The notes below the pieces were generated by a model. It was not told the DNA's origin. It did not search any database and saw nothing but the letters and a program-made list of their open reading frames with translations. A stretch of DNA of 53,041 nucleotides from Actinomycetes bacterium. GTDB lineage: Bacteria > Actinomycetota > Actinomycetes > S36-B12 > GCA-2699445. This document shows positions 1 to 53,041 of the stretch, piece after piece. The stretch covers positions 1 to 53,041 of the forward strand of contig JAHZLH010000063.1 in assembly GCA_022599915.1 (NCBI GenBank). The letters are read 5' to 3'. The stretch's first letter is position 1, and each line of letters begins with the position of its first letter. Made by a program: the position numbers and the translations under genes.

Positions 1-1
1 G

Positions 2-757
2 GCGAAACTGCACGGCGCTGATTTCCGTGGCGTCAATCTGACGAAAGGCAAACTCACTAACACCACCCTGAAACATGCGCAGCTGCATGAGGCGACGCTG
101 AAGAAATCGAACCTGAAAAGAGCAAACCTGAAACACGCCCAGTTGCCTGGTGCGAACCTGAAGAACGCTCAACTCGGACCCGCCACCAACACCACGTCCA
201 AAGGCCGGCAACTACGAGCCACCCCCGGATGCGCCCCCAACTGTCAAGGCGCGGACCTGTCCGACGCGGACCTGCAATACGCGGACCTGACCGGCGCGGA
301 CCTGCAATACGCGGACCTGACCGGCGCGGACCTGTACGGCGCGAACCTGCGCGGCGCGAATCTGACCGGCGCGAACCTGATCGACGCGGACCTCACCGGC
401 GCAAACCTGAGGAACGCGGACTTGGAAGGCGCGTGCCTGGACTACGCGAATCTAACCGGCGCGAACCTGACCAACGCGGACCTCGCCGACGCGACCCTGA
501 GAAACGCGAATCTAACCGGCGCGGACCTGACCAGTGCGAACCTGACCAGCGCGTACCTGTCCGGCGCGAACCTGACCAGCGCGAACCTGTACGGCGCGTA
601 CCTGTACGAAGCGAAACTGTACGAAGCGAAACTGAACGGCGCGAACCTGACCAACGCGAACCTGACCAAAGCGAACCTGAACGTCGCGGACCTGACCGGC
701 GCGATCTACTGCAATACGACCATGCCGGACGGCAGCATCCGGAACACCAACTGCTGA
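2..757 (+). CDS. Pentapeptide-repeat protein, 5' end outside the window
   Basis: The frame is already open at base 2, so the gene starts before the window; 251 residues are visible. Nearly all of it is A(D/N)Lxx pentapeptide repeats, which fold as a right-handed quadrilateral beta-helix. The early visible part is Lys/His-rich (AxLKxA units). A Gly-Cys-Ala-Pro-Asn-Cys break at about 228-245 is followed by about 30 regular repeats, and the protein ends in a YCNTTMPDGS cap with a final Cys. The same cap occurs twice in the lipoprotein at 23754-25184. The DNA is 15-base periodic, with a perfect 30-bp duplication at 266-325, so all frames are open and the overlapping ORFs are artefacts. Location is unknown because the N-terminus is missing, though paired cysteines suggest an extracytoplasmic protein. 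Function is unknown. Confidence 0.85.
   Translation, partial: AKLHGADFRGVNLTKGKLTNTTLKHAQLHEATLKKSNLKRANLKHAQLPGANLKNAQLGPATNTTSKGRQLRATPGCAPNCQGADLSDADLQYADLTGADLQYADLTGADLYGANLRGANLTGANLIDADLTGANLRNADLEGACLDYANLTGANLTNADLADATLRNANLTGADLTSANLTSAYLSGANLTSANLYGAYLYEAKLYEAKLNGANLTNANLTKANLNVADLTGAIYCNTTMPDGSIRNTNC
266..334 (+). repeat. Perfect 30-bp tandem duplication in the pentapeptide gene
   Basis: Bases 266-295 and 296-325 are identical and the match runs on to 334. Each copy encodes ADLQYADLTG, two pentapeptides. A second exact 15-bp duplication, coding LYEAK twice, lies near 606-635. Perfect identity suggests recent expansion by slippage or unequal recombination. Confidence 0.9.
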
Positions 758-1128
758 CCGACCAGATAGTTGTCGGGGGGTGTCTGTATAAAGAGGCCAT
801 CTCAACCACACCCGAGCTGCTGTTCGGGGAAGGCGCAGCACCTCGGTTGTGGCGGTTTAGGGATGTTTTTGGGGGTACTGGGCTATGCGGCGGTTGCTAG
901 TAGGCCCGCAGACGGCGATGGTGGGTGCTGCCGAGCGTCAGATTCCCTAGATGGCTACCGTTTCCATCATGGAAACTAGGCTCCACCTCCGCGCAGTTTT
1001 CGCGCCAGCCGTGGCCGACGACCAGGTGCACTACACCCGACTCGGCTAGCCGCAGCGGCCGGCTGGTGCTCAGCGACTCGGCTGACCCACTGCCGGGTGC
1101 GAGGACCGGATCGTGTCAGGATCGGGGC
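758..1128. other. Intergenic region with one near-perfect palindrome
   Basis: No convincing gene is seen in this 370-bp gap between the pentapeptide gene and holA. The only clear structure is the inverted repeat at 960-976. An open frame covering part of the gap is the upstream extension of holA and lacks recognisable protein similarity before 1129. Confidence 0.5.
960..976. promoter_or_regulatory. 17-bp inverted repeat, possible operator
   Basis: The sequence GTTTCCAT-C-ATGGAAAC is two perfect 8-bp arms around one base. The size and symmetry suit a dimeric repressor site rather than a terminator. It lies about 150 bp upstream of the chosen holA start. No regulator can be assigned. Confidence 0.35.
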
Positions 1129-2166
1129 GTGGCAGCAAAGCGATCCGGTGGGGCCGCAACCCAACAGTGGCACCCCGGTCAACGAGTAGTCGTGGTGACC
1201 GGTCCGGAACAGGTACTGGTCGATCGCAGTGCTGCGCGCTTCATGGAGCAGATCCGCAACGAGCACCCGGATAGAGAGATCAAACGGCTGCACTGTGGCC
1301 GCAAAGCCGACAGTGGCATCCCGATCGCTGAAGATATCGCGCAGTCTGCCTCACCTAGCTTGTTTGGTGAGCCGCCCATCCTGCAGGTGGAAGCAGTAGA
1401 CCAAGCCGACGAGGCGATCGCCGAGGCCCTGAAAGCGGCGATCGACGACCCGGAAGCGCCACCGCTGCTCATCACCCACCTGGGCGGTCAGCGAGGTCGT
1501 GGCGTGATCAACGCTGCCGAAAAGGCCGGCGGGCTGGTCGTGAAATGCGACAAACCATCCGAGCGTGACGTCCGGGACCTACTGCGCACTGAAGCGAAAG
1601 CCGCCGGTGGCCAGATCAGCGACCGGGCGGAACAGTGGCTGATCGACGCGCTAGGCACCGACTCGCTCTCCCTGCTGATCGGATCAGTCCAGCAGGCAGT
1701 TGCTGATAGCCGCGACGGTCGCGTCGACATCGATCAGGTGCAGCACATGCTGCCGGTGCAGACTCGTTCGTCGGCTTTCCAACTCGCCGACTTGGTATGG
1801 GCAGGCGACGGGGCGCAGACGGTGCGGCTGCTGCGGCTGATGGAGCAACGAGACCGGGGACTGCCGGTCGCCGTAGTGGCAGCCCTCGCCCACGGGCTAC
1901 GCATGATGGCTCTGGCTGGGATGCGGGGAGCGCGGCCTGATCCGGCAATCAGGCCGTGGATGGCGAAACGCGCCCGCAGCAACGCGCAATCGTGGCAAGC
2001 GACTGGCGCCCGAGTGGCTCGACTTGCCGTGCGGCTGCCGGGAATCGACGCCGACATGAAAGGCAGCATCGCCGGCGGGACCGCACTCGACGATGAACAG
2101 AAGATGGCGGTGTTAGAGCAAGAGTTAACCCGGCTCGCCAATCTCGAGAATCCGCCCAATCACTAG
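1129..2166 (+). CDS. holA: DNA polymerase III subunit delta
   Basis: This is the clamp-loader delta subunit, which opens the beta sliding clamp during replication. The 345-residue product has the usual start, a beta strand RVVVVTGPEQVLVDRSA near residue 18, and an actinobacterial HolA body ending with a C-terminal helical domain (LTRLANLE). The frame is open upstream to 925, but family length (about 320-340 aa) and loss of similarity favour the GTG at 1129. It is followed by rpsT on the opposite strand and lepA, the usual actinobacterial order; comEC/comEA, often upstream of holA, are absent from the visible region. Assignment is by family resemblance and context. Confidence 0.85.
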   Translation: MAAKRSGGAATQQWHPGQRVVVVTGPEQVLVDRSAARFMEQIRNEHPDREIKRLHCGRKADSGIPIAEDIAQSASPSLFGEPPILQVEAVDQADEAIAEALKAAIDDPEAPPLLITHLGGQRGRGVINAAEKAGGLVVKCDKPSERDVRDLLRTEAKAAGGQISDRAEQWLIDALGTDSLSLLIGSVQQAVADSRDGRVDIDQVQHMLPVQTRSSAFQLADLVWAGDGAQTVRLLRLMEQRDRGLPVAVVAALAHGLRMMALAGMRGARPDPAIRPWMAKRARSNAQSWQATGARVARLAVRLPGIDADMKGSIAGGTALDDEQKMAVLEQELTRLANLENPPNH

Positions 2167-2233
2167 CGATCACGCCGTCGCATCAGGACGACGAAGACCT
2201 GCGGACAAGCTGTGTCAACGAGGGGATGACGGA

Positions 2234-2251
2234 CGGGTGCAGCAGCACCCG
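2234..2251. terminator. Hairpin between convergent holA and rpsT
   Basis: A perfect 7-bp stem CGGGTGC/GCACCCG closes a 4-base AGCA loop, just past the rpsT stop on the minus strand and about 70 bp past holA. It could serve both genes. There is no strong T-tract on either side. Confidence 0.5.
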
Positions 2252-2255
2252 GCGC

Positions 2256-2519
2256 TCAGCTGAGTTTCGCGGCCTCAGTAAAGATGGCCGACTTACGGTT
2301 CGCGGCCTGACGCTTGTGGAGCACACCACGGCTGGCGGCACGGTCCAACTCCCGACCAGCGATACGAGCCAGCTCTTGGGCACGCTCGTTCTCGCCGGCG
2401 GCGACGGCCTCGTGGAACCGCCGGATGGAGGTCTTGATGTTTGAGCGCACCGACTTGTTGCGCAGCCGCGCTTTCTCGTTGGTGCGGTTGCGCTTGATCT
2501 GTGATTGGAGATTCGCCAT
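2256..2519 (-). CDS. rpsT: 30S ribosomal protein S20
   Basis: This small basic protein of 87 residues binds 16S rRNA early in 30S assembly. It begins [21 protein letters not shown], a near-standard S20 N-terminus, followed by the helical [11 protein letters not shown] region and the C-terminal [10 protein letters not shown] helix. Length is normal. It is a single gene transcribed against its neighbours, as usual for rpsT in actinobacteria. The ATG start is unambiguous. Confidence 0.97.
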
Positions 2520-2564
2520 GCTTCGCCGATCCTGCTTGTTGTCAGTGGTTAGTTATCAATGTCT

Positions 2565-2587
2565 TGGAACCGCGGAACTAGGTTCCA
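2565..2587. promoter_or_regulatory. Inverted repeat in the rpsT/lepA divergent promoter region
   Basis: TGGAACC, nine bases, then GGTTCCA, with a smaller nested palindrome GGAAC-TAG-GTTCC. It sits 46 bp upstream of rpsT and about 75 bp upstream of lepA. It may be an operator or a leader hairpin; no known motif is matched with confidence. Confidence 0.3.
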
Positions 2588-2662
2588 CGGCAACGGGCTC
2601 TAGGATAGCGGTGTAGCACCCCATTCCACCAAATCCTGGTGCTCGCGACGGAGCAGAACGCT

Positions 2663-4492
2663 GTGACAACTACCCAGCCTGGAGCCACCCCACCCGAGGT
2701 GATCCGCAATTTCTGCATCATCGCGCACATTGATCACGGCAAATCCACGCTCGCTGACCGCATGCTGCAAGCCACTGACCTCGTGGCAGACCGCGATATG
2801 CGCGCTCAGTACCTCGATCGGATGGATATTGAGCGCGAGCGGGGGATCACGATCAAGAGCCAGGCGGTGCGGTTGCCGTACCGGGCCAGTGACGGCGTCC
2901 GATATGTGCTCAATTTGATTGATACGCCCGGGCATGTGGATTTCAGCTACGAGGTTTCGCGCAGTTTGGCCGCCTGCGAGGGGGCGGTGCTGCTGGTGGA
3001 TGCGGCACAGGGGATTGAGGCGCAGACGCTGGCGAATCTCTACATGGCGTTGGAAAACGATCTGCAGATCATCCCGGTGCTGAACAAGATCGATCTACCT
3101 GCTGCGCAACCAGACAAGTACGCCGCTGAGTTGTCCCACATCATCGGCTGCGAACCAGACGAAGTGTTGCGGGTGTCGGCCAAAACTGGCGAAGGTGTGG
3201 ACGAACTCCTAGAGCGGGTAGTGAGCGATATCCCCGCCCCAATCGGCGACCCCTCGGCGCCAGCTCGCGCGCTGATCTTCGACTCGGTGTACGACACTTA
3301 CCGTGGCGTGGTCACCTACGTGCGCATGATGGACGGCTCACTGTCGCATCGAAACAAAATCAAGATGATGTCCACCAGTGCCACCCATGAGCTCCTTGAG
3401 GTCGGAGTGATTTCCCCGGAGCCCGAAGCCGCCGACGGGTTGGGCGCGGGTGAGGTCGGTTACCTGATCACTGGTGTGAAGGATGTTCGGCAAAGCCGAG
3501 TGGGTGACACTGTCACCACCGCCAACACCGGGGCAGCAGAGTCCCTCGGCGGCTACCGCGACCCACGGCCGATGGTCTACTCCGGACTGTTCCCGATCGA
3601 TGGCTCCGACTACCCGGATCTGCGGGATGCGCTGGACAAGTTGAAGTTGAACGATGCTGCGTTGGTGTACGAACCGGAGATCTCCACCGCGCTGGGATTC
3701 GGCTTCCGCTGCGGTTTCTTGGGCTTGCTGCACTTGGAAATCGTGCGAGAACGGCTGGAGCGTGAGTTTGGGCTTGATCTGATTTCCACCGCACCGAGTG
3801 TGGTGTACGGGGTGTTGATGGAAGACGAAGCCACTCACGTGGTGACCAATCCGTCGGAGTTTCCGACCGGCAAGGTGGCGGAGGTGACCGAACCTGTCGT
3901 CAAAGCAACGATCATTGCCCCCTCCGATTTTGTGGGCACGATCATGGAACTGTGCCAATCTCGGCGAGGCACCATGCTGGGCATGGATTATCTGTCCACG
4001 GATCGGGTGGAGCTTCGTTACTCGCTGCCGTTGGCCGAAATTGTGTTCGACTTCTTTGACTCACTGAAATCCCGAACCAAGGGCTACGCATCGCTGGACT
4101 ACGAACCCGATGGGGAACAGGCGGCCGACCTCGTGAAAGTGGATATCTTGCTCCACGGCGATCCAGTGGACGCTTTCAGCGCCATCGTCCATCGAGATAG
4201 CGCCTACGCCTACGGCGTGGCCATGGCCAGCCGATTACGAGAGTTGATCCCACGGCAGCAGTTCGAGGTCCCAATCCAGGCCGCCATCGGATCTCGAGTC
4301 ATCGCCCGCGAGACCATCCGAGCGATGCGTAAAGATGTCTTGGCGAAGTGCTATGGCGGCGATGTCAGTCGCAAACGCAAGCTGCTGGAGAAGCAAAAAG
4401 AGGGCAAGAAACGGATGAAGATGGTGGGTCGGGTTGAGGTGCCGCAAGAGGCATTCATTGCGGCGTTGTCCACTGATTCCGACAAGAAGTAG
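2663..4492 (+). CDS. lepA: Elongation factor 4 (back-translocase LepA)
   Basis: This ribosome-dependent translational GTPase has been linked to back-translocation and 30S biogenesis. The 609-aa product shows all G motifs: AHIDHGKST (about 21-29), [17 protein letters not shown] and SAKTGEG. The EF4-specific C-terminus ends in the lysine-rich [17 protein letters not shown] segment. Length matches the family. The frame opens at GTG 2639, but GTG 2663 has a GGAG-like site about 8 bases upstream and gives the expected N-terminus, so I prefer it. It diverges from rpsT. Confidence 0.96.
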
Positions 4493-4610
4493 ATTTTTGC
4501 TGCGCTTGCTTGCGCCGACACTTCGAACCAATTGGCCCAACCGCGCGCGAAGACGCTCCTAGATCACTATGTTGCGAGTAGTCGCACATACGCCTAAGGA
4601 GGCGCACGGA

Positions 4611-6458
4611 ATGTCAGCAATGCCGTCGGCAGGTCGCACCAGTGGCTCGCTCACTGAAAAAATGCCCACACCTGCTCCATCGTTCGGACAGTTAATCCTG
4701 AATCGGGTCAAAGAAAGCGGGCCAATGGAGGGCTTCCGCAAGCCAGCCGGGTCCGGCTGGAAATCATATACCTGGGACGAGACGCTGCAAGAGTGCTCCG
4801 AACTCGCCGCAGGTCTAGTCGCCCTCGGCGCAGAAATGGAACACCGGGTCGCTATCGCCAGCAGTACCCGGCTGGAGTGGGTATTCGCCGACTACGCCAT
4901 CATGCTGTCGGGAGCAGCCACCACCACGGTCTATCCCAGCACCGGCGACGACGACGTCGCCTACATCCTGCAGGACTCCGGTACCGAGCTTTTGTTCGCA
5001 GAAGATCAGTCACAGGCGGATAAGGCACTAGCTGCCAAGATAGACCGGCTGGGGACGATCATCCTGATCGACGGTGAAGGTGATGGCGACAAGGTTATTA
5101 GTTGGAACCAACTGCGGGAAAAGGGCAAAGCGGCCCTGGCGGAAAACCCCAATCTCATTCAGGAGCGGGTAGACGCTACCGGTCCGGACAAGTTGGCCAC
5201 GCTGATCTACACCTCCGGCACCACCGGCAAGCCCAAGGGCGTGGAACTCACCCACGGCAACTGGACCTATGAGGCCGCTGCCATGGATGCGCTCGGCATC
5301 ATGGACAAGGCCGACGTGCAGTTCTTGTGGCTGCCGCTAGCTCACTCGTTCGGCAAGGTCCTCCTCGGTGGACATCTGCAGGTCGGCGGCGTCACCGTCG
5401 TTGACGGCCGGGTACCCAAGATCGTAGAGAACCTCCCGGTGATTCAGCCGACCTTGATGGCGGCCGTACCGCGAATCTTTGAGAAGGTCTACGCCGGTGT
5501 GCAGGCCAAGGCCGCCGAAGATGGTGGCCTCAAGGAGAAAATTTTCCACTGGGCCTTCAACGTAGGCAAGCGCGAGCACGCCAAAAAGATGAACGGCGAG
5601 AACTACGGTGGTTGGCAGCTAAATCTGGCCGACAAACTGGTGTACTCCAAGGTGCGTGAACGACTCGGCGGCAACTTGCGCTACATGGTGTCCGGTTCGG
5701 CAGCGCTGAGCGCGGAGATCAACGAGTGGTTCGACATCGTGGGTCTGCCGATCCTGGAGGGCTACGGCCTCACCGAGACCTCCGCAGCGACTTGCGTGAA
5801 TCGGCCAGAATCGAAGATGGCCGGCACCGTCGGTCAGCCCCTGCCTGGTACCGAGATCAAGATCGCTGATGACGGCGAGATCATGGTCCGCGGCGGTGGC
5901 GTGATGCGCTGCTACCGGAATCGGGAAGAGGCCAACGAAGAAGTCTTCGGCGATCAGCCACCCAGTCCGGAACGCTGGTTCGCCACCGGTGACATCGGTG
6001 TCATCGACGACGCTGGCCGGATCAAGATCACCGACCGGAAGAAGGACCTGGTCAAGACCTCGGGTGGTAAGTACATCGCCCCAGGTGCGATCGAAGCGCA
6101 GTTCAAGGCCAAGTGCGGCATCGCCGGTGCGGTGTGTGTCATCGCCAACGAGCGCAAGTTCGCCAGTGCCCTAGTCGCATTGGATCCGGATGCCGCGGCC
6201 GCATGGGCCGAGAAGAACGGCAAGGCCGGTGCAAGCATCGAGCAGCTGTCGAAGGACGACGACGTCAAGGCCATCGTTGCGGCTGCAGTCGACGAGCTCA
6301 ACTCCGGTCTGAACCGTTGGGAGACCATCAAGCAGTTCCGGATCCTTCCGAAGGAACTCTCTGTGGACGGTGGCGAGCTCACGCCGAGCCTCAAGGTGAA
6401 ACGCAAGGTCGTGGAGCAGGAGTTCAGCGAACTGATCGACAACATGTACTCCGGCTGA
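4611..6458 (+). CDS. Long-chain fatty acid--CoA ligase (FadD15-like)
   Basis: This AMP-forming acyl-CoA synthetase activates fatty acids with ATP and CoA in two steps. The 615-aa protein carries the P-loop YTSGTTGKPKGV (about 200), the ANL core EGYGLTETSA (about 382), TGDIG (about 459), and the hinge/lysine region TDRKKDLVKTSGGKYIAP (about 470-487). Length and motif spacing fit the long-chain FadD15/AasS-type group. The ATG at 4611 follows a perfect AGGAGG at 4597-4602; the frame's upstream extension to 4569 lacks such a site. It stands alone between lepA and hemW and is followed by a strong hairpin. Exact chain-length preference cannot be read from sequence. Confidence 0.92.
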   Translation: MSAMPSAGRTSGSLTEKMPTPAPSFGQLILNRVKESGPMEGFRKPAGSGWKSYTWDETLQECSELAAGLVALGAEMEHRVAIASSTRLEWVFADYAIMLSGAATTTVYPSTGDDDVAYILQDSGTELLFAEDQSQADKALAAKIDRLGTIILIDGEGDGDKVISWNQLREKGKAALAENPNLIQERVDATGPDKLATLIYTSGTTGKPKGVELTHGNWTYEAAAMDALGIMDKADVQFLWLPLAHSFGKVLLGGHLQVGGVTVVDGRVPKIVENLPVIQPTLMAAVPRIFEKVYAGVQAKAAEDGGLKEKIFHWAFNVGKREHAKKMNGENYGGWQLNLADKLVYSKVRERLGGNLRYMVSGSAALSAEINEWFDIVGLPILEGYGLTETSAATCVNRPESKMAGTVGQPLPGTEIKIADDGEIMVRGGGVMRCYRNREEANEEVFGDQPPSPERWFATGDIGVIDDAGRIKITDRKKDLVKTSGGKYIAPGAIEAQFKAKCGIAGAVCVIANERKFASALVALDPDAAAAWAEKNGKAGASIEQLSKDDDVKAIVAAAVDELNSGLNRWETIKQFRILPKELSVDGGELTPSLKVKRKVVEQEFSELIDNMYSG

Positions 6459-6482
6459 TACCGGGGCACTAGCGCGACTACG

Positions 6483-6515
6483 CAGCGGGGCGGGCCCATC
6501 GGGTCCGCCCCGCTG
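6483..6515. terminator. Strong hairpin after the acyl-CoA synthetase
   Basis: A 15-bp G+C-rich stem (one G-U pair) with a 3-base loop starts 25 bp after the synthetase stop. No U-tract follows, as is common in high-G+C organisms. It separates the synthetase from hemW. Confidence 0.75.
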
Positions 6516-6554
6516 CATGTCTACACATTGTCGCGAGACACTGGTGAGGTGCAT

Positions 6555-7742
6555 GTGAACACTGGCGGCCACGTCCCCGCCACCCAGCAAGCTTCCGTCA
6601 GCGCGCTGGGGTTCTATGTGCACGTTCCCTATTGCAGTGCTCGGTGTGGCTACTGCGATTTCAACACCTACGTGCCGGGCGAGGATGGGCACCGCACCCG
6701 GCAAAACTGGCTCGATGCAGCAACCACCGAGATTGATCGGGCTGCCGATGCCTTGGGAAGTCGGCGTCGGGTCGAGACAGTTTTCGTCGGTGGCGGCACC
6801 CCGACACTCCTGCCGCCGGCAGACTTGGGTCAGGTGCTCAGTCAGATCGACGACCGGATCGGATTAGCAGTCGATGCGGAAGTCAGCGTCGAGGCGAATC
6901 CGGAGACGTTGAACCCAGCGGTGTTGTCTGGGCTGCGGGCGGCAGGATTCACCCGGATCTCCATAGGCATGCAAAGCGCCGACCCGCAGGTCCTCTCGGT
7001 GTTGGATCGGCAACACACCCCCGGTGGGGCGGTTCGCGCAGCGGAACTGGCCGCTGACGCTGGATTTGAGCAGGTCAGTTTGGACTTGATCTATGGCACG
7101 CCCGGTGAGACGTTGTCGAGTTGGCGAGACTCGCTCAACACTGCGCTAGCCGCTGGGGTTGGTCATATCTCGGCCTACGCCCTCAAGGTGGAGCGCGGGA
7201 CCGCGCTGTTCCGTCGCGTCAGGTCCGGGGAGATCGCGGGGGTGGATGACGACTACGCCGCAGCCGCCTATGAGATCGCTGACGATCTGCTGACCGAAGC
7301 CGGATTGAGTTGGTACGAGATCTCCAACTGGGCAATGCCCGGTCAGGAATGTCGACACAACCTGGGTTACTGGCGCAACGCCGACTGGTGGGGGATCGGC
7401 CCCGGTGCCCACAGTCACCTTGCTGGGGTGCGGTGGTGGAATGAGCGCAATCCAGTGGCGTGGTCCGAAGCGCTCGCAGCGGGCCGCGACCCGCGGGCCG
7501 GTGAAGAGCAGTTGACCGAGGAGCAACTGACCACGGAACTGCTCATGCTGGGCTTGCGGCTGCCAGCGGGGTTGTCAGCCGAGCAAATCGATGCGGTAGC
7601 CACCAGTCAGGATTGGCAGACCACGGCGACCCGACTGCGGGAACAAGGTTTGCTGTTGGACGCGGAACCGCTGCGACTGACTCGAGCGGGCCGGCTACTA
7701 GCCGACTGGGTCACTATCGAGCTGCTCGAGTCACTGAGTTGA
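6555..7742 (+). CDS. hemW: Radical SAM heme chaperone HemW (formerly HemN-like)
   Basis: HemW is a radical SAM protein related to oxygen-independent coproporphyrinogen oxidase and is thought to deliver heme to target proteins. The 395-aa product has the cluster motif HVPYCSARCGYCDFNTY with cysteines 27, 31 and 34. Other family motifs are VFVGGGTPT, VEANPET, GFTRISIGMQS and the HemW tail region LGLRLPAGL. The residues following CxxxCxxC (GYCDF) favour HemW over true HemN. The GTG at 6555 has GAGG six bases upstream; earlier in-frame starts at 6528 and 6549 exist. Position between lepA and hrcA is the actinobacterial norm. Confidence 0.92.
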   Translation: MNTGGHVPATQQASVSALGFYVHVPYCSARCGYCDFNTYVPGEDGHRTRQNWLDAATTEIDRAADALGSRRRVETVFVGGGTPTLLPPADLGQVLSQIDDRIGLAVDAEVSVEANPETLNPAVLSGLRAAGFTRISIGMQSADPQVLSVLDRQHTPGGAVRAAELAADAGFEQVSLDLIYGTPGETLSSWRDSLNTALAAGVGHISAYALKVERGTALFRRVRSGEIAGVDDDYAAAAYEIADDLLTEAGLSWYEISNWAMPGQECRHNLGYWRNADWWGIGPGAHSHLAGVRWWNERNPVAWSEALAAGRDPRAGEEQLTEEQLTTELLMLGLRLPAGLSAEQIDAVATSQDWQTTATRLREQGLLLDAEPLRLTRAGRLLADWVTIELLESLS

Positions 7743-7769
7743 TCAGTGCCGCGGGCAGCGTAGGGAAAA

Positions 7770-8393
7770 TCAGATAGAAACCTGATCTTCGGGCGCGGTC
7801 TGGATTTTGTCCGCCACTGAGCGCAACCGGAAGGCGGCGATGATCGTGATCAGGCCCAAGATGACCAACCAGATACCGGCCACCCAGGCCAACACGATCA
7901 GCGATGGTGCCGGCCAGACCAGCACGATGACACCGGCGATCATGCCGATAACTCCGAGGAAAATGTCCCAGCCCCGGCCTTCCTGACCATTGGACTGAAT
8001 ACCCACGATCAGCTGGAAGATGCCTTGCAGTAGCCAGCTAATGCCGACGAACAGCGCCAGGATCTCCACTTCGTCACCGCGGAAGCACAGGACGCCCAAA
8101 ATGATGGCGATGGCGCCGGCGATCCCCATGAACACCCGGCTGGCAGTGTCGCCGCCGGTGGTGAAGCTACCCACGAGGGAGAAGATGCCGCTGATCAGCA
8201 GCCACACGCCCAACAGGATCGCTACCAGTCCCACGGTGGCATCCGGCCACGCCATGATGGCGATGCCGATCAACAGCGAGATGATGCCAAAGGACAGCGC
8301 AACACCCCAGTGGCGGCCCGCTTCGCTGATGAAGTTACGGACGTCTTCCTCAGTGGGCTCTCGATCCGGTGAAGCGGGAGTTATGTAGGCCAC
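7770..8393 (-). CDS. DUF308/HdeD-family membrane protein
   Basis: This 207-aa protein has a short acidic N-terminus and then six hydrophobic segments in paired repeats (WGVALSFGIISLLIGIAIM, VGLVAILLGVWLLISGIFSL and so on), the DUF308/HdeD pattern. HdeD is linked to acid resistance in enterics, but the role in actinobacteria is unknown. The frame reaches 8603, yet GTG 8393 is preceded by GGAG five bases away and gives a clean N-terminus. It is convergent with hemW (27-bp gap) and divergent from hrcA. Confidence 0.85.
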   Translation of the reverse strand: MAYITPASPDREPTEEDVRNFISEAGRHWGVALSFGIISLLIGIAIMAWPDATVGLVAILLGVWLLISGIFSLVGSFTTGGDTASRVFMGIAGAIAIILGVLCFRGDEVEILALFVGISWLLQGIFQLIVGIQSNGQEGRGWDIFLGVIGMIAGVIVLVWPAPSLIVLAWVAGIWLVILGLITIIAAFRLRSVADKIQTAPEDQVSI

Positions 8394-8721
8394 GATGGCT
8401 CCTTCGCGGGTCGGTGATTGGTCACCATGATCAAGATGATCAACACATTTAAAGTAGCAGCGAGGCACCGATTGCCTGAGGAACAGCGCGGCGACGTCGG
8501 TCACATGATTATCACAGTTGGGGGATTTGCCGCGGCGGGATCGACGAACCGAACTGCGGTCGATCGTGATGCCGGGAGCGATGGTGTTGTAGCAGAGTTC
8601 CAACGCAGCTTCCCAAGCTCACTGCCGCGTCGAATGCACCGGCAGTGAGCCGATCTCGACGGTAGTATTAGCAGCCTTAAAACTGGAGTGCCAGGGTGGG
8701 ACTGCGAGGAGGGAGTAGGCG
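8394..8721. other. Divergent intergenic region DUF308 / hrcA
   Basis: About 330 bp without a supportable gene. It holds the ribosome-binding site of the DUF308 gene on the left and the CIRCE-like operator and Shine-Dalgarno of hrcA on the right. Nothing else is recognised. Confidence 0.5.
8668..8694 (+). promoter_or_regulatory. Degenerate CIRCE (HrcA operator) upstream of hrcA-dnaJ
   Basis: TTAGCAGCC, nine bases, GAGTGCCAG: each arm matches 7 of 9 positions of the CIRCE consensus (TTAGCACTC-N9-GAGTGCTAA) with the correct spacing. It lies 27 bp upstream of the hrcA start, where CIRCE operators normally sit. It implies that HrcA represses its own operon. Confidence 0.7.
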
Positions 8722-9741
8722 ATGTCCGATGATCGGCGTCTCACCGTGCTTCGCGCCATTGTGCAAGACTTCGTCGCCAGCGAGGAGCCGGTCGGTTCCA
8801 AGGGACTCGTCGATCGGCATGATCTCGGGGTGTCCTCGGCCACGGTGCGCAACGACATGGCCGTACTGGAAGAAGAAGGCTTCATCGCACAGCCGCATAC
8901 CAGCGCAGGTCGAATACCCACCGACAAGGGCTACCGAATGTTCGTGGACCGGCTGGCCGACGTTCGACCGCTGTCGGCGCCGGAACGACGCGCCATTCAG
9001 TCCTTCCTCGACGGTGCGGTGGATCTGGATGATGTGGTGCAACGCGGGACCCGACTGCTGGCGCAATTGACCAGCCAGGCCGCCATCGTGCAGTACCCGT
9101 CGCTTGCCCGCTCGAGCGTGCGGCATGTGGAACTGGTGGCGATGGGGCCGCAGCGCGTGCTAATCGTGCTGATTGCGAGCACCGGCCGGGTAGAGCAGCG
9201 GGTGATTGATTCGCCCACGCCGATCGACCCCAGCCTGCTCGCTGACATCCGCGCTCGGCTGAATACGGAACTTGCTGACCGGTCCTTTGACGATATCCAC
9301 GATGTGGTGGCTGGACTAGAGTCGCAGTTCCCGCCCAGCGAGCGTCCGTTGGTGGGTGTGCTGCTGGCGACGTTGGTGGAAGCCGCAGTGGAACAAGTGG
9401 AAGAGCGAGTAGTCGTCGCGGGTGCCGCCAACTTGGCCCGCTACGACCGCGATTTTCCGCAATCCATTCACCCAGTGCTGGAGGCGCTGGAGGAGCAAGT
9501 CGTGCTGTTACACCTTTTGGGTGAGGCGGATGCCACAGATCAAGTGCACGTCCGGATTGGGCGAGAGAACGATGTGGCAGATATGGTGGAAACGTCCGTC
9601 GTTACCTCCGGGTACGGCCCGGGGGACCGAGCCGTGGCCCACTTGGGGGTCGTCGGGCCGACCCGCATGGACTATCCCGCAAGTATGACCGCGGTTCGGG
9701 CAGTTGCCCGGTATCTCGGCCGAATCCTCTCGGAGCAGTAA
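8722..9741 (+). CDS. hrcA: Heat-inducible transcription repressor HrcA
   Basis: HrcA binds CIRCE operators and represses chaperone genes until heat shock titrates GroEL. The 339-aa protein has the N-terminal winged helix ([32 protein letters not shown]), the following [18 protein letters not shown] signature, and the GAF-like C-terminal part ending [21 protein letters not shown]. The ATG at 8722 follows a good AGGAGGGAG. Its stop overlaps the dnaJ start by one base (TAATG), so the two are translationally coupled. A CIRCE-like site precedes it, and a perfect CIRCE lies upstream of hsp20 at 34180. Confidence 0.97.
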
Positions 9742-10859
9742 TGGCAGCTCAGATCGACTACTACGAGGTCCTCGGTGTCGCTCGCGATGCTGATGCACAA
9801 GAAATCAAGCGTGCTTATCGGAAAATGGCCCGGGAACTGCACCCAGACGTTAATCCTGACCCCGAAGTGCAAGACAAGTTCAAGATGGTGACCGCGGCCT
9901 ACGAGGTACTTAGCGACCCGCAAAAGCGGCGACTGTATGACGGCGGTGTGGATCCGCTGAGTGGTGGCGGTCCGTCGGCTGGGTTCGACCCCTTCGACTT
10001 AATGGAAACCTTCTTCGGCACTAGTGGCCCGCGTGGCCCGCGGCCTCGCAGTCAGCGTGGTCAGGACGCGTTGGTGCGTATTGAGGTGGAACTGGCCGAG
10101 GTGCTGTTCGGTTCGGAGCGGGACATCACGATCGAAACCGCCATCGCCTGCGGGGTGTGCGAGGGCGCGGGTAATGCGCCGAATACCGAGATCATCACCT
10201 GCACCATGTGCAAGGGCCGCGGCGAAGTGCAGATGGTGCAGCGTTCCTTCCTGGGCCAAGTCATGACCACTCGCGCCTGCCCGCAATGCCGTGGCTTTGG
10301 CAACCAAATTCCCAACCCCTGCCACGAGTGCTCGGGGGATGGTCGCGTGCGTACCCGCCGCACCGTTGCGTTCCGGGTGCCGCCCGGGGTGGACTCCGGT
10401 ACCCGCATCCAGTTGACCGGTGAAGGGGAAGTGGGTCCTGGTGCTGGCCCGGCCGGTGACCTCTACATCGAAATCTTGGAAAAAGCACACCCGGTGTTCC
10501 AACGGGATCGCGATGATCTGCACTGCACGCTGCGGGTGCCGATGACTGCTGCCGCACTGGGCATTTCCATTCCGCTGGAAACGCTAGATGGTGAACAAAC
10601 CGTCGTCGTGGATTCCGGCACGCAATCGGGTTCGCAACGCACCATGCCTGGACTTGGGGTGCCCCATTTGCGCGCCCAGGGTCGCGGCAACTTGATCGTA
10701 GAGGTCGAAGTTCTGACCCCCACCGAGCTCACTGGTGAGCAGAAAGAACTGCTGGAGCAGTTGTCCCAGCTGCGCGGCGAAGAAGAAATCACCGTCAATC
10801 CAGTGGAACATAACTCCGGCTTCTTCGGTCGGCTCAAGGACGCGTTCGCGGGCCGATGA
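9741..10859 (+). CDS. dnaJ: Chaperone protein DnaJ (DnaJ2 type)
   Basis: This is the Hsp40 co-chaperone that stimulates DnaK. The J domain occupies residues about 6-70 with HPD at 34-36, then a short Gly-rich linker. The zinc domain has four motifs: [24 protein letters not shown] and CHECSGDG. The C-terminal substrate domain follows. At 372 aa it has the normal type I length. Linkage to hrcA rather than dnaK marks it as the actinobacterial DnaJ2 copy. It is coupled upstream to hrcA and downstream to rsmE by an ATGA overlap. Confidence 0.97.
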
Positions 10860-11602
10860 CCCCGCCGGTCTTTCTGATCCCTGCCACTGACCTGGCTAAG
10901 GTCCAGGCTGGCGATCGGTTCCCGGTAACCGGCGAGGAAGGCCGCCATGGTGCCGCCGCGCTACGACTGCGGTCGGGTGAATCGGTAGTTCTGGTCGACG
11001 GTGACGGCCGGCGGGTTCCGGCGACTGTTGCCGACGTGACACGGGACTCGTTCGTCGTTGAACTGGCCACACCTCACGATGAGCCACCACCGGCCCTGAG
11101 CATCACCGCGGTGCAAGCACTGGCCAAGGGGGATCGTGCCGATAGCGCCGTGGAGATGATGACCGAGGCCGGGGTGGATCGCATCATTCCCTGGTCGGCG
11201 TCGCGCAGCATCGCGGTCTGGAAGGGCGAGCGAGCTGAACGCGGTCTGCGCCGCTGGAACGCGGTGGTGCGGGCGGCGAGTAAGCAAGCCCGGCGAGCTC
11301 GATTCCCGCAGGTGGCGCCGCTGCACAATACCGATCAGTTGGCGGAACTGCTCGGTAGCGCTGCCACCGCCTTGGTTTTGCATGAGTCAGCCGAGCAGCC
11401 GTTGTCGACGGTGCCGCTAGCTTCGATCGGCGAACTGGTACTGGTCGTGGGACCAGAGGGCGGCATCAGCGACGACGAACTGGATCGATTCCGGACCGCA
11501 GGTGCGACGCCGGTCCGGTTGGGTGGTTCGGTGCTGCGAACATCGACGGCCGGGGTAGTGGCGGCTGCGGTGGTCATGACCCGTAGCGGTCGCTGGCAGT
11601 AA
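10856..11602 (+). CDS. rsmE: 16S rRNA (uracil1498-N3)-methyltransferase
   Basis: RsmE is a SPOUT methyltransferase that methylates U1498 of 16S rRNA. The 248-aa protein has the PUA-like N-terminal domain ([24 protein letters not shown]) and the trefoil-knot C-terminal motifs [13 protein letters not shown] and [15 protein letters not shown], typical of RsmE. ATG at 10856 overlaps the dnaJ stop (ATGA). Placement directly after hrcA-dnaJ is conserved in many bacteria. Confidence 0.94.
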
Positions 11603-11652
11603 CCCTGGTCGTTCGGGCTGATGAGTGGGCAGAAGATCAGTATCGTGAGGCC

Positions 11653-11994
11653 ATGAGCGGCTGTCTGTTCTGCAATATCGTGGCTGGGGACATCCCAGCT
11701 GATGTGATGTATCGCGATGACGAGTTCGTCGCTTTCGCCGACATCAACCCAGTGGCGCCAACCCATGTGCTCGTGATCCCGGTGGAGCATCACGCGACGA
11801 TGGCTGGTCTAGCCGAATCCAACCCGCAACTCACCGGTCGGCTCTTCCGTACCGCCACCCGGGTTGCGGAGCAGGAGGAACTTGGCCGTGGCTACCGATT
11901 AGTCGTCAATACCGGCGATGAAGGCGGCCAAACCGTGCATCACGTGCATGTACACATCTTGGGTGCTCGGCAGATGGTGTGGCCGCCGGGATGA
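11653..11994 (+). CDS. HIT family protein (HINT-type purine nucleoside hydrolase)
   Basis: This 113-aa HIT-domain protein probably hydrolyses purine nucleoside phosphoramidates. It starts CLFCNIVAGDIPADVMYRDD, has the ADINPVAPTHVLVIPVEHH region, and carries the catalytic histidine triad HHVHVHILG near residue 98. Length and motif match HinT. It lies 50 bp after rsmE with a GAGG-type ribosome site before ATG 11653. HIT next to phoH is a common actinobacterial arrangement. Confidence 0.94.
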   Translation: MSGCLFCNIVAGDIPADVMYRDDEFVAFADINPVAPTHVLVIPVEHHATMAGLAESNPQLTGRLFRTATRVAEQEELGRGYRLVVNTGDEGGQTVHHVHVHILGARQMVWPPG

Positions 11995-12119
11995 TGCTCG
12001 CCCGCAGTCGGATGTTATTGCTGAGTCGCGAAGTATGCACGTAAGCGGGTCGCGGCCTTACCATGGGGGAGTTCCCCGAGTGAGGAGTCAACTCCGTTGA
12101 TGCGAAGCAAGAGGCGCGA

Positions 12120-13127
12120 ATGGCGTCGGTGACCGCAGAGGCCCGCCTGTCGGTGCCCAACTCGCAACCCATGGTGGGCCTGCTCGGGGCGGGTGATGAG
12201 TTGCTACGCATCGTGGAGGACGCATTCCCTGGGCTCGACATCCACGCTCGCGGCAACCAACTCACCATCGCCGGACTGGAACTTGAGGTCCGACTGTGCG
12301 AACAGGTGTTCGCGGAAATGCTTGCTGTGCTCGACACTGGACAGTCATTGACCCCAGACGCGGTAGAGCGTTCCATCGTCATGCTGCGGTCTGGGCACGA
12401 TCAGCCCTCTAGCGTGCTGACCGCGAATATTTTGTCCGCGCGCGGTAAGACGATCCGAGCCAAGACTCTGGGTCAAAAAGACTACGTAGACGCGATCGCA
12501 ACCAACACCGTCACCTTCGGAATTGGCCCGGCGGGCACCGGGAAGACTTATCTGGCGGTTGCCAAGGCCGTCCAGGCATTGCAGCGCAAGGAAGTGAACC
12601 GGATTGTGTTGACGCGGCCGGCGGTGGAGGCCGGTGAGCGACTGGGATTCCTCCCCGGCACGCTGATCGAGAAGATCGATCCGTATCTGCGTCCGTTGTA
12701 CGACGCCTTGCACGACATGATCGACCCGGACTCGGTCCCGCGGTTGATGACCAGTGGCACCATCGAAGTTGCCCCGTTGGCTTATATGCGCGGTCGTACG
12801 CTGAACGACGCATTCATCATCTTGGACGAAGCCCAAAACACCACCCCGGAACAAATGAAGATGTTCCTTACCCGATTGGGTTTCGGATCCACCATGGTCG
12901 TCACCGGGGATGTGACCCAAGTTGACCTGCCCGGGGGGCAGTCGTCGGGACTGCGTATCGTGGAGAACATTCTCACCGGTTTGAATGACGTCGCGTTTTG
13001 TCGCCTGGGTGCGCAAGATGTCGTACGGCATAAGTTGGTGGGGAAGATTGTGGAGGCCTACGGCCGCTACGACGAGAGCGAACAGAACCACCGCCGAAGT
13101 GAGCACCGTGAGCACCGGAACCGATAG
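12120..13127 (+). CDS. PhoH family P-loop ATPase (PhoH-like/YbeZ)
   Basis: This 335-aa PhoH-like ATPase has Walker A GPAGTGKT (about 138-145), Walker B ILDEAQN and the TGDVTQVDLP sensor-like motif. The family is thought to act with YbeY in ribosome and RNA maturation. The N-terminal region (GNQLTIAGLELEV) is KH-like. The C-terminus is basic (RRSEHREHRNR). ATG at 12120 follows GAGGCG. ybeY starts inside its 3' end with about 20 bp of overlap, which suggests coupled translation. Confidence 0.94.
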   Translation: MASVTAEARLSVPNSQPMVGLLGAGDELLRIVEDAFPGLDIHARGNQLTIAGLELEVRLCEQVFAEMLAVLDTGQSLTPDAVERSIVMLRSGHDQPSSVLTANILSARGKTIRAKTLGQKDYVDAIATNTVTFGIGPAGTGKTYLAVAKAVQALQRKEVNRIVLTRPAVEAGERLGFLPGTLIEKIDPYLRPLYDALHDMIDPDSVPRLMTSGTIEVAPLAYMRGRTLNDAFIILDEAQNTTPEQMKMFLTRLGFGSTMVVTGDVTQVDLPGGQSSGLRIVENILTGLNDVAFCRLGAQDVVRHKLVGKIVEAYGRYDESEQNHRRSEHREHRNR

Positions 13128-13596
13128 CCGCCTCGATTTCAGCAATGACACCGGGGATGACCAGCCCGTCGCTGATCTATTGCAACTTGCCGGTTTTCTG
13201 TTGGATGAGTTGCGCATGGATGCCGAGTCAGAGTTGTCGATCTCGTTGGTAGACGAGGACGCCATGACAGTGCTGCACGTGGAATGGATGGACGAACCCG
13301 GTCCGACAGATGTGTTGAGTTTCCCAATGGACGAGCTGCGCGAACCGGCCCCGCATGAACCGGCAGTCTCCGGGATTTTGGGTGATGTGGTGCTATGTCC
13401 GGCTGTTGCGGCCCGTCAGGCAGTCGTTGCCGGGCACTCCAGTGAGCGAGAGCTGCGGATCCTGCTCACCCACGGTGTGTTGCACCTGCTGGGTCACGAT
13501 CATGCTGAACCGGATGAGGAACGGGCCATGTTCACTCGGCAGCGGGAACTCGTGGAACGCTACGAAGCAGACCTGGGCGCGGGGGTCGATGGATGA
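13108..13596 (+). CDS. ybeY: Endoribonuclease YbeY (rRNA maturation factor)
   Basis: YbeY is a metal-dependent RNase needed for 16S rRNA 3'-end maturation and ribosome quality control. The 162-aa product has the zinc motif HGVLHLLGHDH at about residues 122-132 and the family stretch PTDVLSFPMDE. The start is uncertain: GTG 13108 and GTG 13099 are both in frame; the former gives normal length. The gene overlaps phoH upstream, and its stop overlaps the next gene by ATGA. Confidence 0.95.
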   Translation: MSTGTDSRLDFSNDTGDDQPVADLLQLAGFLLDELRMDAESELSISLVDEDAMTVLHVEWMDEPGPTDVLSFPMDELREPAPHEPAVSGILGDVVLCPAVAARQAVVAGHSSERELRILLTHGVLHLLGHDHAEPDEERAMFTRQRELVERYEADLGAGVDG

Positions 13597-14891
13597 CCGA
13601 CCAGATCTGGTTGCTGGTCCTTTTCGTCGTCCTGGTGGCGATCGCGTGGACTTTGGCTTCGGCTGAGACTGCGTTTTCCCGATTGTCACGCGCCCGAGTC
13701 GAAGAAGAACTCAACGACAGCGATGAGCGTGCCGAGCGACTGCTGGGGGTGGCGGACGATTCCGCCAAATACGTGAACTCGCTGCTGCTTGCCGGCACGC
13801 TGGCCACGGTTGGTGCGTTCGGTGCCCTAGCGGTGGCTGTGGTGAGTGGGCTGACCTGGTCGGTGGGCTGGGCGGTGCTGCTGGCTTGCGCGATCATGGC
13901 CTTGGTCTGGTACGTGGTGGTGGGCGTATCCGCCCGGACGGTGGGACAGCGGCAGCCGATCCGGGTAGCGCTGGTGTCGCTGAGACTTTCTCAGGTCATC
14001 GCGGCGATCTTCGGCCCGTTGGCTCGACTGCTGATCCTGCTCGGTAACGCCATCACCCCCGGACCCGGGATCCGTGGTGGCCCATTCGCCACCCAGGCAG
14101 AACTGCGGGAAATGGTGGATGCGGCTTTGCAGGCCGCGCTGATCGAGGACGACGAATCGCGGATGATCCAGTCGGTATTCGATCTCAGTGGCACCACCGC
14201 CCGGCAGGTGATGGTGCCCCGCACCGAAATGGTGTTCATTGAGCGAGACAAAACCCTGCGGCAGGCGCAATCACTGGCCTTGCGTTCCGGCTTTTCCCGG
14301 TTGCCAGTCATCGGTGAGGACACCGACGACATCGTGGGTGTGGTGATCCTGAAAGACGTGATGAAACGGTTGTTTGCGGATCGCAATGCAGACCGGGCGG
14401 AACGGGTGGAATCACTGATGCGCTCAGTCACCTACGTACCCGACAGCAAGCCGGTAGACGATCTGCTGCAGGAGATGCAGGCGTCGCGCGAACACCTAGC
14501 GATCGCGGTGGACGAGTTTGGTGGCACCGCTGGTTTGGTCACGATCGAAGACATCTTGGAAGAGATCGTGGGTGAGATCGCTGACGAGTACGACACCGGT
14601 GTCCCCGAAATGGTGGAACTGGAAGAAGGGCTGCTGCGGGTCAGCCCACGAATCACGCTGGAACATTTCAGTGAAGCGGCCGACATCGATCTGGATGCTG
14701 ACGACGAGGGAGTCGACACGATCGGTGGTCTGATGGGACGCCGACTGGGCCGAGTACCCATTCCTGGCGCCGAGATTGTGGAGCAGGGATGGCGGTTGCG
14801 GGCGGAGTCGGCTGAAGGCCGTCGCAACCGGATTGGCTCGATCCTGGCGATCCCGCCGGATCAAACTGACTCCGACGAATCGTCGCCGTGA
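13593..14891 (+). CDS. CNNM/CorC-HlyC family transporter-associated protein
   Basis: This 432-aa membrane protein has the DUF21/CNNM transmembrane domain (three to four segments in residues 1-150), then tandem CBS domains (TTARQVMVPRTEMVFI, VEFLMRS-like region, VDEFGGTAGLVTIEDILEEIVGEI), and a CorC_HlyC C-terminal domain (VDTIGGLMGRRLGRVPIPG). Relatives are implicated in Mg2+/Co2+ export, although older names call them hemolysins. It is coupled to ybeY by ATGA, a very conserved actinobacterial arrangement. Confidence 0.93.
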   Translation: MTDQIWLLVLFVVLVAIAWTLASAETAFSRLSRARVEEELNDSDERAERLLGVADDSAKYVNSLLLAGTLATVGAFGALAVAVVSGLTWSVGWAVLLACAIMALVWYVVVGVSARTVGQRQPIRVALVSLRLSQVIAAIFGPLARLLILLGNAITPGPGIRGGPFATQAELREMVDAALQAALIEDDESRMIQSVFDLSGTTARQVMVPRTEMVFIERDKTLRQAQSLALRSGFSRLPVIGEDTDDIVGVVILKDVMKRLFADRNADRAERVESLMRSVTYVPDSKPVDDLLQEMQASREHLAIAVDEFGGTAGLVTIEDILEEIVGEIADEYDTGVPEMVELEEGLLRVSPRITLEHFSEAADIDLDADDEGVDTIGGLMGRRLGRVPIPGAEIVEQGWRLRAESAEGRRNRIGSILAIPPDQTDSDESSP

Positions 14892-14907
14892 GTAGGGAGA
14901 GTACATC

Positions 14908-15246
14908 GTGACAGAATTGAACGCAGATGATCAGAAGCTAGTTACGCTGGCACGGGCGGCGCGGGCGCGAATCCGAGCCAATAACGGCGCTGCGGTCCGT
15001 GATGAGACTGGGCGCACCTATGTCGGTGCCGATGTGGATTTGTCGTCGCTGGTGATAAGTGCGGTGGAGCTTGCGGTGGGGCAAGCGGCCGCATCCGGGG
15101 CTGAGCAGATCAGTGCCATGGTCATCGTTACCGACGGGCCCTTCGAGCAGCGACCAACGACTGATTCTGCGGCTGACATGGGTTGTCGAGTTGTGGTGTG
15201 GGCGAACGCCGCGGGCGAAGTAGTGGATGTGTTTGATGACCGCTGA
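14908..15246 (+). CDS. Cytidine deaminase-like protein lacking catalytic residues
   Basis: This 112-aa protein aligns by eye with the small cytidine deaminase fold: TYVGADVDLSSLVISAVELAVGQAAASGAEQISAMVIVTD corresponds to the region holding the zinc-binding CAE motif, and here that triplet reads Ser-Ala-Val. No PCxxC motif follows. The active site therefore appears lost, so a binding or scaffolding role is more likely than deamination. A similar small ORF sits between corC and era in mycobacteria (recalled, not checked). GTG start with GGGAGA upstream; its 3' end overlaps era. Confidence 0.75.
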   Translation: MTELNADDQKLVTLARAARARIRANNGAAVRDETGRTYVGADVDLSSLVISAVELAVGQAAASGAEQISAMVIVTDGPFEQRPTTDSAADMGCRVVVWANAAGEVVDVFDDR

Positions 15247-16159
15247 GCAGATGCACTCTGGGTTCGCCTGTGTGGTCGGGCGCCCCAACGTTGGCAAATC
15301 CACGCTGGTGAATGCCCTGGTGGGTCAAAAAATCGCGATCACCTCGGCTCGACCGCAGACCACCCGACACGTGATCCGTGGGGTGGTGCACCGTCCCGAT
15401 GCCCAACTGGTCTTGGTAGACACCCCTGGTCTGCACAAACCCCGCACGCTGCTGGGCAAGCGACTGAACGATCGGGTGCGGGAGGCCTGGGCGCAAGTGG
15501 ATGTGATGGTGCAATGTTTCCCTGCCGACCAAAAACCGGGCCCCGGTGACCGGCTGATCGCCAAGGAATCTGCTGCCGCCAACCGTGGCCGTCGGGTCGC
15601 GGTGGTCACCAAGACTGATTTGGCCGCTCCGCAGCGCATCGGCGAGCAGTTGCTAGCGGTAGCCGCACTGGGTCAGGAGCTGGAACGGGACTGGGACGAG
15701 ATCGTGCCGGTGAGCGCGGTCAGCGGTGAGCGCCTGGACACGTTGGCGGATGTACTGCTGGCGAAACTGCCCGAGGGTCCCGCGCTGTACCCGGATGGGG
15801 TGATCACCGAGGAACCGGAGCAGTCGCTGGTGTCGGAGATCATCCGTGAAGTGGCGTTGCAGGGGATGAGTGACGAACTGCCCCATTCCATCGCTGTAGT
15901 TGTGGAAGAGATGGAACCGCGGGAGGACCGACCGGCGGACGACCCGTTGGTGGACGTCATCGCCTGGGTGTTCGTGGAACGGGACAGCCAAAAAGCCATT
16001 GTGGTCGGTCGCAAGGGGGAGGGGATTCGCCGGATCGGCACCGAATCACGCAAACGCATCGAGGCGCTGTTGGGCACCCGAGTGTTTTTGGATTTGCGGG
16101 TGAAGATCGCCAAGGATTGGCAGCGGGACCCGAAGCAGATGAACCGGCTGGGGTTCTAG
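15236..16159 (+). CDS. era: GTPase Era
   Basis: Era binds 16S rRNA and 30S subunits and couples ribosome assembly to growth. The 307-aa protein has G1 GRPNVGKST, the switch region RPQTTRHVIRG, G3 DTPGLHKP, G4 TKTD (actinobacterial variant of NKxD) and a C-terminal KH domain (IVVGRKGEGIRRIGTESRKRIEALLG...), ending MNRLGF. ATG 15236 overlaps the upstream stop; ATG 15251 is an alternative. It is the last gene of the phoH-ybeY-corC-like run. Confidence 0.96.
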   Translation: MTAEQMHSGFACVVGRPNVGKSTLVNALVGQKIAITSARPQTTRHVIRGVVHRPDAQLVLVDTPGLHKPRTLLGKRLNDRVREAWAQVDVMVQCFPADQKPGPGDRLIAKESAAANRGRRVAVVTKTDLAAPQRIGEQLLAVAALGQELERDWDEIVPVSAVSGERLDTLADVLLAKLPEGPALYPDGVITEEPEQSLVSEIIREVALQGMSDELPHSIAVVVEEMEPREDRPADDPLVDVIAWVFVERDSQKAIVVGRKGEGIRRIGTESRKRIEALLGTRVFLDLRVKIAKDWQRDPKQMNRLGF

Positions 16160-16169
16160 TCCCGAGTCG

Positions 16170-17489
16170 TTAGACACCGGGTGCGGTCGGCGTAGGGGTT
16201 TTCGGTTGCCCCGGGGTACTGCTGCCGTCGGATGTGCCCGAGCGGGACTCTTCGTCCATTTCCGCGATGAGCTCATAGCGATTGCCGTAGGTATCGAGTA
16301 CCGCGATGACCGCAGCCGCGATCGGGATGCCGATCAATGCACCGATCGGACCCCAAATAGCGATACCGGCAAAGACCGCTCCCAATGCCACCGCGGGATG
16401 GATATCCATAGTGGCGCGGCTGACGCGCGGAGTCAGGTAGTAGTTCTCGATCTGCTGATAGATGGTGGCGAACACGATGATCCAAATACCGTCGCTGGGC
16501 TGATCAGTCAGGCTGATGACCAGCGGTGCTGCCACACCGAGATAGGTACCGATGATCGGGATCAGCTGGGCGGTGAAGCCAGCGAACACGCCCATCGGCA
16601 GCCAGTAGGGCAGATCGATCATCCAGAAGAACGCCGCGTGTGCCACAGCGGAGATAAGCGCCAGGATCAACTTTGACGCCACGAAGCCACCGGCTTTTGC
16701 CAGGCTGATGTCCCACACCTTCAGCAGTACCCGCTGCCGAGTCGGTGGTAGCCAGGAGGCGATGGTGCGGCGCAGTCGGGGGCTGTCGGCGGCCAAGTAC
16801 CAGGCGAAGACCAACACGGTCAGCAAGTCGAAGGTGACCGCGAAGACCGAGCCGAATGCATCAACGATGCCGCCGGCGAAGTCGGTGGCGAAGTTAGCAA
16901 TGGCGTTGGCGTCCAAGTTGAACTGCTGGATGATCTCGTTGGGGTTGATGCTCAGACCTAATCGATCATTCACCCACAACACGACCTCGTTGATGATCCC
17001 CGGCAGGCTACGCGTCAACTGCGCGATCTGGGCGGAGAACACCCCGCCGAACATCACGATGACGGTGCCGAACAACAACACGCCGATGAACATGGTGATC
17101 GAGGTGCCCAACGCTCGGCGCAGGCCACGACGTTCGAACCAGCGAATCGCCGGTTCCATCGCAATCGCACCCAGCCAGGCCAGCAGGATCAGAAACAGGA
17201 AGTGACCGGTGGCGGTGAATAGCCACATCGCCAGCTGGTAGAGCGTAAGCGCGACCAGGAGCAGGATCAGCACTCGGCGTAGCCGGCGTGGCTCCAATGC
17301 GATCAACTGGACATCGTCGCTGACCGGTAGGTCAGGCTTCGTGGACCGCAACGCAGCCCCAGGGTCGGTATGGTGCTGCCGGGGCGTGATCGGCTTCAGG
17401 CTTTCGGGGATGCGGACGCGACGGCGCCGGGAACTGGTGGTGCCGTCGTCGGCACCGGGATCATGCCCGTCATCCTGTGCCACGGGCAC
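16170..17489 (-). CDS. AI-2E family transporter (permease)
   Basis: This 439-aa polytopic protein of the AI-2E/PerM family has a long charged N-terminus (about 75 residues), a TM pair near 75-125, the characteristic extracellular amphipathic segment between TM3 and TM4, and the C-terminal block [18 protein letters not shown]...[15 protein letters not shown]...[21 protein letters not shown], diagnostic for the family. Substrates vary in the family (AI-2, Na+/H+, others), so none is assigned. It converges on era (10-bp gap) and diverges from recO. The first 15 bp hold two alternative GTG starts. Confidence 0.9.
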
Positions 17490-17567
17490 AGCCTAATCCA
17501 CGGTGGCGACAACTCCTGCTTGCGGTCGGTCATCGGTTTTTTCCGCCGCAGGTGGAAGAATGAGCAG

Positions 17568-18299
17568 GTGCGCACATATCGAGACGAAGCCGTGGTGTTG
17601 CGCACGCATGATCTCGGCGAAGTTGACCGGATCATCACCATGCTGTCGCGGGAGAATGGCCGGATCCGAGCAGTAGCGAAAGGGGTGCGGCGTTCCAAAA
17701 GTCGGTTCGGGGCGCGACTGGAACCGTTCAGTCACGTCGACGTGCAGCTGTATCAGGGGCGCAACCTGGACACCGTCACCCAGACGGAGTCGATCGAATC
17801 CCATGGAGCGGTGCTGTGTGCGGACTATCCGCGCTGGACCACCGGCTCGGCCATGTTGGAAGCTGCCGAGCGATTCACCGCCGAGGAACGCGAACCAGCC
17901 ACCCAACAGTTCCTGCTGCTGGTGGCGGGACTGCGAGCACTCAGTGAGGGCCGCTACGACCCAAGTCTGATCTTGGACGCCTACCTGTTGCGTTCCATCG
18001 CGGTGGCGGGATGGTCGCCGTCTTTCTCCGACTGCGCTCGGTGCGGTGCCGCTGGTCCGCATCGGGGCTTTCATTTCGCTTCGGGTGGGGCGGTGTGCCC
18101 GGACTGTCGACCCCCCGGGTCGTCGTCACCGCGACCTGAGACGCTGCAACTATTGGGTGCGCTGCTGTCCGGGGACTGGCCATCCGCTATTGCAGCGCCG
18201 GAACGTAGCAGGAAGGAAGGCAGCACATTGGTGGCGGCTTTCCTGCAATGGCATTTGGAGCGGGGATTGCGATCACTGCGCCTCGTGGAGCGAACATGA
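17568..18299 (+). CDS. recO: DNA repair protein RecO
   Basis: RecO works with RecR and RecF to load RecA on SSB-coated DNA. The 243-aa product starts with the OB-fold ([28 protein letters not shown]...[13 protein letters not shown]), continues through a helical domain, and carries a zinc module CARCGAAG...CPDC near residue 160-185. The frame is open back to 17370, but GTG 17568 begins right at the conserved N-terminus. Its stop overlaps the uppS start (ATGA), so the two are coupled. Confidence 0.93.
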
Positions 18300-19084
18300 G
18301 CAACTACCGTCCCCCCGAACCGCACCCCACCGGTGTGCGACCGCCCAACATCCCCGCTGAGTTGGTGCCCCAGCACGTGGCAGTGGTGATGGATGGCAAC
18401 GGTCGCTGGGCCAAAGAGCGCGAGTTGCCGCGCACCAGTGGTCATGAGGCCGGTGAACATGCGCTTTACGACCTCGTCAGTGGGGCCATCGAGATCGGGG
18501 TGAAGTGGGTCAGTGTCTACGCATTCTCCACCGAGAACTGGAAGCGTTCACCGGACGAAGTGAAGTTCCTGATGGGCTTCAACCGAGAAGTGGTCAGTCG
18601 TCGCCGCGATGAGTTACACCAGATGGGGGTTCGGGTGCGTTGGGCAGGTCGACGCCCCCGATTGTGGAAGTCGGTGATCTCGGAATTGGAGATCGCGGAG
18701 GAACTCACCAAGGACAACGACGTGATGACGTTGACCATGTGCGTCAACTACGGCGGTCGTGCCGAGATCGCCGATGCTGCAGCCAAGCTGGCGGCAGACG
18801 CCAAGGCCGGATTGGTGAAGCCTGACAAGGTGGACGAGAAACTGTTCGCCTCCTACCTAGACGAGCCGGATATGCCGGATGTGGATTTGTTCTTGCGGTC
18901 TTCTGGCGAGCAGCGGATCAGTAACTTCTTGCTGTGGCAGTCCGCATATGCGGAACTTGTGTTCATCCCGGAACTGTGGCCCGATGTGGACCGACGACAC
19001 CTGTGGCGGGCAATCGAACAGTACGCCAGTCGAGACCGCCGCTACGGCGGTGCGATTCCCAACGAGGCGCCGGGTCGTAAGTAG
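18296..19084 (+). CDS. uppS: Isoprenyl (undecaprenyl/decaprenyl) diphosphate synthase
   Basis: This cis-prenyltransferase makes the lipid carrier for peptidoglycan and wall glycans. The 262-aa product has [13 protein letters not shown] (catalytic Asp33), the FSTENWKRS motif, and the C-terminal signature [19 protein letters not shown] followed by AYAELVF. ATG 18296 is preceded by GGAG and overlaps recO. Product chain length (C50 or C55) cannot be decided. The actinobacterial second homologue making short-chain E,Z-FPP cannot be excluded. Confidence 0.95.
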
Positions 19085-19469
19085 TCGTCACGGGCCGCGG
19101 CGGGACACGGACAGGTCGTGTGCTCGCGAGGCTTATGCTGCCTGGCGGATCTCCCGCCGCGGTTGGTTCGGGGCTGCGGAAGTGACCCGTTACCCACTGA
19201 TGGTGCAGTTTTGTCGGAGCCCCATGTTTTCCTCTTGTCAGGTCATCGAATGGTCGGTCACTAGGTCACTAGTCGCTCATGATCAGCGGTGATTTGTTTG
19301 TTCAACTCCGGCAAGAGCTGGCTTTGACGAGGGAGTGCCCCCGCTGTACGGGGGAAGGCGGGGGCGCTTCCCACAGTCGTGCTGGCGCATGATCGGATAG
19401 GGCGGACCTAGCAAGGTACAACTGCGTCCAGCAGACGTTGTGCACGAACGAGAACGAAATGGGGGATCG
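19085..19469. other. Intergenic region uppS / sbcD
   Basis: About 385 bp with no supportable gene. The clearest structure is the strong hairpin at 19331-19372. A short frame from GTG 19118 has no recognisable protein character. Confidence 0.5.
19331..19372. terminator. Strong G+C-rich hairpin upstream of sbcD
   Basis: Arms GGGAGTGCCCCCGC and GCGGGGGCGCTTCCC pair over about 14 bp with one bulge and one G-U pair around a 13-base loop. It lies 245 bp after uppS and 97 bp before sbcD. It may end uppS transcription late or act in the sbcD leader; there is no T-tract. Confidence 0.45.
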
Positions 19470-20639
19470 ATGAGATTCATTCACACCTCGGATTGGCATC
19501 TGGGCCGCAAACTGCATAACCAGGAGTTGCTGGACTACCAGCGCGAGTTCTGTGACTGGCTGCTGGCCACCGCACACGAGCAGCAAGCGGCCGCAGTGGT
19601 GGTTGCCGGTGATATCTACGATCGAGCGTTGCCACCAATAGAGGCAGTGCAAATTCTCGACGAGACCGTGGCGGCCTTTGCTCGGTCCGATGTGGCGTTG
19701 ATTCTCACCTCTGGCAATCACGACAGCGCAGTCCGGCTCAGTTATGGCGGTCGAGTGATGGCCGACAGTGGCGTTCATCTTCGGACCGATGTGCCCGGCA
19801 TTACTGAACCCGTTGTCCTCGCTGACGAGCATGGCGAGGTTGGCTTCTACGGCATCCCCTACCTGCTGCCCGATGCGGTGCGCGTCGAGTTGGAGGCTGA
19901 TCGCAGTCACGAGGCGGTGTTGACGGCTGCCGCTGACCGGATTAGGGCGGATGCCAGCCAGCGCGGGTTGGAACGCACCGTGGTGATGGCGCACGCCTTC
20001 ATCGTGGGTGGGTCGGCCGATCCGGAGGTGTCGGAGTCGGAGCGTGATATTCGCGTCGGCGGTGTTGCTGATGCTTCGGCAGCGGTTTTCGACGGCTTCA
20101 ACTACGCAGCCCTTGGTCATCTGCACGGACCACAGACGGTGTCCTTAGCCGATTCAGACACCGTGGTCGCCTACAGCGGTTCGCCACTGGCATTCTCGTT
20201 CTCAGAACGCAACCACGCCAAGTCGGTCACCCTGGTGGAGATCGACGGCGCCGGCGCAGTTTCGATGGATCGTTTACCGGTCCCGATCGGTCGTGGGATG
20301 CGTCAAGAGCAGGGGAATCTTGCGGAACTCCTTGCCCAGGCTGCCAGCGATCCGGGGGATACCGACGCCTATCTGAAGGTGATCCTGACCGACAACGTCC
20401 GACCTGAATCGCCTATGGAGCGGTTGCGTGCGGTGTGGCCGAACACGATTGCGCTGGACTTCCAGCCGGCCGGGGCGGCAGGAGATACCGAACTGCCAGC
20501 GCTGGGCCGACTGGAGCAACAGAACCCGGCTCAAGTGACCAAGAACTTCATGGAGTTTCACACCGGAGAAGAACCCGATCAGGTGCGTGTTGACCTGATC
20601 GATGACGTTGTTACTGCGAGCGGTCAGGGCGGTGAGTAG
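19470..20639 (+). CDS. sbcD: Exonuclease SbcD (Mre11-type nuclease subunit)
   Basis: SbcD is the nuclease of the SbcCD complex, which cuts hairpins and processes DNA ends and protein-blocked ends. The 389-aa protein shows the metallophosphoesterase motifs: DWHLG (Asp8, His10), GDIYDRA, SGNHDS, MAHAF and GHLHG. Length is normal. ATG 19470 has a GGGGG site eight bases upstream; the frame is open to 19440 without support. sbcC starts two bases after its stop. Confidence 0.95.
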   Translation: MRFIHTSDWHLGRKLHNQELLDYQREFCDWLLATAHEQQAAAVVVAGDIYDRALPPIEAVQILDETVAAFARSDVALILTSGNHDSAVRLSYGGRVMADSGVHLRTDVPGITEPVVLADEHGEVGFYGIPYLLPDAVRVELEADRSHEAVLTAAADRIRADASQRGLERTVVMAHAFIVGGSADPEVSESERDIRVGGVADASAAVFDGFNYAALGHLHGPQTVSLADSDTVVAYSGSPLAFSFSERNHAKSVTLVEIDGAGAVSMDRLPVPIGRGMRQEQGNLAELLAQAASDPGDTDAYLKVILTDNVRPESPMERLRAVWPNTIALDFQPAGAAGDTELPALGRLEQQNPAQVTKNFMEFHTGEEPDQVRVDLIDDVVTASGQGGE

Positions 20640-20641
20640 AT

Positions 20642-23600
20642 ATGCGGCTACATCAGTTGACTATGACTGCGGTAGGTCCGTTCGCGGATACGCAGGTAGT
20701 GGATTTCCATCGGCTCGCCGATAGCGGGGTGTTCCTCTTGGAAGGCCCCACTGGTGTCGGCAAGTCCACAGTGTTGGATTCGATCACCTTTGCCCTCTAT
20801 GGCGGGGTGGCGAGTGACTCCGCTGACCCGGCTCGAATGCATTCGCATTTTGCTGAACCCGGGGTGACGCCGGAAGTAACCCTCGATTTCTCGGTCGCAG
20901 GTCAACGGCACCGAATTACGCGCAGCCCGCAACACCAGCGCCCCAAGTTGAAGGGGGATGGCTTTACCAAGGAAAAGGCGGCAGTGTCGCTATCCCGGCT
21001 GGACGACGCTGGTGGCACTGAGCAGATCACTGGCGACCATAAGGAAGCCGGGAGTCGCGTCCAGGAATTGGTGGGCTTGGATCGGGCCCAGTTCAGCAAA
21101 GTAGTGCTGTTGCCGCAAGGTGAGTTCAGCCGATTCTTGGAGGCCGATGATGACGTGCGCCGCAAACTACTCACCAGCCTGTTTGGCGCATGGCAGTACG
21201 ACAAGATCACTGATTTGCTGGCGGAAGGGGCCAAGAAAGCTAAAGCGCTAATCGCTGAGCAGCAGATCACCGTCACCGGGGAACTAAGAGCAGCGCTGGA
21301 AGCGGCGGCCCTGCCTGATGAGCAGATTGCAGAGATCACAGAAGCAGACCCAGCAGAGCTTGCGGGAAAACTGGATTCGATCACGGTCGAGCTGGCCGAT
21401 TCGGTCACCTCGGCTACTGCTGCGGCCGATAGCGCTGATCGGGAAAAACAGCAGGCAGAAAAGGAAGCAACTACTGCCACTCAGCAGAAGGAACGAATCG
21501 ACAAAGTTTTGGATTTCGCTCGGCGACAGCGCGAGTTTGCGCAGAGCGCGCAACGACGAGAACAAGACAAGGCTCGGCTAACGGCAGCCCGACAAGCAGT
21601 GGGCCCGGGACGTACTTTGGCGGCCTTGCAGGCAGCGAAGCAAAAGCGAGCGAAGGCAGAAGCGGAGGCGATCGAAGCGGCCGGCGGTCGCGAGGAACTG
21701 CAACGGTGGTCCGCTGATCTGGGTGGCTTGAAGCAACTCCTCAAGAACGTCGGCGACACCGCCGCAGGGTTGGGGCCAGCGGTCGCTGATGAGAAGGACC
21801 TCCCGAGGAAGAAGGCAGAACTGGATCAACTGCAGGCCAAGGCTGCAGCTGCTCAAGAAGAACTACAGGAACTCAACCAGCAGAAAGAACAACTGCCGGA
21901 GTTGATTACTGCGCAGGAGGAGCAGATAGCGGAGCAAGCAGAGGTTGCTGGTCGAGTTGAGGCACTAACGAAGGACTCCTCCCGCATCGCCGAGCAGTTG
22001 ACTGCGGCGAAAGCAGTAGTAGAACTGCGACCGAAACTCGTGAAGGCGAAAGATGCTCAGCGCACCGCAATCGATCATTTCCAAGACGTACGGGAGCGGC
22101 AACAGGAACTCGTCCAGCGTCGGATTGCCGGTATGGCGGCGGAACTCGCCGGTGAGTTGCAATCGGGTGAACCCTGCGCCGTGTGTGGCTCGACCGAACA
22201 TCCGCAGCCGGCCCAGTCTGATGACCAGGCGGTAACTCAGGAGCAGATCGATTCTGCTGATACGAAAGTGAAGCAGTTCGAGCGGGAACGCGAGCAGGCC
22301 GACAAGAACGTGGTCGATCTCAACGAGAAACTGGTGGCTCAGCAAGTGACCGCCAGCGATGCCGATCGGGAAGATCTGCAATCCGAACTCGACAAGGTCG
22401 CCGAGCAACTACGGCAGGCTAAGGCTGCGGCTGCGGAACTATCGAATCTGCGGGTTGCGCTGAAGGAGTTGGAGGAGCAGCGGGAGCAGATCGCGGCGAA
22501 GATTCTCGATTGCACTGGCCGCGAAAAGAAACTCACAACGAAAGTGGATTCGGCACAGCAGGACCTCACCGATGTGGAGAAGCGGCTCGCAGAGTTGCGC
22601 GAAGACTTTGACACTGTTGCTGCCCGACAACAGGACCTAGCAACGCAGCGGCTGAAACTGGACAAGCTAGTTGAGGCGATCTCAGCACTCAATACCGCGG
22701 TTAAGCAGGTCGAGGACCAGCAGGCGCAGTTCGAGAACGACCGTCGACAGGTCGGATTCGATTCACTGGCTGAACTACAAGAAGCGCTGTTACCAGAAGA
22801 TGAGTTGCAGGAACTGGTGGGTGTCGTCGAAGAGGACGCCAAGGAGGAAGCACGCTTGGCTGAACTAGCCAAAGACAAAGAGTTACAGGGGATCGACCCA
22901 AACTCGATCAACTCCGATGAAGTGGCAGCCAAGGCTCAAGCGGCGAAAGCTACTCTCAGCAAGGCCGAACAAGCAGCAAAAGAAGCAACGGGTGAGCGTG
23001 CTCAGGCCCAAGGAAGAGTCCAGCGATTCGAGCAGGCAATGTCCCGAGTTGAGGACTCAATCGCGACACTGGAACGAGTCACCGCCGAAGCAGAACCGAT
23101 CCAAGAAGTGTCGGGCCTCGCCGCAGGCACACGACCCAGTCGTCAGGGCAGGATCGCATTGACCAGCTATGTGTTGCGGCAGTACCTGAAGAATGTCGTC
23201 ACAGCGGCCAATCATCGTCTGACTCGGATTGCTGGCGGCAAGTACGAGTTAGTCCAAAGTGACGCAGTCCGGCGAGCCACCGACCGCACTGGTCTGGGGC
23301 TACAGGTGCTAGACCGCCACACCAACCAGGAACGAAGCCCCAAGACGCTGTCCGGCGGGGAGAAGTTCTACACCTCACTGGCATTGGCGCTGGGTCTCGC
23401 GGATGTGGTGCAGGCTGAGGCCGGCGGAGCAGCGCTGGACACCCTGTTTATCGATGAAGGCTTCGGAACTCTCGATCCTGATGTGCTGGAGGACGTCATT
23501 GAGGTGATTGATGGGTTGCGCGAAAACGGCCGATCAGTGGGGATCGTCAGTCACGTGACGGAGTTAAAGGAGCGGGTGTCGGAGCGGATCGAAATCCGAC

Positions 23601-23644
23601 GGCCGCAGGTCGACGGACCGGCCAGCGTCGAAGTCATCGCCTAG
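20642..23644 (+). CDS. sbcC: Exonuclease SbcC (Rad50-type ATPase subunit)
   Basis: SbcC is the SMC-like ATPase of SbcCD. The 1000-aa protein has Walker A EGPTGVGKST (35-43), a Q-loop region (LPQGEFSRFLEA), a long coiled coil with the zinc hook CAVC (Cys512, Cys515) near its middle, the ABC signature LSGGEKFYTSLALALG, and Walker B LFIDEGFGTLD. The coiled-coil parts are rich in Glu, Gln, Lys and Ala. It is co-transcribed with sbcD. Confidence 0.96.
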   Translation: MRLHQLTMTAVGPFADTQVVDFHRLADSGVFLLEGPTGVGKSTVLDSITFALYGGVASDSADPARMHSHFAEPGVTPEVTLDFSVAGQRHRITRSPQHQRPKLKGDGFTKEKAAVSLSRLDDAGGTEQITGDHKEAGSRVQELVGLDRAQFSKVVLLPQGEFSRFLEADDDVRRKLLTSLFGAWQYDKITDLLAEGAKKAKALIAEQQITVTGELRAALEAAALPDEQIAEITEADPAELAGKLDSITVELADSVTSATAAADSADREKQQAEKEATTATQQKERIDKVLDFARRQREFAQSAQRREQDKARLTAARQAVGPGRTLAALQAAKQKRAKAEAEAIEAAGGREELQRWSADLGGLKQLLKNVGDTAAGLGPAVADEKDLPRKKAELDQLQAKAAAAQEELQELNQQKEQLPELITAQEEQIAEQAEVAGRVEALTKDSSRIAEQLTAAKAVVELRPKLVKAKDAQRTAIDHFQDVRERQQELVQRRIAGMAAELAGELQSGEPCAVCGSTEHPQPAQSDDQAVTQEQIDSADTKVKQFEREREQADKNVVDLNEKLVAQQVTASDADREDLQSELDKVAEQLRQAKAAAAELSNLRVALKELEEQREQIAAKILDCTGREKKLTTKVDSAQQDLTDVEKRLAELREDFDTVAARQQDLATQRLKLDKLVEAISALNTAVKQVEDQQAQFENDRRQVGFDSLAELQEALLPEDELQELVGVVEEDAKEEARLAELAKDKELQGIDPNSINSDEVAAKAQAAKATLSKAEQAAKEATGERAQAQGRVQRFEQAMSRVEDSIATLERVTAEAEPIQEVSGLAAGTRPSRQGRIALTSYVLRQYLKNVVTAANHRLTRIAGGKYELVQSDAVRRATDRTGLGLQVLDRHTNQERSPKTLSGGEKFYTSLALALGLADVVQAEAGGAALDTLFIDEGFGTLDPDVLEDVIEVIDGLRENGRSVGIVSHVTELKERVSERIEIRRPQVDGPASVEVIA

Positions 23645-23753
23645 CCGCTGGCTTTATTTCACGTCTGCGAGTTGTGGCGAACGCAGCAGCCACTCCCGCT
23701 ACGAACTGCAGAAGTCCTTGGGTCGGCACATGCAGGTGGCTAAGGTATGGCGC

Positions 23754-25184
23754 ATGATCCGTTCGATTCGTTCGATCCGTTCGTCTTTGCTCGTCGCTGC
23801 CGTCGGCTGCCTCGCCCTCGCCGGTTGCAGTGGCTCCGACTCAGACAGTTCGCCCAGTCCATCATCGTCAGACGGTTCCATCACGGTGACGTCAACGAAT
23901 CCGTACTACCTGATGCAGACGACTTACACCGACCCGAAAGGCCAGGTGCTGTCCGACACGAAGGTGAACGGCTGCTCGATCGCGAGTTACACCAAATGCC
24001 CCAAAGTCGACCTGTCGGGGCAATACCTGCAAGGAGCGTTCCTGTCCTACGCCGACCTGAGTGGGGCGGATATCAGTGATGCGAACCTCAAGGCTGGCTC
24101 GATCTCATTCGGGGACTTCACTGACGTGAACTTCAGCGGTGCTGAACTGTCGGCGACCTCCATGGTGCGTACCGAGCTGGCGAATAGCGACCTCAGCAAG
24201 ACCCAGATGGTGTTGAACGACAATACGGAAGCGAATATGCGCTCCGCCAAGTTAGACGGTGCGACGATCGTCTCGTCCTCCTTCGTCGGGGCCAAACTTA
24301 TTGAGGTGAGCTTCACTGATGCTGTCATCAACGGGGTGTCCTTCAACAAAGCCGACCTCAGCAGCGCCGACTTCACCGGAGCTGACCTGAGCGGCAGCAA
24401 CTTCGTCGGAGCCATCGATGTGGGTACAAAATGGGAGGGCGCCAAGTTCTGCAATACGTTGATGCCCGACGGATCGGTGAAGGGCGAATCAGACTCCGGT
24501 TGCCCCGATCCACCTGCTTTCGGAGCGACCGATGCCACGGTCACTATGACCCCCGACAACCCGCTGTACGAGGGGGCAGCGGCAGCAGCCAACCCCGAAT
24601 CGGCACATCCCTACGGCGACACCGTGCGGGGCTGCACCCTGGAACAGCGCACCGAATGTGTCGGCGCCAACCTGGAGGGTGAAGACCTCACCAACGTGAT
24701 GATGGGCCTGTCGCAACTGCAGCGGCTGAATATTTCCGGCGCCAAGGGGGAGGGGCTGAACATCGTGTTGTCAGATGCGCGGGAACTTATCGCTCCTGGT
24801 GTTAGTTTCATCAGCGGTGGCTTCTCTGGCAGCGATGTGACCGGTGCTGACCTCACTGGAACCACTTGGTCGTTTGCCTCCGCCTCGCTGGCGAATATGA
24901 GCGAGGCTGACCTCGCCGGAGCAGACTTCGACTTCAGTTCACTGATCGGTACGAACCTCACCGGTGCCAATATGGCCAAGGTGGACCTGTCCGACTCCAA
25001 CGCCATCGGTATCAATCTGACTGACGCCAATCTGTCGGGCGCGAATCTGTCGGATGCTGATCTAACTGGGGCGACCATCAAGGGTGCCGATTTCAGTGGC
25101 GCCACCTACTGCAACACCGTTATGCCGGATGGCAGCGTCAAGAAGCCGCAAAAGGGTTTGTGCCCGGGTCAGAACGAGCCCTGA
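23754..25184 (+). CDS. Pentapeptide-repeat lipoprotein with two cysteine-capped modules
   Basis: The 476-aa product begins with a lipoprotein signal peptide (MIRSIRSIRSS, hydrophobic core, LAGC with Cys25), then a Ser/Asp-rich linker. Two similar modules follow. Each has a threonine-rich lead (VTSTNPYY / VTMTPDNPLY), a GCxxxxxTxC... start (23970-23999 and 24630-24659), a block of (A/S)(D/N)(L/F)xx pentapeptides, and an (F/Y)CNTxMPDGS cap (24447-24478 and 25107-25136). The second module ends the protein. It should be membrane-anchored and face outward. The cap matches the gene at 2-757. Earlier in-frame starts (23718, 23730) would spoil the signal peptide. Function is unknown; a DNA-mimic role as in MfpA/Qnr is unlikely for an exported protein. 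Confidence 0.85.
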   Translation: MIRSIRSIRSSLLVAAVGCLALAGCSGSDSDSSPSPSSSDGSITVTSTNPYYLMQTTYTDPKGQVLSDTKVNGCSIASYTKCPKVDLSGQYLQGAFLSYADLSGADISDANLKAGSISFGDFTDVNFSGAELSATSMVRTELANSDLSKTQMVLNDNTEANMRSAKLDGATIVSSSFVGAKLIEVSFTDAVINGVSFNKADLSSADFTGADLSGSNFVGAIDVGTKWEGAKFCNTLMPDGSVKGESDSGCPDPPAFGATDATVTMTPDNPLYEGAAAAANPESAHPYGDTVRGCTLEQRTECVGANLEGEDLTNVMMGLSQLQRLNISGAKGEGLNIVLSDARELIAPGVSFISGGFSGSDVTGADLTGTTWSFASASLANMSEADLAGADFDFSSLIGTNLTGANMAKVDLSDSNAIGINLTDANLSGANLSDADLTGATIKGADFSGATYCNTVMPDGSVKKPQKGLCPGQNEP

Positions 25185-25336
25185 TCCTCGCGATAACCGC
25201 CGCTACGGCAGGTAGGAAGAGCCGTTCCCGGAACATGCCACCGAAAAATGGCGCAATAAGCGGGACACCTTTGCCTGGTTCTGGGAGTCTGCAAGAGTCC
25301 CTAGACCGTCAGTTAATGCACCGCGGGAGTTGCAGC

Positions 25337-27793
25337 ATGAGTGTTTCATCCACCAGCGTTGGCGAAGACATTTCTAGCCCAGAAGGGTTCGCCACCGCCT
25401 TCATGGAGGAGTTGCATTACGGGCAAGGTGCCACCCTTGATCGCGCTACCGACAACGACAAGTATTTTGCGTTGGCCCACACCGTTCGGCGGGCATTGAT
25501 GTCCAATTGGCTGAACACCTTGGGACGGCAGATGTCCGCCGGCAAGAAAGCTGTCGCCTACTTATCAGCGGAGTATCTGCTGGGTCGGCAGTTGGACAAC
25601 GACCTGCTGGCGGTGGACCTGCAGGACGTCGCCGACGCAGGACTGAAGTCGTTGGGTCTGGATCTGGATGAACTGCGCCAAATGGAAGTTGAGCCTGGCC
25701 TAGGCAATGGCGGGTTGGGCAGGCTAGCGGCCTGCTTCATTGACTCGCTAGCCACGTTGCAGATTCCAGCAGTGGGTTATGGCATTCGCTACGAACATGG
25801 CATCTTCCGGCAGGAGTTTGAGGACGGCTGGCAGCGAGAACAGCCGGACCCGTGGCTGGTGTTAGGTAACCCGTGGGAGTTCCGGCATCCGGAAATGTCG
25901 GTTGAGGTCGGCTTCGGCGGTGAAACTGAGGAGTACACCGACGAGGACGGCAACGCTCGGGTGCGCTGGAATCCGGCAGAGCAGGTACTGGGGATCCCGT
26001 ATAACTACATGGTTCCCGGCTACCGCAGCGGCACGGTGAACACGCTGCGGCTGTGGGCCGCTCGCGCCACCGAAACCTTCCGGCTGGATGTCTTCAATGC
26101 TGGCGACTTCGAAGCCGCTGTCCGGGACGCCACCGCAGCCAGCACCATCAGCAGCGTGTTGTACCCGGAGGATTCCACCCCGCAAGGAAAAGAGCTCCGG
26201 CTGAAGCAGCAGTACTTCTTTGTCGCCTGCTCGCTGCGTGACTTCATCGATCAAGTGCTCCCGGAGAACTTTGACTTCGCGGACCTGCCGCAACGAGTAG
26301 TTTTCCAGCTCAACGACACCCATCCGGTGATCGCGGTACCGGAACTCATGCGCATCCTGATTGACGAACAGGGTTACGACACCGCGACTGCCTGGGAAAT
26401 CACCCAAAACTGCTTCGCCTACACCTGTCACACACTGCTGCCGGAAGCGCTGGAAGTCTGGCCGGTGGAGTTGTTGGAACGGATGCTGCCCCGGCACATG
26501 GAGATCATCTACTGGATCAACGCCTGGTTCCTCGATGAACTTCGAGAAAAGTTCCCTGGCGACGAACTGCGGATCCGGCGGATGTCGGTCATCCAGGAGC
26601 ACCCCTACCGGGCGGTGCGGATGGCGTACCTCGCCACTGTTGCCGGCCAGAAAGTTAACGGTGTCGCGGAGCTGCAATCAATGCTGTTGCGCACCAAAGT
26701 GCTGAACGAGTTCGCGGAGTTATATCCGGAGAAATTCACCAATGTCACCAATGGCGTCACGCCGCGCCGGTTCATGCGGCTGGCCAATCCCGGCCTGTCT
26801 GCGCTCATCACCAGCAGAATCGGCGATGGCTGGCTGAAGGACCTAGACCAGCTCAAAGAACTGGAAGCCTACGTTGATAACCCGGACTTTCGCCGAGCCA
26901 TCACGGAAGTGAAGCGCAACAACAAGGACCGAGCTACCCGACTGCTCGCGGGTCATGGCATTACCGTCAACCCAGACACCATGTTCGATGTGATGGTGAA
27001 AAGGTTGCACGAATACAAACGGCAGATGCTGAAAGTGCTGCACATCGTCACGTTGCATCAACGGCTGCAGGACGGCGAAGACATCGTGCCGCGCACCTGC
27101 ATATTCGGCGCCAAGGCCGCCCCCGGCTACAAGATGGCCAAGGAAATCATTGGGCTGATCAACCACGTCGGTGAGGTAGTGAACAACGATCCGGTTTCCC
27201 GCGGCAAACTGTCCGTGGCTTTCCCGGCAAACTACAACGTGACTATCGCGGAAACCGTGATCCCGGCTGCCGATCTATCGGAACAAATCTCCCTCGCGGG
27301 AATGGAAGCGTCCGGTACCGGCAATATGAAGTTCTCGCTCAACGGGGCGCTGACTATCGGCACCCTCGATGGCGCCAACGTGGAGATTCGCGATCTGGTC
27401 GGACCGGACTTGTTCTTCCTGTTCGGTATGACCGAGGAAGAGGCAGCGGACCTAGATGCGATGGGCTACGAACCCGCCAAGTTTTATCAGGGCAGCCCCC
27501 ATCTGAAGCGTGCGCTGGATGCGATTGCCAGTGGTGCCTATTCGGATGGTGATGGATCGGTATTCGCCGGCATCGTCGACAACCTGGTCAACGAGGACAG
27601 GTTCATGGTCTTGGCGGATTTTGACTCCTACATCGCCGAACAGGCGATTGTTGAGGAGCGGTATCGCGACACAGATTGGTGGAGCCGAGCGGCGATCCTC
27701 AATATCGCTCGTACCGGCTTCTTCTCTTCGGATCGTTCGATTCGTGACTACCTGGATCGAATCTGGCACGCCGAACCGGTACCAGTGGACTAA
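25337..27793 (+). CDS. glgP: Glycogen/starch phosphorylase
   Basis: This enzyme releases glucose-1-phosphate from alpha-1,4-glucans using phosphate. The 818-aa protein matches the E. coli GlgP/MalP length. It shows AYLSAEYLLGRQL, EPGLGNGGLGRLAACF, QLNDTHP, NVTNGVTPRR, VKRLHEYKRQ and the pyridoxal-phosphate site EASGTGNMKFSLNGALTIGTLDG. ATG 25337 follows GGGAG; in-frame upstream codons reach 25160 but give no similarity. No other glycogen genes lie in the window, so it is a stand-alone gene here. Confidence 0.96.
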   Translation: MSVSSTSVGEDISSPEGFATAFMEELHYGQGATLDRATDNDKYFALAHTVRRALMSNWLNTLGRQMSAGKKAVAYLSAEYLLGRQLDNDLLAVDLQDVADAGLKSLGLDLDELRQMEVEPGLGNGGLGRLAACFIDSLATLQIPAVGYGIRYEHGIFRQEFEDGWQREQPDPWLVLGNPWEFRHPEMSVEVGFGGETEEYTDEDGNARVRWNPAEQVLGIPYNYMVPGYRSGTVNTLRLWAARATETFRLDVFNAGDFEAAVRDATAASTISSVLYPEDSTPQGKELRLKQQYFFVACSLRDFIDQVLPENFDFADLPQRVVFQLNDTHPVIAVPELMRILIDEQGYDTATAWEITQNCFAYTCHTLLPEALEVWPVELLERMLPRHMEIIYWINAWFLDELREKFPGDELRIRRMSVIQEHPYRAVRMAYLATVAGQKVNGVAELQSMLLRTKVLNEFAELYPEKFTNVTNGVTPRRFMRLANPGLSALITSRIGDGWLKDLDQLKELEAYVDNPDFRRAITEVKRNNKDRATRLLAGHGITVNPDTMFDVMVKRLHEYKRQMLKVLHIVTLHQRLQDGEDIVPRTCIFGAKAAPGYKMAKEIIGLINHVGEVVNNDPVSRGKLSVAFPANYNVTIAETVIPAADLSEQISLAGMEASGTGNMKFSLNGALTIGTLDGANVEIRDLVGPDLFFLFGMTEEEAADLDAMGYEPAKFYQGSPHLKRALDAIASGAYSDGDGSVFAGIVDNLVNEDRFMVLADFDSYIAEQAIVEERYRDTDWWSRAAILNIARTGFFSSDRSIRDYLDRIWHAEPVPVD

Positions 27794-27800
27794 CTAGTCG

Positions 27801-28355
27801 CTACCTGCGTGATTTCGGCGAAGCTTCCGACTCTGGGGGTACCGGGCCGCCCCAGATCATCACGATCACTAGGCCGAGGACTGCGGCGATGATGGTGTGC
27901 CACAGAGCGTGCCACTGCCACCAAGAGTTGGGGTCGCATCCGGCGGATCCGGTGCGGCCGAGTAGATAGGCGACGCCGCCAATCAGCAACAGCACTAGCA
28001 GTGCGACTACTCGCACCCGAGTAGCCGCCAAGAAGAAGTAGGAGCGACGCCACAGTCGTTCGCCCAAGGTGAGCGCGAGTAGCGCGAGGAGTAGTGCAAT
28101 CGGAGCGTCATGCAGCCACATCGCGGCCGCTGACTGCCAACCGTGGTAATCGAACGAACCAATACCGATCACTGCTAACAGCCCGACTGCTAACCAGGCG
28201 GTTCCCGTGGTCTTACCGGGAGCACGACGTAGCGCCAGACCGGCACAGACAGCCGCCAAGAGGAAGGCCAAACTGCTGACCGCCCCGGCCGGCTGTGCCA
28301 ACCACCCGTTGCCTAGGGCTTCACAATCGACCAGCCCCAACGGCTCATCGTTCAT
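27801..28355 (-). CDS. CREST-like (ceramidase/PAQR-type) membrane hydrolase
   Basis: This 184-aa protein has about six to seven hydrophobic segments. The motif pattern is that of the CREST superfamily: VDCEALGNG...PAGAVSSLAFLL, then GIGSFDYHGWQ...LHDAPIALL, and late WHALWHTI. The Ser/His, Asp and His-x3-His positions would bind metal in alkaline ceramidases and PAQR proteins. The substrate is unknown. ATG 28355 has AAGGAG eight bases upstream. It is convergent with glgP (7-bp gap) and divergent from the channel-like gene. Confidence 0.7.
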   Translation of the reverse strand: MNDEPLGLVDCEALGNGWLAQPAGAVSSLAFLLAAVCAGLALRRAPGKTTGTAWLAVGLLAVIGIGSFDYHGWQSAAAMWLHDAPIALLLALLALTLGERLWRRSYFFLAATRVRVVALLVLLLIGGVAYLLGRTGSAGCDPNSWWQWHALWHTIIAAVLGLVIVMIWGGPVPPESEASPKSRR

Positions 28356-28493
28356 GCGGGTGCTCCTTACCCGCTGGGCCACACAGCAACTTGCAGAGCA
28401 TGGCAGCAGCCTAGGGGAAAGCTAACCCGCGAGAACCACTCCGAACGGCAGCGGGTCACGCTAGCCTCGCGGTAAATGATCACCGGAGGTGAC

Positions 28494-29726
28494 ATGGAGT
28501 CATACCTGACCCCAGTGGGCATCCTCATGACGATGCTGGGTTTGGTCGTCATCATTGCCGGATTGCTCAGCATGGTGCGCAGTATGTTGATGCCGCTGCC
28601 GCGGATCACACTTGCCGCTCGGGGGTCACGGGCCGTGATCGAACGGATCGCGTGGCTGTTCATTGCCCGACAAAAGAGCTTCGCCCGACAGGATGCCGTG
28701 CTGTCGGGGGTGGGTCCAGTTTCAGTGCTACTCGAACTGGTTGTGTTGATGCTGATGTTTCTGCTCGGCTTTGGTCTGATGATCTATGGCGTGAGCGGGA
28801 TGGACCTCACCGATTCGCTACTCCAGGCCGGATCGACGCTATTCACGCTGGGGCTGATTGAGCGCGATAATCCGGGCCAGGTGATCCTCAACTTTTTCGC
28901 CGCGTTCATGGGGGTGGCGATTATCGCCATCTTGATCGGCTACTTGTTCATGCTGTATTCCGCCTACACCCAGCGCGAATCGGTGGTGGTGCGCACGTCC
29001 ATGCGCTCAGGTCAACCAGCCTGGGGTCCGGAGATTATTTGCCGGCGGTACCTTGCCGGGGAAGCGCCGCTGCATTCCACCAAGGAACTCGTGCAATGGG
29101 TGAGCGATGTGCGCAACTCGCAAACCATCTATCCGGTACTCAACTTCTTTCGCTCCTACACACCACTGCGCAGTTGGGTGATCACCATGCTGGCGATTAT
29201 GGACGCTGCTGCGCTACGGCTGGTGTTGTTCGACGAGGCGGAAGATGGCGATGTTGCGCTAGTGGTTGAAGGGTCGGAAACGTTCGCGGCGCTCTTTCGC
29301 AACATGGCACTGCGCGGGAAGGGATTCACACGTGATCCACTCCCCGAAGCACAACTTCCGGCAAAGGAACTAACTGCTGGCCAACTAGCGCTTTTCCGCG
29401 CGGTGCGTATCGATCGGACACGATCCGAACGGGAGAACCGCACCGACGGTCCCATTCGGAAAGGTCGCTGTCAGTTGCCTCGGGAAGATTTCGATCGGGC
29501 CGTGGCGCTGATGCGGCTAGCGGGTGTACCGATTCGCGCTGGTGCCGGTGGTGACGATTCGTGGGAATCCTTCAAGGAGATTCGGGCCACCTACGAGGAG
29601 GCGGCGTTCGCGCTAGCCGCCCGACTGCATGTGGTGCGGGCGCCGTGGTCGGGGGAGCGGCGCGGCGCAACGGAAGTGTTCTGGCCGACGCTGGTCGCTG
29701 AGCAACTGGCAGCGGAAGGCAACTAG
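28494..29726 (+). CDS. Membrane protein with two-TM channel-like N-terminus
   Basis: The 410-aa protein has TM1 near residues 5-29, then TM near 75-98, a short semi-hydrophobic segment STLFTLGLIE near 112-121, and a TM near 130-155 followed by YSAYTQRESVV. The last three resemble a TM-pore-TM unit of small potassium channels, but the TxGYG filter is absent (TLGL instead). The remaining 250 residues are soluble and helical, with no domain I recognise. ATG 28494 follows a perfect GGAGG. The 3' end overlaps the convergent DUF1275 gene by 4 bp. Confidence 0.6.
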   Translation: MESYLTPVGILMTMLGLVVIIAGLLSMVRSMLMPLPRITLAARGSRAVIERIAWLFIARQKSFARQDAVLSGVGPVSVLLELVVLMLMFLLGFGLMIYGVSGMDLTDSLLQAGSTLFTLGLIERDNPGQVILNFFAAFMGVAIIAILIGYLFMLYSAYTQRESVVVRTSMRSGQPAWGPEIICRRYLAGEAPLHSTKELVQWVSDVRNSQTIYPVLNFFRSYTPLRSWVITMLAIMDAAALRLVLFDEAEDGDVALVVEGSETFAALFRNMALRGKGFTRDPLPEAQLPAKELTAGQLALFRAVRIDRTRSERENRTDGPIRKGRCQLPREDFDRAVALMRLAGVPIRAGAGGDDSWESFKEIRATYEEAAFALAARLHVVRAPWSGERRGATEVFWPTLVAEQLAAEGN

Positions 29727-30478
29727 GTCCCCGATGTAGTTGCGCTCGATTTGCCGCGTCGGCGTCGCTCCAGTAATCGGATCAGCAAGATCACTCCAGT
29801 GCCAATGCACGACAGCCAGAGCAACCGGGGTCCCGCATCACCAAGCACTGCACCCAATGCCGCGCCCACGATGTAGGAGATGAAGACCGAGAATAGGACG
29901 ACAAGTCGGGTCGGATGCTGCCAGACGTGACCGGCAGATCGAATAGCTGCGCGGCGGGCGATTTGGTCGACTGCGCCGGACTGGTAGGTAGTCGTTACTG
30001 GGATGCCCGAGGTGGAATGTACGGCGTAGGTCTGCACGCCCATAGCGCCAGACACGAAGAGCAAGGCAAAGAATCCCTCGGTGCCAGTTAGTGGAAGTTC
30101 ACTGAGCGGCAGGAACTGCAGTCGTGCCGCGGTGAGCGCGAGCAAAAAGACTTGCAGGACGAGGAGTAGTTCCGTCTGCCAACGCGCCGGCAGTCGGTAG
30201 GCAAGTCGAACTGCGAAGAACACGCCTAAGGCGAAGCCGAGAATCGAGGTAATCGGTGGCAGGATCTTGCCGCTGTCTAGTTCGCCGATGGAAATTCCGA
30301 CCAGGATGGCGTTGCCGCTTTGATTGGCCGGAAACACACCGAACAGGTGCACGAACGCAATCGCGTCGACGAAGCCGGCGATGATGCCCAGCATGATCGG
30401 TGCCCACAAACCAATCCTGGGGCCGCCGGGGGCTGGTGGTCGTTCGGCAGCACTGATGGGGTCCGACGGGGCGCTCAC
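29723..30478 (-). CDS. DUF1275 (YoaK-family) membrane protein
   Basis: This 251-aa protein has six hydrophobic segments and the DUF1275 signatures GIIAGFVDAIAFVHLFGVFPANQSGNAI and GAMGVQTYAVHSTSGIPVTTTYQSGAV. Function is not established for the family. It starts at GTG 30478 behind a GGGGG site and lies 12 bp downstream of zur on the same strand, so it may be transcribed with the znu-zur operon. The tail is Arg/Lys-rich. Confidence 0.88.
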   Translation of the reverse strand: MSAPSDPISAAERPPAPGGPRIGLWAPIMLGIIAGFVDAIAFVHLFGVFPANQSGNAILVGISIGELDSGKILPPITSILGFALGVFFAVRLAYRLPARWQTELLLVLQVFLLALTAARLQFLPLSELPLTGTEGFFALLFVSGAMGVQTYAVHSTSGIPVTTTYQSGAVDQIARRAAIRSAGHVWQHPTRLVVLFSVFISYIVGAALGAVLGDAGPRLLWLSCIGTGVILLIRLLERRRRGKSSATTSGT

Positions 30479-30490
30479 CGATACCCCCTA

Positions 30491-30889
30491 CTAGCGGGAT
30501 GCTGAGCAGTCTCGGCAGCGGCCGGCAAGTTCCACGGTGTGGTGGATGTCGGTGAATCCGTGTTCTGCTGCGGTTTCCTGTGCCCAGATCTCGACTGCTC
30601 GAGCGGAAATCTCCTCTGCCTTGCCACAGTTCACGCATACCAGATGATGATGGTGCCCGTCGCTGCAACGACGATAAAGAGTTTCGCCGTCACTGTTCAG
30701 CAGCGTATCCACTTCTTCGGCTGCTGCCATTCGAGACAAGGTGCGATAGACGGTGGCTAACCCGATGGTGTCGCCGCGTTCCGCCAAGAGTTGATGCAGT
30801 GTTTGCGCGGTGCGGAACTCGTTGACCTCATTCAGCAGTTCCAGGACTGCGGTGCGCTGCTTGGTCGTCCGGGGGGTTTTCGTGGTCAT
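30491..30889 (-). CDS. zur: Fur-family zinc uptake regulator Zur
   Basis: This 132-aa Fur-family repressor has an N-terminal winged helix (TKQRTAVLELLNE...TIGLATVYRTLSRMAAAEEV), the metal-sensing stretch RCSDGHHHHLVC and two CxxC pairs (CVNC, CRDC) for the structural zinc. Linkage to znuABC identifies it as Zur rather than Fur. It starts at ATG overlapping the znuB stop (ATGA), so it is coupled to the transporter genes and probably represses its own operon through the palindrome at 33563. Confidence 0.93.
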   Translation of the reverse strand: MTTKTPRTTKQRTAVLELLNEVNEFRTAQTLHQLLAERGDTIGLATVYRTLSRMAAAEEVDTLLNSDGETLYRRCSDGHHHHLVCVNCGKAEEISARAVEIWAQETAAEHGFTDIHHTVELAGRCRDCSASR

Positions 30890-31698
30890 GTGCGAGCTCC
30901 GATAACTCGGGATCCGATTGCCGCCAACACATATGCGGCCAACGCAGTAATCACGATAGTCGGTCCGGAGGGCACATTGAGATAGAAGGCCTGCAGCAAT
31001 CCGACGATCGCTGATACCAAGCCTACCGCCACCGCCACCGCAGCTGTGCTGGCGAATGATCGGGACACCTGTTGAGCCGCTGCTACCGGAACCACCATGA
31101 TGGCGGCCACGAGCAGCAGACCCACAGTCCGCATCCCAATGACCACAACCACCGAGGCCAAAACGCTAATCAACAAACTGATCCACTGCACCCGAATCCC
31201 CTGTACTTGGGCGAGGTCCGGATCCAGCGATACTGCGAACATTTTCCGACCAAGCAGAACCAGCAACACCCCGACCACGACTGCCACCGTGACCAGGGCG
31301 ACAACATCTCCCGCTGTGACCGTAGCGAGTGATCCAAAGAGGTACTGATTCAGTGCGGTGCTGCTGCTTCCGGAGGCGAGGGAGGCCAGCAGCACGCCGC
31401 CAGCGATACCGCCATAGAACACCAGCGCCAAGGCTACGTCGCCGACCGCTCGACTTTTTGCGCGAATTATCTCGACGAAGGCAGCGCCAGCGATAGCGAC
31501 GATCAAAGCGGTCGCGATGGGCTGGGTGCCCAGCAAGAAGGCCAGACCCACACCAGTGAGAGCCACGTGACCCATGCCGTCGCCCAGCAGCGCGAGGCGA
31601 CGTTGCACTAGGAAGACGCCAATCATGGGCGCGAGTGCCCCCACGATGATCGCCGCCAGTAGCGCCCGCTGCATGAAGTCGTAGTCAAGGGGGCTCAT
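30886..31698 (-). CDS. znuB: Zinc ABC transporter permease ZnuB
   Basis: This 270-aa ABC-3 family permease has about eight TM segments (for example LLAAIIVGALAPMIGVFLVQRRLALLGDGMGHVALTGVGLAFLLG, a family hallmark). It forms the membrane channel for zinc from ZnuA, powered by ZnuC. ATG 31698 overlaps the znuC stop (ATGA); a TTG at 31713 is less likely. Substrate assignment to zinc rests on the linked zur gene and the His-rich ZnuA. Confidence 0.92.
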   Translation of the reverse strand: MSPLDYDFMQRALLAAIIVGALAPMIGVFLVQRRLALLGDGMGHVALTGVGLAFLLGTQPIATALIVAIAGAAFVEIIRAKSRAVGDVALALVFYGGIAGGVLLASLASGSSSTALNQYLFGSLATVTAGDVVALVTVAVVVGVLLVLLGRKMFAVSLDPDLAQVQGIRVQWISLLISVLASVVVVIGMRTVGLLLVAAIMVVPVAAAQQVSRSFASTAAVAVAVGLVSAIVGLLQAFYLNVPSGPTIVITALAAYVLAAIGSRVIGART

Positions 31699-32474
31699 CG
31701 GGGAAGCCCCCAAAGTTCATCGCTGTCGGGTCCTGGTTCGTCGTGGTGTCCGTGCGGGTCATGGAATGTTCCGGGCGCCGGCGCTGGCCCGTCGTAGCGA
31801 ATGCTGGGCCCGTCACTGTGCTCTAAGACGATGCACCGATCCACTAAGGACTCCAAGGCGCCGAGTTCGTGGGTGACAACCACTATCGTCCGGTTGCGTT
31901 TCTTGTAGTCGGCCAAGATTGATGCGAGCCGGGAGATGTTTTCCTTATCCAGGCCGGCCGTGGGCTCGTCTAGGAGTAGGACCTCGGCGTCCTTGACTAG
32001 GGCCGCGGCAATCATCGCGCGTCGCTGTTGGCCGCCGGATAGGTCATGGAAGGAATCTTTGCGACGGTCCCGCAGGCCCACGACCGCCAAGGTGTTTGCT
32101 ATGGCGTCACGATCGGCCCGACTCAACCGAAGTCGTTGACCGGCAAGGCCGGCCGATACGACTTCAGTAACTGATACTGGCACAGCAGAAGACGCCAGCA
32201 GATGCTGCGGAACATAGCTGATTCGCTGCCAGTCGCGGTACTTTGCTGCGGCCGTGCCGAAGATGCGTACCGATCCGGTCGTGACTGGTTGCAGACCCAA
32301 CATGACCCGAAGCAGGGTGCTCTTGCCGGATCCGTTGGCTCCCAGTAGTGCCAGGCATTGCCCTGGTGGAACGCGAAGTTCCACATCGGCGAGAACCGGG
32401 TCCCCTCCCAGTTCTACGGTTGTCGCAGAGACAAGGAAGGGGTCCCGGGTGCTGTTCTCCGCCGCTACTGGCAA
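31695..32474 (-). CDS. znuC: Zinc ABC transporter ATP-binding protein ZnuC
   Basis: This 259-aa ABC ATPase has Walker A LLGANGSGKSTLL, Q-loop SYVPQHLL, signature DLSGGQQRRAMIAAALVK, Walker B VLLLDEPTAGLD and the H-loop VVTHELG. A histidine/aspartate-rich tail (HDPHGHHDEPGPDSDE) may bind zinc. It probably starts at TTG 32474 with an AGGAAGGAC site upstream and overlaps the znuA end by 10 bp. Confidence 0.92.
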   Translation of the reverse strand: MPVAAENSTRDPFLVSATTVELGGDPVLADVELRVPPGQCLALLGANGSGKSTLLRVMLGLQPVTTGSVRIFGTAAAKYRDWQRISYVPQHLLASSAVPVSVTEVVSAGLAGQRLRLSRADRDAIANTLAVVGLRDRRKDSFHDLSGGQQRRAMIAAALVKDAEVLLLDEPTAGLDKENISRLASILADYKKRNRTIVVVTHELGALESLVDRCIVLEHSDGPSIRYDGPAPAPGTFHDPHGHHDEPGPDSDELWGLPR

Positions 32475-33502
32475 GGTTGTCCTTCCTGCACTGCGGCGAG
32501 GTTAGACCGCATCACCGTAATGTAGTCGCCCTGCTGCGGTGCTAGTTCCAGTGGATCGAGTACTCCAGTCTGCGCGCCGGTTTCGTCGGCGACGGTTTGC
32601 GCCACGCCCGGGTCAATCTGCGACTCGTAGTAGATAGTTTTGACGTCGTTGTCGTTGACGAAATCAGCGGCGGCAGCGATAGCTGTGGGGCTGGGCTCCT
32701 CCTCGGGGGACAAACCGCTAATACCGAACTGCCCAAAACCGTAGCGGTCGGCGAGGTAGCCGAACGCCTGGTGACTGACCACCAGGTCCCGGCTCTCGCA
32801 GTTCTTGGTGCCCTTGCGCCACTTGGTGTCTAGTTCTTCAAGTTCGGTTGTCAATGTGTTGTTATCGGCGCGGTATTGATCGGCGGAGTCGGGGTCAACC
32901 TCAATCAGCCGATTCGCTACGGCTTCGCTGATGGTCACCATGTTGACGGGGCTCAGCCAGACGTGAGGGTCCACGCTAGCGGTCTTGTCGTTTTGGCCTT
33001 CTTCGTCGCTGTGGCCTTCTTCGTCGCTGTGGCCTTCTTCGTCGCTGTGGCCTTCTTCGTCGCTGTGGCCTTCTTCGTCGCTGTGGCCTTCTTCGTCGCT
33101 GTGGCCTTCTTCGTCGTGGTCGTGGCCACCGCCACCGGACAGCGTGGGGACGAGAGCCATGACGTCAATGGCGCGATCGCCGGCGTACTCCGAGACCGCA
33201 CTGTCCAATGCGGGGGAGAAACCGGAAATGTACACCACGACATCCGCGTCAGTGACATCCGTGATCTGCTGAGGTGTCAGTTCGAGGTCGTGTGAATCGA
33301 CACCCGGCTCGGCCAGCGAGACGGAGTTGACCCGATCGCCACCAACACTGTCAGCGATGTACTGCATCGGATACATTGCGGTGACGATGGTGGGTCCGTC
33401 AGTGGATGCCGATTGGCTGGCGGTTTCTTCGGTGCTGCAACCCGCGAGTGCCAGGCACAGCGCCGCGCCTCCCGCTGCAAAAGTGGCGTGTAGCCGAACC
33501 AT
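32465..33502 (-). CDS. znuA: Zinc ABC transporter substrate-binding lipoprotein ZnuA
   Basis: This 345-aa cluster A-I binding protein captures zinc outside the cell. It has a lipoprotein signal with LAGC (Cys22), then the domain VTAMYPMQYIADSVGGDRV...GVDSHDLELTPQQ (zinc His in DSHD), a His/Asp/Glu-rich loop, DPHVWLSP (second His), VVSHQAFGYLADRYG (third His) and the acidic ligand region YYESQIDPGVAQ. The loop contains GHDHDEE followed by six GHSDEE repeats. The ATG at 33502 follows GGAGGAACA; the frame's extension to 33559 would disrupt the signal peptide. It is the first gene of znuA-znuC-znuB-zur. Confidence 0.94.
   Translation of the reverse strand: MVRLHATFAAGGAALCLALAGCSTEETASQSASTDGPTIVTAMYPMQYIADSVGGDRVNSVSLAEPGVDSHDLELTPQQITDVTDADVVVYISGFSPALDSAVSEYAGDRAIDVMALVPTLSGGGGHDHDEEGHSDEEGHSDEEGHSDEEGHSDEEGHSDEEGHSDEEGQNDKTASVDPHVWLSPVNMVTISEAVANRLIEVDPDSADQYRADNNTLTTELEELDTKWRKGTKNCESRDLVVSHQAFGYLADRYGFGQFGISGLSPEEEPSPTAIAAAADFVNDNDVKTIYYESQIDPGVAQTVADETGAQTGVLDPLELAPQQGDYITVMRSNLAAVQEGQPCQ
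32995..33116 (-). repeat. 18-bp tandem repeats coding the ZnuA His-rich loop
   Basis: Six perfect 18-bp units start at 32995, 33013, 33031, 33049, 33067 and 33085, and a partial seventh begins at 33103. Each codes one GHSDEE hexapeptide on the minus strand. The units are identical at DNA level, as expected of a young, variable-number repeat. Confidence 0.93.
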
Positions 33503-33550
33503 TGTTCCTCCGTATAGGTGTGCAAGTTCTCGCTTGCCTGCGTGGCCACA

Positions 33551-33578
33551 AATATACATAAATGGGAATCATTATCAA
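33551..33578 (-). promoter_or_regulatory. Promoter of the znuA operon with Zur box
   Basis: Read on the minus strand, TTGATA (33578-33573) and TATATT (33556-33551) are separated by 16 bases, a good sigma-70-type promoter ending about 48 bp from the znuA ATG. Within it, 33563-33577 reads TGATAATGATTCCCA, which resembles the actinobacterial Zur box (TGAAAATGATTTTCA type). Zur bound with zinc there would block RNA polymerase. Confidence 0.72.
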
Positions 33579-33591
33579 AATTGGACGAAAA

Positions 33592-33633
33592 GGCGGGCGA
33601 CTCCTCTTCGGGGGTAGTGAGGAGTCGCCCGCC
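33592..33633 (-). terminator. Rho-independent terminator of hsp20
   Basis: A perfect 14-bp stem closes a 14-base loop and is followed, on the minus strand, by TTTTCG. It begins 20 bp after the hsp20 stop and separates it from the znu promoter. Confidence 0.82.
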
Positions 33634-33652
33634 GTCCGGTTAGCCGAAGGTT

Positions 33653-34147
33653 CTAGTTGTCGACCTCATCCTCCGGCTTGGCCTCGGCCACCGCGGTGGT
33701 GGCGTTCGAGACGGTAATTTTCTGCGGTTTGGCGGGGGGCTTGCTGACTCCGCTGACTCGCAGTTGCAGGATGCCATCGGTGTAGTCAGCTGAAACTGCG
33801 TCGGCTTCCAGTCCGTCAGGCAGCGAAAAGTCGCGCCGGAAAGAACCGTGGCGCAGCTCCTTCACCAAAGTCTTGCAGTCCTCGCTGAGGTGGCTGGTGC
33901 GATCGGTGCGCTCCCCGCTGACGGTCAGGCGACCCTCGTGCACCTCGATGTCAATGTCATTGGCGCGCAAGCCGGGCAGTTCCAGGGAAATCACCACGTC
34001 TTGGCCGTCGGCGACCAGATCCATAGGTGGAACCCAACTGTGATTGCGGGCTGGGGTAGTCCAGGTACGGCGCACAATGTTGTCGAATTCGTTCAAGTCA
34101 TCGACGCGGGCGAGGACCGCGAACGGGTCCCATCGGCGAATAGTCAT
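33653..34147 (-). CDS. Small heat-shock protein (Hsp20/alpha-crystallin family)
   Basis: This 164-aa chaperone holds unfolding proteins and prevents aggregation. The alpha-crystallin domain runs from about residue 40 to 130 (VPPMDLVADGQDVVISLELPGLRANDIDIEVHEGRLTVSGER...FRRDFSLPDGLEADAVSADYTDGILQLRVS), with the GxLxL-type motif near its end (GILQL), and the tail is acidic. ATG 34147 follows GGAG; upstream in-frame codons reach 34186 and run into the operator. A perfect CIRCE lies 33 bp upstream, so HrcA (8722) very likely represses it. Confidence 0.93.
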   Translation of the reverse strand: MTIRRWDPFAVLARVDDLNEFDNIVRRTWTTPARNHSWVPPMDLVADGQDVVISLELPGLRANDIDIEVHEGRLTVSGERTDRTSHLSEDCKTLVKELRHGSFRRDFSLPDGLEADAVSADYTDGILQLRVSGVSKPPAKPQKITVSNATTAVAEAKPEDEVDN

Positions 34148-34179
34148 GTCAACTCCTCGGGTCGTAACGAGCGACCGAT

Positions 34180-34206
34180 TTAGCACTCGGCCTATGAGAG
34201 TGCTAA
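34180..34206 (-). promoter_or_regulatory. Perfect CIRCE element (HrcA operator)
   Basis: TTAGCACTC, nine bases, GAGTGCTAA: both arms match the CIRCE consensus at all 9 positions. It lies just upstream of hsp20. CIRCE is classically found before groES-groEL, grpE or hrcA; its use before hsp20 shows an enlarged HrcA regulon here. Confidence 0.93.
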
Positions 34207-34288
34207 CGACAGTTGACGGGCAGCGATTCCAAATGCTGATCGGATTCGGTGTCGGCGTACAGCCAGGAGTTGATGACGAGGTTGCGGA

Positions 34289-34678
34289 CTACATCCGGCC
34301 CATAGCCTTGAGTACTGTGACCCCGGCCAGCGCCAGGGTGATGATCACTCGGGCTAGTCGGGAGCCAGGGGTGAGCACTGGCCAGGCCAGCGCGGACAGC
34401 CAAGCGACAAACAGCGTGACGATGCCTAGCAGCAATGCGCCCAGCCACATCCACGGGCCAGAGGTAATCAGGCCAACAAACAGGAACACCGCCAGCAGAA
34501 TCGGCACCAACCACCGCGGCATCGCGTGCAACTTCAGTACCAACGGGGCACTAAACCGCTCCAATGCGGGCCGGAAACCAGTGGGCGGCGGTGCGGCAGA
34601 TTGTTGCTTCTTGCTGCGCTGCGAGCGCTGCGGATTACCGGATCGTTGCGGCTGGTTGCGGCGGGATCTGTTGGACAC
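34289..34678 (-). CDS. Small actinobacterial membrane protein (DUF6703-like)
   Basis: This 129-aa protein has a basic, Arg/Gln/Ser-rich N-terminus of about 35 residues and then three hydrophobic segments (LVPILLAVFLFVGLITSG, MWLGALLLGIVTLFVAWL, ARVIITLALAGVTVL). I recall such proteins as DUF6703, common in actinobacteria; no function is known. GTG 34678 is preceded by GAGGAAG. It is divergent from the ABM-like gene. Confidence 0.65.
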   Translation of the reverse strand: MSNRSRRNQPQRSGNPQRSQRSKKQQSAAPPPTGFRPALERFSAPLVLKLHAMPRWLVPILLAVFLFVGLITSGPWMWLGALLLGIVTLFVAWLSALAWPVLTPGSRLARVIITLALAGVTVLKAMGRM

Positions 34679-34823
34679 GACTTCCTCGAACTGCTGCGTT
34701 GGATAGAACCGACCCGGTGTTGGGCGGTCCGCCCGAGGCTGGTGCTCGGGCTACCTGACTCCTATGGTGCGGCTAAACCGCCCAGACTCCAAACTGTGGC
34801 CCCACGAGTGGGGTAGGCGACGA

Positions 34824-35204
34824 GTGCGGCAGTATCGGATTGTGATCGTCGTCATGGAGTATCGCGGTGGCCCGGAGATCGAGCCGCTGCTAGTCGAGGC
34901 CGCCACCGTGCTGGCGCAGGAATCGGGTTGTGAACGGGCGGTGATGGGAAGATCTCCGGATGACGCCGAGCGTTGGCAACTGTTGACCGAGTGGGAAGGT
35001 GCCGGCCGGTTACGCCATGGTCTGGGAAGTTACGCCGCCAAAATGGCGCTCGGCCCGCTGCAGGCCCACGCGATCGACGCTGGCGGCGTGTTCGAAACCC
35101 TGCTGCGTTTTGAACAGGGTCAGCGGAGGGAAGGTCGTTCGGACCGAGCCGGGGACGCAGATTCCGCCGGACCTGGCTCAGCAACCTCCCCACCAGCGGG
35201 GTAA
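34824..35204 (+). CDS. Antibiotic biosynthesis monooxygenase (ABM) domain protein
   Basis: This 126-aa protein shows a dimeric alpha-beta barrel pattern: YRIVIVVMEYRG, then EIEPLLVEAATVLAQESGCERAVMGRSPDDAERWQLLTEWEG, where the strand-helix-strand order and the LLTEW motif fit ABM proteins. The C-terminal 30 residues are Gly/Ser/Arg-rich and probably disordered. GTG 34824 is chosen because the domain starts there; the frame reaches 34764. The gene lies just upstream of glyS; catalysis is not shown. Confidence 0.65.
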   Translation: MRQYRIVIVVMEYRGGPEIEPLLVEAATVLAQESGCERAVMGRSPDDAERWQLLTEWEGAGRLRHGLGSYAAKMALGPLQAHAIDAGGVFETLLRFEQGQRREGRSDRAGDADSAGPGSATSPPAG

Positions 35205-35226
35205 CCAGCCCCGCGACGGGGACTGG
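35205..35226 (+). terminator. Hairpin after the ABM-like gene
   Basis: CCAGCCCC and GGGG-A-CTGG pair over 8 bp with one bulged base, right after the stop codon. It probably ends transcription before glyS. No T-tract is present. Confidence 0.4.
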
Positions 35227-35305
35227 CTGCTGGCGGGCCAGTACGCTGGATACACGCCCGGCCTAGCCCGTGGCGCCGCCGACAACCAGCCGGAGTGGAG
35301 TTCAC

Positions 35306-36679
35306 GTGGCACAACGAGTCGATGCTGTAGTCAACCTCGCCAAGCGGAGGGGGTTCGTCTATCCCTCCTCGGAAATCTATGGCGGTACCCGATCGGCCTG
35401 GGACTACGGGCCACTGGGCGTGGAGCTGAAGGAGAACATCCGCCGGCAGTGGTGGCAGCACATAGTGCGCAATCGCGGCGACGTGGTCGGGCTGGATTCC
35501 TCGATCATCTTGGCTCCGCAGGTATGGGCGGCGTCTGGTCACGTGGATGCCTTTGTCGATCCTTTGACGGAATGTCGCAGCTGTCACAAACGCTTCCGCT
35601 CCGACACGTTGGTGGAGGAGTTCACCGAAAAGAAGGGTCGCGAACCTGAGGGATTGGCGGAGATCCCCTGCCCCAACTGCGGCAATCGGGGGGACTTCAC
35701 CGAACCGCGTGACTTCAACGGTCTGCTGAAAACCTCCATCGGTCCGGTGGAGGAGGAAGGCTCCATCCACTTCCTGCGCCCCGAGACCGCCCAAGGCATC
35801 TTCGTCAACTACGGCAATGTGGCCACCTCGGCTCGGATGAAGCCCCCGTTCGGAATCGCCCAAACCGGCAAATCCTTCCGCAACGAAATCACCCCAGGTA
35901 ACTTCATTTTCCGAACGCGCGAGTTCGAGCAGATGGAGATGGAGTTCTTCGTGCAGCCCGGCACGGACGAGGAGTGGCACGAATACTGGATCAAAGATCG
36001 GATGGACTGGTACGTCGAACTGGGGATCAATCCGGAGAACCTGCGGCTGTATGAACACCCGCAGGAGAAGTTGTCGCACTACTCCAAGCGCACCGTTGAC
36101 ATTGAATATCGGTTCGAGTTCGCCGGCAGCACTTGGGCGGAACTAGAAGGTGTCGCTAACCGAACCGATTTCGACCTGAAGACTCATTCCGAGCACTCCG
36201 GTAACGACCTGTCGTACTTCGACCAGAGCACCAATGAACGTTGGGTGCCCTACGTCATTGAACCTGCGGCCGGGTTGACCCGAGCAGTCCTAGCGTTCCT
36301 GCTGGATAGCTATGCCGAAGATGAGGCTCCGAACACCAAGGGTGGGGTGGACAAGCGCACCGTGCTGCGGTTCGATCCCCGACTAGCCCCGGTGAAGGTT
36401 GCGGTGTTGCCGCTGTCTCGCAATGCTGACCTGTCGCCGAAGGCGCGCGGTTTGGCCGACGAGTTGCGCAAGCGCTGGAATGTCGACTTCGACGATGCCG
36501 GTGCTATCGGTCGCCGCTACCGCCGCCAGGACGAGATCGGTACCCCATTTTGCGTCACAGTTGACTTCGACACCCTCGACGACGATGCGGTCACCGTGCG
36601 GCATCGGGATTCGATGGAGCAGGAGCGCATCGGGTTGGACAGCGTTGTCGGCTGGCTGGCCCAGCACATCCCGGCCTAA
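35306..36679 (+). CDS. glyS: Glycine--tRNA ligase (alpha2 type)
   Basis: This class II synthetase charges tRNA-Gly. The 457-aa enzyme is the dimeric eukaryote/actinobacterial type. It has [26 protein letters not shown], the zinc ligands CRSC and [14 protein letters not shown] (motif 2 loop), [22 protein letters not shown], and motif 3 region [23 protein letters not shown], followed by an anticodon-binding domain. GTG 35306 follows GGAG. Its position next to the zur-znu and dusB region is typical of actinobacteria. Confidence 0.96.
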
Positions 36680-36778
36680 TTACGCCGGAGTCCTGCCTCG
36701 CCGCCGTTGTGCGGCGATCGGCACGAGTTTTGCCACCGTTGGTCGGCGTTGTGTCCCGGTCGCGCCTAGGCTCGAGTC

Positions 36779-37414
36779 ATGGCGTGTGACTATCCCTGGT
36801 TCACCCGGACCTATCGTGCGGTAGCCGGTCTGGGGGAGCGCTCCGGTTTGGGCGAAGTTCGGGCCGAGGCGCTGCAACACAGCCGCGGTCGGCTGTTGAT
36901 TCTCGGTCTCGGCCTCGGCCACGACTTGGCCTATCTACCCGACCCCGTGACCGAAGTAGTGGGAGTCGAGCCGTCGGCGTCGATGCGCTCTGCGGCTCGT
37001 CGGCGAGTAGCCGCCGCGGTGCAGTCCGGGTTGGCGGTTGAGTTAATCGCGGCGGAAGGTGGTGATTTGCCACTGGCTGACGACAGTGTGGACTCTGCGC
37101 TGTTGGCGTTGGTGATGTGCAGCGTAACCTCGCCAGCCGCGGTGTTGGCCGAACTGCGGCGAGTGCTGCGTCCGGGGGCACCTGTGGGCGTGATGGAACA
37201 TGTCGTGGCACCAGAGGGAACCTGGACTCGGCGGGGCCAGCGGTTAATCGCGCCGATCTGGCCGCATTTCGCCGGCGGCTGTCAGGTAGATCGCGATACT
37301 CGCAGTGATTTGACCATGGCAGGGTTCGACACCACACCTGTCCGGGACTTTCGACTGGCGGGGTTGGCCATTGCATCACCGGCGATCTTGGGTACCGCCT
37401 ACGTATCGGACTGA
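36779..37414 (+). CDS. Class I SAM-dependent methyltransferase
   Basis: This 211-aa protein has the SAM-binding motif I LILGLGLGHDLAYL, the acidic residue after strand 2 (VVGVEPSASM), motif region AEGGDLPLADDSVDSALLALVMCS, and the post-motif ELRRVLRPGAPVGVMEHV typical of UbiE/METTL7-like enzymes. The substrate is unknown. Motif I has LGLGLG in place of GxGxG with the usual acidic residue, which still fits. Its 3' end overlaps the convergent antiporter by 16 bp. Confidence 0.82.
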   Translation: MACDYPWFTRTYRAVAGLGERSGLGEVRAEALQHSRGRLLILGLGLGHDLAYLPDPVTEVVGVEPSASMRSAARRRVAAAVQSGLAVELIAAEGGDLPLADDSVDSALLALVMCSVTSPAAVLAELRRVLRPGAPVGVMEHVVAPEGTWTRRGQRLIAPIWPHFAGGCQVDRDTRSDLTMAGFDTTPVRDFRLAGLAIASPAILGTAYVSD

Positions 37415-38730
37415 GGCGGTGTCGAATCCGACCCGGTCGGGCTTTCCTCGCTGTGCGTGGTGTGGCGGTGGTGTTTCATTCGGCCGCGCAAGACTGGCTC
37501 TCGCGTTTCAACCAACTCAACTTGGGGCACGGCACGGTTCACCCACCTGCTGTACTTGGTGGCACCAGGGCCGGCACTGATGCCGTGCAAGATGACGCTC
37601 AGCAGGATGGTCAATGTGGCAGTACCCAGCACGGTGCGCAGTGTGTCATTTCGTTCCAGCGACTCCAGTGCAATCAGCGAAAACACCACCGAGGCCAGAC
37701 CGCGAGGCCCAAACCAGCCGATGAACGCAGCAGTTTGCACGCGCAAGCCACTGCCCAACAGTGACAGCCATACCGGCAGCATTCGCAGTACCGTCAATGC
37801 CGCGAGTGCGTACAGCACTTCGGCGAATCCAATGCCCGCCAACAACTGCGGCACCATCAGCACACCAAAGGTCAGCCAGGTGATGTCTCCCAATGGCAGC
37901 GACAGGCCCTCGGGTAGCGCCAACACTTTCTCCGGTACGCCTTGCTTGAGAGCGATGCCGAAGAAACTGCCGGCAACGAAAGTGGCGATGAAGCCGTTGC
38001 CGTCCACCAGCGGTGCACCGTAGTAACACAGCAACGGAAGTGCGAGACCGGCCACCATCAGGTTGGCACCAGTAGACCAGTTGCGCTGCTGGCTGATCCG
38101 GATCAGCTGTCCGCCGACGAAGCCGACCAGCGCTCCCAAGACCACCGCGACACCGATCTCGATCAGTGCTTCGGTAGCTGAACCGCGCGGATCGACGTCC
38201 TCGATGGTGGCTAGCGCGGCAATAGCAAAGAGCACCACCGGGGTGGCCAGACCGTCGTTCAGCCCGCTTTCCACGTTCAAGATGCGCCGCACCCGTACTG
38301 GGATGCGCTTGTCGGACACGGTGGCTGCGCCGAGGGCGGCATCGGTCGGCGCCAACATCGCACCAAGCAATAGCGCCGCTGCCCAAGGGATACCCGGGAA
38401 TAACAACACCGCCAGCAGATAACCAGCCATGATTGTCAGTGGTAGCCCGATCAACAGCAGTCGACCGACGAAGCCGCCGTCGCGCTCCATCTGACTAGGT
38501 CGCACGGCCGCCGCATCGTGGAATAAGACCAAAGCCAGCGTCAACTCTGCAACTGGCAGCAGCCACTCTGCACTGGCGGTGGTGAAATCGGCAGACAGGT
38601 GCAGTAGGTAGCCAGCGGCGACAAACGCCATGGGGGCGGTGAGATTCCAACGCCCGAGCGATCGGGCGACCAGTGAATACAGCAACACCAGTCCCGCGGC
38701 TAGCGCAGCAACGGGGAGGCTGGACTCCAT
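37399..38730 (-). CDS. Cation:proton antiporter (CPA1/NhaP family)
   Basis: This 443-aa protein has about 12 hydrophobic segments and the CPA1 motifs FHDAAAVRPSQM, GAMLAPTDAALGAATVSD and ILNVESGLNDGLATPVVLF, which contain the conserved Asp residues for ion exchange, plus IGWFGPRGLASVVF. The C-terminal 60 residues are hydrophilic (RMKHHRHTTHSEE). Sodium or potassium specificity is not predictable. ATG 38730 begins MESSLPVAALAAGLVL. Confidence 0.9.
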   Translation of the reverse strand: MESSLPVAALAAGLVLLYSLVARSLGRWNLTAPMAFVAAGYLLHLSADFTTASAEWLLPVAELTLALVLFHDAAAVRPSQMERDGGFVGRLLLIGLPLTIMAGYLLAVLLFPGIPWAAALLLGAMLAPTDAALGAATVSDKRIPVRVRRILNVESGLNDGLATPVVLFAIAALATIEDVDPRGSATEALIEIGVAVVLGALVGFVGGQLIRISQQRNWSTGANLMVAGLALPLLCYYGAPLVDGNGFIATFVAGSFFGIALKQGVPEKVLALPEGLSLPLGDITWLTFGVLMVPQLLAGIGFAEVLYALAALTVLRMLPVWLSLLGSGLRVQTAAFIGWFGPRGLASVVFSLIALESLERNDTLRTVLGTATLTILLSVILHGISAGPGATKYSRWVNRAVPQVELVETREPVLRGRMKHHRHTTHSEESPTGSDSTPPQSDT

Positions 38731-38970
38731 GGTGTGGCCGCCTCCTTCGGGTTGGTCTGCGCCACAGTCGCGAGACTGTGTTCACGCACGGGCGTAAGTC
38801 GATGCTGGCAGAACTCAACCGTCGATGCCGCTACTTCAGCGACGTAGCGGGTAGCTGAGTCGGTCCTCGCTGGGCAAGTAGGGTGCGGTGGTGGCCCCCA
38901 CTGCCCGGGTTCATCAAGTGGTCACAACGGTGGATTTCCCCTGATCGGGAACAGCGCCCACAATGTCACC

Positions 38971-40119
38971 ATGGCCGATCTCGTCGCTCCCTTGCAGGTG
39001 CCGGGCTTAGTGGTGTCGCCACCGGTGGTTCTGGCACCGATGGCAGGGATCACGAATCGAGCGTTTCGACGGTTGTGCCGGGAGCAGGGCGCTGCGTTGT
39101 TCGTCTCGGAAATGGTGACCGCGCGAGCGTTCACCGAGCGCGATATCAAGACCGAACGCATTACCGCTTTTGATCCGGACGAGTCGCCGAGGTCGCTGCA
39201 GTTCTACACCGTCGATCCGGCCACCATCAGCGAAGCGGTCACCCGGGTAGTGGCTGAAGATCTCGCCGATCATGTAGACCTCAACTTCGGCTGCCCGGTC
39301 GCCAAGGTGACCCGTAAGGGCGGCGGGAGTGCGCTGCCGTGGAAAACCGACCACTTCCGCAACATCGTGTCAGCCGCGGTGGCCGCTGCCGATGGTCGAA
39401 TCCCCATCACCGTCAAGATGCGTAAAGGCATCGACGATGAGCACCTCACCTACCTCACGGCCGGGCGGATCGCGGCCGAAAGTGGCGTGGCGTGGGTAGC
39501 GTTGCACGGCCGGACGGCTGCGCAGTACTACGGCGGCACCGCAGACTGGGAGGCGATCACCCGGCTCAAAGAGGAACTGGCACCGCTGTCGGTGCCGGTG
39601 TTGGGCAACGGTGACATTTGGTCGGCAGCCGATGCGGTGACCATGGTCCGTACTACTGGCTGCGATGGTGTTGTCGTAGGTCGTGGCTGCCTGGGTCGAC
39701 CGTGGCTATTCGGTCAACTGGTTGATGCTTTCGCAGGGCGGGAGCCCCGGCCCGATCCACCGCTGAGTGAGATTGCTGCCGTGTATCGACGACACGCAGA
39801 ACTGCTGCAGGCCGCCTTTGGCGAGTACGTCGGGATGCGGGAAATCCGCAAACACCATGCCTGGTACTTCAAGGGCTACACCGTTCGACGGGATGTGCGA
39901 GCGGGCTTTGGCACCGTAGAAAACCTGGCGCAGATGGATGCTCTCCTCGCTGAGATCGATGTCGCTCAACCAGCCCCGGATCTAGTTGCTGGACCCCGCG
40001 GGCGCACTTCCGGTGCTCGGCCGGTGGCGTTGCCGCACGGGTGGCTGGACTCCCGATCCATCGCGGAAGCAGATACCCAAGCAATCCCCGAAGAGACCCT
40101 GGCCGTTAGTGGTGGCTAG
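38971..40119 (+). CDS. dusB: tRNA-dihydrouridine synthase B
   Basis: This FMN enzyme reduces uridines in the tRNA D-loop. The 382-aa protein starts APMAGITNRAFRRLCREQGAALFVSEMVTARA, and has DLNFGCPVAKVTRKGGGSAL (catalytic Cys), ITVKMRKG, LHGRTAAQYYGG, VLGNGDIWSAADA and GVVVGRGCLGRPWLFGQ, all Dus signatures. The C-terminal extension (LVAGPRGRTSGARPVALPHGWLDSR) is common in actinobacteria. The start has no strong ribosome site, so it may be leaderless. It is followed by ppdK. Confidence 0.95.
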   Translation: MADLVAPLQVPGLVVSPPVVLAPMAGITNRAFRRLCREQGAALFVSEMVTARAFTERDIKTERITAFDPDESPRSLQFYTVDPATISEAVTRVVAEDLADHVDLNFGCPVAKVTRKGGGSALPWKTDHFRNIVSAAVAAADGRIPITVKMRKGIDDEHLTYLTAGRIAAESGVAWVALHGRTAAQYYGGTADWEAITRLKEELAPLSVPVLGNGDIWSAADAVTMVRTTGCDGVVVGRGCLGRPWLFGQLVDAFAGREPRPDPPLSEIAAVYRRHAELLQAAFGEYVGMREIRKHHAWYFKGYTVRRDVRAGFGTVENLAQMDALLAEIDVAQPAPDLVAGPRGRTSGARPVALPHGWLDSRSIAEADTQAIPEETLAVSGG

Positions 40120-40230
40120 CGGCTAGGGCACTTCGCTTTGATTCGCTGCCAGGCAGCTGCGGAAGTGCCACACTGGAATTGTCGGGATGCCGACGTTGGC
40201 GATGCGCTCGGGTCCCTCGGGAGGTGCCGC

Positions 40231-42939
40231 ATGGCCGATGCGGAGACGACCTGGATCTACCCGTTTGGTGCGGGTCGGCGCGAGTGGAACGATCTGCTGG
40301 GTGGCAAGGGTGCGAATCTGGCAGAAATGACTCGACTCGGCCTACCGGTTCCGGACGGCTTCACGATCACCACCGAGGCCTGCCGGTATTTTCTGTCCGA
40401 AGGCGACGAGCCTGCGGGACTCGCGGCACAACTAGATGAGGCTGTCGGGAAGATCGAACAGGCAGTAGGTCGTCGGTTGGGGGATTTGGATTCGCCACTG
40501 CTGCTGAGTGTGCGGTCCGGAGCACGGTTTTCCATGCCGGGAATGATGGACACGGTTTTGAACATTGGGCTGACCGACAAGACGCTGCCCGCGTTAGCGC
40601 GGTTCACCGGTGATGCGCGATTCGCCTGGGACTCCTACCGTCGACTGTTGGCCATGTTCGGCGAAACGGTATTGGGTGTGGCTGGGCACGAGTTCGCGGC
40701 CCGTCTCGATGAAGCCAAACAAACCGCTGGGGTCGAGTCCGACATCCAGTTGGCCGCGGATGACTTGGAACAGTTGTACGAGCAGTACCTCGCGGTGATC
40801 GCCGAACACAGTGGTCAGCCATTCCCGCAAGATCCCCGCGAACAGTTGGCTATGGCGATTCGGGCGGTATTCGACTCCTGGAACACCGAACGCGCGCAGT
40901 TGTACCGGCGACAAGAGCGAATTCCCGATGACCTCGGTACCGCAGTGAACGTGCAGGCGATGGTGTTCGGCAACCTGCCGGGCAACTCCGGCACCGGCGT
41001 GGCGTTCACCCGCGACCCCGCGACCGGCAATCCCGGTAACTACGGCGACTACCTACCCAACGCGCAAGGGGAAGACGTGGTGGCGGGGATTCGGGACGCG
41101 ATGCCACTGACCGCGCTGGCGGAGCGTGATCCGCAGCTTTACCGAGAACTGGTTGACATCATGGCCCGGTTGGAAGAGCACTATCGCGACCTGTGCGATA
41201 TCGAGTTCACCGTCGAAACCGGCAAATTGTGGATGTTGCAGACTCGGATAGGCAAGCGCACCGCCGCAGCAGCGTTTCGGATTGCCCACCAGCTGTTGCG
41301 GGAAGGGCGGATCACCACCGATGAGGCACTGCAACGAGTGACTGGCGCCCAACTAGCGCAGTTGATGTACCCGCAGTTTGAGGACACCACGTCGGCCGAT
41401 CTGCTCACTCGAGGAATCTCGGCGTCGCCGGGGGCAGCAGTCGGTGAGGTGGTGTTGGATTCTGCGACGGCGGTGACCGCGGCAGCGGACGGACGGCGGG
41501 TGGTGTTGGTGCGCCGGGAGACCAACCCCGACGATCTGCCTGGCATGGTCACTGCGGCTGGCATCCTCACCAGCCGCGGTGGCAAGACTTCCCACGCCGC
41601 AGTCGTGGCTCGCGGTCTGGGTCGTACGGCGGTGTGTGGCGCTAACGGTTTGCAAGTCGATATGGCGGAACGGCAGTTGATTTTCGACGACGGCAGAGTT
41701 GTCGGTGAAGGGGAGGTCATCAGTCTCAACGGATCCACCGGGGAAGTCTTTGCCGGGGAAGTACCGGTTCGCCCCTCGGCAGTAGTGCGCTATTTCGACG
41801 AAGGAATCGACGCAGCCAAAGACGGCGCAACCGCCGATACCTGCGAGTTGGTGGATGCGGTGGATGCGTTGATGGGCATTGCCGATGCCACTCGCGGGCT
41901 CGGGGTGCGGGCCAACGCTGACACTCCGGCTGATGCCGCCCGGGCCCGTCGGATGGGGGCCGGCGGCATCGGATTGTGCCGCACCGAGCACATGTTCCTC
42001 GGGGAACGGAAACAGATCGTGCAGCGGATGATCCTTGCCGAAGACGAGGAACAACGGCAGGAGGCATTCGATGAGTTGTTGCCGCTGCAACGCAAAGACT
42101 TCGTGCGGATTTTAGAGGCGATGGACGGGATGCCGGTCACGATCCGCTTGCTGGATCCGCCACTGCACGAGTTCCTGCCCGACTACACCGAACTGTCAGT
42201 GCGGGTGGCCTTGGCTGAGCAACTCGGGGAGCCGGTGGAAAACGACCTGCACATGTTGGCGGCGGTACGGCGGATGCATGAGGACAATCCGATGTTGGGG
42301 TTACGGGGTGTTCGACTCGGGCTGGTGCTGCCGGGGTTGTTTGCCCTGCAGGTGCGAGCTATCGCAGAGGCCGCCTGCTTCCGGCAGCGGATCGGCGGTG
42401 ATCCCCGCGCCGAAATCATGATCCCGCTGGTGGGTTCGGTGCAAGAACTGGAACTGGTGACTAGCGAAGCCAGCGCTGTGCTCGCGGATGTGGCCCAGCG
42501 ACACGGCTGCACCTTGGAGTTCCCGATCGGGACCATGATCGAGTTGCCGCGGGCAGCACTCACCGCCGACCAGATTGCGGGTTCGGCGCACTTCTTCTCC
42601 TTCGGCACCAACGATCTGACGCAAACCACCTGGGGCTTTAGCCGCGACGATGTGGAAGCCGCTTTCTTCGCGCAGTATCTAGAACGAGGGGTGTTTGGCG
42701 TGTCGCCGTTCGAATCCATTGACCGGGCCGGCGTCGGGCGGCTGGTGGAAATGGCCAGCGCCGCCGGTCGATCGGTGCGACCCGATCTGGCGCTGGGCGT
42801 GTGTGGTGAGCACGGCGGCGATCCCGACAGCATTCACTTCTTCCACGACATCGGTCTGGACTACGTGTCCTGCTCCCCATTCCGGGTTCCGGTCGCCCGA
42901 TTGGAGGCTGGCCGCGCCGCAATCGCTGCTGACACGTGA
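40231..42939 (+). CDS. ppdK: Pyruvate, phosphate dikinase
   Basis: PPDK interconverts pyruvate, ATP and phosphate with PEP, AMP and PPi. The 902-aa protein has the ATP-grasp region (GGKGANLAEMTRLGLPVPDGF, RSGARFSMPGMMDTVLNIG), the phosphohistidine swivel (TSRGGKTSHAAVVARGLG), and the PEP-binding barrel with the catalytic Cys in YVSCSPFRVPVARL and the FGTNDLTQTTWGFSRDD loop. Length is normal. ATG 40231 follows GGGAGG. It may feed gluconeogenesis together with the upstream glgP, though this is inference. Confidence 0.97.
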   Translation: MADAETTWIYPFGAGRREWNDLLGGKGANLAEMTRLGLPVPDGFTITTEACRYFLSEGDEPAGLAAQLDEAVGKIEQAVGRRLGDLDSPLLLSVRSGARFSMPGMMDTVLNIGLTDKTLPALARFTGDARFAWDSYRRLLAMFGETVLGVAGHEFAARLDEAKQTAGVESDIQLAADDLEQLYEQYLAVIAEHSGQPFPQDPREQLAMAIRAVFDSWNTERAQLYRRQERIPDDLGTAVNVQAMVFGNLPGNSGTGVAFTRDPATGNPGNYGDYLPNAQGEDVVAGIRDAMPLTALAERDPQLYRELVDIMARLEEHYRDLCDIEFTVETGKLWMLQTRIGKRTAAAAFRIAHQLLREGRITTDEALQRVTGAQLAQLMYPQFEDTTSADLLTRGISASPGAAVGEVVLDSATAVTAAADGRRVVLVRRETNPDDLPGMVTAAGILTSRGGKTSHAAVVARGLGRTAVCGANGLQVDMAERQLIFDDGRVVGEGEVISLNGSTGEVFAGEVPVRPSAVVRYFDEGIDAAKDGATADTCELVDAVDALMGIADATRGLGVRANADTPADAARARRMGAGGIGLCRTEHMFLGERKQIVQRMILAEDEEQRQEAFDELLPLQRKDFVRILEAMDGMPVTIRLLDPPLHEFLPDYTELSVRVALAEQLGEPVENDLHMLAAVRRMHEDNPMLGLRGVRLGLVLPGLFALQVRAIAEAACFRQRIGGDPRAEIMIPLVGSVQELELVTSEASAVLADVAQRHGCTLEFPIGTMIELPRAALTADQIAGSAHFFSFGTNDLTQTTWGFSRDDVEAAFFAQYLERGVFGVSPFESIDRAGVGRLVEMASAAGRSVRPDLALGVCGEHGGDPDSIHFFHDIGLDYVSCSPFRVPVARLEAGRAAIAADT

Positions 42940-43035
42940 TGGCGGCGGAACGCCCGGTAGGTGAATGTGAGCATCCGGTAAATATCTGCGTTTGGGGCTA
43001 GTTCTACCCCGGTGGTATCGGACACACTGTTGCCT

Positions 43036-43695
43036 ATGTCTCATGCCACCGCACAGCGGCCCCGGGTCTCGTCACCCGCCCAGCCGCGCCGTCGAGGTGG
43101 CGGAATGCGGCGGCTGATCCTCGTCAGCCTCGCCGCGGTCCTGCTAGCCGCAGGTCTGGCTGCCGCCGCAGTGGTCTACCAAGCGCGGCAATATGACGCC
43201 ACCTCCACCGACGCCATTGTGGTGTTGGGTGCCTCGCAATGGGACGGCGAACCTTCGCCGGTATTGGCGAACCGGTTGGATCACGCCCTAGACCTTTACC
43301 AAGCCGGCGTATCTGATCGCATCATCACCGTGGGTGGACGACTGCCAGGGGATATCACTACCGAGGCGCAGGCAGGGGCGGACTACCTCAGCAAGCGGGG
43401 GATTCCGACCACAGCGATTGTGGCGGTGCCTCGGGGCGACGACACCATCAGCAGTTTGCGGGCAGTGTCTCGGGCCGCCAAGAAGTTGGGTATCGACAGT
43501 GTCACGGTCGTATCCGACCGCAGTCACCTTGCCCGCTCTGCAGCCATCGCGGACACGCTTGGTTTCGATGCGCACGTCAGCGGGCCAGCCGCCGGTGACG
43601 GCTCTGCGATCACGCCCGCTTACGTGGGTAGGGAAGCAGCAGGGCTGCTGCGATTCGTTGCCTACGACCGCTGGGTGTTGGACTCGACGCGGTGA
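43036..43695 (+). CDS. YdcF/SanA-like membrane protein (DUF218)
   Basis: This 219-aa protein has a basic N-terminus, one TM anchor (RRLILVSLAAVLLAAGLAAAAVVY), then the DUF218 domain with DAIVVLGASQWDGEPSPVLANRLDHALDLYQAG, RIITVGG, TEAQAGADYLSKRGIP and VVSDRSHLARSA. Family members such as SanA and ElyC act in envelope integrity. The start is uncertain: ATG 43036 is used here, but ATG 43105 has a better ribosome site (GAGGTGGCGGA) and would start right before the TM. Its stop overlaps the dgt start (GTGA). Confidence 0.85.
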   Translation: MSHATAQRPRVSSPAQPRRRGGGMRRLILVSLAAVLLAAGLAAAAVVYQARQYDATSTDAIVVLGASQWDGEPSPVLANRLDHALDLYQAGVSDRIITVGGRLPGDITTEAQAGADYLSKRGIPTTAIVAVPRGDDTISSLRAVSRAAKKLGIDSVTVVSDRSHLARSAAIADTLGFDAHVSGPAAGDGSAITPAYVGREAAGLLRFVAYDRWVLDSTR

Positions 43696-44942
43696 CCACT
43701 GACACCGAACAGCACGGAGTTGCCTCCGGCTACCATGCGACTGACCTTGAGCGACTCGTTGTGGAGCCGCCAAAAGAGTCGGTGCGCAGCGGGTTCGCCC
43801 GCGACCGCGCCCGGGTGCTGCATTGTTCCGCGTTGCGTCGCCTTGCTGGCAAAACCCAGGTCTTGGTGGCGGGGGAGTCTGACGTTCCACGCACTCGGCT
43901 TACCCACAGCCTGGAAGTGGCCCAGGTCGCGCGGGAGCTGGGCGCAGCATTGGGTTGTGATCCAGATGTTGTTGAAGTCGCCGGGCTGGCACACGATTTG
44001 GGTCACCCGCCGTTCGGACACAACGGGGAGGCGGTCCTCAACGAGTTGGGCCAACTGTGCGGTGGTTTCGAAGGCAACGCGCAAACCTTCCGAATCCTCT
44101 CCCGGCTGGAGGCGAAGGTCGTCGCCGACTCTGGTCGCAGCGCTGGTTTGAACCTGACGCGCGCCTCGCTGGACGCGGTTGCGAAATACCCCTGGCCCCG
44201 GCAACCAAACAACCCCAAATTCGGGGTGTATCCCGACGACGCAGACGTGTTTGCCTGGATGCGTGCCGACGCTCCCGAACAACGGCGCTGCTTAGAAGCG
44301 CAAGTGATGGACTGGGCAGACGACGTCGCCTATAGCGTTCACGACGTAGACGACGCGATTCAGTTAGGTCACGTCGATCCTGCCATGCTGACGGCTGCCG
44401 AACACCGCGACCGGGTGGTGCAGCGTTGCCTAGCCTGGTACATCCCCGACGCTGAGCCGGCGCAGTTGGCCGCTGCGTTGCAGCGACTGCAGGAACAAGA
44501 TTTTTGGTTGCGCCAGTTCGATGGCTCGATGGCTGATCTGGCTGCCGTGAAACGCATGACCAGTTCGCTGATTGGCCGGTTCTGCCGCAGTGCGGAACGC
44601 GCTACCCGGCAGCAGTTCGGTCCGGAGCCGCTGCGGCGTTACCGCGCCGATCTGATCGTGCCAGCCGATACCCGGCTTGAGGTGGCCATGATGAAAGCCG
44701 TCGCTGCGGAATACGTCATGGCTCGCCCGGGTGCTGAGGACGAGTACGAACGGCAACGGCAGATTATTCGCGACGTGGTCGCGGGGTTGCTTGCTGCCGG
44801 CCCGCAGGCGCTAGAGCCGTGGCTGCAACCGGATGAGGAAGATGCTCACGATGATGCTGGTCGAATGCGGGTGGTGCTGGACCAAGTGGCGAGCCTGACA
44901 GATGCGTCCGTCCTGCACTGGCATCGCTCAATCACTCGGTGA
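43692..44942 (+). CDS. dgt: Deoxyguanosinetriphosphate triphosphohydrolase-like protein
   Basis: This HD-domain enzyme removes triphosphate from dNTPs, affecting dNTP pools. The 416-aa product has the metal motif RLTHSLEVAQVARELG...LAHDLGHPPFGHNGE, then DDVAYSVHDVDDA. Length suits the short dNTPase group. It starts at GTG overlapping the upstream stop. Its 3' end overlaps the convergent class V aminotransferase by 11 bp. Being next to dnaG is a conserved actinobacterial feature. Confidence 0.93.
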   Translation: MTTDTEQHGVASGYHATDLERLVVEPPKESVRSGFARDRARVLHCSALRRLAGKTQVLVAGESDVPRTRLTHSLEVAQVARELGAALGCDPDVVEVAGLAHDLGHPPFGHNGEAVLNELGQLCGGFEGNAQTFRILSRLEAKVVADSGRSAGLNLTRASLDAVAKYPWPRQPNNPKFGVYPDDADVFAWMRADAPEQRRCLEAQVMDWADDVAYSVHDVDDAIQLGHVDPAMLTAAEHRDRVVQRCLAWYIPDAEPAQLAAALQRLQEQDFWLRQFDGSMADLAAVKRMTSSLIGRFCRSAERATRQQFGPEPLRRYRADLIVPADTRLEVAMMKAVAAEYVMARPGAEDEYERQRQIIRDVVAGLLAAGPQALEPWLQPDEEDAHDDAGRMRVVLDQVASLTDASVLHWHRSITR

Positions 44943-46203
44943 GATCAGCCAATAGTCCCAGCGCTCGATCCAGATCAGCCTGGTTGTTGAAGGCGTGTGG
45001 GCTGAGTCGCAACGCGGATTCGCCACCCAGATCACGCGGGCTGCTGCTTGCGGGCACGACGTGCAGATTCACCCGCTGCCGACGCAGTGCCGGCACGATC
45101 TCCTCCGGAGCCACGCTGCGATGTCGAGCCACCACAATCCCTGAGCGACGGTTGCCGCGATCCAAGACACGCCACCCTCGTAATGCACCCAGATTCGACC
45201 GCAGGTATTCGGCGTTGCGTCCAATCGCGGTGGTGATCGAAGGCATCCCGGTCGCCAGCGTGTAGTTCGCGGCGGCCATCAAGCCCAAGCCAACAGCAAC
45301 CGATCGTTCCCACGACTCGAATCGCACCGCAGTGGGATCAGTCACGAACTCGAGTTCCGAGGTCAGTTGCGCGCCTCGGATATCGAGCGGGTAAGCATCA
45401 AGTTCCTGAAGTGCCCGATCCGAGGCATGCAAGATGCCGGTACCGCGTGGGCCACGCAGGTACTTACGGCCGCTGGCCATCAAGAAGTCGCAGCCGATCG
45501 TGCCGACATCGACAGGCAGTTGTCCCAACGACTGACAGGCATCCACGACAAACCAAGCGGGCGAATCAGCAGCCCGCAACACGTCACCAACACCCGCAAC
45601 ATCGTTAACCAGTCCGTTGTGGCTGGGGGCGTGAACCGCGAGCACAAGTCGAACGTCGTCTCGCACAGTTCCTGCTAGCGCGTTGAGGTCAACTACACCG
45701 TTCTCGTCGTCGGGCAGTACTTCGAGTTGCAGCCCGATCCGCTGAGCAAGCTGCATCAGCGGCAGCAACGTACTCGCGTACTCCGCACCAGCGACCAACA
45801 CTCGATGGCCACGCCGCAGCGGGACAGTCGCCAGGATCTTGTGCAGGGCGGCAGTCGTTGATTCCACCACAGCGATGCCGTCAGCGGTGCCACCAACAAG
45901 TTGCGCCAACGACTCTCGACCTGCTTCCCATTCGACTGCGATCCGGTCGGCAGCCTCGTAGCCACCCACCTGCTCTTCGAGCCGGAGGTGGCTGATAACT
46001 CGCTCGGTGACCACTTTCGGGGGAAGCCCGGTGCCGGCATTATTCAGGTGCACCAGGTGCTCACAGGCTGGGGTGTCGGCTCGCCACTTCGATCGGTCCA
46101 AGGTGGTGGCGCCGGTCTCGCGTTGTCGGGGCGTCAGCGAGATTTCGTCCTCGTCGGTGACGTCTGCGGCGGTGGCCAGCACGTGACGTTCCATGGGGGA
46201 CAT
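44932..46203 (-). CDS. Class V aminotransferase (PLP-dependent)
   Basis: This fold-type I PLP enzyme of 423 aa belongs to the class V/NifS-like group. It has HLNNAGTGLPPKVVTERVISHL near residue 52, ESTTAALHKIL, AGAEYASTLLPLMQ, WFVVDACQSLGQLPVDV and the PLP-lysine region ASGRKYLRGPRGTG. Class V covers cysteine desulfurases, isopenicillin N epimerase-like and EgtE-like enzymes; the active-site cysteine loop of desulfurases is not evident, so no reaction is assigned. ATG 46203 or ATG 46194 could be the start. Confidence 0.85.
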   Translation of the reverse strand: MSPMERHVLATAADVTDEDEISLTPRQRETGATTLDRSKWRADTPACEHLVHLNNAGTGLPPKVVTERVISHLRLEEQVGGYEAADRIAVEWEAGRESLAQLVGGTADGIAVVESTTAALHKILATVPLRRGHRVLVAGAEYASTLLPLMQLAQRIGLQLEVLPDDENGVVDLNALAGTVRDDVRLVLAVHAPSHNGLVNDVAGVGDVLRAADSPAWFVVDACQSLGQLPVDVGTIGCDFLMASGRKYLRGPRGTGILHASDRALQELDAYPLDIRGAQLTSELEFVTDPTAVRFESWERSVAVGLGLMAAANYTLATGMPSITTAIGRNAEYLRSNLGALRGWRVLDRGNRRSGIVVARHRSVAPEEIVPALRRQRVNLHVVPASSSPRDLGGESALRLSPHAFNNQADLDRALGLLADLTE

Positions 46204-46288
46204 TCCAACACATCTGGCGGCGGAAACAACTGCGGCGCACCGGACACGGCAGCCTTGTGTCGTCGGCAGGGCGACGTAGGATCAACGT

Positions 46289-48133
46289 GTGTCGGGAATG
46301 ATCGCTGCAGCGGACATTAATACCGTGCGCGAACGCGTACGTATTAATGAGGTCGTCGCCGAGCAGGTCACTTTGCGCAACGCGGGGGGCGGATCCATGA
46401 AAGGGCTATGCCCGTTTCATGAGGAACGCACCCCCAGTTTCCATGTCACCCCGGCCAAGGGGCTGTACTACTGCTTTGGTTGCGGCCAGGGTGGGGATGC
46501 CATCGACTTCCTGATGACACTGGAGCATCTATCTTTCACGGAAGCCGTGGAAAAACTGGCAGCCCGTACCGGAGTGACCTTGCGGTACGAGGGCGGTTCG
46601 GCGGGCCAGAAACGAGAGCAAGGTAAGCGCAAGGCGCTGCTTGCCGTGAACGCCGCCGCAGCGGCCTACTTTGTCGAGCAGCTGCAAACGAAACAAGCCC
46701 AGCACGCTCGCAAGTTCCTCACCGAACGTGGTTTCGATCGGGAAGCCTGCGCTGACTTCGGTGTGGGGTATGCGCCGCGCAACGGGTTGGTGGCCCACCT
46801 ACGCAGCCAGGGCTTTGAGCAGCGTGACATCGTGGAGTCTGGCGTCGCGGGTAGTGGTGAGGGGCGCACCTACGACCGGTTCCGCGACCGGGTGGTCTGG
46901 CCGATCCGGGAGTTGTCGGGCGACATTGTGGGGTTCGGGGCTCGTCGGTTGGCTGAAGAAAGCGGACCGAAGTATCTGAACACGCCGGAGACGTTGGTCT
47001 ATAAGAAGAGCAACGTGTTGTTCGGTGCCTACCAGGCCCGCAAAGACATCGCCAAAGAGCAGCAGGTGGTGGTCGTTGAGGGTTATACCGACGTCATGGC
47101 TTGTCACTTGGCTGGGATCAGCACCGCTGTTGCCACCTGTGGCACTGCCTTCGGTGACGGGCATGTGAAGGTGCTGCGGCGGTTGTTACTCGATGACGGC
47201 AACGCTCAAGTAGTGTTCACCTTCGACGGTGATGAGGCGGGTCGTAAGGCTGCGTTGCGCGCGTATGAGGAAGATCAGCAGTTCGCCGGCGGCACGTACG
47301 TGGCCATTGCCCGGGACGGGTTGGACCCCTGCGACCTGCGATTGCGTGATGGTGACGAAGCAGTCCGGGAACTGGTGGTCAGTCGTTCACCCTTGTTCGA
47401 GTTCGTCTTGCGCGACAGCATCGAGGGACTCAACTTGGGTACCGCTGAGGGTCGCTCCGGGGCGCTGCGCGCCGCGGCACCGATCCTGGCCGGTATCAAG
47501 GATGAGCTGCTGCGGCAAGAGTATGACCGGCAAGTCGCTGGCTGGCTGGGAGTGGAACCTGCCGAGGTGCGGGCGGCCGCGGGCGCCAGTCGTTCCCGCG
47601 CTGCGGCGCCGACCGGTCGCAACAGCAGCAAGTCGGCGCCACCGCCGCGACGGCCCAGTGGCTCCGGCACTGGCCAGTGGGAGTGGCAGGCGCTGCAAGT
47701 GCTGGTGCGGGCGCCCGATCTAGTTGCGGAGTGGTTGGACTCTGTTGACGCCGATGCTTTTGCGGACCCACGAACCCAGTCGCTGTATGCAGCCGTGGCT
47801 GCCGCTGGACGAGACGACTTGGGCAGTGCGCAGTGGTTGCGGGTCGTGATGGAGCACTGCGAGGACGATGAGGAACGCCGACTCATCGGGGCGATGGTAG
47901 CCAAACCACTGCCGGCTGCTGCCGATGGTTCCACTGATCAGGAATACGCCATCGGGATCGTAGCCCGGCTGTTGTTCGAGGCCGCAGGTCGGCGGGCGGG
48001 TGACCTGCGGGCTTCATTGGGTTCCCAAGAGACCGCGGAAGACGGTGCCCGCACCGCGGCGGTCTTGGCTGATCTGCAGGAGCTGGAAGCGTATCGGCGA
48101 AACTTGCGCGGCTATTGGGCGGCGGTGGACTGA
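46289..48133 (+). CDS. dnaG: DNA primase
   Basis: DnaG makes RNA primers at the replication fork. The 614-aa protein has the zinc-binding domain with C41, H44, C62 and C65 (KGLCPFH...YYCFGC), the catalytic core with TOPRIM motifs VVVEGYTDVMA and FTFDGDEAGRKAA, and a DnaB-binding C-terminal helical domain after a Ser/Pro/Arg-rich linker (about 430-460). GTG 46289 gives the family-like N-terminus. The 3' end overlaps the next gene start (TGATG). Confidence 0.96.
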   Translation: MSGMIAAADINTVRERVRINEVVAEQVTLRNAGGGSMKGLCPFHEERTPSFHVTPAKGLYYCFGCGQGGDAIDFLMTLEHLSFTEAVEKLAARTGVTLRYEGGSAGQKREQGKRKALLAVNAAAAAYFVEQLQTKQAQHARKFLTERGFDREACADFGVGYAPRNGLVAHLRSQGFEQRDIVESGVAGSGEGRTYDRFRDRVVWPIRELSGDIVGFGARRLAEESGPKYLNTPETLVYKKSNVLFGAYQARKDIAKEQQVVVVEGYTDVMACHLAGISTAVATCGTAFGDGHVKVLRRLLLDDGNAQVVFTFDGDEAGRKAALRAYEEDQQFAGGTYVAIARDGLDPCDLRLRDGDEAVRELVVSRSPLFEFVLRDSIEGLNLGTAEGRSGALRAAAPILAGIKDELLRQEYDRQVAGWLGVEPAEVRAAAGASRSRAAAPTGRNSSKSAPPPRRPSGSGTGQWEWQALQVLVRAPDLVAEWLDSVDADAFADPRTQSLYAAVAAAGRDDLGSAQWLRVVMEHCEDDEERRLIGAMVAKPLPAAADGSTDQEYAIGIVARLLFEAAGRRAGDLRASLGSQETAEDGARTAAVLADLQELEAYRRNLRGYWAAVD

Positions 48134-48654
48134 TGCGGCTGCCGTGGAGTCGCCCTCCGCTACCAGATGATGTGAAAACCGTTGTGCAGTTGCAGCGTGG
48201 TGAAGTTGTTCGTGCCGCTGTCGAGGTGCAAGACGGCGGCTACGCAGTAGCCACCGACCAGGCCCTTCATCTGCTGTTGCCGCAGGAGGATGAACAGTTG
48301 CGCGATCATCGTATCCGGTGGGATCTGATCGACAACGTCAACTGGTCGCCACCAGCACTCGCGTTGGACATGCGACGAGACACCGAATCCGTGGCTGAAA
48401 CGATAGTGCTGGAGTTGGATCACCGATCAGACCTGCCGGCCGTCGTCCGTAACCGGGTGACGGATTCCATTGTGGTCAACAACCAGATCGATGTTGGCCG
48501 CAGTTGGGTGCGGGTAGTGGCGCGGCGAATCTTTGAGACCGGTGACATGGACTGGCGGGTGGTACCCGGACCGGGTGTTGACCCGCAGAAGCCGGAAGTG
48601 GCTGCTGCCATCGAGACTGCGCTGCGAGACGCGCGCTCGCAGTGGCAGATGTGA
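48133..48654 (+). CDS. Conserved hypothetical protein downstream of dnaG
   Basis: This 173-aa soluble protein shows alternating strands (EVVRAAVEVQDGGYAVATDQALHLL, HRIRWDLIDNVNWSPPALAL), suggestive of a PH-like or beta-rich fold, and a helix at the end (EVAAAIETALRDARSQW). I do not recognise a named family. ATG 48133 overlaps the dnaG stop, so it is probably translated with dnaG. A hairpin at 48698-48725 follows. Confidence 0.7.
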   Translation: MRLPWSRPPLPDDVKTVVQLQRGEVVRAAVEVQDGGYAVATDQALHLLLPQEDEQLRDHRIRWDLIDNVNWSPPALALDMRRDTESVAETIVLELDHRSDLPAVVRNRVTDSIVVNNQIDVGRSWVRVVARRIFETGDMDWRVVPGPGVDPQKPEVAAAIETALRDARSQWQM

Positions 48655-48697
48655 TCATGAGGGCTGCTGTCGAGCCGCAGCCGCTACAACGAGGAAA

Positions 48698-48725
48698 GCC
48701 CGGCACCACAGTGCAGCGGCCGGGC
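48698..48725. terminator. Hairpin after the dnaG operon
   Basis: A 7-bp stem GCCCGGC/GCCGGGC closes a 14-base loop, preceded by an A-rich run. It lies 44 bp after the last gene of the dnaG operon. Confidence 0.5.
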
Positions 48726-48781
48726 CGCCAAAGCGCGAACCGAGGCTCGCACCCACGACCGGTCGGCACTACGCTCGACGC

Positions 48782-49429
48782 ATGGACCGCCACAAGTTGG
48801 GGCGCTACCCCAGGGTGGACAAGCTGCCCCGGCTGCTCATGCGGCCGAGCGGACCCGTCGTCATGGTCAACCTCCTCGCCTTCAAGGAAAGAGCCACAGG
48901 GTCCTATGCGGGTCGCAGCGGACGCGAGGCCTACCAGGACTACGCGCGCGGCGCAGCGTTGGCGCAGCGATCGATGGGGTCCCGGCTGGTGTGGAGCGGG
49001 GAGTGCCGGGAACGGCTCAGCCCCGAGGGTCCCGACCTCGACGTGATCGCCTTTCTGGAGTACGCGAGTCCGAGAGCATTTCTCCGCTTCGCGCGGACGG
49101 GCGGCGGCAAGGCCGATGCCCGGGCGGCTGGCTTGTTGGGCCAGTGGCTCGTATCAGCGACCACCCTTGACGAGGCACCCGTGGCCGACGGGCCGGTCCT
49201 GGTGCAGCTGCTCCCACAAGCGCCGAAGGCTCAGCAGGCGGGAGGCCAGCGGATTTGGCGCGGATCGTTCGACGACTTGCTCATCGGCCGGGGCAAGCGG
49301 TTCGCAGCGATCGACGCCACTGTGCATCCGGATGCCGACCGTCTGCGCCATGCCGCCAGCATGGCGCCTGCGGGTAGCTGGCTCTACGCCGCCGAGAGCG
49401 CGGACCTAATGCCCGGCCTCTCGGATTGA
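48782..49429 (+). CDS. DUF1330-like protein
   Basis: This 215-aa protein has GPVVMVNLLAFKERATGSYAGRSGREAYQDYARGAALAQRSMGSRLVWSGECRERL then DLDVIAFLEYASPRAFLRFA, a pattern close to DUF1330/dimeric alpha-beta barrel proteins. A second, weaker half starts at GPVLVQLLPQAP and may be a diverged copy. Codon use is richer in G+C, with AGG/AGA arginines, unlike neighbours, so it may be acquired. The ATG at 48782 is chosen by domain start; the frame opens at 48533. No enzyme role is known. Confidence 0.65.
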   Translation: MDRHKLGRYPRVDKLPRLLMRPSGPVVMVNLLAFKERATGSYAGRSGREAYQDYARGAALAQRSMGSRLVWSGECRERLSPEGPDLDVIAFLEYASPRAFLRFARTGGGKADARAAGLLGQWLVSATTLDEAPVADGPVLVQLLPQAPKAQQAGGQRIWRGSFDDLLIGRGKRFAAIDATVHPDADRLRHAASMAPAGSWLYAAESADLMPGLSD

Positions 49430-49885
49430 GTTGGCGGCAGCTGACTTCCTCGGCAGCGCGAACCACAGTGCGATCGCCGACAACGGGAGGAAGATCAAGT
49501 TCCCGACCGCACCGGGCGGTGGCGTGTCCACCACGAGCGGCTTGAACTCTCCGACCGCCCACCGGCCTCCCCAGTCCAGGACCTGCAATAGGAGGGCTAG
49601 CGGCACGAGGAATCGGTACTTCGCGATGATTACCCACGCAACCATTGCAAGTAGCAGTTGCTCCCATCCCCATTGGGCGAACAGTGCAATCAGGTTGTCG
49701 CCGCCTTCGACGTCGACATCGATGCCGGCGATGGAGTTCGCGCCGCCGTCGGCAGCGAAGATGTGGACGAGGCTGCGCGCCGTGCTCAACGTGGTGATGA
49801 ACACCAAGAACCACAATGAGAACCTGGATCCCCGGTAGTCCGCGGAAGCTGGGGGGAGCAGATAACGGAAATCGCGCACCGCCAC
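49406..49885 (-). CDS. Small membrane protein of unknown function
   Basis: The 159-aa protein has four hydrophobic stretches (FSLWFLVFITTLSTARSLVHIFAADGG, LLLAMVAWVIIAKYRFLVPLALLLQVLDWGGRWAVGEF, GNLIFLPLSAIALWFALP) and a short basic tail. It ends within the 3' part of the DUF1330-like gene, giving a 24-bp convergent overlap. I do not recognise the family. The GTG start has no clear ribosome site. Confidence 0.6.
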   Translation of the reverse strand: MAVRDFRYLLPPASADYRGSRFSLWFLVFITTLSTARSLVHIFAADGGANSIAGIDVDVEGGDNLIALFAQWGWEQLLLAMVAWVIIAKYRFLVPLALLLQVLDWGGRWAVGEFKPLVVDTPPPGAVGNLIFLPLSAIALWFALPRKSAAANSIREAGH

Positions 49886-50007
49886 AGTTTAAGACCCCCG
49901 CTAGTCGATGCACACCCTCGTGCTCCACGACGCACCGCACCCGCCGAGGGATAGGCACGGCAGCAGCGCGTTGAAGCAACCCACTGAGCCGCAACGCATC
50001 GGCCGGT

Positions 50008-50080
<73 letters not shown>

Positions 50081-50250
50081 GGAATCACACAGCCTAGCCG
50101 AGTGCTGCGGACGGTCCGCAGTGGGCGAGTGGCTGATGTGTTGACCTAGACGGCGAGAGTCCATCGTCGGCGGGAAGGGTGACTGACCCTTGCAAGAGTT
50201 TTCTTCTAAATACAGGTTTGAAGTGTGAGTTTTTGTTACAGAACAACCCC

Positions 50251-51054
50251 ATGAAGAACAGGACGAACACACTCGATATGTATTCCGAAACCGGAACCCT
50301 CGGTGGCGCCGAGGCATCCCCGGATAGACCCAAGAAGAACCTGGCAGCTCGCATCTACTTCGGGTTGGTAGCGATGATCGGCACTGCAGCCCTGACGGCT
50401 GGAATGACGGTGGCCACTACCAATGGCGGATGGGCCGGGCTAGTTTCCATGCTCAGCGAAATGACCTACTGGACGAACATCCTGGTTGCCATTGTGGGCT
50501 TTGCGTTGGTGCTGAACCCGCAACGAGACGGTCGGATCTTTCGTTGGTTGCGGCTCAGTACTCTGGTGATGATCACCATTGTGGGGATCGTGTACCCGCT
50601 GGTGTTGGCAGGCAGTGCGGACCTGACTGGGGTCTTTGTCTATACGAGTCTCGCGCTGCACTACATCGTGCCGTGGGCCACAGTTCTGGGATTCCTGATC
50701 TTTGGCCCGCGACCGCGGATCAGTTGGGCAGCGTTGCTGGCGCTGCCGATCATCCCGCTGACCTATACCGCCTACGCCATCACCTACGGCGCGTTACTGA
50801 ACCCGGCCGGCGAGTATCCGTACCCATTCCTGGACCCGAGCCTCAACGCAGGCGGGGAAACAGGTGTGGCGGCCGCAGTCATCGTCATCACGCTATTCGG
50901 GGTGATTCTGGGATTCGTCTACCTGGGTCTGGATCGGCTGCTGAGCCGAGGCGCGAAGCCCGCCGATTTGTCGGTCACAGTTGCCCCCGTGGATGTTGCC
51001 GAGATGACCGACTCAGCAGTGACGGCGAGATCTCGCGAACCGATGCTGGTCTAG
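50251..51054 (+). CDS. Pr6Pr-family membrane protein
   Basis: This 267-aa protein has six to seven TM segments. GLVSMLSEMTYWTNILVAIVGFALVLNP, TGVFVYTSLALHYIVPWATVLGFLIFGPRPRISW and LPIIPLTYTAYAITYGALL...YPYPFLDPSLNAGG match the Pr6Pr (FAR-17a/AIG1-like) group; ligand or enzyme role is unknown. ATG 50251 or 50278 may be the start; no strong ribosome site is seen. The tRNA lies upstream on the other strand, and a strong terminator follows. Confidence 0.82.
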   Translation: MKNRTNTLDMYSETGTLGGAEASPDRPKKNLAARIYFGLVAMIGTAALTAGMTVATTNGGWAGLVSMLSEMTYWTNILVAIVGFALVLNPQRDGRIFRWLRLSTLVMITIVGIVYPLVLAGSADLTGVFVYTSLALHYIVPWATVLGFLIFGPRPRISWAALLALPIIPLTYTAYAITYGALLNPAGEYPYPFLDPSLNAGGETGVAAAVIVITLFGVILGFVYLGLDRLLSRGAKPADLSVTVAPVDVAEMTDSAVTARSREPMLV

Positions 51055-51062
51055 TCGTTGTT

Positions 51063-51106
51063 CGCAGTTGTGAGGGTCGCCCACTGGGGCGGCCCGCACA
51101 ACTGCG
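51063..51106. terminator. Long hairpin after the Pr6Pr gene
   Basis: Arms of 20 bases pair with one G-U and one mismatch around a 4-base loop (ACTG). It starts nine bases after the stop codon. No T-tract is present. Confidence 0.75.
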
Positions 51107-51238
51107 TGGTGGTGTGGTGGGCAGCAGTTGCGGATCACCAGTGGGGATTAGTCAGAAAGTCTTGGCAGCGGGTCGGTAGCTCGGTTAGAGAATTGCTGGA
51201 TCCAACGCGGAAGTAGTGACCATCACTGAAATCACCAG

Positions 51239-51520
51239 TCAGACGATGGATAGTCCCAGCGCGACCCAGGCAAGTGCCTTCCGTCCGCGGAGAGCGGCCA
51301 AGATTCCGATGACCAGCCCGGCGATGGCAAACGGAATAGCGAATGGACCAAAAAGTGCAGCCAGTACCGCAATCGCGCCACAGACAATGCCCACAACGGC
51401 CAACGTGTTCCCCGGGTTCCGGTCCGGTGCTTGCGGACCCGCCCATTCTTGCCCATCCCAATAGGCCTGTTCCCCGGGATTATTGGGGTCGTCGTACCAG
51501 CCAGGAGGGGTGTGGCTCAT
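51239..51520 (-). CDS. DUF2510 protein with DUF4190-like membrane tail
   Basis: This 93-aa protein begins PPGWYDDPNNPGEQAYWDGQEW, a DUF2510 motif, then NTLAVVGIVCGAIAVLAALFGPFAIPFAIAGLVIGILAALRGRKALAWVALGLSIV with two to three hydrophobic segments, like DUF4190. Such proteins are typical actinobacterial membrane proteins of unknown role. ATG 51520 fits the motif start; upstream in-frame codons reach 51601. Confidence 0.78.
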   Translation of the reverse strand: MSHTPPGWYDDPNNPGEQAYWDGQEWAGPQAPDRNPGNTLAVVGIVCGAIAVLAALFGPFAIPFAIAGLVIGILAALRGRKALAWVALGLSIV

Positions 51521-51642
51521 AGTGGCGAGCGTACTGGACCACAAGGCTTCCCGTCGGTTGGTACCCGCGTCACCCTGTTGAATCCGCTCCGGGGGTCTCA
51601 CCGCAGAGTCGGTGATGGGTGGAGGCCCGTCGCTCTACGGGG

Positions 51643-51721
51643 GTCGTGGGCTCCCGCGACTGGATTCGAACCAGTAGCCGTCCGAGTAGGTGTGTCGGTT
51701 GGGGTGGTGCGTCGTGGGCTC
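51643..51721 (+). repeat. 11-bp direct repeat pair flanking the T-arm
   Basis: GTCGTGGGCTC occurs at 51643-51653 and again at 51711-51721, 68 bp apart. The left copy touches the tRNA-like acceptor strand, as a duplication during insertion or excision might leave. Confidence 0.5.
51652..51675 (-). pseudogene. tRNA 3' fragment (T-arm plus acceptor strand)
   Basis: On the minus strand, ACTGG-TTCGAAT-CCAGT forms a perfect T-arm followed by CGCGGGA. A possible partner acceptor strand TCCCGCT lies at 51729-51723, but no D-arm or anticodon arm exists between them. It looks like a tRNA remnant or an att-type scar; chance cannot be ruled out. Confidence 0.4.
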
Positions 51722-52038
51722 TAGCGGGATTTCAGGTGGGGGTGCGTGTAGAAGGCTGGTTTGGTTCGGGGTGAATCGGAGGTATCTGGGGGTTTAGGTG
51801 TCCAACGGGTGTCCCAGTGGCGGCTGATTGTTGGTGAGGGTGGTCGTTTTCGCTCCTTCGGTGCTCTCAACTGGTGGTTACCGGAAGGCTAGATGAGTCG
51901 TTCCGCGAGGTGGGGGTTGATGGGCCTAGGAAGAATCGATCCAGTGCCTCGTTGGTTAGGTTGGGTAGGAGGCGCGCAGTAGGCGTTGGGTGCGTGCTTT
52001 GCTTGGACGAAGGGCTGTGCCTGTCGGCTGGGTGGGTG

Positions 52039-53041
52039 TTATCCGTTGGCGTTGATAGGGCAGTGGGTTCGAGGCTGGTCTTTGACTTTCCAGGTGCGTT
52101 GCCAGGTGGCTTTGTCCATGCCGGTTTGGTTGGCGACGATGTTGACGCGGACTTTGAGGCCGACGCTGCATGTTGGGGTGACCCAGACTTTGGCGTTGCT
52201 GCTGGTCTTCTTGGTCTTGATCTTGCAGGCGGCTTGTTTGTCTTTGCCGGTGAGTTTGTCGCCGTAGAGGTAGCAGCGGGTTTTCACTTTCTTGATCTGT
52301 GCGTTCGTTGCAGCTGTGCGGACAACTTTGGTCCGCTTGCCTGGGGTGAGTGTCTTGGCTTTCGAGCGGGCTTCGACCACCAGGTCGGTATCTGTGGGTG
52401 TGGGTGTGGGTGTCGGTGTCGGTGTCGGGGCGGGTGCGGTGGGGGTGACAGAGTCGCTGGGACTGCTGGGTGCACTGGTGCCGTTGGTGTTGGTGGCGGT
52501 GACGGTAAACGTGTAGCTGGTGCCGTTGGTCAGCCCGGTGACAGTGCAACTGGTGGCGCCGGTGGTAGTACACAGCTTGCCCCCGGGAGCCGAGGTGACG
52601 GTGTAGCCAGTGATCGGGTCGCCGCCGGTTGTCGTTGATGCTTGCCAAGAGACGTTAGCCTGTCCATCCCCGGCTGTGGCGACCACCGTCGTGGGGGGGC
52701 TGGGCGGAATCGAAATGACCGACACGTTGTTGTCCCCGAAGTTGGGGACGTAGGCGGTGCTGCCGTCGGGAGTGATGGCCACCCCATACGGTCGGCTGCC
52801 GACGGCGATTGTGGTGGTGACGGTGTTGGTGGCGGTGTCGATCACCGACACGTTGTTGTTCCCGAAGTTGGGGACGTAGGCGGTGCTGCCGTCGGGAGTG
52901 ATGGCCACCCCAACCGGTAGGCCGCCGACGGCGATTGTGGTGGTGACGGTGTTGGTGGCGGTGTCGATCACCGACACGTTGCTGTTCTCGAAGTTGGTGA
53001 CGTAGGCGGTGCTGCCGTCGGGAGTGATGGCCACCTCATAC
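52039..53041 (-). CDS. Beta-propeller/FN3 surface protein, 5' end outside the window
   Basis: The frame is open past the right edge, so the N-terminus is missing; 333 residues are visible. Three YVTN-type beta-propeller blades (VAITPDGSTAYVPNFG...VSVIDTATNTVTTTIAVG) of 42 residues each come first, then a fibronectin type III domain (PPTTVVATAGDGQANVSW...YTFTVTATNTNGTS), a (PT)n linker, and a Lys/Cys-rich C-terminal domain of about 110 residues with four cysteines (TRCYLYG, AACKIK, PTCSVG, THCPIN). It is probably secreted or surface-bound and adhesive. No LPXTG motif is seen. Confidence 0.82.
   Translation of the reverse strand, partial: YEVAITPDGSTAYVTNFENSNVSVIDTATNTVTTTIAVGGLPVGVAITPDGSTAYVPNFGNNNVSVIDTATNTVTTTIAVGSRPYGVAITPDGSTAYVPNFGDNNVSVISIPPSPPTTVVATAGDGQANVSWQASTTTGGDPITGYTVTSAPGGKLCTTTGATSCTVTGLTNGTSYTFTVTATNTNGTSAPSSPSDSVTPTAPAPTPTPTPTPTPTDTDLVVEARSKAKTLTPGKRTKVVRTAATNAQIKKVKTRCYLYGDKLTGKDKQAACKIKTKKTSSNAKVWVTPTCSVGLKVRVNIVANQTGMDKATWQRTWKVKDQPRTHCPINANG
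52735..53041 (-). repeat. 126-bp tandem repeats coding propeller blades
   Basis: Units start at about 52735, 52861 and 52987 and are nearly identical in DNA, each coding one 42-residue blade. The last copy is cut by the window edge. High identity implies recent duplication or gene conversion. Confidence 0.88.

Follow-up and report, generated by a model that had tools for sequence, protein, structure and literature searches.

A predicted two-module pentapeptide-repeat lipoprotein with cysteine-bearing end caps, and a possible link between cap cysteines and export

Our analysis indicated that a gene in the window (the whole stretch of actinomycete DNA analyzed, 53,041 nucleotides) encodes a putatively exported and probably lipid-anchored pentapeptide beta-helix protein of 476 amino acids (aa), whose two modules each carry cysteine-bearing caps at both ends and appear, from the homology of the two halves, to have arisen by duplication of one capped module. 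The reading we favor, with a probability of about 0.5, is that of an exported, lipid-anchored, duplicated protein with staples formed within each cap, two rods lying side by side and a role at the cell surface. A more detailed picture, in which two capped eight-coil rods on one lipid-anchored chain are packed by hydrophobic faces, have cysteine-stapled ends and follow a code of export, is tentative and falls somewhat short of even odds. The most familiar pentapeptide proteins are cytosolic and act on gyrase; little is known of what exported ones do, YjbI being the one exception found here. An end cap that occurs with cysteines in exported proteins and without them in cytosolic ones would be a natural experiment on what a solenoid needs outside the cytoplasm, while the module itself is a ready design unit (whole-coil length, self-capping, tandem-joined) and the conserved hydrophobic stripe described below makes a specific, testable claim on how two rods assemble.

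Domain architecture of the two-module protein

The gene lies on the forward strand at 23754-25184, from an ATG at 23754 to a stop codon at 25182-25184 (included), as re-reading of the open reading frame (ORF) showed in agreement with the earlier note, and it has nine orthologues besides the window's copy. The product starts with a predicted signal peptide (residues 1-24; 23754-23825) made of a basic n-region and a hydrophobic stretch, and with a lipobox, L22-A-G-C25 (LAGC; 23817-23828), with predicted lipid attachment at C25; by inspection and a simple hydrophobicity rule, this is a signal peptide ending in a lipobox, as in bacterial lipoproteins. A Ser-rich tether and lead 1 follow (23829-23972), the lead forming a strand and a helix in the structural model (E43-46 and H50-59 by DSSP) and bearing a TNPYY motif in which N49, P50, and Y51 are invariant in alignment A1. 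Entry cap 1, GC-x7-C (C74 and C82; 23970-23999), leads into the beta-helix of module 1 (residues 80-239; 23991-24470), in which the model, the match to the solved structure 2j8k and the repeat register agree on 32 pentapeptides, or eight coils, and motif scan and alignment place exit cap 1, FCNTLMPDGSVKGESDSGC (C233 and C250), at 24447-24503. A linker with lead 2 (24504-24632), homologous to lead 1, with strand 262-265, helix 272-279 and DNPLY as the counterpart of TNPYY, joins this to a second unit comprising entry cap 2, again GC-x7-C (C294 and C302; 24630-24659), the module 2 beta-helix (residues 300-459; 24651-25130), likewise of 32 pentapeptides and eight coils by model and register, and exit cap 2, YCNTVMPDGSVKKPQKGLC (C453 and C470; 25107-25163), located by the same scan and alignment. 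Both entry cysteines of each module are invariant in 8/8 aligned sequences. The mature protein thus holds the lipobox C25 and four cysteines per module, and its C-terminal tail, KKPQKGLCPGQNEP, is short with few charges.

Pfam matched the protein to PF00805 (E 1.5e-46; 155.9 bits against a cut-off of 20.2) and otherwise to related repeats only, and the two halves were 28% identical over 219 residues (E 6e-28). The lipobox, the PF00805 match and the related halves bear out the earlier description of a lipid-anchored pentapeptide protein built of two cysteine-capped modules. Some details of that description needed revision: the entry and exit cysteines were confirmed and a second exit cysteine in each module (C250, C470) had been overlooked, and the "Thr/Pro-rich" lead exists in both halves, being Ser-rich in the first part and then consisting of the TNPYY and DNPLY strand-helix leads.

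Repeat register, caps, and coil number

The four cysteines of a module fall into an entry cap, C-x7-C, and an exit cap, C-NTxMPDG-x9-C, the latter reading [FY]-C-N-T-[LV]-M-P-D-G-S-V with the second cysteine 17 residues past the first. The exit motif (F/Y)CNTxMPDGS previously reported for both halves was found as exact matches to TGYAAYACNNNNATGCCNGAYGG at 24450 and 25110; in the whole genome this pattern has six exact matches in five genes, every one a pentapeptide gene, and ten matches with at most two mismatches versus two for a reversed-pattern control. With the repeat read as A-[DN]-L-x-x and the core residue denoted i, the second entry cysteine (C82, C302) occupies the first core position of its module, a later core position is filled by the F/Y preceding the exit cysteine, the exit cysteine itself sits at i+1, and MPDG supplies the following core residue with its Met. 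C82 to M237 and C302 to M457 are then exactly 32 unbroken repeats each, or eight coils.

Wherever the register was unbroken between a C-x7-C entry and an NTxMPDG or TxCPDG exit, whole coils were counted (8, 7, 6, or 4). The TxCPDG variant (L014, L034, L035, L043) has the first cysteine moved to the Met position and the second kept. The window protein and its orthologues have 8+8 coils, the betaproteobacterial L054 has 6+6, L034, L035, and L043 have 4, and L133 (G959) was counted by hand as 7+8; in module 2 of L024 the pattern count of 6.75 started from an earlier match site, and the alignment is gapless there. Inner loops put L009, L012, L013, L014, L075, and L077, among others, out of register. 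A general whole-coil rule for pentapeptide proteins was tried and rejected, as it fails in the WxDG lipoproteins of G005 (1.75 to 10.5 coils), L107 (15.25) and L055 (5.5, by hand); the rule is limited to the C-x7-C/NTxMPDG-TxCPDG cap type and covers few independent lengths.

The G005 proteins (L111-L115, L117-L119) form an expanded lipoprotein pentapeptide family with another exit cap, WxDGxxC-x(7-8)-C (WxDRxxC in one), and a C-x13-C entry, and their lengths vary by single pentapeptides rather than whole coils. In G011, a beta-propeller-like region is fused to a pentapeptide domain (L032/L079) with the cap DNTTMPDGSLCSGAAC.

Structural model

AlphaFold2 run on the eight-sequence alignment gave a two-module model of the 476 residues with a mean pLDDT of 86.2 and a pTM of 0.83, in which residues 1-39 were disordered, the beta-helices mostly reached a pLDDT of 90 or more and strand marks recurred almost throughout every five residues. 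In the exit tails confidence was intermediate to low (block values of 69, 60, and 54), the second exit cysteines lying in the blocks at 69 and 60. A pTM of 0.83 despite the disordered stretch suggests that the modules may adopt a defined arrangement. The closest solved structure was 2j8k (Z 26.4; root mean square deviation [rmsd], 1.7 A over 166 residues in VIA-align), and the best solved matches were pentapeptide or designed pentapeptide proteins, in a comparison that covered mainly module 1 and makes the absence of other folds from the list uninformative. A PF00805 score above the cut-off and a quadrilateral beta-helix together place the protein among pentapeptide-repeat proteins. PDB sequence searches contained no C-NTxMPDG cap among the alignments listed (2, 5, and 2), Alr1298 falling outside these.

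Conserved hydrophobic faces

The four faces of each helix were numbered 0 to 3 from the entry cysteine, and the exposed positions i-1, i+1, and i+2 of coils 2-7 were compared across the alignment. Mean pairwise identity of exposed residues was 0.28, 0.33, 0.49, and 0.49 for faces 0 to 3, and the hydrophobic fraction was 0.02, 0.02, 0.21, and 0.24 (p 1e-4 with free choice of faces). Faces 2 and 3 had been noticed before the test, and the fair form of the rotation test therefore leaves a free choice of any adjacent pair: rotation of faces within coils gave p 5e-5 for the preset pair and 1.5e-4 for any adjacent pair, and the two modules taken separately gave 0.0004 and 0.004, or 0.003 and 0.018 with free choice. 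The same rotation test on core positions gave no face effect on conservation. Hydrophobic residues occur on faces 2 and 3 in 15/16 coils, the seventh coil of module 2 being the one without.

The stripe is present in the weakest-matching orthologue, L133, less so on face 3 of module 1, and persists in the lipobox-free L076, which speaks against a stripe that merely lies on the membrane. As a general trait the stripe was rejected: it was not seen in the two-module L054, in both cytosolic relatives, or in most single-module relatives examined. A comparable bias occurs in the single-module L055 under its own face numbering (7/30 versus 2/36), and L075 has a weak bias on the other two faces. Taken together, L054 and L055 show that the stripe does not go with a two-module build. 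The conservation of hydrophobic faces 2 and 3 suggests, as far as sequence comparison can indicate, that they may pack against each other or against a partner; the simplest reading is that the modules pack via these faces, with a second copy, a partner, the membrane, or cover by the leads as alternatives.

Orthologues and distribution

Full-length relatives were found in 8/166 genomes of the order at E 1e-40 (the window's own counted) and in 2/395 genomes of the class of G404 at E 1e-30 (the query genome counted), with loci in Candidatus Nanopelagicales, Micrococcales, other actinomycetes, and Acidimicrobiia. The window protein was aligned with seven orthologues that share 35 to 82% identity with it; none of the eight cap cysteines varies, and no gap interrupts the helices from entry to exit cysteine. 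A lipobox-like motif occurs in 7/9 complete sequences, the window's counted (L020 is cut at this point). In L076 and L130 the signal peptide is a plain one that lacks a lipobox, so the lipid anchor is not universal. The same two-module plan recurs in the betaproteobacterial L054.

The [NK]TxMPDG pattern searched at the DNA level, blind to cysteine, was found in 7/296 genomes of the phylum (own genome counted), 14/109 genomes of the order (own or query genome counted) and 14/398 genomes of the phylum of G406 (query genome counted). Most matches in the order sample fall in pentapeptide ORFs, and in the two phylum-wide samples no match outside G000, the window's own genome, and G406 lay within a pentapeptide ORF. 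Viral sequences contained 21 pattern matches, none encoding a relative. By tblastn, 252 plasmid and 248 phage records matched, all at <60% identity; 33 plasmid and 6 phage records had matches covering at least 80% of the query, and those listed were mostly annotated as pentapeptide or hypothetical proteins. In the literature searched, which lay mostly outside subscription papers, neither the motif strings nor "pentapeptide repeat" together with "Nanopelagicales" was found.

Cap cysteines and export

The relation between cap cysteines and export was analyzed in 81 pentapeptide ORFs from loci L009-L124 and the window, with identical last domains counted once; removal of seven antisense ORFs and one duplicate left 73, which a home-made signal rule divided into 50 exported, 14 without signal and 9 cut at the 5' end. 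At least one pentapeptide gene already known (L110) escaped the domain rule by which ORFs were gathered. Exit cysteines were counted by zone, not by motif, and L018 accordingly scored one exit cysteine, its second lying just beyond the zone, and L017, with its 3' end cut, was scored on an internal C-x3-C. Exactly two exit-zone cysteines were present in 45/48 exported versus 4/13 signal-less ORFs (Fisher 7e-6, overstated by related rows), and exactly two entry-zone cysteines in 40/50 versus 2/14. Two ORFs called signal-less by the rule (L047 and L111:854) have a visible signal or lipobox, and moving them by hand gave 46/50 versus 3/11 for exit pairs (Fisher 2e-5, rows again related). Within four genomes, among the PF00805 matches listed, exit pairs were found in 22/24 versus 3/9 (p 0.0017, with L017 doubtful). 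The rows are related by descent, so that all of these p-values are too small. Over 70 ORFs, the exit zone held two cysteines in 55, none in 12 and one in 3, with about 22 single cysteines expected under independence.

Pairs at one end only occur in L015, L123, L124, and L030, and pairing is thus most simply placed within each cap, which would make the cysteine pairs local rather than entry to exit. Disulfides running from entry to exit were rejected, the caps being eight coils apart and one-end-only pairs existing; a coil usually rises 4.8 A, and eight coils put entry and exit roughly 38 A apart. VKOR was found in 8/8 genomes tested.

Cytosolic homologues without the cysteines, which the earlier note had set against its own proposal, do exist: three cytosolic-looking relatives in G042 (L078 775-1536, L084 1479-2117, and L087) have the caps HKTTMPDGS, HNTTMPDGS, and NNTRMPDGS without a cysteine. 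Such caps fit cysteines that may have been acquired as an adaptation to export. Three signal-less ORFs carry an exit pair: L010, a fragment next to a tRNA; L031, whose start is doubtful; and L124, which has no recognizable export signal and looks like a true counterexample. Of the earlier view, export as predicted from the signal, the recurrence of the capped unit as a module and the association of cap cysteines with export are supported. That the NTxMPDG end cap gains its cysteine pair on leaving the cytosol, as part of a wider code of export that goes with a covalent rod pair, is a provisional proposal, a little more apt to fail than to hold.

Several pentapeptide ORFs in this set have other features of their own. 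L120, L084, and L087 (G042) belong to a cytosolic-looking group, some members being long and several having a cysteine-free [NK]TxMPDG cap. L015 (1644-2405) has zinc-ribbon-like CxxC motifs, a transmembrane segment and an exit pair, and L108 (716-1372) has such motifs without a transmembrane segment and a single exit cysteine; Pfam names no zinc ribbon in either. L123 (1-1674), with an entry pair only, fuses the pentapeptide domain to a GH39-like glycosidase (25.3 bits; cut-off, 26).

Comparison with known proteins and alternative explanations

Exported pentapeptide proteins with capping cysteine pairs are already known; the two-module form is new. According to the available part of its report (EMBO J 2026, PMC12864828), YjbI (PerA) of Caulobacter crescentus is a secreted pentapeptide protein on the cell surface that controls envelope stress and represses envelope stress pathways, with a conserved cysteine pair at each beta-helix end and a charged C-terminal tail that crosses the outer membrane and is needed for function. 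YjbI and the two-module protein share an export signal, a quadrilateral beta-helix and a cysteine pair at each extremity, the signal here being of the lipoprotein type and the pairs occurring in both modules in 8/8 aligned sequences; YjbI is located at the surface, and the two-module protein is predicted to be so. Compared by description only, YjbI differs in its single module, Sec signal, diderm outer membrane, and charged functional tail, and its cysteines are reactive as thiols. The lumenal proteins Rfr32 (2F3L/2G0Y) and At2g44920 (3N90), which likewise have a pentapeptide beta-helix outside the cytosol, carry a disulfide in the C-terminal cap, as stated in the available text of a 2021 review (PMC8145042); they differ in their two-helix cap and single module, and that text describes no NTxMPDG cap for them. 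The same text gives cyanobacterial Rfr23 (2O6W) a local Cys39-Cys42 "bracket," which differs in its spacing and single module. Knotted Solenoid proteins, as far as the accessible part of the report goes (PNAS 2026, PMC13123833), dimerize through a hydrophobic surface and keep their conserved cysteine pairs reduced, and they differ in having a knotted triangular fold, separate chains, and unbonded cysteines. Given the reactive thiols of YjbI and the reduced Knotted Solenoid pairs, disulfide closure of the modules stays a plausible inference.

Under the reading we favor, the cysteines would pair within each cap after Sec export, aided by the host-encoded VKOR, and the resulting disulfides would staple the solenoid ends, preventing fraying and polymerization. 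The two rods, equal in length, may pack side by side via their greasy faces as the covalent counterpart of a beta-helix dimer, leaving two charged, variable faces outward. The Ser-rich tether would hold this stiff pair of rods to the membrane's outer face, where it would probably serve as a surface scaffold or bind a ligand or partner, and might sense the envelope as YjbI does. The eight invariant cap cysteines, paired exit counts, pairs at one end only, association with export, VKOR, pTM, and conserved hydrophobic stripe, also present in L133 and L076, count for this explanation; the exit tails of mid to low confidence, the reactive thiols of YjbI, the unbonded Knotted Solenoid pairs and the exception of L124, together with the absence of the stripe from L054, the similar bias in single-module L055, the gap of the stripe in module 2 and the lack of a conserved neighbor in the four loci scanned, count against it.

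A possible but less probable explanation is that the hydrophobic side binds the membrane or lipids, a cell-wall polymer, a partner protein, or a second copy, on the model of YjbI, which simulations in the available part of its report place sideways in the outer membrane (PMC12864828). A stripe spanning most coils and the bias in single-module L055 agree with this, whereas the stripe retained in lipobox-free L076 and the defined module pair that the pTM may indicate do not, and two matching stripes per chain fit pairing more simply. It is unlikely that the cysteine pairs, instead of forming structural disulfides, stay reduced or bind metal in order to sense redox state or zinc. The reduced Knotted Solenoid pairs point in that direction (PMC13123833, accessible part), as does YjbI: on cells, two of its cysteines react with PEG-maleimide directly and two more after EGTA, by the authors' reading, and zinc triggers its loss. 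However, that turnover requires none of the cysteines, since a four-Cys-to-Ser mutant is still zinc-responsive (PMC12864828, available part), Rfr32 and At2g44920 carry their cap disulfide (PMC8145042, available text), and the 8 genomes tested encode VKOR. The ZnuA-like zinc lipoprotein gene about 7 kb away, which would suit a zinc role, may be a coincidence.

Three further explanations have little in their favor. Drifting repeat expansion without a selected function, which the genome's 14 pentapeptide ORFs, several of them lying at contig ends, might suggest, is improbable given the gapless eight-coil helices of the aligned orthologues and the few amino acid differences from L020 (pN 0.097, pS 0.739), synonymous sites being so near saturation that the ratio of 0.033 indicates purifying selection no more than roughly. 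It is still harder to credit an ice-binding or antifreeze-like solenoid: the related gene at 2-757 has Thr-rich faces and matches insect antifreeze family PF05264 at 23.2 bits, but this is below the cut-off of 25.9 and is not reported for the two-module protein, whose conserved faces offer a mixed, hydrophobic surface and no flat array of Thr. Hardest of all to sustain is a cytosolic gyrase-protecting DNA mimic. MfpA and Qnr share the fold and are cytosolic gyrase binders, and MfpA (2bm5) matched the model with Z 21.8 and rmsd 2.1 over 169 residues; the NCBIfam scores were nevertheless far below the cut-offs (57.3 versus 360 bits for MfpA and 58.2 versus 240 bits for Qnr), and these, with the signal peptide and lipobox, uphold the distinction from cytosolic DNA mimics that had been drawn earlier.

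Paralogues and genomic neighborhood

The genome (2.44 Mb in 75 contigs) contains 14 pentapeptide ORFs, several at contig ends, as repeats do. One is the 5'-truncated paralogue at 2-757 on the forward strand of the window, cut by the contig edge, with a CAPNC, a beta-helix and the exit cap CNTTMPDGSIRNTNC. The earlier note rightly gave it the same exit cap and a CAPNC; the latter is an internal re-entry and not the entry, which in the intact paralogues L009 and L058 is an upstream C-x7-C after the signal peptide (the L058 model had pLDDT 78.6 and pTM 0.75). The fragment passes the Alr5209 family NF052603 (146.9 bits), probably due to its many plain repeats, and the two-module protein falls below that cut-off (119.9 versus 125 bits). 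Tandem paralogues of the fragment lie at 3379-4146 and 4239-4571 of L009 (G000 C72), the second ending at the contig end. L010 (2142-2690; G000 C52) is a pentapeptide fragment that lacks a signal but has the full exit cap; it adjoins a tRNA-Arg (2073-2147), as though part of the family had ended up at this site.

The look at neighboring genes proposed earlier named no partner: in the four loci scanned, no conserved neighbor or operon partner recurred beyond the genus. In the same genus, L050 has the glycogen phosphorylase gene downstream and, upstream, a 1000-aa ORF that matches the window's SbcC by length alone; the neighbors scanned were ABC transporter and SDR genes at L051, abhydrolase and radical SAM genes at L053, and amino acid biosynthesis and phospholipid genes at betaproteobacterial L054. 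Rfam and tRNA scans of the window gave nothing overlapping the gene at 23754-25184, neither a consensus promoter nor a terminator turned up in its vicinity, and PADLOC assigned no family to the two proteins tested. Elsewhere in the window, the gene at 32465-33559 (reverse strand) encodes the ZnuA-like zinc lipoprotein (PF01297), with six copies of GHSDEE and an 18-base tandem array at 32983-33116, and the product of the contig-edge gene at 52039-53040 (reverse strand) gives beta-propeller-like and fibronectin type III matches, with a tandem repeat of 126 bases at 52718-53041.
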